Assembly: GCA_029262315.1 (NCBI GenBank)
Contig: JAJCZP010000140.1
Coordinates: 1-33,835 of the forward strand
DNA length: 33,835 nucleotides
Source: Deltaproteobacteria bacterium
GTDB lineage: Bacteria > Desulfobacterota > Binatia > UTPRO1
Direction: 5' to 3'
The notes under the pieces are model-generated. The model saw only the letters and a program-made list of their open reading frames with translations. It made no database searches and was not told where the DNA came from. Shown piece after piece: positions 1-33,835 of this stretch; positions within the stretch are counted from its first letter, which is position 1; each line of letters opens with the position of its first letter. Both the position numbers and the translations under genes were made by a program.

Positions 1-125
1 CCGACACGCTCCTCGCACTCGTGTGGACCCAGTATCAGTACTTCTTCTTCCCGCTGATCTTCGGGTACATCGGATTCCAGCTCCTGCGCGAGGACTGGCG
101 CCGCGCTCCAGCACCGCAACCGTAA
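1..125 (+). CDS. C-terminal end of a membrane protein (partial)
   Basis: The window opens inside a gene read in the third forward frame, ending at TAA 123-125. About 40 residues remain. They include an aromatic and hydrophobic stretch (YQYFFFPLIFGYIGFQLL) that looks like one membrane-spanning helix, followed by a short charged and Pro-rich tail (REDWRRAPAPQP). This fits the last transmembrane helix and cytoplasmic tail of an integral membrane protein. The family cannot be named from so little. A GC-rich hairpin lies 75 nt downstream. Confidence 0.5.
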   Translation, partial: DTLLALVWTQYQYFFFPLIFGYIGFQLLREDWRRAPAPQP

Positions 126-199
126 CCAGCACCTTCGCCAACAGACGCCCGGAACCGTAGGCGTACGATGGCTACCCGAGCCACAGTGCGGCCTTTCAA

Positions 200-233
200 C
201 AGGGCGCCCAGATACGGAATGGTGGGCGCCCTG
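200..233 (+). terminator. Hairpin with 11-bp perfect stem downstream of the first gene
   Basis: CAGGGCGCCCA at 200-210 is perfectly complementary to TGGGCGCCCTG at 223-233, leaving a 12-nt loop. There is no T-run on either side. Its position after the stop at 125 suggests a terminator for the upstream gene, but it could be another structured RNA element. Confidence 0.4.
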
Positions 234-280
234 CCGGCCCCGACACCGCACCGGCAAGGAGAAGGAGATCGAAGCGAGAG

Positions 281-436
281 ATGACACGAGCCCTCCTCGC
301 CACGATCGCGGCTTTCTTCAACGACACCGACGTCACCAACGCGGGGGCCTGTCCGACACCTGCGGCACCGTTGCGAACGCGCCGGTCCTCACGCGCCTCA
401 AGCCGCGCTTCTGGAGGCGTACCGAGGGTGCGGTAG
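281..436 (+). CDS. Possible small ORF (51 aa), doubtful
   Basis: An ATG at 281 is preceded by a purine-rich Shine-Dalgarno-like run (AAGGAGAAGGAG, 256-267) at a rather long 13-nt distance. The reading frame runs to TAG 434-436 and encodes a short, slightly hydrophobic N-terminus (MTRALLATIAAFF) followed by an Arg/Ser-rich tail. That tail is typical of non-coding GC-rich DNA. The 3' end overlaps the convergent kinase gene by 39 nt. I recognise no family. It may be a decayed remnant or chance. Confidence 0.15.
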   Translation: MTRALLATIAAFFNDTDVTNAGACPTPAAPLRTRRSSRASSRASGGVPRVR

Positions 437-2005
437 CTCGAGGCGGATCGTCGTGCCGGCTCCGGGTGTCGAGCGTACGTCGAGGTGGCCGCCAAGCGCG
501 ATGGCGCGCTCCCGCATGCTGGAGAGGCCGAGCGATTTCAGATGAATGGTCGTGGTGAAACCACGCCCGTCGTCCTCGACCTCGAGATGAAGACCACGGC
601 CGTCGATGCACAACCGGAGTTCGATCGCTGAGGCCTTGGCATGCCGAACGGCGTTGGCGAGCGCCTCCTGCGCGATCCGGTACACGGCGATCTCGTAGGT
701 CTCGTCGAGACGGCGGAGCATGGTCTCGACGGTCACCGTCACCCGGCAGGCGTCGGACGTAAGTCCTCTCGCCAGCGACTGAAGACTCTCCTTCAAGCCG
801 AGTTCGCGAAGCTGCAGAGGTTGCAGCTCGTGTGCGAGTTGGCGCAGATGCTCGACAAGTTCGTTCACATAGCGCTGCACGCGATCGAACGACTCAGCGA
901 CGTCTGGCGAGATCGCGCCGAGACGGGCACGGATCGACGCGACCACGATGCCGGTCCCGACGATCTCCTGGCAGATGTTGTCATGAAGATCGAGACCGAG
1001 GCGTGTCCGTTCCTGTTCGCGGATCGTGGTCTGCCGTCGCGTGAGCTGGCGGAGCGCGTCTTCACTGCGCTGCAATTCGTCGACTGATTGGCGGACCTGT
1101 GCTTCCGCCCGTTGACGCTGCGTGGTGGCCGCGGCCAGGAACAACCCTGTCACGCTGAGAACACCGACGAGCGTCTGCGATCCCAAGAGGGCGGGTACGA
1201 GTGGGTCGGCGATGAAGGGGCCGTCACCAGCAGCAGTCCGCCAGGCAGCGACCACGAAGATCACGAGCGCGACCATCGAGGCGCCGCGCGTCCCGAAACG
1301 GAGCGCCGCCCAAATCGCGGGCGGGAAGAGCAGATAGTAGTGCGGCGTGGCCCTCGTGAAGACCGCGAGGCTTACCACGAGGACGCACAGGCCGAGAGCC
1401 GCGCCTTCAGTCGTCGAACGGGGCGGTTGCACCGTCGGATCGGGTGGCTGGGCCCATGCGAGAATGACGGGGGCGGCCACCAGGACGCCGATGCAGTCTC
1501 CAAGCCACCACGTCCACCACACCAGCACCGTGGCCTCGAGCCCACCGAGCGCGAGGGCCGCGACGCCGCAAGTTGCGCTCACCAGAGTGCTTGCGATCGC
1601 GCCAAGGAGGACGAAGGCGAGGACGCTGCGACCACGGTCGAGGATGGGACTGTCGGTGCGAGCGAGGAGCCACCCGCCAGCGAGTGCGGCCAACGTATTG
1701 CCGGTCGCGATGACGGCGGCTGTCGACACTGGCGCGTCCGTCGACGCCGTGGCGAGGAGTGTGCCGAGGGCAATGCCCGGCCAGATGGCTGGGCCGCGCA
1801 GCAGGACGGCCGCGAGTGCGACGCCCGACGGCAGCCAGACCGCCGTCGCGTTCCCCGAAGCGATGGCCAGCTGCAAGCCGATGAGTGCCGTAACGACGTA
1901 GGCCAGGGCGACGGCCGTGATCCACCGTGCCCGCGACGGTGTGGCGGGCACGGCTGCGTTCGTCGGGTGAGTCGTCGGTAACATGACAAACGTCGAGCGG
2001 TCCAT
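398..2005 (-). CDS. MASE1-domain sensor histidine kinase (NarL/DegS-type HisKA_3)
   Basis: A 535-residue membrane sensor kinase. Residues about 30-300 form eight or more hydrophobic helices with the MASE1 pattern (GNATAVWLPSGVALAAVLL near 51-69, WWTWWLGD near 163-170). A short coiled linker follows to about 330. The dimerisation and phosphoacceptor region is HisKA_3 type, with H341 in the motif LDLHDNICQE. The C-terminal ATPase domain (about 430-530) shows an N-box (AQEALANAVRHAKA), a G1 box (EDDGRGF) and the LGLSSMRERA motif of this class. Such kinases normally pair with a LuxR/NarL-type response regulator, and none is encoded nearby, so this copy looks orphaned. The signal sensed by MASE1 is unknown. 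The ATG at 1984 is an alternative start. Neither start has a strong ribosome-binding site. Confidence 0.9.
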   Translation of the reverse strand: MDRSTFVMLPTTHPTNAAVPATPSRARWITAVALAYVVTALIGLQLAIASGNATAVWLPSGVALAAVLLRGPAIWPGIALGTLLATASTDAPVSTAAVIATGNTLAALAGGWLLARTDSPILDRGRSVLAFVLLGAIASTLVSATCGVAALALGGLEATVLVWWTWWLGDCIGVLVAAPVILAWAQPPDPTVQPPRSTTEGAALGLCVLVVSLAVFTRATPHYYLLFPPAIWAALRFGTRGASMVALVIFVVAAWRTAAGDGPFIADPLVPALLGSQTLVGVLSVTGLFLAAATTQRQRAEAQVRQSVDELQRSEDALRQLTRRQTTIREQERTRLGLDLHDNICQEIVGTGIVVASIRARLGAISPDVAESFDRVQRYVNELVEHLRQLAHELQPLQLRELGLKESLQSLARGLTSDACRVTVTVETMLRRLDETYEIAVYRIAQEALANAVRHAKASAIELRLCIDGRGLHLEVEDDGRGFTTTIHLKSLGLSSMRERAIALGGHLDVRSTPGAGTTIRLELPHPRYASRSAA

Positions 2006-2100
2006 TCGGAGCGCTCGATCGGGTACAGCCTACAACACCTGAAAGACCTCGGGTCTAGCTATCCCGCCCCCGCCGGTGACTCGGTTCGTCGATTCGTTGC

Positions 2101-2460
2101 TTAGTTGCCGAACGCTTTGAGGGCGTTCCCGGCCTTCTTGGCGGAGTCGGCCGTATCCTGCACAGCGCCCGCCGCCTCGGCGGCTTCGCCGACCTTGCCG
2201 GTGGCCGGCGCCGCGGCCTCGCCCGCCTTCTCCGTAGCGGCGTCGGTGGCAGCATCCTTGGCGACATCGGCCGCGGTATCGGCATCGACAGCGCCAGCGG
2301 CCCCGACAGCGCCGGCCGGAATACCCGCATCCTTGGCGAGCGAGTCCACCGCGGCGTCCTTCGCTGCCTCCGCGGCATGGCTACCTGCGTGGACGGGGCC
2401 GGCGAGGAGCACGGCAAGTGCGGCGGAACCAAGCGCAAAAACCTTCATCGAGTGGAGCAT
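2101..2460 (-). CDS. Small secreted Ala-rich low-complexity protein
   Basis: This encodes 119 residues from the ATG at 2460, chosen because GGAGGAGGG lies 8 nt upstream of it. The frame stays open further upstream, but without such a site. An Sec-type signal peptide is visible (MKVFALGSAALAVLLAG, cleavage near VHAGSHA). The mature part is almost entirely Ala, Asp, Lys, Glu, Gly and Thr, in loosely repeated units such as AAEAAKDAA, DVAKDAATDAA and KVGEAAEAAG. It has no cysteine or aromatic residue apart from one Phe near the C-terminus. The composition predicts an amphipathic helical or flexible periplasmic or surface protein. I recognise no specific family. It is divergent from the SGNH gene at 2641, with 180 bp between them. 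Confidence 0.6.
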   Translation of the reverse strand: MLHSMKVFALGSAALAVLLAGPVHAGSHAAEAAKDAAVDSLAKDAGIPAGAVGAAGAVDADTAADVAKDAATDAATEKAGEAAAPATGKVGEAAEAAGAVQDTADSAKKAGNALKAFGN

Positions 2461-2640
2461 GTTACGGACCCTCCTCCCAGCGCGTGTGCACCGGGCTTCG
2501 TTCGTACGGAAAGAGTGAGTGGCGAGCAGTTCTCTCGCCGTACTGGTTGTCCAAGACGCTGCCCCGTGTGTCAACTACCTCCCATCATGATCTTCCGCAG
2601 CGTCTGGTCGAGGACAAGGCACGGGACTATATTCCCGACG

Positions 2641-3897
2641 ATGGCTCGACCGACGATCGCGACCCTCCCCTGGATGGCGGTCCTGGTTCTTGTGTCCCTC
2701 GGCAGCGATCGAGCCACCGCGGCCCCGGCCGTCGTCGGAACGCTCTCGATTCCCGGTGGCGCGCGGGTCACGTCGATGCGCGTGGTCGACAACACGGCCT
2801 ACCTCGCCATGAAACGAGCCGAGACCACCGACCTGTTGGTCGTTGATCTCCGTGACCCCTCCCATCCGGTCCTTTCTCCGGAGGCCGCGGTCGAACTCCA
2901 GGCCACCGTCCACGACATTGCCGTGCTCACCGACCACGCCTATCTCGCCACCAGTGACGACACCGCCGAGTTGGTTGTCGTCGACTTGAAGGCGGGACGG
3001 ATCGTCGGCCGACTCGACACCCCGGGCGCATCGGACGGGCTCTCGATCCGCGCCACTGCCTCGGAAGACACGAAGATCGTCTGGCTGGGAACCACGAACC
3101 ATCGCAACGGCGAAGAGGCGCACTTCATCGACGTCAGCGATCCGAAGAAACCGAGCCGCTCTTTGTCCTTTGAGGGGTTCGAGGATCTCGAGAACATCGC
3201 GCTTCCGCGTTCGATGGCGGGCTATTCGCCCGGTGGCCCCATCATCGCGCGCGGCCGCCTCGCGTCCGATAGCGCACTCACAGTCCTCGCCATCGATGCA
3301 CCGGAACGTCAACTGCGGATCCTGACCGGATTGGACGAGACCATCATGGCAAGAGATCGCAACGGCGACGGCACGATCCACATCGCCTGTCTGGGGGATT
3401 CCAACACCTATCCCAACTTCGGGCAGAACCCTGCGAGCTGGTGCGTATATGCGGGCCAGACTCTCTGGCACCGGGCGCTCGAGTTCTCGACTCTCGCGGC
3501 CATGGGGCACCAACTCACGGTGCACGGTGCGGAGCAGCTGGACGCAGCGATCGCGCGCGACGCCGATCTGGCGATCTTCGCATTCGGCACCAACGACGTT
3601 GCGGCGGGCAAATCGTCAGCCTCGATCGTCGCGGAGATGCGGGCACTTGCCACCCGCGCCACCGACGCGGAGGTCGACGTGCTCTTCGCCACAATCCCGC
3701 CCCGATACGACAGCGATACGCTGCGCGCGGCCATCAAGGCGCTCAACGCCGCGATCGGCGACGCCTTCCCCGCAGAGAGGCTCATCGACTTCTGGACGGG
3801 GTTCACGTCCGAGCACTTCCTCGCCGATGGAGTCCACGTCAATCGAGCCGGCACCAGGAAACGCGGGGTCCGCGTGGTGGAGCGGCTGCGCCCCTGA
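2641..3897 (+). CDS. Secreted LVIVD-type propeller fused to an SGNH/GDSL hydrolase
   Basis: The start is placed at the ATG at 2641, which gives a clear signal peptide (MARPTIATLPWMAVLVLVSL, cleavage near ATAAPA). The open frame extends further upstream, but that part looks non-coding. The product has 418 residues. Residues about 30-235 resemble LVIVD-type propeller blades (VDNTAYLAM, TDLLVVDLRDPSHP, HAYLATSDD, LVVVDLKAG, HFIDVSDPKKP). From about 245 an SGNH hydrolase follows: S254 in LGDSNTY, N318 in GTND, and D396 and H399 in DGVH. These are the nucleophile, an oxyanion residue and the catalytic Asp/His. The expected oxyanion Gly block lies between them. The likely role is extracellular esterase or lipase activity on a glycan or lipid ester. 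The gene is convergent with an acyltransferase that carries its own SGNH domain. Confidence 0.8.
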   Translation: MARPTIATLPWMAVLVLVSLGSDRATAAPAVVGTLSIPGGARVTSMRVVDNTAYLAMKRAETTDLLVVDLRDPSHPVLSPEAAVELQATVHDIAVLTDHAYLATSDDTAELVVVDLKAGRIVGRLDTPGASDGLSIRATASEDTKIVWLGTTNHRNGEEAHFIDVSDPKKPSRSLSFEGFEDLENIALPRSMAGYSPGGPIIARGRLASDSALTVLAIDAPERQLRILTGLDETIMARDRNGDGTIHIACLGDSNTYPNFGQNPASWCVYAGQTLWHRALEFSTLAAMGHQLTVHGAEQLDAAIARDADLAIFAFGTNDVAAGKSSASIVAEMRALATRATDAEVDVLFATIPPRYDSDTLRAAIKALNAAIGDAFPAERLIDFWTGFTSEHFLADGVHVNRAGTRKRGVRVVERLRP

Positions 3898-3902
3898 TTC
3901 GC

Positions 3903-3938
3903 CTCGCAGTGGCGCTTGATCCGACGACGGGCTGCGAG
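3903..3938. terminator. Weak hairpin between convergent genes
   Basis: CTCGCAG at 3903-3909 pairs with CTGCGAG at 3932-3938 across a 22-nt loop, between the stop of the SGNH gene (3897) and the stop of the acyltransferase gene (3958). It could end transcription from both sides. The stem is short and the loop long. Confidence 0.25.
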
Positions 3939-3957
3939 CGCCGAACGGGCCGCGCGC

Positions 3958-5952
3958 TCACGGGGAGACGCGCGCGGCCTCCTCGCGGTACACACGCATG
4001 ATCTCCTCACCGAGCCAGTCGCGCGCGACCAGGACGGAGCCCTCGAGGCTCAGATGGGTGCCGTCTGGTCGATAGCGCGGGTCGAGTTCTCCGCCTGGCA
4101 GCGTCCGCATGTACCGCGCGAGATCCACGACGCGAATCCGCCCCGGACGGAGCGACTCGAGCTCGAAGATGAACTCGTTGTAGTGGCGCATGCGCTCCGG
4201 GTCCGCCTCGGGGAAGGGAGGGTCGGGCGTGACACCGGAGCGGTCGCGCACATCGACGGCGGGGTGCGTGAGCCAGATGACGAGCGGGGTCTGCTTGAGA
4301 AGAATGTCCGTCGCCGCGAGCAACTCCTTGCGAAGGTAGGCATCGAGGACCGGGTCACCGGGGGCGCGAAACTGGGCATCGCCCGGAAGCTTGCGATCAC
4401 TGACGTCCCAGGGAGCGGCCGTGAAGATCACGACGTCGGGTTTCGCCGACCGAAGGGCTTCGGGCCATGCTGTCTCCCGATCCTTGCAGTGCCGTGGCCT
4501 GGCAACCACGCGCCTCATGACGCGGTACTGCCCGTGACGCGCGACGCCGCAGCCAAGCTCGGCCACGCCGAGCCGAACCCGCACATCCGCCGTGTTCTCG
4601 AGCCAGTCTCCGAGACCGAGCCCCAAGGTCACCGCGGTCGAATCGCCGAAGATGGCCATGCGAGGCGGCGTGTGCCGCAGGCTCGGCGCGGGCTCGTCCG
4701 CTGGAACCTCGAAGTTCCTGGCCCGTTCGATGAGCGTGTGAATCCGCTGCACATCCTCCTCGGTCACCGCGCCGCCACTGGTCGCAACGTCGCGGGTCAC
4801 GACGGTCACCGCCAACACTACGCATGCGAACGCAATAGGCGTCAGCACGAACGGCCGCCATCCCGTCAGGCGACGACCGGATCGAATCGGTGCCTCGAAA
4901 TAGCGGTAGGACAGCTCCGCGACGACGAACGTGACGAGCACGCGGAGGGCGAACAGCTGGACAGGCGGCAACCCCGTGCGCGCCTCATTCAACCAGAGAA
5001 AGATCGGCCAGTGCACGAGGTAGGCGCCATACGAAATACGACCGATCCAACAGAGCGGTCTGGCCGACAGGAAGGCGCGCACGAAGCCCGCGGGCTGCAC
5101 CCCCGCCGTGATCACGAAGGCGGAGAGGATCGCGTATGCGCCGAAGCCTCCGAGGTAGAGCCATCGGGAAGAAAGATCGACGGTCATCCACAAACCCAGC
5201 ATCGTGAAGAGCGCCGGCACTCCCAACCACTCGACGGTGCGACGGAGAGCCGGACCGACGATCGCCCCTCCTCTCGCCACGACAGCCAACAGAGCGCCCA
5301 CCAATAGCTCGGTCGCTCGAATATCGGAGCCGTAGTAGGTGCGATCGATGGAGGCGCCCCCCACCGTGAGCCAGACCGATGTCGCGATCGAGAGCGCGAG
5401 CAGTCCCAGCAGGATTCCCCCGAAGGCTGCCCGCGAGCCCAAAAAGCGTAGGCATCCGAGGACGAGGAGCGGAAAGACCGCGTAGAACTGCTCTTCGATG
5501 GCGAGCGACCAAAAGTGCTGGACCGGCGACGGCGCCTCGAAGAGCCGCGTGTACGCCGCGTCGGACGCCAGGAAATGCCAGTTCGCACCGTAGAAGAGCG
5601 CCCAGACCACGTCGCCCCGCAGGCGCGCGATCTGATCCGGAGTGGCGACGAAGGCGCCGAAGACCGACATCCCGGCCAACGTCAGAAGTGCACCGGGCAT
5701 CAGGCGCCGGAATCGTCGCCCCCAGAACTTCCCCAAGCGGATCTCGCCCGTCCGCTCCCATTCGATCAGGAACAACGCAGTGATGAGGTACCCGGAGAGC
5801 GTGAAGAACATCGAGATCGCGAGAAAGCTGCCCATCGCCCAGGCGAACTCGGCGTGGAAGCAGAGGGTCGCCAGCATCCCGATGCCGCGCAAACCGTCGA
5901 GCGCCGGTTCAAACGGAAGGCGGTGTCCATTCGCGGGGGCGCGCCCGTCCAT
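3958..5952 (-). CDS. Acyltransferase-3 (OafA/YrhL-type) with C-terminal SGNH domain
   Basis: A 664-residue OafA-like membrane O-acyltransferase. The N-terminal acyltransferase-3 domain (about 15-375) has the opening motif ALDGLRGIGML, the catalytic-type His33 in CFHAEF, the FFTLSGYLIT helix, the WGRRFRRLMPG basic motif, the SLAIEEQFYAVFPLL motif, and around ten hydrophobic helices. After a last transmembrane helix near 375-395 comes a periplasmic SGNH domain with S438 in FGDST and D630 and H633 in DGTH. Such proteins move acetyl or other acyl groups across the membrane onto lipopolysaccharide, peptidoglycan or other cell-surface glycans. The SGNH part completes transfer to the acceptor. The acceptor here cannot be read from sequence. 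The gene lies downstream of, and in the same direction as, the 803-aa secreted protein gene, with a strong hairpin between them. Confidence 0.93.
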   Translation of the reverse strand: MDGRAPANGHRLPFEPALDGLRGIGMLATLCFHAEFAWAMGSFLAISMFFTLSGYLITALFLIEWERTGEIRLGKFWGRRFRRLMPGALLTLAGMSVFGAFVATPDQIARLRGDVVWALFYGANWHFLASDAAYTRLFEAPSPVQHFWSLAIEEQFYAVFPLLVLGCLRFLGSRAAFGGILLGLLALSIATSVWLTVGGASIDRTYYGSDIRATELLVGALLAVVARGGAIVGPALRRTVEWLGVPALFTMLGLWMTVDLSSRWLYLGGFGAYAILSAFVITAGVQPAGFVRAFLSARPLCWIGRISYGAYLVHWPIFLWLNEARTGLPPVQLFALRVLVTFVVAELSYRYFEAPIRSGRRLTGWRPFVLTPIAFACVVLAVTVVTRDVATSGGAVTEEDVQRIHTLIERARNFEVPADEPAPSLRHTPPRMAIFGDSTAVTLGLGLGDWLENTADVRVRLGVAELGCGVARHGQYRVMRRVVARPRHCKDRETAWPEALRSAKPDVVIFTAAPWDVSDRKLPGDAQFRAPGDPVLDAYLRKELLAATDILLKQTPLVIWLTHPAVDVRDRSGVTPDPPFPEADPERMRHYNEFIFELESLRPGRIRVVDLARYMRTLPGGELDPRYRPDGTHLSLEGSVLVARDWLGEEIMRVYREEAARVSP

Positions 5953-5976
5953 CGACTCATGATGGCAGAGTCATCC

Positions 5977-6008
5977 AGGATGTCCCAGCGCGCCCGCTGG
6001 GACATCCT
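5977..6008 (-). terminator. Perfect 14-bp hairpin after the 803-aa protein gene
   Basis: AGGATGTCCCAGCG at 5977-5990 is the exact reverse complement of 5995-6008, with a CGCC loop. It begins 14 nt past the stop codon of the minus-strand gene at 6023-8434 and ends 24 nt before the acyltransferase start at 5952. There is no T-run. The most likely role is a terminator separating the two genes. Confidence 0.65.
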
Positions 6009-6022
6009 TCGAGGTGGGCGCG

Positions 6023-8434
6023 CTACTGCTCGACACAATAGACGAACGTCGTCGTACTGCTACACGCCGAGCCGGCTTGCACCTGCCAGAACTGGCGATC
6101 GACCAACGTCGACAGTCCCCGATCTCCGGTTCCGCCGGAGTCCGTCCAATCGTTACACGTGCTGGCGACGGTACCGACAGCGTTGATGTCCAACTGCCCG
6201 GTCCAGACGAATACGCCGGGATAGGTGCCGTTGCCGGACTGCCAGAGCCCGCTGTCGAGCACCGGAGTCCCGGCCGTCGCCGCCGTCGCGATGGCGACGA
6301 TCTCGGCGCCGGTCCCGATCCGGACGCCATCGGGACGCACGTAGGTGGTTCCGGAATCGAGATGCGCGGAGGCCGCGGTGGTGGTCGTCGCCAGGAGCGC
6401 CTCCACCGTCCCGGTCCCCGCGGGTTTGTCCGCCTCGCACTTCGCATCCGGATCGTCGCCGGGAATCGTGAGCCCGGAGTTCGTCAGGAAGATCACCTTG
6501 CCGGTCTTCGGCGGCAAGACGATCGGCGCCGTCTGCGTTTTCATCAGGCAGAAGACGCGTGGACTGCCGAACTCGCAGCGGATCACCCCGACGGAGATCA
6601 TACCCGGCCCAGCACGGTGGTCGGCCCGTGTGTAAAACTCGGCGTTCGAAAGCGAGCTCCAATCGGCGCAATGCGCCGCGGTCGTCCCGTTGTCGGCGGT
6701 ACCGGTCGCCACGGCCCCCGCTATCGGATTGAACACCCCGGTCTCATCGTAGAGCACGGGGTGGAAGATTTCGCGATTCGACGTGAAGTCGGCGGGCTGA
6801 TCGCCGAAGGGCTTACCATCGGGTCGAACGAAGCCCCGCGCCGAGCCGAGACGAGTCAGGATGTTCGATGTGCTCGACGACAGGAACGCCAGATACGCGT
6901 CACCGGCGAGGTTGTTCACCCCAGCGGCACTGGCCAAGCCGTTACAGCCCGTGTCGTACGGCGTGACGTCGCCGAGGTTCAGCGCGAAGCCCGTCGAGCT
7001 CACGAAAATCAGGTTGTGGTCCAACGTCCCGAACGTAGCGTCGACTACCCGGGTCTGGTCCGTCACGACATCGCAGTCCCAGAACGGCCCCGTGCACTCG
7101 CCGTCCCAACCAGTGAACTGCGAATTCGACCCGTTCGTGGTTCGCGCTTCGAGCTTGACGGCGGTACTTGCCGGAAAACTCGCCGCGCATGTCGTGCTGG
7201 GGCAATCGATCCCAGCCGGACTCGACGTCACGGTGCCGGTACCGGCACCGTGCTGATTGACGATCACCGCGAACTCACCCGGCGCCGGCGTGAAGCTCGG
7301 TGTTGGCGCGGGGGTAGAGGTCTCGGCCGACGTGACCGTCGGCGTCGCGGTCGGCGTCGCCGACGGCGTCGCCGACGGCGTCGGTGTCGGACCACAGACG
7401 TCGCTCGTCAAATCATGACCGACCTCCTGCAGTAGGGCCTGCGCCCGGGGAACCGTGTAGCCAACGATGTCCTCGACCAGACACTCGTGGCGGCGAACGA
7501 TGCACCTGGCATAGTCGTCCATGGTCGCCAACGCCGGCACGCCGAGTTCCTGACAGACGAGGTCCAACACGTCGATGCTCATCGCGTTCACCGGACCGAG
7601 CTCGGGGAAAATGTCGGCGCAACGCTTGACCAGCGCGGCGGCCAGCTTGAGCTCGGCCTTCGGGATGTTCGTCCCGATCTCCTTGTCACACTTCTTCTGC
7701 GCCTTCTCGACGCAGCCAAGGTCGCCCGGCTTCGCCTGCTTGCACTTGAAGAGCGCGCCCAGACACTTGTGCAGGCTCTTCAGCTTGCTCTTCACGAAGC
7801 TCGCGCTCGCCTTCTTGACCTGCTTCTGACACTTGTCGAGGGCCTTCCCGAGCCCCTTCGGATCACCGACGTCCCCAAGCCCAGCGCCGACCATGCAGGT
7901 GCCGAAACGCACCGGGACTCCGTCCTGAATGGCGAAGGGGCGCGCTCGCGGCATCTCGACCCCGAACATCTGCTCCGCGTCACACTCGGTAAGCTCTCGG
8001 AGACATTCGGTGAGGCCGTTGATCCCACTCAGCGGAAAACCCGCATCGGCACACGTCACCGCGAGCGCCGTGTACCCGACCCCGTCAGCCGACATGAGGT
8101 CGTCGAAGCTGGTGCACTTCTTGCGAATGGCGTCGAGGAGTTTCGCGATGCCCTTCGGTCGCCGGGTCAGCACCTCCCTCCCGCACTTCACGATCGCCTT
8201 GTCGAAACACTTCTGATCGTCGGGCTTCGTCTGCACGCACTTGAACGCGGCGTCGTAGCACTTCTCGTGGTACTTCAACGTGGCCGCGACGAACTTCGCG
8301 TTGGCCTTCATGATGGTCGCCTGACACTTGTCGGCGGCCTTGGCCGCCGCGAGATCTGGCAGGGCCGAGGCGTTGGCCTCGCTCGGTCCGAAAGCGAGCA
8401 CCAAGAGAACGAGAGCGGAGAACGGTCCGAGCAT
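6023..8434 (-). CDS. Secreted mosaic protein: duplicated Cys-rich modules, Thr/Pro linker, InlB-like repeat, two DUF1554-like domains
   Basis: The frame is open from a GTG at 8440, but the Shine-Dalgarno AAGGAG is 7 nt from the ATG at 8434 and only 1 nt from the GTG, so I start at 8434 (803 aa). A signal peptide (MLGPFSALVLLVLAFG) ends near NASA. Residues about 30-345 hold two copies of one Cys-rich module: KCQ, then KA.A.FV, then HKC or HEKC, then FKC.Q.KP.D, then KC. A Thr/Pro/Ser linker spans about 346-388. A segment with the divergent InlB/bacterial-repeat look follows (GTGTVTSSPAGIDC, FTGWDGECTG). Two C-terminal domains resemble the DUF1554 family known from Leptospira (IFVSSTGFALNLG, ARGFVRPDGKPF; then IFLTNSGLT, TYVRPDGVRIG, CNDWTDS). 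The protein is probably cell-surface or exported. Its function is unknown. It is a single gene followed by a strong hairpin. Confidence 0.8.
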   Translation of the reverse strand: MLGPFSALVLLVLAFGPSEANASALPDLAAAKAADKCQATIMKANAKFVAATLKYHEKCYDAAFKCVQTKPDDQKCFDKAIVKCGREVLTRRPKGIAKLLDAIRKKCTSFDDLMSADGVGYTALAVTCADAGFPLSGINGLTECLRELTECDAEQMFGVEMPRARPFAIQDGVPVRFGTCMVGAGLGDVGDPKGLGKALDKCQKQVKKASASFVKSKLKSLHKCLGALFKCKQAKPGDLGCVEKAQKKCDKEIGTNIPKAELKLAAALVKRCADIFPELGPVNAMSIDVLDLVCQELGVPALATMDDYARCIVRRHECLVEDIVGYTVPRAQALLQEVGHDLTSDVCGPTPTPSATPSATPTATPTVTSAETSTPAPTPSFTPAPGEFAVIVNQHGAGTGTVTSSPAGIDCPSTTCAASFPASTAVKLEARTTNGSNSQFTGWDGECTGPFWDCDVVTDQTRVVDATFGTLDHNLIFVSSTGFALNLGDVTPYDTGCNGLASAAGVNNLAGDAYLAFLSSSTSNILTRLGSARGFVRPDGKPFGDQPADFTSNREIFHPVLYDETGVFNPIAGAVATGTADNGTTAAHCADWSSLSNAEFYTRADHRAGPGMISVGVIRCEFGSPRVFCLMKTQTAPIVLPPKTGKVIFLTNSGLTIPGDDPDAKCEADKPAGTGTVEALLATTTTAASAHLDSGTTYVRPDGVRIGTGAEIVAIATAATAGTPVLDSGLWQSGNGTYPGVFVWTGQLDINAVGTVASTCNDWTDSGGTGDRGLSTLVDRQFWQVQAGSACSSTTTFVYCVEQ
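7331..7390 (-). repeat. Short tandem repeats encoding the Thr/Pro/Ser linker
   Basis: Within the 803-aa protein gene, the 12-base unit GCGTCGCCGACG is repeated at 7354-7365 and 7366-7377, with degenerate copies on both sides. It encodes alternating SATP, TPTA and TPTV units of an extended linker. Slippage at such repeats would change the linker length in frame. Confidence 0.6.
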
Positions 8435-8440
8435 CGACAC

Positions 8441-8871
8441 ACTCCTTTGAGGCCTACCGGAGAATCACATCGTCGCACATCACCCGAGGAAGCATCAGCG
8501 CACCCCTAGGTACGTTCGCGTCCCTCCATTGGTTACTCCTGGGGGCTTGGAAACTGCGTTAAAAACCACCCTTCCCGCCATCGAGAAACAGGAGTCTGGA
8601 AGCGATCGTCGGGCATGAGTGTGCGCACCCCGCTGCACGCGAATTCCCGCGAGTGGGAGTGTCGGCGGCCACGCGTTCCGAGATTCGAGACAGCCGCACC
8701 GCGGACTGGCGCTCTGCGGCTGGAATGCTTCGTGCACATCGATTCGGGTCATGGCCGTCCGTTCGTCCGAAGCGCATTCGACAACCCCATCTCGTGCAAC
8801 CTCTCGATCGCGAGGAACGGCAGCCCTTTCCCTGCCAGAGGACCCGAAGACGAGTCCGAAAGGAGTCCAGT
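8441..8871. other. Intergenic region between divergent genes, with a small inverted repeat
   Basis: About 430 bp separate the 803-aa protein gene (minus) from the outer-membrane protein gene (plus). I find no convincing gene in it. It must carry both promoters. An unusual 61-bp segment at 8535-8595 is bounded by ACTCCTG (8535-8541) and CAGGAGT (8589-8595). Inside it lies an A/T-richer stretch (GCGTTAAAAACC) that stands out from its surroundings. This may be a tiny mobile-element remnant or a regulatory structure. Confidence 0.35.
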
Positions 8872-9762
8872 GTGAGAGAAGCGGCGTTCGCGAGACGAGT
8901 GGTCGGAACGTGGGTACTGGCTGTCCTGCTAGTGTCGGGATCGGCGGTCGTCGAGGCTGGATCACTCGACGACATGATCTCGCCGGTGTCGATGCCGACT
9001 GTCAACGAGGATCCGCGCTCGACGACCGAGATTCGACCGATGTTCATGTACACCAAGATTTCGGAAGACTTCGTCACCAACGGCGGCAACTACAGCGTCG
9101 TGGCCGTGCAGCTCCGGTTGGCAATCACGGAGCGCATCGCCTTCATTGCGAGCAAGGACGGCTATATCTGGCTCCGCCCCGATGATGTCGTTCCGGACGA
9201 CGACGGGCTCGCCAATCTCGCATTCGGATTCAAGGGATCGCTGATCCAGGACGAGGAGCACGCCTTCATTCTGAGCGGAGGGCTGCGCTATGAAGCCGCC
9301 TCCGGCAGCCAGGACGTGCTCCAGGGGTTTGGGAAAGGGGTCCTGAATCCTTTCCTGTCGGTCGCCAAGGGCTTCGACGACTTTCACGTCCAAGCCTATA
9401 CAGGCCCGGGGCTGGCCCTGACGTCCGACGACTCGTCGTACTACGACGTGGCGTTGCACTTCGACTACCGCCTGATGGAACAGCTCTACCCACTCCTCGA
9501 ATTCAACTGGCGGTACACGCTGCGCGGCGGTGACCGGCTGCCGATCGACCAAGAGGGCTGGGATCTCGTCAATCTCGGCTCGCAGGACGCCGGTGGCGAG
9601 TCGGTCGCGACGATCGCATTCGGCGGGCGCTGGCGCATCACGGACGATCTCGATTTCGGGGCGGTTGCCGAGTTCCCGGTGACCAGTCGTCACGACATCC
9701 TGGATTGGCGCGTGACGACGGATTTGATCTGGCGCCCGTTTGGATGGGGCTCGTTGCTGTAA
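8872..9762 (+). CDS. Putative outer-membrane beta-barrel protein
   Basis: The start is GTG 8872, supported by AAAGGAG ending 6 nt upstream. The open frame extends further 5' without such a site. The product is 296 residues. The signal peptide (VVGTWVLAVLLVSGSAVVEAG) leads into a mature protein made of alternating hydrophobic and polar stretches with aromatic girdle-like residues: TEIRPMFMYTKIS, YSVVAVQLRLAIT, RIAFIASKDGYIWL, LANLAFGFKGSL, HFDYRLMEQLYPLLEFNWRY and TTDLIWRPF. This is the pattern of antiparallel barrel strands in an outer-membrane protein. It has no cysteines. I cannot assign a transport substrate or named family. Its 3' end is convergent with the GH19 gene, 65 bp away. Confidence 0.65.
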   Translation: MREAAFARRVVGTWVLAVLLVSGSAVVEAGSLDDMISPVSMPTVNEDPRSTTEIRPMFMYTKISEDFVTNGGNYSVVAVQLRLAITERIAFIASKDGYIWLRPDDVVPDDDGLANLAFGFKGSLIQDEEHAFILSGGLRYEAASGSQDVLQGFGKGVLNPFLSVAKGFDDFHVQAYTGPGLALTSDDSSYYDVALHFDYRLMEQLYPLLEFNWRYTLRGGDRLPIDQEGWDLVNLGSQDAGGESVATIAFGGRWRITDDLDFGAVAEFPVTSRHDILDWRVTTDLIWRPFGWGSLL

Positions 9763-9818
9763 GAAGAGCGCCCACACGAGGAGAACGAAGGGCTGAGGAG
9801 ACCACCCACCGTCCCGCG

Positions 9819-9837
9819 GCCGTCGCTTCAAGACGGC
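9819..9837. terminator. Hairpin between convergent genes
   Basis: GCCGTC at 9819-9824 pairs with GACGGC at 9832-9837 around a 7-nt loop. It overlaps the stop codon of the minus-strand GH19 gene and lies 57 nt past the stop of the beta-barrel gene, so it could end the plus-strand transcript. Confidence 0.3.
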
Positions 9838-10682
9838 AGAGGCTCGAGTTTCTTCCAGGTGTCCTCACCGACGACCCCGTCGACCTTGAGCCCGAAAGCC
9901 CCTTGCAAGGCTTTGACGGCGATTCGGGTCTTAGGCCCGAAGTCGCCGTCGATCGCGCCCGGCGAAAAGCCTTTAGCGGCCAGTGCATTCTGCAGAATCT
10001 CCACGAAATGCCCCTCCGCGCCTTTCTTGAGCTTCGGCCTCAGCGTGCCCCCCTCGAGTACGGACAAGGCTCGCCCCGTGCGGCGGCGCCGCTCCTCCAA
10101 GCCGTGGATACCCCCATTGACGATGCGGGTGACGGCCTCGACGTTGTTGTCGTCTGCCCACTCAAGAGCCGTCTTGCGAAGACGCGAGCGATTGGCCAGA
10201 TAGCTGGCCGCGATCAGCCAGGCTGTCGCCGGCTGGGCAGCCAAGTCCGGAGTTCCCTCAAGGTCCACATGGATGCGTTTGCCGAACCTTCGGTAGTTCT
10301 CGCGACCGGTGAGCTGCAGGTAACCACGTCCGCGAAAGCGGAAACCGTCTCCTGTACGGGGTCCGCCGTTCCCCATCCGGTTGCCGTACACGTAGTTCGC
10401 CACCTTCTCCGGATCGCGCACGAAGCCCCGAGCCTGAGCCACGTCGTCGAAATGGCGCGGGAAGACCGCCACCAAGCGCTCGGCCGTAGTATAGAACAGC
10501 GACTCGGAGACCCTCGTAAAGCTCGCGGACTCATGTGCGCACTGGCCAATCAGATGGGCGGCACGACGTTCATTGTCGAGCGCCCCCTGCGCGGCGACCT
10601 CGGTCCTCACGTCGTGGAGCGCTCGAACAGCAGTCGCCGGTGCGTTCCGAGCCGCAGCCCGGATAGCAGATTTGAGTTTCAT
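9828..10682 (-). CDS. GH19-type lysozyme/chitinase-like protein with peptidoglycan-binding domain
   Basis: A 284-residue protein. The ATG is preceded by GGGGGAGGG about 5 nt upstream. The N-terminal domain (about 20-205) matches phage-type GH19 lysozymes: E51 in QCAHES and E60 in RVSESLFY fit the two catalytic carboxylates, and FRFRGRGYLQLTGRENY is the signature block. A C-terminal PG_binding_1 domain (about 218-282) shows NALAAKGFSPGAIDGDFG and VDGVVGEDTW. The expected activity is hydrolysis of the peptidoglycan glycan strand (or chitin). No signal peptide is evident, which is typical of endolysins released by a holin. No holin or other phage gene lies nearby, so it may be a domesticated or isolated phage gene. 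Confidence 0.88.
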   Translation of the reverse strand: MKLKSAIRAAARNAPATAVRALHDVRTEVAAQGALDNERRAAHLIGQCAHESASFTRVSESLFYTTAERLVAVFPRHFDDVAQARGFVRDPEKVANYVYGNRMGNGGPRTGDGFRFRGRGYLQLTGRENYRRFGKRIHVDLEGTPDLAAQPATAWLIAASYLANRSRLRKTALEWADDNNVEAVTRIVNGGIHGLEERRRRTGRALSVLEGGTLRPKLKKGAEGHFVEILQNALAAKGFSPGAIDGDFGPKTRIAVKALQGAFGLKVDGVVGEDTWKKLEPLPS

Positions 10683-10993
10683 GAGGCCCTCCCCCGAGAC
10701 GTCGGTATCGAGATTCTCCCCGTCGCCGCCTTCGGGCAGCTACTTTGAAGCAGCGCCCGGGCCTGAGCAAGAACGCTCATCGGTGCTCTTCGAGCGGATC
10801 ACGGCGAAGTACGAAGCCGCGAGGCGCACGTGCGGGCGCTGACGACGGTCGCCGATGCCCTGCTGCGCGACATCCGCGACCGCAGTCCCAGCTGAAGGCG
10901 GCCCAGGGCCCGACGGTGCGTCACCGTTCGGGCGATGCCCGGCGCGTCGTTCTGCGGCGACATCGACTGTCGCACGTGCTACACGTATGCCCC
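10683..10993. other. Intergenic region between divergent GH19 and beta-helix genes
   Basis: About 310 bp. Frames running through it (for example the 5' extension of the beta-helix frame from 10745) have Arg- and Pro-rich translations without family resemblance, so I do not call them genes. The region should contain promoters for both flanking genes. I see no obvious operator or RNA structure. Confidence 0.3.
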
Positions 10994-12010
10994 ATGCGCA
11001 TCGGCCTCTTGGCGCGTCTAGCGCACTCGGCCTCGCTTCTCGCCATCATGCTGGCGAGCGCTTCGGCTGTTCAGGCGCAGATCGCATGCGGTGACACGCT
11101 CGGCCCTGGAGGGAAGTTCGTCGCGAGCGCGGACATCGGCCCATGCCCAGACGACCCGGCGCTCACCATCGTCGGCTCCGTGAAGGTCGACTTTGCTGGC
11201 CATGAGGTCATTTGCGATAGCACAGCGAAGGTCGGCATCGCGATCTCGGGGAAAGGCGCCAAAGTCGAGAACGGAGGCGTCGTGTCGTGCGGCAACGCGA
11301 TCACGGTCGGAGGCGAAGGCAAGCACAAACTCACGCGCATGGTGGCGCGGGCGATCGCGGTCCACGGCTTCACGATCACCTCGGACGGCAACAAACTGAA
11401 GGAGTGCGTCGTTGCCGTGAGTGGCGCCGGTGACGGCTTTCGCCTCACGGGCGCGAACAAGAACGCGATTGCGGACAGCCATGCCTCACGGGTCGGGATG
11501 AATGGCGTCAACCTGCTCCAGGCAGATGGCAACAAGTTCAAAGGCGTCACGTCCTCTTCACACGACGGCATCGGCTTTGCCATTGATGGCGAGAACAACA
11601 AGTTCACCGATTGCAGCGCGACGGCGGTACACATCGGCGTGCGAGTCGCCGGCGACGCCAACCTCTTCAAGGACGTCAGCGCGGCCAGCTGCGGCGACAC
11701 GTGCTTCGAGATTCTCGATGGGATTGGAAACAAGCTCACGAGCTGCGCCTCGGTAGCCAGCGACTCGGACGGAATCGTTCTCCGTGCCGGGGCATCCGAG
11801 ACGACGGTCAACAAATGCCATGTGATCCGAAGCGCGAGTAGTGGGATCCTGATCGAGGACGGGAGCAGCGGGTCGCTCGTCAGCAAGAACGTGCTGTTCC
11901 ACAACGACGGGTTGGATGCCGAAGACGCGAACGCGGCGTGCGGCACCACCACCTGGAAGTCCAACTCCTTCGGAACCAGCAGCCCAGCCGCGGGCGGGTG
12001 TATTCAATGA
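10994..12010 (+). CDS. Secreted right-handed parallel beta-helix protein, copy 1
   Basis: The start is taken at ATG 10994 because it gives a proper signal peptide (MRIGLLARLAHSASLLAIML, cleavage after VQAQ). No Shine-Dalgarno is clear, and the open frame extends to 10745. The product has 338 residues. The mature protein opens with IACGDTLGPGGKFVASADIG and then shows many short turns of NosD/pectate-lyase-like beta-helix repeats: GNKLKECVVAVSG, GFRLTGANKNAIADS, GNKFKGVTSSSHDGIGF, ENNKFTDCSATA, GNKLTSCASVASDSDGIVL. A Cys-containing cap closes it (CGTTTWKSN, GGCIQ). It is probably exported. Carbohydrate binding or lyase/epimerase-like activity is possible but no catalytic residues can be assigned. 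Its stop overlaps the start of its paralogue. Confidence 0.8.
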   Translation: MRIGLLARLAHSASLLAIMLASASAVQAQIACGDTLGPGGKFVASADIGPCPDDPALTIVGSVKVDFAGHEVICDSTAKVGIAISGKGAKVENGGVVSCGNAITVGGEGKHKLTRMVARAIAVHGFTITSDGNKLKECVVAVSGAGDGFRLTGANKNAIADSHASRVGMNGVNLLQADGNKFKGVTSSSHDGIGFAIDGENNKFTDCSATAVHIGVRVAGDANLFKDVSAASCGDTCFEILDGIGNKLTSCASVASDSDGIVLRAGASETTVNKCHVIRSASSGILIEDGSSGSLVSKNVLFHNDGLDAEDANAACGTTTWKSNSFGTSSPAAGGCIQ

Positions 12011-13020
12011 ACGCATGGATCGGCGGGATCGGGACGACGGTGCTGCTCCTGACTGCGGCCCCCGCGGGGGCCCAGATCAATTGCGGCGACACGCTCGGCC
12101 CCGGAGGCTCGTTCGCCGCGACGGCAAACATCGGACCCTGCGTCCAGAATCCAGCCGTGCGGATCGTCGGCGGCGTCACGGTGGACTTCGCTGGCTATGA
12201 AGTGCTTTGCGACTCCGACGCCAATGACGGAATCCTGATCGAAGGCAAGAGCGCCAAGGTCTCGAACGGGAGTGCCAAGGGATGCGATGTCGGTGTGCGC
12301 GTCGCGGGCGAGGGGAAGCACAAGGTCAACGCCATGTCAGCCGAGGGGAACAAGAGCTTCGGATTCGTACTCGACAGCGGCGGCAACAAGCTCACGTACA
12401 GCCTCGCGATCGAGAACGGTTTCGATACCGGCATCGGCGATGGCTTCGATGTGAACGGCGACAAGAATAGGCTTGCACACAACTGGGGCATTGCGAACGA
12501 TCAGGATGGGTTCGAGCTCGACGGGGAGAAGTGCAAGTTCAGCGAGAATGTCGCGGTGCTGAACGGCAACGTCGGCATCCGCAGTGACGGCAACAAAGGA
12601 AAAGTCACCAAGTGCCTCGCTGCCGACAACGACGCGGATGGCTACGTGGCGTCATCGAACTCCGCGTTCACCAAGAACGTCGCCACGAGCAACATTGGCT
12701 CCGGGAACGCGAATGGATTCCTGCTGCTCTCGTCCGCCCCGGGAGTGAAAATCACGAAGAACGTCAGCGCCGGCAATACGGGCGATGGATTCGGGACATT
12801 CTTCACCTCCGATGGCGCGAAGTTCACCAAGAATCAGGCCTTCGCGAACGGCGGCTCCGGCATCGAGATCCCCGACGGCTCCACCGAGAACACGATCAAA
12901 TCGAACGTCGCGATTGGCCACGGCAGCGCCGATCTCGCCGACATGAACCTCGACTGCGACAACAACGTGTGGTCGAAGAACCTGTTCGGCTCCGCCGATC
13001 CCGACACCTGCATCGAGTAA
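12007..13020 (+). CDS. Secreted right-handed parallel beta-helix protein, copy 2
   Basis: This 337-residue paralogue of the upstream gene starts at ATG 12007 inside the ATGA overlap with that gene's stop (12008-12010), so translation is probably coupled. The signal peptide (MNAWIGGIGTTVLLLTAAPAG) ends near AGAQ. The mature start INCGDTLGPGGSFAATANIG mirrors the first copy, as do the ASN/GNK-type helix turns (GNKLTYSLAIENGF, KNRLAHNWGIANDQDGFEL, GNKGKVTKCLAADNDADGY, GAKFTKNQAFANGGSGIEI) and the Cys-containing C-terminal cap (CDNNVWSKNLFG, DTCIE). The two products probably act together or form a heteromeric surface assembly. That last point is inference from gene order. Confidence 0.8.
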   Translation: MNAWIGGIGTTVLLLTAAPAGAQINCGDTLGPGGSFAATANIGPCVQNPAVRIVGGVTVDFAGYEVLCDSDANDGILIEGKSAKVSNGSAKGCDVGVRVAGEGKHKVNAMSAEGNKSFGFVLDSGGNKLTYSLAIENGFDTGIGDGFDVNGDKNRLAHNWGIANDQDGFELDGEKCKFSENVAVLNGNVGIRSDGNKGKVTKCLAADNDADGYVASSNSAFTKNVATSNIGSGNANGFLLLSSAPGVKITKNVSAGNTGDGFGTFFTSDGAKFTKNQAFANGGSGIEIPDGSTENTIKSNVAIGHGSADLADMNLDCDNNVWSKNLFGSADPDTCIE

Positions 13021-13089
13021 GAAGGGAAACTCGCCCTGCTGGCAGGTGCCTCGCCGTTGGACGAGACGGACCGCCCCCAGAAAGTAGAG

Positions 13090-13647
13090 CTAGTGCGGGT
13101 CCCGCCGCAGACTCGCCAGAGCCTGCTCGAGCTTTCCGAGGGCCGCCAGCGAATAGCCTTCGTCATGGAAGAAGACGACATGCCCGCGCTCGTCGACGAG
13201 CAGAACACGAGCGGGAAGACCGTTCTCGGTTCCGGTGAACCGCGCGACCGGTGCGGCATCGTCGTAGAGGGTCACCACGGCATTCCAATCCTCGCTGGGA
13301 ATCCCCGAGCGCATGCCGGCGTCAATCGAACGCGCCGCAAGACGCGCCCCGAGCCCTGGAAGCGTGGGCACCTCGTACGTCCGAACGCCGACCTTCGCCT
13401 GGCGGAGCGCAAGAACCCAGCGGTCGATGTCGAACTGCGTCGATTGCTTGTAACCCACGAAAAGCAGCGCGGCGTCGCCGAGAACGTCTTCGGGCAGCCG
13501 TACAGTTTGCGCGCCGAGTGTCTGCCCCTGCACGCTCGGAAACCGTTCCCCCGTGGGGTCGCGGCGGGGATATTGGGCGCTGCACGCCGAGGTCAGGATG
13601 ACCGCAACCATCAGCGTGCAGGCAGCGAGGCGTGCGGGATGAGCCAA
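13090..13647 (-). CDS. Thioredoxin-fold lipoprotein resembling the ATP10 family
   Basis: The open frame extends upstream to 13809 inside the monooxygenase gene. The real start is probably TTG 13647, giving a lipoprotein signal MAHPARLAACTLMVAVILTSAC with lipobox LTSAC (185 aa). An ATG 10 codons further in is less likely. The mature part has FPSVQGQTLGAQTVRLPEDV, ALLFVGYKQSTQFDIDRWV, GMRSGIPSEDW and RVLLVDERGHVVFFHDEGYS. This pattern matches my memory of ATP10-like proteins of peroxiredoxin/thioredoxin fold. No CxxC is present, so classical disulfide exchange is unlikely. It begins 7 nt after the monooxygenase stop codon and is probably co-transcribed with it. Confidence 0.6.
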   Translation of the reverse strand: MAHPARLAACTLMVAVILTSACSAQYPRRDPTGERFPSVQGQTLGAQTVRLPEDVLGDAALLFVGYKQSTQFDIDRWVLALRQAKVGVRTYEVPTLPGLGARLAARSIDAGMRSGIPSEDWNAVVTLYDDAAPVARFTGTENGLPARVLLVDERGHVVFFHDEGYSLAALGKLEQALASLRRDPH

Positions 13648-13654
13648 CGCAGAC

Positions 13655-15223
13655 TCAGGCGGCGGATCGCAAGCGCTGTCCGTCGACGTCGCGCATGAGT
13701 CGGAACTCGGAGAAGTTCGGATCACGGAGATCCCGGAGGTATTGCCGCGGCGGCCAGGGGTAGAGATTCGGGAGACCGGTCTTGTCCATGTACCAGCTGG
13801 TGCAACCACCGCTGACCCATACGGTTGCCGGGAGCGCCTCGCGCATGGCGGCGTTGTAGTTGGTAAACGCGTCCTCGCGAACGGCGATGGCCGCGAGACC
13901 GTCCTGCTTCATCTTGTCGAGCATCGAGATGACGTAGTCGACCTGATACTCGCTGATCATGATGAGCGAAAGATTCCCGACCGGGCCCGTCGGTCCCTCG
14001 AGCATCCAAAAATTGGGGAATCCAGGTACAGCGACGGCCCGGTGGGCCCGCGGCGCGCCGTCCCAGAACTCCTCGAGGTCACGGCCCTGCTCGCCGGTCA
14101 CCTTGGTCGGCAGGATGAACGCGGTCGGATCGAACCCGGTCGCGAGCACCAACGCATCGAGCTCGTGCTCGGTGCCGTCGGTCGTCAGCACACCGCGCGG
14201 CGTAATCCGCTCGATACGCTCGGTGATGAGATGCGCATTGCTCCGGGTGATGGCGGGATAGAAGGCAGAGCACAGGATCAGCCGCTTGCACGCCGCCTGA
14301 TAGTCGGGCGTGAGCTTGGCGCGGAGCGCCGGGTCGGCCACGTTCTCCTCGAGATTCTTCTGACACAGCCGACTCACGCGCTCCTGCATCTTCTGGTTGC
14401 CGACGGTCGCCGCCGCGAACGTGCGCAGCATGAACTCGTAGTAGTAGCGGTAGGCGACGCGCTGCAGGAACGGAAGGAGCCGCAGCACCCGTTTCCAACC
14501 TTCCGAATAGATCCGTTGCGGCATCGGAACCATCCACTGCGGCGTACGCTGGAAGACGTGCATCGCGCCAACCTTCTCGGTAATGTCGCCAACGATCTGA
14601 GCCGCCGTCGAGCCCGTGCCGATTACGCCGACGCGCTTCCCGGCAAGCTCGACCGAATGGTCCCAGCGCGCCGAGTGGAAGGACGCGCCCTCGAATGAAC
14701 TCAAGCCCTCGATGTCCGGATACGCTGGCTTGTGAAGGATGCCCGTCGCCGCTACGACCACGTCGTAGCGATGCACCTCGCCCGCGGCCGTGGTGAGACG
14801 CCAGGTCGGACCTTCGTAGACGAGGCGCGCAACGGGAGTATTGAACCGCACGACGTCGGTAACCCGAAAGTCCGCGGCGACCTTCTCCATATAGGCTTGG
14901 ATCTCGGGACCGTAGGAGAAACGATGCGTCCACTCTGGGGTGAGCGCAAAGCTGAACGAGTACCACCGCGATGGTACGTCACAGGAGAGACCGGGATAGG
15001 TGTTCTCGCGCCAGGTGCCCCCGACCCGATCGGTCTTCTCATAGACCGTGAGGTCGGTATAGCCGGCCTTCCGCAGCTTCACGACGGCCGCGATCCCCGA
15101 CATGCCGGCCCCGATGATCGCAATGGACGGCTGCCGACCAGCTTCGGCCCAGGGCCGTTCTCCCGCTGGCCCTCCGGCGGATTCCTCTCCGACGTTGCCT
15201 GTCGACATTACCTCAATAGGCAT
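13655..15223 (-). CDS. Baeyer-Villiger-type flavin-containing monooxygenase
   Basis: A 522-residue class B flavoprotein monooxygenase. The FAD Rossmann motif GAGMSG is at 38-43, with GGTWRENTYPG following at 69-78. The Baeyer-Villiger fingerprint FxGxxxHxxxW is exact at 177-187 (FEGASFHSARW, then D). The NADPH Rossmann motif GTGSTA is at 202-207, and the ATG motif recurs as VLATGFD. Such enzymes use NADPH and O2 to insert oxygen next to a ketone, giving an ester or lactone, often in degradation of steroids, terpenoids or cyclic ketones. The substrate here is not predictable. The ATG at 15208 is an alternative start. A TetR gene is divergent 59 bp away, with a palindrome between them that probably controls this gene. 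Confidence 0.92.
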   Translation of the reverse strand: MPIEVMSTGNVGEESAGGPAGERPWAEAGRQPSIAIIGAGMSGIAAVVKLRKAGYTDLTVYEKTDRVGGTWRENTYPGLSCDVPSRWYSFSFALTPEWTHRFSYGPEIQAYMEKVAADFRVTDVVRFNTPVARLVYEGPTWRLTTAAGEVHRYDVVVAATGILHKPAYPDIEGLSSFEGASFHSARWDHSVELAGKRVGVIGTGSTAAQIVGDITEKVGAMHVFQRTPQWMVPMPQRIYSEGWKRVLRLLPFLQRVAYRYYYEFMLRTFAAATVGNQKMQERVSRLCQKNLEENVADPALRAKLTPDYQAACKRLILCSAFYPAITRSNAHLITERIERITPRGVLTTDGTEHELDALVLATGFDPTAFILPTKVTGEQGRDLEEFWDGAPRAHRAVAVPGFPNFWMLEGPTGPVGNLSLIMISEYQVDYVISMLDKMKQDGLAAIAVREDAFTNYNAAMREALPATVWVSGGCTSWYMDKTGLPNLYPWPPRQYLRDLRDPNFSEFRLMRDVDGQRLRSAA

Positions 15224-15230
15224 ACTCCCC

Positions 15231-15251
15231 CTATCGACAAGCTGTCAATAG
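15231..15251. promoter_or_regulatory. Candidate TetR operator (9-bp arms, one mismatch)
   Basis: CTATCGACA at 15231-15239 and TGTCAATAG at 15243-15251 form an inverted repeat matching at 8 of 9 positions around the spacer AGC. It lies in the 59-bp gap between the divergent monooxygenase (start 15223) and TetR (start 15283) genes, the usual place for a TetR-family operator that regulates both. Confidence 0.55.
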
Positions 15252-15282
15252 AGACCCGGCTCTAGTATGACAACTGCTCAGG

Positions 15283-15894
15283 ATGCCAGCGCCCGCCAAG
15301 AGAATTCGGAGATCGGTCGAGGACGCCAAGGCGGAGATTGTGCGCGCCGCCGAGGCCGCGCTCGCCGACACCGAGTTCAATGCGCTGACCGTCGACGACG
15401 TCATGCGTCGCACGGGCATGACCCGGTCGTCCTTCTACCACTACTTCTCCGGCCTCGATGAGCTCGCGCTCGGCCTCCTCGAACAGTTCGAACACGACAT
15501 CCGCGCGTCCGTCGACCCCTGGCTGCAGGGCGACGACGACGAGGATCCCGCTGCCGCCACGCTCATACACCTGTCGGCGATGTTCGACGTCATGGACGCG
15601 CACCGAACGTCGGTCTACGCCGTCTCGCAAGCGGCCGGAGGCTACCCGAAGGTGTTCGAGGAGTGGCAGGCGCGGGTCGTCGACTATTTCGTCGATCTCA
15701 CGGCCGCCTTCATCCGACGGCAGGTCGCCCTCGGCCACAGCCGTGCCGACGACCCCGAACGTCTGGCACACGCGCTCATCCTCATGAACAACGCGGTGGC
15801 CAACGATCACCTGCGCCGCACCGACCGCACCGACCTTCGAAGTGTTGCACGTGTCGTCGCCGGCGTGTGGACCGCGGCGATCTTCGGGCGGTAG
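15283..15894 (+). CDS. TetR-family transcriptional regulator
   Basis: A 203-residue protein. The N-terminal helix-turn-helix (about 12-60) reads AEIVRAAEAALADTEF, then LTVDDVMRRTGMTRSSFYHYF, which is a typical TetR DNA-binding domain. The remaining helices form the ligand-binding and dimerisation domain. Its position divergent from the Baeyer-Villiger monooxygenase and the palindrome between them indicate a local repressor that releases on binding a substrate-like ligand. The 3' end is 9 bp from the convergent acyl-CoA-dehydrogenase-like gene. Confidence 0.92.
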   Translation: MPAPAKRIRRSVEDAKAEIVRAAEAALADTEFNALTVDDVMRRTGMTRSSFYHYFSGLDELALGLLEQFEHDIRASVDPWLQGDDDEDPAAATLIHLSAMFDVMDAHRTSVYAVSQAAGGYPKVFEEWQARVVDYFVDLTAAFIRRQVALGHSRADDPERLAHALILMNNAVANDHLRRTDRTDLRSVARVVAGVWTAAIFGR

Positions 15895-15903
15895 CGGCGA
15901 CGC

Positions 15904-17082
15904 TCAGAACACGCCTTGCGGTTCCAACCCGAGCAAAGTCTGTCCGCACGGCTCGAGCGCGCGCTGGTGGACGGCGGCGTGCGCCGTGGCGGCATGGACG
16001 TCGCGGAACCGGCGCTCGAAAGGGTTCTTCTCGAAGATCGCGGAGGATCCGGCGAGATTGTAGACCGTATCGACCGCAAGCGCGGCCGCGGTCCCGGCGT
16101 TCACACAGCCGAGACGCACTTGCGCACGTTGTGCCATGGACACGGCACGCCCTGCACGTACCGTCTCCCAGACGTCCTCCATGGCGGTGAAGAGCAGTAG
16201 CTCCGCCGAGCGCGCCGCGATCTCCGCGCGTGCCAGCTCCACCTGTACGACAGGGGAGTCGCTGATCGGAACGGGCTTCGGCGGCGTGGTCTTGTTGCGT
16301 GCGAAGTCCTTGAACGCTTCGACGGCGCCGCGCGCGATGCCCACCGGGACCGCTGCGACGGATCCCATGAGCATGAGGACGGCAGGAAACCGGTACAGAG
16401 GCTCCGGACGGGTCGGCTCGTCGAGGAGGAGATCGACGGTGTATTCGGTCGGAACGTCCACGTCGTCGATCGAGTAGTCGTTGCTGCCAGTGCCACGGAG
16501 ACCGCTTACATGCCAGGTGTCGTGGATCCGCACTCGGTCAGCGGGCACGAATACGAGGCGGAGGTCGGGGACCTCCTGGAGGCCCGGACGGCGGTTCGTC
16601 CCCGGTCGAAAATCGCCGTTCTCGAGGACGATGCACTGCGCGACGAACCACGTCGCATGTTTGCTCGCGCTCGCGAACGACCAGCGGCCGGTCGCGCGGT
16701 ACCCCCCGCGAATGACATCGGCGCGACCACCCGGTTGCAGCTGACCCGCGACCGCGGCGCGTGGGGTCGAGTAGATTTCCTGCGCCGCGCTTTGCGGAAG
16801 TCGGCCGGCGAAGAAACTGTGCGCACTGGCGACCATCGCGTTCCACGCAACCGAACCATCGAGTTCCGCGACAGCCCCGACTGCCCGCAGCCCGGCGACG
16901 GGATCGAGTTCGAGCCCGCCGTACTCACGCGGCGCGAACGTCGCGAAGAGTCCGGCATCCGCAAGTGCGGTGCCGAGGGCCTGCGGAAGCTCCCGCTCCC
17001 GATCGATTCTGGCGCGCGCCTCCTCGACGAGCGGCGCGAGCGTGGCCACTGTCGACGCAATCGTTGCTTTCTCGTGGATCAT
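15904..17082 (-). CDS. Acyl-CoA dehydrogenase-fold flavin monooxygenase
   Basis: The start is placed at ATG 17082, which has GGAGG 5 nt upstream (392 aa). The ATG at 17094 has no such site. The sequence follows the acyl-CoA dehydrogenase type 2 family, which includes the flavin-dependent hydroxylases HsaA, HpaB-like and DszC-like enzymes: LADAGLFATFAPREYGGLEL, VAELDGSVAWNAMVASAHS, GYRATGRWSFASASKHATW, VSGLRGTGSNDYSIDDVDVP, and a C-terminal helical domain with NLAGSSAIFEKNPFERRFRD. These use reduced flavin and O2 to hydroxylate aromatic or heterocyclic substrates. The split-barrel flavoprotein gene 14 bp upstream could supply reduced flavin. A second protein of the same family is encoded at 31313-32452. 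Confidence 0.85.
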   Translation of the reverse strand: MIHEKATIASTVATLAPLVEEARARIDRERELPQALGTALADAGLFATFAPREYGGLELDPVAGLRAVGAVAELDGSVAWNAMVASAHSFFAGRLPQSAAQEIYSTPRAAVAGQLQPGGRADVIRGGYRATGRWSFASASKHATWFVAQCIVLENGDFRPGTNRRPGLQEVPDLRLVFVPADRVRIHDTWHVSGLRGTGSNDYSIDDVDVPTEYTVDLLLDEPTRPEPLYRFPAVLMLMGSVAAVPVGIARGAVEAFKDFARNKTTPPKPVPISDSPVVQVELARAEIAARSAELLLFTAMEDVWETVRAGRAVSMAQRAQVRLGCVNAGTAAALAVDTVYNLAGSSAIFEKNPFERRFRDVHAATAHAAVHQRALEPCGQTLLGLEPQGVF

Positions 17083-17096
17083 CGCAGCCTCCATGG

Positions 17097-17639
17097 TCAG
17101 GCCGACTCGTTCAGCTCGACAGTGCCGCCGGCGTGCAGGGGATCGCCGATGAGCTTCGGGATCGACATTCCCAATCCGTAGGTGATGAGCCTCGGGCCGA
17201 AGCCGATGCGGAGGAAGCACCCGTCGGGCAGCTCGAGCTCGCCGTGCCCGGTGATCGACTTGAGTCGTCCGGCGGCGACCAAGGTCGCAATCTCGGGGTC
17301 ATCGAGGGCGAGTACCGTGGCCTTCCCCTGGAACTGCACGGTGGCGGGAGGGCCAACCGGAAGGCGGCGGATCGGGATACACACCGCGACGTGCGGGTTG
17401 GCGGCGACGTTCCGTGCCTTGCGGCTCGTGCGGAGCGTGCTCACATACAAGGTGCGGTCGACGAGCTCGAACAACACCCCGGCCACGTGCGGTCGCCCGA
17501 CGGGCGACGTGGTGGCAAGAGTGGCGAAGGAACGCTTGCGGAGAGCTTCCTGCACGCGCGCCGGTGGTGGGCGGTAGCCCAGATCGTCCTCACTGCGGGA
17601 CGTGTCGGCGAATGACTGTCCATGGCTATGTGTCTGCAT
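17097..17639 (-). CDS. Pyridoxamine 5'-phosphate oxidase-like split-barrel flavoprotein
   Basis: A 180-residue protein from ATG 17639. A TTG at 17648 is also possible. The split-barrel FMN/F420-binding pattern is visible: ALRKRSFATLATTSPVGRPHVAGV near the N-terminus, then LYVSTLRTSRKARNVAANPHVAVCIPI, and VQFQGKATVLALDDPE. This family includes flavin reductases and F420- or FMN-dependent oxidoreductases. The 14-bp gap to the downstream acyl-CoA-dehydrogenase-like monooxygenase gene suggests one transcript, with this protein as a possible flavin partner. The AraC gene is divergent, with only 35 bp between the two start codons. Confidence 0.75.
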   Translation of the reverse strand: MQTHSHGQSFADTSRSEDDLGYRPPPARVQEALRKRSFATLATTSPVGRPHVAGVLFELVDRTLYVSTLRTSRKARNVAANPHVAVCIPIRRLPVGPPATVQFQGKATVLALDDPEIATLVAAGRLKSITGHGELELPDGCFLRIGFGPRLITYGLGMSIPKLIGDPLHAGGTVELNESA

Positions 17640-17674
17640 GTCAGGCAAGCTACCGCCTGTCCCCGAGCGTCTCC

Positions 17675-18688
17675 ATGGCTGATAAGCTCGATTTCATACG
17701 CGAGCGTCTAGAACTTCGCGGCATGGACGTGCTGACGAGCTTGCTGGACGGACCGCGTGCCCGTGGCGCCTACCTCATGCGGTCGATCCTATCGCCGCCG
17801 TGGTCCCTCCGTCTCAAAGACCAAGCGCCGCTGGCGCTCATGACGATGCTTCGCGGCACGTGCTGGATCATGCACGGCGGCGCTCAACCGAGGGCCATCG
17901 GTCCGGGCGACGTGGCCATCGCACGTGGCCCCGAGCCCTACACCGTGGCCGACGATCCGGCGACGCCACCGCAAGTCGTGATCCACCCGGATCAGAGCTG
18001 CACGACGATCGATGGCGAAAGCGTCGACCAAACGATGGCGCTCGGCGTCCGCACCTGGGGCAACGATCCCGATGGCTCCGCGATGATCCTCAGTGGCACC
18101 TACCTGATGGACAGCGAGGTGAGTCAGCGGCTGCTCGGGGCGTTGCCTGCTCTGCTCGTTGTGCCCGCGGGCAAGTGGACGTCTCCGGTCGTTGAACTCC
18201 TCGCCGGCGAAATGGGGAAGGAACAACCGGGACAGGAGGCTATCCTCGACCGGCTCCTCGATCTACTCCTCATCTCCGCGCTGCGTGCATGGTTCTCGCG
18301 CCCCGAAGCCGAGGCGCCCGGTTGGTATCTCGCCCACGGTGATCCGCTCGTGGGTCCCGCGTTGAGTCTGATCTACAAAGACCCCGCGCATGCGTGGACC
18401 GTCGCCGAGCTCGCACGCCAGGTCGGCACTTCACGCGCTGTCCTCGCGCGCCGATTCACCGATCTGGTCGGCGAACCCCCGATGAGCTTCCTCACTGGAT
18501 GGCGTCTCGCGCTCGCCGCCGACCTCCTTCGCAAACCGAACGTCACGATCGCCGACGTCGCATACGAAGTCGGGTACGCGAGCCCGTACGCGCTCAGCAC
18601 CGCGTTCAAGCGGGCGCACGGAATCAGCCCGAAGGACTATCGCGCGCGTCGGGGGGATCCCTTGAAGCCAAGGGCACCCGTACGGTAG
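17675..18688 (+). CDS. AraC-family regulator with N-terminal cupin
   Basis: A 337-residue protein. The N-terminal half (about 10-190) is a cupin_6-type sensing domain (DVLTSLLDGPRARGAYLMRS, GTCWIMHGG, IGPGDVAIARGPEPYTVAD). The C-terminal AraC domain (about 230-330) has both helix-turn-helix units: WTVAELARQVGTSRAVLARR and TIADVAYEVGYASPYALSTA, followed by FKRAHGISPKDYR. It is divergent from the split-barrel/monooxygenase operon, with start codons 35 bp apart, and probably activates it. The open frame reaches back to 17414, but that part overlaps the divergent gene and is not protein-like. Confidence 0.9.
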   Translation: MADKLDFIRERLELRGMDVLTSLLDGPRARGAYLMRSILSPPWSLRLKDQAPLALMTMLRGTCWIMHGGAQPRAIGPGDVAIARGPEPYTVADDPATPPQVVIHPDQSCTTIDGESVDQTMALGVRTWGNDPDGSAMILSGTYLMDSEVSQRLLGALPALLVVPAGKWTSPVVELLAGEMGKEQPGQEAILDRLLDLLLISALRAWFSRPEAEAPGWYLAHGDPLVGPALSLIYKDPAHAWTVAELARQVGTSRAVLARRFTDLVGEPPMSFLTGWRLALAADLLRKPNVTIADVAYEVGYASPYALSTAFKRAHGISPKDYRARRGDPLKPRAPVR

Positions 18689-18700
18689 ATCGCCCTCACG

Positions 18701-19375
18701 ATGGCGCGCATCTGGCAACGCAGGGCGGTTCTCCTCGCGATCATGGCGGTCGTGACCGTGATGGCGCTCGGAGTCCGTTGGCTCGATCGCCCGCTCGACG
18801 GGGCGCTGCCCTCGCTCGACCCGCTTTCGGATGACTCACTCGATCGCGAGGCGGCTCGCGCGCTGCTTGCCAAGGTTCCTGCGCCCTCACACGAGGGAGA
18901 CCCACTGGCTGGGGTCAACCCCGGTGCGGCCTGGGCGCGGGTCGACATGGAAGCCGTGCGAAGCGCGATGCCGGACAATCTCTACTGGAAGCTCGCCGCA
19001 CCTACTCAGGACCCCGACGTGATCGAGGCGCGCGCCAAGGAGCGCGCCCGCTGGAACGAAGAGTACGGCAAGGTCCTGTCGAATACGGCAACGGTGGAAG
19101 AGGTCGACGCCTACTACGCGCACCAGCAGCTGCTCTCGAGCGACTACCTGGAGTTCGTCGTGCACGTCCTGACACACTACGGCGACGCGATTCCCAAGCG
19201 CGACGCGGGCTTGATGAAACTCGCGGGGGAGATGCATCTCGCGCGCCTCGAAGAGATCCCCCGTAAGATCACGGAGGCGCACGAGCGTCGCGAAGCACAC
19301 GAGGAAACGCGGCGGGCGTGGCGCGCCGAGCAGCGGGCGTTCGCGGACCACGCAGCGCCGGACAGTGCGCCTTGA
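18701..19375 (+). CDS. Membrane-anchored protein of unknown function
   Basis: A 224-residue protein beginning 12 nt after the AraC stop, so probably on the same transcript. An N-terminal hydrophobic helix (RAVLLAIMAVVTVMALGV, about 8-25) acts as membrane anchor or uncleaved signal. The rest is soluble, highly charged and helical. The C-terminal 60 residues are rich in Glu, Arg and Ala (EIPRKITEAHERREAHEETRR) and likely form a coiled coil. I do not recognise a family. There is no motif indicating an enzyme. Confidence 0.65.
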   Translation: MARIWQRRAVLLAIMAVVTVMALGVRWLDRPLDGALPSLDPLSDDSLDREAARALLAKVPAPSHEGDPLAGVNPGAAWARVDMEAVRSAMPDNLYWKLAAPTQDPDVIEARAKERARWNEEYGKVLSNTATVEEVDAYYAHQQLLSSDYLEFVVHVLTHYGDAIPKRDAGLMKLAGEMHLARLEEIPRKITEAHERREAHEETRRAWRAEQRAFADHAAPDSAP

Positions 19376-19439
19376 TCTTTGAAACGCGCTCGTGCTAGCG
19401 ACTCGACCTTAGCAATATCTGGGTCAACCATTCCGATAC

Positions 19440-19460
19440 CGGGCACCGAGAATGTGCCCG
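19440..19460 (+). terminator. 7-bp hairpin upstream of the esterase gene
   Basis: CGGGCAC at 19440-19446 pairs with GTGCCCG at 19454-19460 around a 7-nt loop. It lies 64 nt past the stop of the membrane-anchored protein gene and 35 nt before the next start codon, so it may be a terminator of the former or a leader element of the latter. Confidence 0.3.
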
Positions 19461-19495
19461 CTCGGACAGTCATCTGCAGAGGGAGGTTGCGAGGC

Positions 19496-20815
<1,320 letters not shown>

Positions 20816-20818
20816 GGA

Positions 20819-20862
20819 TCGGCGCCGGCGGGTCGCTCCGCACGAGCACCCGCCGGCGCCGA
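20819..20862 (+). terminator. Perfect 15-bp hairpin after the esterase gene
   Basis: The 15 bases at 20819-20833 are the exact reverse complement of 20848-20862. The 14-nt apex can form a further GCTC/GAGC stem. It starts 3 nt after the stop codon at 20815. There is no T-run. A terminator is the most likely role. Confidence 0.65.
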
Positions 20863-20903
20863 AGCCACGAGAGGTCGGCGGTCTCCTGGGGTGGGACCCG
20901 GTG

Positions 20904-21785
20904 ATGTCGAATACGGGCGCGGTGGTCTCGGGTCGCATGCGAGCGGGGCGATGGACGTCGTGGGCACGGCGGGTGCTCGGACTGTCAGCGCGCACCTGGG
21001 GCGTCGCGCTTCGACAGGTATCGTTGGGCCTGGCGCTAGTCGTCGTCGGCGCCGATGCAGCCTGTGCGGCTCCGTTGCTCGGCAACGTGCCGCCAGGATC
21101 CAACGCCGCAGAGCGCAGCGCGGCGGAATCAGGCGCCCGCAATCGGGCGATCCACATGGTCGCGGGGGAGCGCAACAGGGCTCTCGGGATCGGCGAGCCG
21201 CGCGAACCGCAACCCTTCACCCTTGAACACCGCCTCTTGGAGGCCGTGCGTCAGGGCCACCGCCCCACCATCGAGCGCGCACTGGAGCGCGGAGCGACGC
21301 TCGACGCGAAAGACGATCTCGGTCGCTCGACGGTACTGCTTGCAACGAAGGATACGAGGGATCTGGCATTCGTCGAGTGGCTCATCGCGCGCGGCGCGGC
21401 GCCGGACGAACCCGACGTCGCAGGCCGGACGGCACTCAGCTTCGCGGCCGCGGCGGGGCAACTCGATCTCGTGCGGGCGTTGCTCAAACACGGTGCCGCG
21501 CTCGATCGTGCAGACCGGGCGCGCCGAACGCCACTCTTCCATGCCGCGCTCGGGAACCACGCCGACGTCGTGGATCTCCTAGCGCGCAAAGGCGCCGACG
21601 TGAACGCGCGCGACAAGTTCAGCGATACCCCGCTGATCGTCGCGTGCGCGAAGGGACACGGCGCGACAGCGGCGCTCCTCCTCGAACGCGGCGCCGATCC
21701 CGAGGCCACCGACCAGGAGGGTCGCACCGCCGCCGAGCGGAGTGCGCCCGGAGTGGCGCCCTGCCAACGGCCAGCACCCGAGTAG
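20904..21785 (+). CDS. Exported ankyrin-repeat protein
   Basis: A 293-residue protein from ATG 20904; an adjacent GTG lies at 20901. A hydrophobic stretch (LRQVSLGLALVVVGADAACAA, about 37-57) looks like a signal peptide preceded by an unusually long basic N-region, so a start further in is possible. The C-terminal two thirds hold five ankyrin repeats (about 105-285), for example RLLEAVRQGHRPTIERALE, GRTALSFAAAAGQLDLVRAL, RRTPLFHAALGNHADVVDLL and SDTPLIVACAKGHGATAALL. Ankyrin repeats bind other proteins. The partner here is unknown. The Lnt gene begins 29 bp downstream. Confidence 0.82.
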   Translation: MSNTGAVVSGRMRAGRWTSWARRVLGLSARTWGVALRQVSLGLALVVVGADAACAAPLLGNVPPGSNAAERSAAESGARNRAIHMVAGERNRALGIGEPREPQPFTLEHRLLEAVRQGHRPTIERALERGATLDAKDDLGRSTVLLATKDTRDLAFVEWLIARGAAPDEPDVAGRTALSFAAAAGQLDLVRALLKHGAALDRADRARRTPLFHAALGNHADVVDLLARKGADVNARDKFSDTPLIVACAKGHGATAALLLERGADPEATDQEGRTAAERSAPGVAPCQRPAPE

Positions 21786-21814
21786 CACGAAGCGGATGGG
21801 CCGCCGCTGGCGGC

Positions 21815-23275
21815 ATGCTCTATTTTCTCGGCCACGTCGGGTGGGGCGTTTGGCCGTGCCTGCTTCTCAGCCTGGCGCTGCTGTGGTGGGCGCTCGATCG
21901 CGCGCCCGCACGTAGACCGGGGGCGTCGTTCCTCCTCGGACTGCTCTTCGGCGGCGTGGCGTACATCGGCGGGTTTCAGCCCCTCTGGCCTCTCGTGAAC
22001 ACCTTCCTTGATGGCCATCGTGGGCTCGGCCTCTCACTGTGGCTCGTCTACGGACTGTGGTTCGCGCTGGGCTTCGCCGTCTACGCGACCCTCGTGTCGT
22101 TGCTACGCCGACGTGGCTGGCCGATCGCCGCGGCCGGCATCGCACCGCTGGTCGCCGTCGAATGGCTGCACCCGCAAATCTTTCCGGTCTACGCGGGGAC
22201 CGCGCTCATCCGGGCGCCACTGTGGGCGAGTCAGACTGCGGATCTCGGTGGCCCGCTATTGCTGACGACGCTCGTTGCGGGCGCCAACGTTGTCGTCTTT
22301 GAGACCTGGGTCTGGTTGCAGCGCGAGCGCTCCCGTCCGATCGCACCCTGGCTCGTTGGGCTCCTCGGACTGGGAAGCGTCGTCGTCTACGGCTACGTGC
22401 GCGTGGCAACGATCGATGCGGCAGCCGCGGACGCGCCCGGACTCGAGGTCGGCATCGCGCAGGCGAATCTCGATCCGCGCGACGCGCCCAAACTCGGCGT
22501 GGAGGCCCATCAGCGTCATCTCGCAATGACCCGCGAGCTCCTCGCAGCGGGACCGCTCGACCTGATCGTATGGCCCGAGAGCGCCTACGGCCGTGGTCTC
22601 CGCCGCCCGTTGCCCGTCTCCGGACGCCCCGTCGCCGCCGAGATCGAGGTCCCGATCCTGTTCGGTGGAAACTCCGTCGTGCAGGAGGGAGGGAGGCGCG
22701 TGACCTACAACTCCGCGTTTCTGATCGATCGCGACGGTACAATCCGGAACGCCTACGACAAGAACCTGCTGATCCCGCTCGCCGAGCAGGTTCCGATCGC
22801 CGTGCTCGCACCGTACCTACCGCATGCGGGGAGTCACCGTGCCTCACGAGAGACGCCGGCGCTCAACCTCGATCCGTGGCGCATCGCGACCCCGATCTGT
22901 TACGAGGCCATTCGTCCGGTCTTCGTCCGCCGCATGGTGGCCGAGACGAGTCCGCATCTCCTAGTGACGCTTGCCAACGATGCGTACTTCGGCGACTCAC
23001 GCGCGCCCCGGATGCATCTCGCGATGACACGCCTGCGTGCCATCGAACACCGCCGCTACCTCGTACGCGCAACCAACAGTGGGGTCAGTGCCATCATCGA
23101 TTCAGCCGGCCGGGTGCGTGCCGAGACCCCGCTTTCGGCGCCGGCGACCCTCAGCGCCCGGGTTCGACTCCATGAAGGTGCGACCGTCTATGGCCGTATC
23201 GGCGAATGGCCCGGGTGGCTGTGTGCCGTGGTCGTCGCGCTAGCGCTGCTGGTGCCGTCCCGCCCGCGTCTCTAG
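21815..23275 (+). CDS. lnt: Apolipoprotein N-acyltransferase (Lnt)
   Basis: The product has 486 residues from ATG 21815. The frame is open much further upstream, but that part overlaps the ankyrin gene. An N-terminal block of hydrophobic helices (about 1-200) anchors the enzyme in the inner membrane. The periplasmic nitrilase-like domain (about 210-455) carries the catalytic triad: E255 in WPES, K316 in YDKNLLIPLAE and C362 in CYEA. TLANDAYFGDSRAP and the final transmembrane helix complete the pattern. Lnt adds the third acyl chain to the N-terminal Cys of lipoproteins. The length and the spacing of the triad are slightly shorter than in the Escherichia coli enzyme, and the first helix may be missing or begin at a non-standard start. 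Confidence 0.88.
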   Translation: MLYFLGHVGWGVWPCLLLSLALLWWALDRAPARRPGASFLLGLLFGGVAYIGGFQPLWPLVNTFLDGHRGLGLSLWLVYGLWFALGFAVYATLVSLLRRRGWPIAAAGIAPLVAVEWLHPQIFPVYAGTALIRAPLWASQTADLGGPLLLTTLVAGANVVVFETWVWLQRERSRPIAPWLVGLLGLGSVVVYGYVRVATIDAAAADAPGLEVGIAQANLDPRDAPKLGVEAHQRHLAMTRELLAAGPLDLIVWPESAYGRGLRRPLPVSGRPVAAEIEVPILFGGNSVVQEGGRRVTYNSAFLIDRDGTIRNAYDKNLLIPLAEQVPIAVLAPYLPHAGSHRASRETPALNLDPWRIATPICYEAIRPVFVRRMVAETSPHLLVTLANDAYFGDSRAPRMHLAMTRLRAIEHRRYLVRATNSGVSAIIDSAGRVRAETPLSAPATLSARVRLHEGATVYGRIGEWPGWLCAVVVALALLVPSRPRL

Positions 23276-23316
23276 CCCCCGCAGCCGGAACCAACATGGG
23301 GGATCTCCCCGCGCAA

Positions 23317-23685
23317 CTAGACGTACAGCGCTGCCAGGATCAGCATGCTGGATGCGATCAGCATGACTCCGCCGGGGTGCGGCCTCCCCACGGCCCAGAA
23401 GTTTCCGATACCCGATAGCGTGTAAATCCCGGCGTAGATCTGGAGCGTTCCGCGGTACCCACCACTCCCCGGTTCGAGGAGCAGCATGCTGACGGCCATG
23501 CCCCCCCAACACAGGGAGGGCAGATGGAACATTGCGATGGCGAGCTTCTTCGCCGTCCTGCCGGCAAACACGCCAGCCTCGGCCGTTTCCACGCGAAGCG
23601 GGCCGAGAAAGAGCCGCTCCGACAGGTAGGAGTGCGCCGCAGCGGTGAACATCGTGAGCGCGAAGGCGAGATAGAGAGCTGTCAT
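23317..23685 (-). CDS. Small four-helix membrane protein
   Basis: ATG 23685 is chosen because GAGGAG lies 6 nt upstream, giving 122 residues. The open frame runs back to 23919 across the TetR operator and start, which argues against the longer form. Four hydrophobic helices are visible: MTALYLAFALTMFTAAAHS, IAMFHLPSLCWGGMAVSML, LQIYAGIYTLSGIGNFWAV and GGVMLIASSMLILAALYV. I do not recognise a named family. It is divergent from the TetR gene, and the two palindromes lie between the starts, so it is the likely target of that regulator. Confidence 0.7.
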   Translation of the reverse strand: MTALYLAFALTMFTAAAHSYLSERLFLGPLRVETAEAGVFAGRTAKKLAIAMFHLPSLCWGGMAVSMLLLEPGSGGYRGTLQIYAGIYTLSGIGNFWAVGRPHPGGVMLIASSMLILAALYV

Positions 23686-23707
23686 GTTCTGCTCCTCGAT
23701 CGATCTG

Positions 23708-23727
23708 ACCATACGGTTACGTATGGT
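23708..23727. promoter_or_regulatory. TetR operator, perfect palindrome (site 1)
   Basis: ACCATACG at 23708-23715 and CGTATGGT at 23720-23727 are perfect inverted repeats around GTTA. The site is 22 bp upstream of the small membrane protein's start codon. The sequence has the look of a TetR-family operator. Confidence 0.7.
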
Positions 23728-23762
23728 CGCAAGGCTCCTTCTACCGGCTTCGCTTCTCTTGG

Positions 23763-23782
23763 TCAATACGCTACCGTATGGT
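23763..23782. promoter_or_regulatory. TetR operator, imperfect palindrome (site 2)
   Basis: TCAATACG at 23763-23770 and CGTATGGT at 23775-23782 repeat the pattern of site 1: the right arm is identical and the left arm matches at 6 of 8. The spacer is CTAC. The centres of the two sites are 55 bp apart. This copy lies 5 bp before the GTG start of the TetR gene, as expected for autoregulation. Confidence 0.6.
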
Positions 23783-23787
23783 CCATC

Positions 23788-24357
23788 GTGTCTCGGAAAA
23801 GTCGCCGCGATTGGCTTCGGGCCGGACTCCGCCGCTTGGCACGCGGCGGCATCGATCACGTGCGTGTCGAACCGCTCGCGAAAGAGCTCGACGTCACGAA
23901 AGGTAGCTTCTACTGGCATTTCACCGATCGCACTGCCCTCCTCGACGCCATGCTCCAGGAATGGGCCGAGGTGGCGACCGAAGCCGTCATCGGCCAGGCG
24001 GAAGAGGCCGGCGCCGAGCCGGAGGCCCGACTACGGCGCCTGACAACGATCGCCAGCGAGGGTTTCGATGCTCAGCTGGAGCTAGCACTCCGTGACTGGG
24101 GGCGACGTGATGAAGCGGTCAGCCGCACATTGGGGGAGGTCGACGATCGACGTATGAGCTATCTCCGGAAGTTGCTCCGCGAGTCAGGCTTTGCGGCGAT
24201 CGACGTAGAGGTGCGGGCGTTCCTCCTCTATTCGGCCGTGCTGGGAGACGCGCTGCGTCCACACGCCCGCGGTCGTCTCGGCCGGAAGCGATTGCTTGAC
24301 GAGGCCGTCGCGCTGCTCGTTGCTCCGACTGGGCGAACGGGGAAGCGGAAGACCTGA
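23788..24357 (+). CDS. TetR-family transcriptional regulator
   Basis: The frame is open from 23524, but the upstream part overlaps the divergent gene and both operators. The domain begins directly after GTG 23788 (translated MSRKSRRDWLRAGLRRLA), giving 189 residues. The helix-turn-helix reads LARGGIDHVRVEPLAKELDV then TKGSFYWHFTDRTALLDAML. The C-terminal domain is all helical and ends with a basic tail. Two matching palindromes upstream suggest that it represses both itself and the small membrane protein gene. The ligand is unknown. Confidence 0.88.
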   Translation: MSRKSRRDWLRAGLRRLARGGIDHVRVEPLAKELDVTKGSFYWHFTDRTALLDAMLQEWAEVATEAVIGQAEEAGAEPEARLRRLTTIASEGFDAQLELALRDWGRRDEAVSRTLGEVDDRRMSYLRKLLRESGFAAIDVEVRAFLLYSAVLGDALRPHARGRLGRKRLLDEAVALLVAPTGRTGKRKT

Positions 24358-24459
24358 GATCCACTCGAGCCAACTCGCGGCACAGGCGCGAGGCGTCTCT
24401 CGATCTACAGGATGAGATCCGGGGCTGCGCGCACGCAGACCAGGCGGGGAGGACCGATC

Positions 24460-25611
24460 TCAAGCGCCGAACAGCGCGCGGACCTTCCGAGCCAGCTTCG
24501 TCCAGATGAAGTCGATGGTCGTCACGCGCGCTTCGGGCTCGCCCGGAAGATCCATCTTATCGTAGTAGCGGCCCTCGCCCTCTCGGAGCTCCTTGGTCTT
24601 GCGGATCCACTGGCGGAGCGCGTACCCCGTACCGATGTGGGTCCACGCCTGACGATGGTAGTTCCAATTGTCAGGCGACAGCCGCTGCGCCTCGGCAAAG
24701 TAACGCTGCGCCTGCTCCGTCTCGCCCTGCGCTTGGAAGTAGAGCCCGAGCTTGAAGGTAGGATCGGCAAGCGCGGTCTCCTCCGACACCGGCTTCAAAC
24801 GGGCACGCACCTCGTCGGGCGACCAGGCATAGGCGCTCTCCGCCCCGCGCTCGACCCAATCTTTGGTGGCATCGGCGAACGCGGTACTCCCGAAGTCCAC
24901 CGAGAAGATGCCTGCATTGATCTGGTGGGCGCCAGCGTACGCCCCCTCGTTGATGCGCACGATGCGCCCCTGCTCGTCGATCCACGCGGCCGACGGCACG
25001 TTCACCCATCCAAAGAGCGTGCTGATCTTATGGGTCTCGTCGGTGACGCAGCGAAACGTCGGCGAGGCCTTGTCGAAACACGTCCCCGCCGCCCCCTCTC
25101 CCTGCGAGTCCTGCGCCACGCTGATGATCTCGAAGTTGCGATTCCCGAGAGAGGTATAGAGCTCCTGCCACACGGGCAGGTCGAGTCGGCATCCTCACCA
25201 GGAAGCCCAGGTCACGACGAGGACCTTCTTCCCCCGGAGATCCGACAGACGAAACGTCTCGCCACGGCGGTCGGTAACCTCGAAGTCGGGAGCCATCCCC
25301 GATTCGAGCGTGGCACGGCGCGTCTCCGGAACCATGCCGAAGCTCCAGACGCCGTCGGCGGCGACGTACTGCTGACCGAGCCTGTCGGCAAAGCTCGAGT
25401 ATTTGAGCCACGCACCATCGTCTCGCGTCCGTACCAATTCGGTGTTCTGGTCGCCAAGGAGCGGGACACAGAGGTCGCCGCGACACACCCCTTCTGGCCT
25501 GAGCTCCCAGCGCGTAGCCTGCTCGAGCTGATCGGTACGGATCCAGAGGTCGTCGTGCTCCCCCGGGATGGACGCAATCTCAGTCGTGTCGTCGTTCGCG
25601 AGAACAATCAT
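24460..25611 (-). CDS. Redoxin selenoprotein with in-frame UGA (Sec139) and TPR-like tail
   Basis: Two open frames in the same phase (25195-25611 and 24460-25173) are separated only by one UGA at 25195-25197 and seven sense codons. Read through, they give one 383-residue protein. The N-terminal domain (1-100) is not recognised. A thioredoxin/AhpC-TSA fold follows from about 105: MAPDFEVTDRRGETFRLSDL, then VLVVTWASW, then the UGA as residue 139, then GCRLDLPVWQELY. Sec139 thus takes the place of the nucleophilic Cys, with C141 as a partner in a U-G-C motif. The fold continues with IISVAQD, NVPSAAWIDEQGRIVRINEG and ends near 235. A TPR-like helix pair (about 290-325) follows. The probable role is thiol or peroxide reduction. 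A SECIS-like hairpin follows the UGA. The start ATG 25611 is favoured, with a weak AAGGGG upstream. A nonsense mutation in a Cys gene is the alternative. Confidence 0.8.
25164..25180 (-). promoter_or_regulatory. Candidate bacterial SECIS hairpin
   Basis: In the mRNA, CCUGCC and GGCAGG form a perfect 6-bp stem around the loop CGUGU. The stem begins 15 nt and the loop 21 nt after the UGA. G is the second loop base. Bacterial SECIS elements, as known from fdhF and from bSECIS surveys, lie in the coding region just past the UGA, with a short apical loop carrying an early G. Extension of the stem below these six pairs is poor. Confidence 0.65.
25195..25197 (-). other. In-frame UGA, proposed selenocysteine codon
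   Basis: UGA between UGG (Trp) and GGA-UGC (Gly-Cys) in the redoxin gene. It occupies the position where related proteins have the reactive Cys. UGC or UGU to UGA is also a single-base change, so a nonsense mutation is the alternative reading. Confidence 0.75.
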
Positions 25612-25817
25612 GGCTCGGCCCCTTGCGGCATCGAGTAGCCGCAATCGTGTGTTCTGTACAGTGGCGCTCGGCGCCGGAGCTCTTGGACAGCGCCGTGCCA
25701 CTCGTGTCGAATCATCTCCATCCAGCGCTTGTCAACGGCGCCGTGCGATGTAGAAGACACACACCGATTGCTACCGAGTCAGACGACGGTAATTCGCAGA
25801 CCGCGAGGGGACACATC

Positions 25818-26240
25818 ATGGAGAACAAGGATCTAGTAGTATCGCTCAACCGCATGCTCTCTCAGGAGCACGCCTGCGCCATTCGCTACGCGACACACGC
25901 GGCCGTAGTGGCTGGACCGTACGCCGAAGTGGTCGCGACGCGACTGAAAGAGATAGCGACCGACGAGGTTCTGCACGCGGAAAAGTTGCGCGGCCGCATC
26001 CTGGCCCTCGGGGGAGTCCCCACTATGGACGTGCGGGCCGAGGATCTGAAACCCGCGTCCACCCTTGAGGATATCCTCGAGGTGAACATTGCCGAGGAAG
26101 AGGATGCGATCCGCTCCTACACGGCAATTCTCGATCAGCTCCCGCTCAGCAACGTCATCCTGTTCCAGACGATCCAGGAAATCATCCGGGATGAGCAGGA
26201 GCATCTAGAAGAGCTCGAGGCGCTGCGCCTCCCTAAATAG
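25818..26240 (+). CDS. Ferritin-like (bacterioferritin-type) di-iron protein
   Basis: A 140-residue four-helix protein from ATG 25818, preceded by GAGGGG about 8 nt upstream. The frame extends to 25623 without support. The six di-iron ligands of the ferritin-like fold are in place: E17 (SQEHACAIRY), E50 and H53 (DEVLHAEKL), E94 (AEEEDAIRSY), E126 and H129 (DEQEHLEEL). It lacks the heme-binding Met of true bacterioferritin at the usual place as far as I can see, so bacterioferritin-like is the safer name. The likely role is iron storage or peroxide-consuming iron oxidation. It is divergent from the selenoprotein gene (206 bp between starts) and convergent with oxyR. Confidence 0.85.
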   Translation: MENKDLVVSLNRMLSQEHACAIRYATHAAVVAGPYAEVVATRLKEIATDEVLHAEKLRGRILALGGVPTMDVRAEDLKPASTLEDILEVNIAEEEDAIRSYTAILDQLPLSNVILFQTIQEIIRDEQEHLEELEALRLPK

Positions 26241-26291
26241 CCAGGAAACGGCTCGAGCCGCGCGGAAAAGGACGGCCCTGAGCATCAGACG

Positions 26292-27275
26292 CTAGTTGGG
26301 CTTCTTCTTTCCCGGGGGGTTGGCACGGATCGTCGAGCGACTACGTGGCTCCGCCTTGTCGTGCGCCGTGAACGTAGATGCCGCGACCTTCGCGATCGCC
26401 TGGAGCGCATCTACGACCGGGGATCCTCCACGCCACGCGAGGACGACCGTTCGGTGCGGAACAGGCCGAGAAAACTCGCGAATCGCCAATAGGTCGGCAC
26501 GGTTCTCGACCTCGACCGCGCAGCGCGGCAACAGCGTAATACCGGTTCCGGCTGACACCATCTGGGCCAAGGTCCCCATGCTCGTCGCCCGGAATCCCAG
26601 TTCCTCGGCGCCCGTCGCGGCGCAGAGATCGAGCGCTTGATCGCGAAAACAGTGACCGTCCTCCAGAAGGAGAACGGATCTATCCCGCAGCGTCTCGAGC
26701 GGAACCCGCCGCTGCGCACGACCCAGCTCGTGCCCTTTGGCAGCGGCGAGCACGAAATGGTCGCGGCCCACGACCGCATGCTCGAGGTCGTGAAGATCGG
26801 ACTCGAGCGCGACGAGCGCGGCATCGAGCTCACCGGAGCGGACCTGCTCGACCAGGGCGCCGGTCTTGTCCTCCCGCCAATGAAGGGTGAGCCGGGGGAA
26901 CTCCTTGCGCAGGGCCGGATCGAGCGCCGGCAGAAGATAGGGGCCGATGGTGGGAATGACCCCCACGCGAAGGATCCCGGCCAGCGGATCGAGATACCGC
27001 AAGGCCGCCTCCCGGAGACCTTCAGTCTCATGGAGCACGCGCCGGGCGCGCTCCACCAAGTCCGCTCCCGCCGGAGTGAGAAGCACGCGCCGCCGGTCGC
27101 GCTCGAAAAGAATCACCTGCAGCGCCGATTCCAGCTCTCCGATCTGTGCGCTCAATGACGGCTGCGAGACCCCACAGAGATCCGCAGCCCGCCGAAAACT
27201 CTTCACCTCGGCGATGGCCACAGCGTACTGGAGCTGGCGCAAGGTCACGGGATGAATCCCGAACTTCGTCACCAT
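26292..27275 (-). CDS. oxyR: OxyR peroxide-sensing LysR-type regulator
   Basis: A 327-residue LysR-family protein. The N-terminal winged helix (about 10-70) reads LRQLQYAVAIAEVKSFRRAA, GVSQPSLSAQIGELE and FERDRRRVLLTPAG. The effector domain holds the OxyR hallmark LLLEDGHCFRDQALDLC, with C209 and C218 nine residues apart like C199 and C208 of Escherichia coli OxyR. Peroxide oxidises these to a disulfide that switches the regulator on. The ATG at 27275 has AGGA 7 nt upstream. A GTG at 27248 would give an N-terminus closer to other family members (MTLRQLQY). A basic, Pro-rich tail (RSRSTIRANPPGKKKPN) extends past the usual end. A four-part OxyR-type site overlaps the start codon. Confidence 0.92.
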   Translation of the reverse strand: MVTKFGIHPVTLRQLQYAVAIAEVKSFRRAADLCGVSQPSLSAQIGELESALQVILFERDRRRVLLTPAGADLVERARRVLHETEGLREAALRYLDPLAGILRVGVIPTIGPYLLPALDPALRKEFPRLTLHWREDKTGALVEQVRSGELDAALVALESDLHDLEHAVVGRDHFVLAAAKGHELGRAQRRVPLETLRDRSVLLLEDGHCFRDQALDLCAATGAEELGFRATSMGTLAQMVSAGTGITLLPRCAVEVENRADLLAIREFSRPVPHRTVVLAWRGGSPVVDALQAIAKVAASTFTAHDKAEPRSRSTIRANPPGKKKPN

Positions 27276-27310
27276 AGCTGCGTCCTATCACATACATTGG
27301 AACGTTGTCT
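27274..27310. promoter_or_regulatory. oxyR: Candidate OxyR operator
   Basis: Four tetramers at exact 7-bp spacing: ATAG (27274-27277), CTAT (27285-27288), ATTG (27296-27299) and GTCT (27307-27310). The known Escherichia coli OxyR consensus is ATAG-N7-CTAT-N7-ATAG-N7-CTAT. Matches are 4, 4, 3 and 2 of 4, or 13 of 16. It overlaps the oxyR start codon and lies 38 bp before the divergent kinase start, so it could serve both. Confidence 0.6.
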
Positions 27311-28170
27311 TGGACGGCTCGGCCCGCGACCCGCATGCTGCCTCCATATGGATCGACCTCAGGACATGGACCCATCGACACGACCGACAGACGCCACCGC
27401 GGGCAACGAAGATCTCCACGAGCTTCACCATATGGAGATGCTCGCCAACCTCTCCGCGGGTCTGGCGCACGACTTCAACAATGTCCTCGCTGCGATCATC
27501 GGGCACACACAACTCGCGCAAGCCGACCTTCCCGACACTGGCCGCGTCCACGACAACCTCGACCAGGTACTACACGCGGCCAAGCGCGCGAGTTCTCTAG
27601 TCCAAAGGTTCCTGAGGATCAGATACGGCGGCGCGGCGCGTCCAATCGAGGTGTCACTCGGTTCGGTCGCTCGAGAGGTCGTTCGCCTCGTGCGGCCGAC
27701 GCTCGCACCCACAATCAGGATGAAGACCCACATCGCGACCGATTGCGGCGCCGTCGTTGGCGATGCCCTCCAACGCGAGCACATGGTCACCAATCTGTGC
27801 GTCAATGCGGGTCGCGCGATGCGTGAGCGCGGCGGGACACTGACCGTGAGCGTCGATGACGTCAGAGTCGACTGTGGGCGCACATGCTCGGTGGGCACTC
27901 TCGAGGCGGGACGCTATCTCGCCGTGGCCGTCGCCGACACCGGGCACGGCGTTCGGACGGACACCGTCCAGGAGATCTTCGAACCGTTCCGCACGAGCTG
28001 GCCCGAGGGCGTCGGTACCGGTATCGGCCTAGCAGTCGTCCGCTCGATCGTAACCGCACACAGCGGCGCAATCGAGGTAGAAAGCGTGCCGTCGGTGAGC
28101 ACGACATTCACAGTATTCCTACCCCTGGGACGGGACACCCGTCCCACCAACGTATGCAGTGAGGTGAGGT

Positions 28171-30406
<2,236 letters not shown>

Positions 30407-30411
30407 CGGAG

Positions 30412-30441
30412 GACGTCTGGCTCGCGTAGCGAGCAGCCGTC
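30412..30441. terminator. leuA: Hairpin between convergent leuA and HxlR genes
   Basis: GCTCGC at 30420-30425 pairs with GCGAGC at 30429-30434 around GTA. An outer GACG (30412-30415) pairs with CGTC (30438-30441) across a small internal loop. It starts 5 nt after the leuA stop and 18 nt past the stop of the convergent gene, so it may serve both. Confidence 0.5.
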
Positions 30442-30458
30442 GTGAATCCTTCCGGCGA

Positions 30459-31199
30459 TCAGCGCGAACGCTTCGTCCGTGCCGCGCGCAAACGCACGCT
30501 CCGCTCCCGGCCCGGACGACACCGTTCGACGTGGGCCGCCGAGCTGAGAAGGAGCCAGTTCGGAAAAGATCGCTGCAAGGCAGGCGCGCCCTCCAATCTG
30601 ATTCTGCCCGCGTCGAGCTCCGCCCGTAGTGGGCGAAAGCCGCGCCACACATCGACGAAGCGCTGCAACTGCGATGTCACCAGCAGGTCGATGGCGTGCC
30701 CCGGCGGCTTGATGCACATGTCGACGACGCCGTCGACGACGATGATCCAGAAGCGCCGGCAGTCGCGTGGTCCATCCGGAAACTCGAACTGCAGTACGGT
30801 GCGGCCCTTGGGCATAGCCTCGACGTTCATCCTGAGATGCACGCTCCACCCGAGAAAGCGCGGATCGAGGTCATCCGGCTCGAGATCCCGCGCCCATCGC
30901 TGTCCCCAATTCGCGAGGTCGGTGATGATCGGCTCGAGCCCCCGTCCCGCATCGGTCAAACGATAGGCGTGCCCGCTGTTGCTTCCGGACTCGCGCACAC
31001 GAACGACGACCCCTGCCTCCTCGAGCGAGCGTAGACGCTGCGACAGCATCGTTGCGGAGATCCTGGGAAGAGCACGGAGCAGGTCATTGAAGCGACTGGC
31101 GCCGTCCGAGAGCGCGACGACCACCAGCATCGTCCAGCGCTCGCCCAGGATCTCGGTCGCAAGCGCCACGGGACAGTACTGTCCGTACGAGCGAGCCAC
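30459..31199 (-). CDS. HxlR-family transcriptional regulator with extra C-terminal domain
   Basis: GTG 31199 (translated MARSYGQYCPVALATEILG) matches how this family usually begins, with GGGGGA about 10 nt upstream, giving 246 residues. A TTG at 31235 is the alternative. The winged-helix domain (about 1-100) is HxlR type: ILGERWTMLVVVALSDGASR, FNDLLRALPRISATMLSQRL, LEEAGVVVRV and YRLTDAGRGLEPII. About 110 further residues form a domain that resembles the SCP2-like sterol-binding tail seen in some HxlR proteins (FWIIVVDGVVDMCIKPP, LQRFVDVWRGFRPL). It is divergent from the acyl-CoA-dehydrogenase-like gene and probably controls it. Confidence 0.85.
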   Translation of the reverse strand: MARSYGQYCPVALATEILGERWTMLVVVALSDGASRFNDLLRALPRISATMLSQRLRSLEEAGVVVRVRESGSNSGHAYRLTDAGRGLEPIITDLANWGQRWARDLEPDDLDPRFLGWSVHLRMNVEAMPKGRTVLQFEFPDGPRDCRRFWIIVVDGVVDMCIKPPGHAIDLLVTSQLQRFVDVWRGFRPLRAELDAGRIRLEGAPALQRSFPNWLLLSSAAHVERCRPGRERSVRLRAARTKRSR

Positions 31200-31312
31200 G
31201 GGCGCATCATCCCCCGAGAACCAGGCTCGAAGCAACTCCAGATTCCTTAGTGGATTTCCGCCTCCCGCTAGACGATCATCCGAGCTTCAACACAACGAGG
31301 GGACGATCAGCG

Positions 31313-32452
31313 ATGGCGAGTTTCGATGCACTAGATGCGGCCGAGTCCGTCGGGAATGTTCTGCGAGAACATGCGGATTTCGGCGAGCAGGCGGGATGCT
31401 TGGCGCCAGCGTCCGTCGAGGCACTGCGGCGCTCCGGCATGCTCAGCCTCTGGCGACCGCAAAGCCTGGACGGTCACGAATGCGATCCCGTCTCCTACGC
31501 ACGTGCCGCCGAAAAGATTGCCACAGCGGACACCGCCGCGGCCTGGCTGATGCACGGCGTGTCCGCCGCCTGGTTCGACCTCCGCCGCGGCACCCCCGAA
31601 TTCGTGGATGAGATCATCGGGAGCGCGCCCGTCCCGGTCCTTGCCGAGACCTTCAACAAACCGATGCGCGCCATCGCGCATGGCGACGGCTATACCGTCA
31701 CCGGCTCAACCCCGTTCGCCAGTGGATGCCGGGTAGCCGAGTGGATCGGCCATACCGCCATCGCCGACGATCGCCTCCTACTCATGTACCACCCCGCTGA
31801 CACCCTGGAGATCGCAGACGACTGGAACAGCCTCGGTATGCGGGGAACGGCAAGCAACACCATCGTCGCCCGCGAGACGTTCGTGCCCCGCTACCGGACG
31901 ATCGATCTCAGCGTACCGCTCTCGAGAACGCCCCGGTTCGACGGCCCGCTCTACCGCATGCCCGAGGCGGTGATCCCCGTAGCTGTGGCGGCCGTCAGCC
32001 TCGGCGCGCTCCGGTCCGCGCTCGATGCGACAACGGCAATCGCAGCGGACAAGATTCCGTTCGCAGCGCCTTCGACGCTCAAGCACCGGCCACTGGCCCA
32101 ATTGCAGTTCGGTCGAGCCCTCGCGACGTACCGCGCGGCACGCGCCTATTTCCACGAATGCATCGAACGGGCGTTCGGGCAGGCCGGCCGGGGCGAAGCC
32201 TTCGCCCTCCGCGAGAAAGCCGACCTCTTCCTCGCCTTCGCACACACGCTGCAGACCTGTGCGGACGGGGTTCGCCTGCTCGCCAAAGCGGTAGGCACGT
32301 CGGCTATCTACAAGGGCAACGCCATCGAACGAGCGCTCCGTGACACCGAGGTGATCTCACATCACGCCTTCGGCGCGGAAGGTCGATTCGCCACGGTTGC
32401 GCAGGCCTACTGGGACCTCGATGTCGATTTTCCGCTCCTGGCAATGGACTGA
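31313..32452 (+). CDS. Acyl-CoA dehydrogenase-fold flavoenzyme, second copy of this type
   Basis: A 379-residue protein from ATG 31313 (GAGGGG about 12 nt upstream); the frame extends to 31250. It shares the layout of the enzyme at 15904-17082: LRRSGMLSLWRPQSLDG, AEKIATADTAAAWLMHGVSA, GYTVTGSTPFASGCRVAEW, WNSLGMRGTASNTIVARETF, and a helical C-terminal domain ending VGTSAIYKGNAIERALRDTE, then HHAFGA. This is the type 2 family used by flavin-dependent hydroxylases. The substrate is unknown. It is divergent from the HxlR gene. The short repeat GACGATCA occurs at 31271 and 31302, 31 bp apart, in the promoter region and may be a regulator site. Confidence 0.83.
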   Translation: MASFDALDAAESVGNVLREHADFGEQAGCLAPASVEALRRSGMLSLWRPQSLDGHECDPVSYARAAEKIATADTAAAWLMHGVSAAWFDLRRGTPEFVDEIIGSAPVPVLAETFNKPMRAIAHGDGYTVTGSTPFASGCRVAEWIGHTAIADDRLLLMYHPADTLEIADDWNSLGMRGTASNTIVARETFVPRYRTIDLSVPLSRTPRFDGPLYRMPEAVIPVAVAAVSLGALRSALDATTAIAADKIPFAAPSTLKHRPLAQLQFGRALATYRAARAYFHECIERAFGQAGRGEAFALREKADLFLAFAHTLQTCADGVRLLAKAVGTSAIYKGNAIERALRDTEVISHHAFGAEGRFATVAQAYWDLDVDFPLLAMD

Positions 32453-32518
32453 TCGACCCGATGTTCGACGACCGCAACCGGCGTCCTTGGGAAATCGACG
32501 ATGCGTACGTTCACGAGA

Positions 32519-33706
32519 CTACTCGCCGCGGAGTGCTCGGTAGATCTTGCGGCCGGCGCGACCGGTCGGCGGCAGGCCCAGACTCTCCTCGGCCTCGGCG
32601 ATGGCGGCGCGGGTGACGGGCCCGATCTTGCCGTCGGCGTCGCCGATGTCGTAACCCCGAGCCAGCAAGAGTTGCTGGAGTTCCAAGCGCTCGGCGCGGG
32701 ACAGGCCGGGATCGTCGGTCGGCCAGGGCGTCCGGAAGGGTGGATCGCCAGCGATGCGATCCGCCAGATGGGCGATGGCGAGGGCGTAGGAGTCAGCGTG
32801 GTTGTAGGCGTAGATCGCGTCGAAGTTGCGAAGCGTCAAGAAACCCGGCCCTCGCGATCCGGCAAGGAGGAGCAGACCAGCCTGGGTGTCGCCCGACAAC
32901 TTCGCGCCATCGGCGCGGACAAGCCCGCGACGTCCCCAGGTCGACAGCGTGGCTTTGCTCTTGCGCCCGACCGGGCCCTCGTAGCCACGCGGCACGCTGA
33001 CCTCGATCATCCATGAGGCATCGCGCCGCCAGCCGGCGTGCTTCAGATAGTTGGCGGTCGAGCCCAGGGCATCCGGCACGGAATCGATCAGATCGCGCCG
33101 CCCATCGTCGTCGAAGTCGATCGCGCGGCTCTGGTACGTGGAGGGCATGAACTGCGTCTGCCCGAACGCACCGGCCCAGGAACCGTAGAGCTTCTCCATG
33201 GGAACGTCCCCGCGATCGACGAGCTTCAGCGCCGCGATGATTTCGCCGCGCCAGAACGCCCTCCGTTGCGTCCCCGCACACGCCATGGTCGCCAAAGCAT
33301 GGGGGATGAAATGGGAACCGACCTGCCGACCGTAGTCGCTCTCGACACCCCAAACGGCAGTGATGACGTGCCGGTCGACGCCGAAACGCGCTTGGGCTGC
33401 CCGCAGGGTCGCGTCGTACTTGCGTAGCATGGCTCGGCCGTCATCGATCCGCTGCTGGTCGACCAGGAATGCGAGATAGTCCCAAATCGGCGTCTTGAAC
33501 TCGGGCTGTGACTTCGAAGAGTCCCGCACCCGCTCGCTGGGTTGCGCGGTGTCCAGAGCCTCGGAGACCACTGATTTGCTCACCCCGGCGTTGAGCGCCG
33601 CTGTTTTGAGACCGCTGACGCAGGTGGAGAACTCGGCAACGGCCGGGGAAACCACCGCGCCAAAGACAATCGTCGCGACCAGGGCGATGATGAGTGTAAC
33701 ATGCAC
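32519..33706 (-). CDS. MltB-type lytic murein transglycosylase with peptidoglycan-binding domain
   Basis: GTG 33706 gives a good signal peptide (MHVTLIIALVATIVFGAVVS, cleavage near AVAEF). The frame extends to 33799 without a credible start. The product has 395 residues. The SLT_2/MltB domain (about 27-320) has catalytic E122 in TAVWGVESDYGRQVG, then YGSWAGAFGQTQFMPSTY, FDDDGRRDLIDSVPDALGST and the Asn-rich NHADSYALAIAHLADRI. A PG_binding_1 domain (about 335-393) ends the protein (LLLARGYDIGDADGKIG). It cleaves peptidoglycan glycan strands, leaving 1,6-anhydro ends. It has no lipobox, so it is probably soluble in the periplasm rather than membrane-anchored. The 3' end is convergent with the acyl-CoA-dehydrogenase-like gene. 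Confidence 0.92.
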   Translation of the reverse strand: MHVTLIIALVATIVFGAVVSPAVAEFSTCVSGLKTAALNAGVSKSVVSEALDTAQPSERVRDSSKSQPEFKTPIWDYLAFLVDQQRIDDGRAMLRKYDATLRAAQARFGVDRHVITAVWGVESDYGRQVGSHFIPHALATMACAGTQRRAFWRGEIIAALKLVDRGDVPMEKLYGSWAGAFGQTQFMPSTYQSRAIDFDDDGRRDLIDSVPDALGSTANYLKHAGWRRDASWMIEVSVPRGYEGPVGRKSKATLSTWGRRGLVRADGAKLSGDTQAGLLLLAGSRGPGFLTLRNFDAIYAYNHADSYALAIAHLADRIAGDPPFRTPWPTDDPGLSRAERLELQQLLLARGYDIGDADGKIGPVTRAAIAEAEESLGLPPTGRAGRKIYRALRGE

Positions 33707-33835
33707 GTTGACCGATCGTAGATGAAGAGAGCCACGTTGGTCGAACGACGTGATCGATTGTATCCAACAGAAGGGGACGCTATCGAGGAGTATGGCCATC
33801 CTCGATCGGAGCCGGTAGTTTTCGGAGCGCAGGGA

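Follow-up and report, generated by a model that had tools for sequence, protein, structure and literature searches.

Here, we report a gene on the minus strand of the window (the whole 33,835-nucleotide stretch of DNA analyzed) that very probably encodes a selenoprotein. Its frame is open through codon 138, is interrupted by a UGA at codon 139, and continues for 244 sense codons to the stop. The features of the reading frame are as follows.

24460..25611, minus strand: coding sequence of the predicted 383-residue UGC selenoprotein, with the ATG at 25611 and the stop codon at 24460-24462
25195..25197, minus strand: in-frame UGA, codon 139, putative selenocysteine (Sec); UGA in 29 of 30 fetched loci, Cys in the other
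25619..25624, minus strand: AAGGGG, a possible Shine-Dalgarno sequence, read from the sequence 7 nt before the ATG

The original prediction described two open frames in the same phase, split by one UGA between WASW and GCRLDLP, with 244 residues beyond it, and all of this was confirmed; the read-through product has 383 residues and carries W-A-S-W-U-G-C-R-L-D-L-P. Many relatives likewise have an ATG about as far ahead of the UGA. Homology continues on both sides of the UGA, the best Pfam match being the redoxin domain AhpC-TSA (PF00578; 59.2 bits against a cut-off of 26; residues 106 to 218). Because homology crosses the UGA and the same codon is UGA in 29 of 30 loci, the arrangement goes beyond chance. 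An annotation that reads the UGA as a stop would truncate the gene at its catalytic residue.

That the UGA is nonetheless a true stop, closing a 138-residue N-terminal protein ahead of a separately started redoxin fragment, would be compatible with the ATG codons that this gene and some relatives have 20 to 46 codons before the UGA; since the redoxin domain spans the UGA, so that a stop would cut it at the catalytic residue, and invariant Cys/Sec positions are found both before and after the UGA, we consider this extremely unlikely. A 408-amino-acid open frame on the plus strand (24412-25638) runs antisense across the whole gene; it had no Pfam match at an E value of 0.001 and is likely a G+C-rich antisense shadow.

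Selenocysteine and cysteine forms in relatives

A codon-neutral search covered 98 genomes (the gene's own, 5 of the same family, and 92 of the same class) and gave matches in 33, with 33 match rows holding one TGA; 29 of these rows had loci and were read, and 4 were left out. TGA occupied the same codon, in an ASW-U-GC setting, in 29 of the 30 fetched loci (own included). The remaining locus, in genome G012, has Cys at the site, and that genome gave no SelA match and no tRNA-Sec match. The UGA gene is present in 31 of the searched genomes (own included); SelA was found in 28 of these and a tRNA-Sec match in 24, leaving 3 without the former and 7 without the latter. Two genomes (G030 and G023) each hold two UGA-bearing matches to the gene, on different contigs.

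Six peptide patterns, run against named genomes, recovered 50 relatives, of which 3 have TGA at the site and 47 have TGC or TGT. Of the 50 loci, 44 could be reached only via a pattern that holds the site Cys, so that Cys there comes by selection and is not independent; the 6 found via a peptide away from the site divide into 3 with TGA and 3 with TGC. The three UGA-bearing named genomes belong to other groups. An alignment of homologues across the UGA at residue 139, proposed with the original prediction, thus found Sec or Cys in relatives; as in the UGC family of the literature, the in-frame UGA forms U-G-C and is aligned with Cys in other homologues.

These data bear on the reading that the codon was originally Cys and that the UGA is a sequencing error or true nonsense mutation, leaving a misread gene or pseudogene. 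Cys-form relatives exist, as it would require, and it would fit the lack of a tRNA-Sec in the gene's own assembly; against it stand the identical-codon UGA in 29 of 30 loci and in three named genomes of other groups, a silent-site excess in UGA genes that Cys genes do not share, and selA, selB, and selD at full length (both described below). The conserved UGA largely refutes it, and we rate it as highly improbable.

A tree was built from 67 full-length proteins (67 of 79 rows; 12 were dropped for having no clear start). On this tree, which comes from a short search with SH-aLRT support only, Sec and Cys forms interleave with 7 changes, at least 6 of them forced by supported branches. Of the rows in the tree and in the invariance count given below, the 31 UGA rows were found without the site motif, through which most of the 36 Cys rows were chosen.

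Within the gene's own family, only its own genome (G000) of six has SelA and the UGC gene; the five others gave no SelA, tRNA-Sec match, or UGC gene at the limits used. The Sec trait is therefore patchy within the family, through either loss or transfer. Among named relatives of the gene, the closest (L024) comes from a differently labeled group with another base composition; for this reason, and because only one genome of six has the trait, acquisition of the gene by transfer is possible.

Hairpin downstream of the UGA

25164..25180, minus strand: bSECIS hairpin with a perfect 6-bp stem (CCUGCC/GGCAGG) and loop CGUGU, assigned from silent-site constraint and published bSECIS constraints

The first base of the hairpin is the 15th past the UGA, 20 nt separate the UGA from the loop, and the isolated 17-nt element has a folding energy of −9.3 kcal/mol. 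Passages of PMC13188914 give the bSECIS constraints as a loop of 3 to 9 nt, an upper stem of 4 to 16 bp, a G in the first two loop positions, 16 to 37 nt from UGA to loop, and a minimum free energy at or below −7.5. All are satisfied here (5-nt loop, 6 bp, G second, 20 nt, −9.3 kcal/mol), so the claim of a 6-bp CGUGU hairpin 15 nt past the UGA with bSECIS geometry held.

Silent sites were compared with a null drawn from each gene's own codon usage, the genes counted being related and not independent trials. A perfect 5-bp stem was present in 31 of 32 UGA genes, against 9.9 (standard deviation [SD], 2.5) expected. None of the 115 codon columns is more biased than that of the stem Leu codon, which was CTG in 31 of 31 (10.3 expected); the stem Gln codon was CAG in 32 of 32 (22.8 expected). 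The exception to the stem is L024, with 1 of 5 pairs, where an alternative hairpin can be drawn by eye. Cys genes had the stem in 9 of 47 (7.4 expected; SD, 1.9), which is no excess, in a set where only 17 of the 47 have residues that allow it. The hairpin is under silent-site selection in UGA genes.

Folding energy was rejected as evidence: in stability, the 45-nt stretch after the UGA did not stand out from shuffled versions of itself (z = 0.34; 121 of 200 shuffles were as stable or more so). Because single-sequence folding energy proves nothing, the case for the hairpin rests on the comparison. Covariation gives no support either, since the 13 hairpins aligned (of 32) were too constant in sequence and held no compensatory base changes.

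Selenocysteine machinery

Of the bacterial Sec-decoding trait, SelA, SelB, and SelD are encoded in the gene's own genome (5.9 Mb in 298 contigs; 99.96% complete), at 541.5, 357.1, and 306.2 bits, respectively, all above cut-off. The genes selA and selB are adjacent, SelB carries its two winged-helix families, and SelD shares one frame with a Pyr_redox_2 domain, a fusion resembling the Ndh-SelD fusions reported in passages of PMC2398784. Composition of the window, of 30 kb of contig C145, and of contig C79, which include the selA/selB and selD stretches, fits the rest of the genome as represented by pieces from earlier searches rather than a random sample; misbinning of contigs, considered as a possibility, was rejected on this match.

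Scoring of 150 of 861 candidates with the Rfam model revealed no tRNA-Sec in the 298-contig assembly, and the eight loci fetched from its matches hold ordinary tRNAs. Nor was one found in the assembly with combined anticodon-loop and T-loop patterns or with anticodon arm patterns, the pattern searches being followed by ARAGORN; none lay near selA, selB, or selD, and Rfam gave no match on the parts of the contigs that hold selA/selB and selD (E values up to 1) or on the window at gathering scores. The original prediction had placed SelA, SelB, SelD, and tRNA-Sec outside the window: the three protein genes were located, and the tRNA was not found in the searches of the assembly.

Across the genomes searched, tRNA-Sec was found in 70 of 98, and 8 of 76 SelA-positive genomes, own included, had no tRNA-Sec match, in a search with the stricter filters used over 40 genomes, which can lose weak matches. 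Because these 8 genomes likewise have SelA without a match, an assembly gap is the simplest reading of the missing tRNA; the organism's tRNA-Sec might also be divergent and unrecognized by the models used. In genome G097, about 3 kb separates two tRNA-Sec matches (C18:23069-23160 and 25930-26021).

The missing tRNA would also suit readthrough of the UGA, or its reassignment to a residue other than Sec by a near-cognate or unusual tRNA. Alignment of the UGA with Cys in Cys-form relatives, the presence of SelA, SelB, and SelD, and a SECIS-like hairpin under silent-site selection all argue for Sec instead, and we judge readthrough or reassignment very unlikely.

A second redoxin with an in-frame UGA lies elsewhere in the same genome (L108; G000:C116:53963-54151, minus strand). 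Its motif is GHW-U-PYC, and the hairpin after its UGA (loop AGUUA on an 8-bp stem, with 16 nt between UGA and loop) is similar in geometry to the one described above; this redoxin is probably a selenoprotein as well, of a Prx-like kind.

Predicted protein and neighboring genes

The protein was divided as follows.

25297..25611, minus strand: N-terminal domain, residues 1 to 105; no Pfam family and no confident PDB match
24841..25299, minus strand: ResA/TlpA-type thioredoxin-fold domain, about residues 105 to 257, from sequence and fold comparison
24580..24819, minus strand: helical TPR-like tail, about residues 265 to 344; TPR_2 below cut-off, helices in the model
25189..25191, minus strand: Cys141, partner of Sec139 in U-x-C; Cys in 67 of 67 full-length rows
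25483..25485, minus strand: Cys43 of the N-terminal domain; invariant in 67 of 67 rows and also in alignments A2 and A3
25468..25470, minus strand: Cys48 of the N-terminal domain; invariant in 67 of 67 rows and also in alignments A2 and A3

The predicted structure is confident (mean pLDDT, 90.5), and ResA (1st9_A) aligns with it at a Z score of 17.9 and 2.2 Å over 136 residues. ResA-type proteins gave the best alignment by sequence and by fold, and ResA was the second NCBIfam match. Sec or Cys at residue 139 and Cys at 141 were invariant in 67 of 67 full-length rows, most of the Cys-form rows having been chosen via the motif. U-G-C is one residue shorter than the C-x-x-C of aligned relatives, and the protein accordingly lacks a C-x-x-C active site. 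The TPR-like tail of the original prediction is weakly supported: the model has helices at residues 277 to 344, and a single TPR_2 unit scored 19.7 bits, under its cut-off of 27.

Across 39 rows, the N-terminal domain matched no Pfam family, the best E value being 0.011, in one row; it also had no Foldseek match at an E value of 0.001 or better. The best VIA-align row for it, 5h3k (Z score, 6.3; 4.3 Å; 95 residues), may mean nothing and was rejected as a fold match. The domain has an invariant C-x4-C and a well predicted fold. As no signal peptide is apparent by eye, the product is probably cytoplasmic.

Divergent from the selenoprotein gene is a ferritin-like gene (25818-26240, plus strand; PF00210, 60.3 bits against 24.5), which scored 35.5 bits with the bacterioferritin model (cut-off, 125.55). 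Beyond it lies an OxyR-like LysR regulator (26292-27275, minus strand; 274 bits with the OxyR model, cut-off 329). These neighbors hint at an oxidative-stress context. When neighborhoods were clustered (flanking frames of at least 90 residues, in flanks mostly of 1.5 to 3 kb), the ferritin-like/OxyR-like context was absent among the recurrent neighbors listed, and the listed clusters of at least 3 loci held no neighbor common to distant groups, with only Nocardioides-wide and small sets.

Peroxiredoxins usually carry the motif PxxxTxxC. We think it rather unlikely, within a selenoprotein reading, that the enzyme is chiefly a peroxiredoxin-like peroxidase instead of a thiol-disulfide reductase: the best Pfam match is AhpC-TSA, the adjoining ferritin-like gene and OxyR-like regulator would suit a peroxidase, and peroxiredoxin Q folds also align with the model (Z score, about 15), set against the better ResA-type alignments and the ResA match in NCBIfam, a motif that is U-x-C, and a sequence in which PxxxTxxC is not seen.

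Proposed function

Taken together, the gene very probably encodes a selenoprotein with SelB-dependent insertion of Sec at UGA 139, a ResA/TlpA-type thiol oxidoreductase with a U-G-C site. A Sec-dependent redoxin with a U-G-C site, as originally predicted, is supported by UGA conservation, replacement by Cys, the SECIS signal, and selA, selB, and selD. We infer actual Sec incorporation, a catalytic cycle, a cysteine relay, and an oxidative-stress role, as follows. SelB, directed by the hairpin just past UGA 139, would place Sec there rather than allow termination. The product would be a ResA/TlpA-type thiol oxidoreductase in which the shortened U-G-C replaces C-x-x-C. After attack by Sec139 on a disulfide (or peroxide) substrate, Cys141 would resolve the Sec139 intermediate as a selenenylsulfide. 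Electrons may next enter or leave via the Cys43/Cys48 dithiol of the N-terminal domain, and the adjoining ferritin-like gene and OxyR-like regulator suggest a role in oxidative-stress defense.

In a more tentative extension, the protein could be a three-part selenoenzyme in which Sec139-Cys141 exchanges electrons with Cys43/Cys48 through an in-chain relay, perhaps in an organism whose tRNA-Sec goes unseen by the models. The cited passages of the selenoprotein literature do not describe an in-chain relay between a Sec-Cys pair and a dithiol. The points worth following are the invariant second cysteine pair, which yields a concrete mechanistic hypothesis, and the unclassified N-terminal domain. 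The family is well suited to studying the contribution of selenium, since a single tree holds at least 6 supported Sec/Cys exchanges and the silent-site signal at the SECIS is clean.

Comparison with known families

The gene belongs to a UGC-containing selenoprotein family already listed since 2008. Passages of PMC2398784 count 46 Sec and 855 Cys sequences of Prx-like (UGC-containing) proteins in the GOS survey (2008), and the family is tabulated again in passages of PMC9312934 (2022) and PMC13188914 (2026); the passages cited from these three sources give no cellular function for it. As described there, Prx-like (UGC-containing) proteins and UGC-containing TlpA disulfide reductase selenoproteins combine pfam00578 or cd02966 with a UGC Sec motif, as does the product reported here; its N-terminal domain, Cys43/Cys48 pair, and helical tail find no mention in the cited passages on the UGC family.

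The best NCBIfam match was NF041054, WAxxUGC_long (ResA-like WAxxUGC motif-containing protein; E value, 1.5e-86; residues 23 to 328), whose members have the same WASW-U/C-GC motif and which was matched by all 37 rows of alignment A2 (gene product included) at an E value of 1e-10 or better. Neither that name nor the accession was found in the literature searched. At 290.9 bits, under the curated cut-off of 300, the gene product is a close relative of this equivalog and is not filed as a member.

With the ResA/TlpA thiol-disulfide oxidoreductases, the product has in common the thioredoxin fold of residues 105 to 257; it differs from them in having U-x-C rather than C-x-x-C and extra domains on both sides. 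Although not filed there, it probably works like a ResA/TlpA CxxC oxidoreductase.
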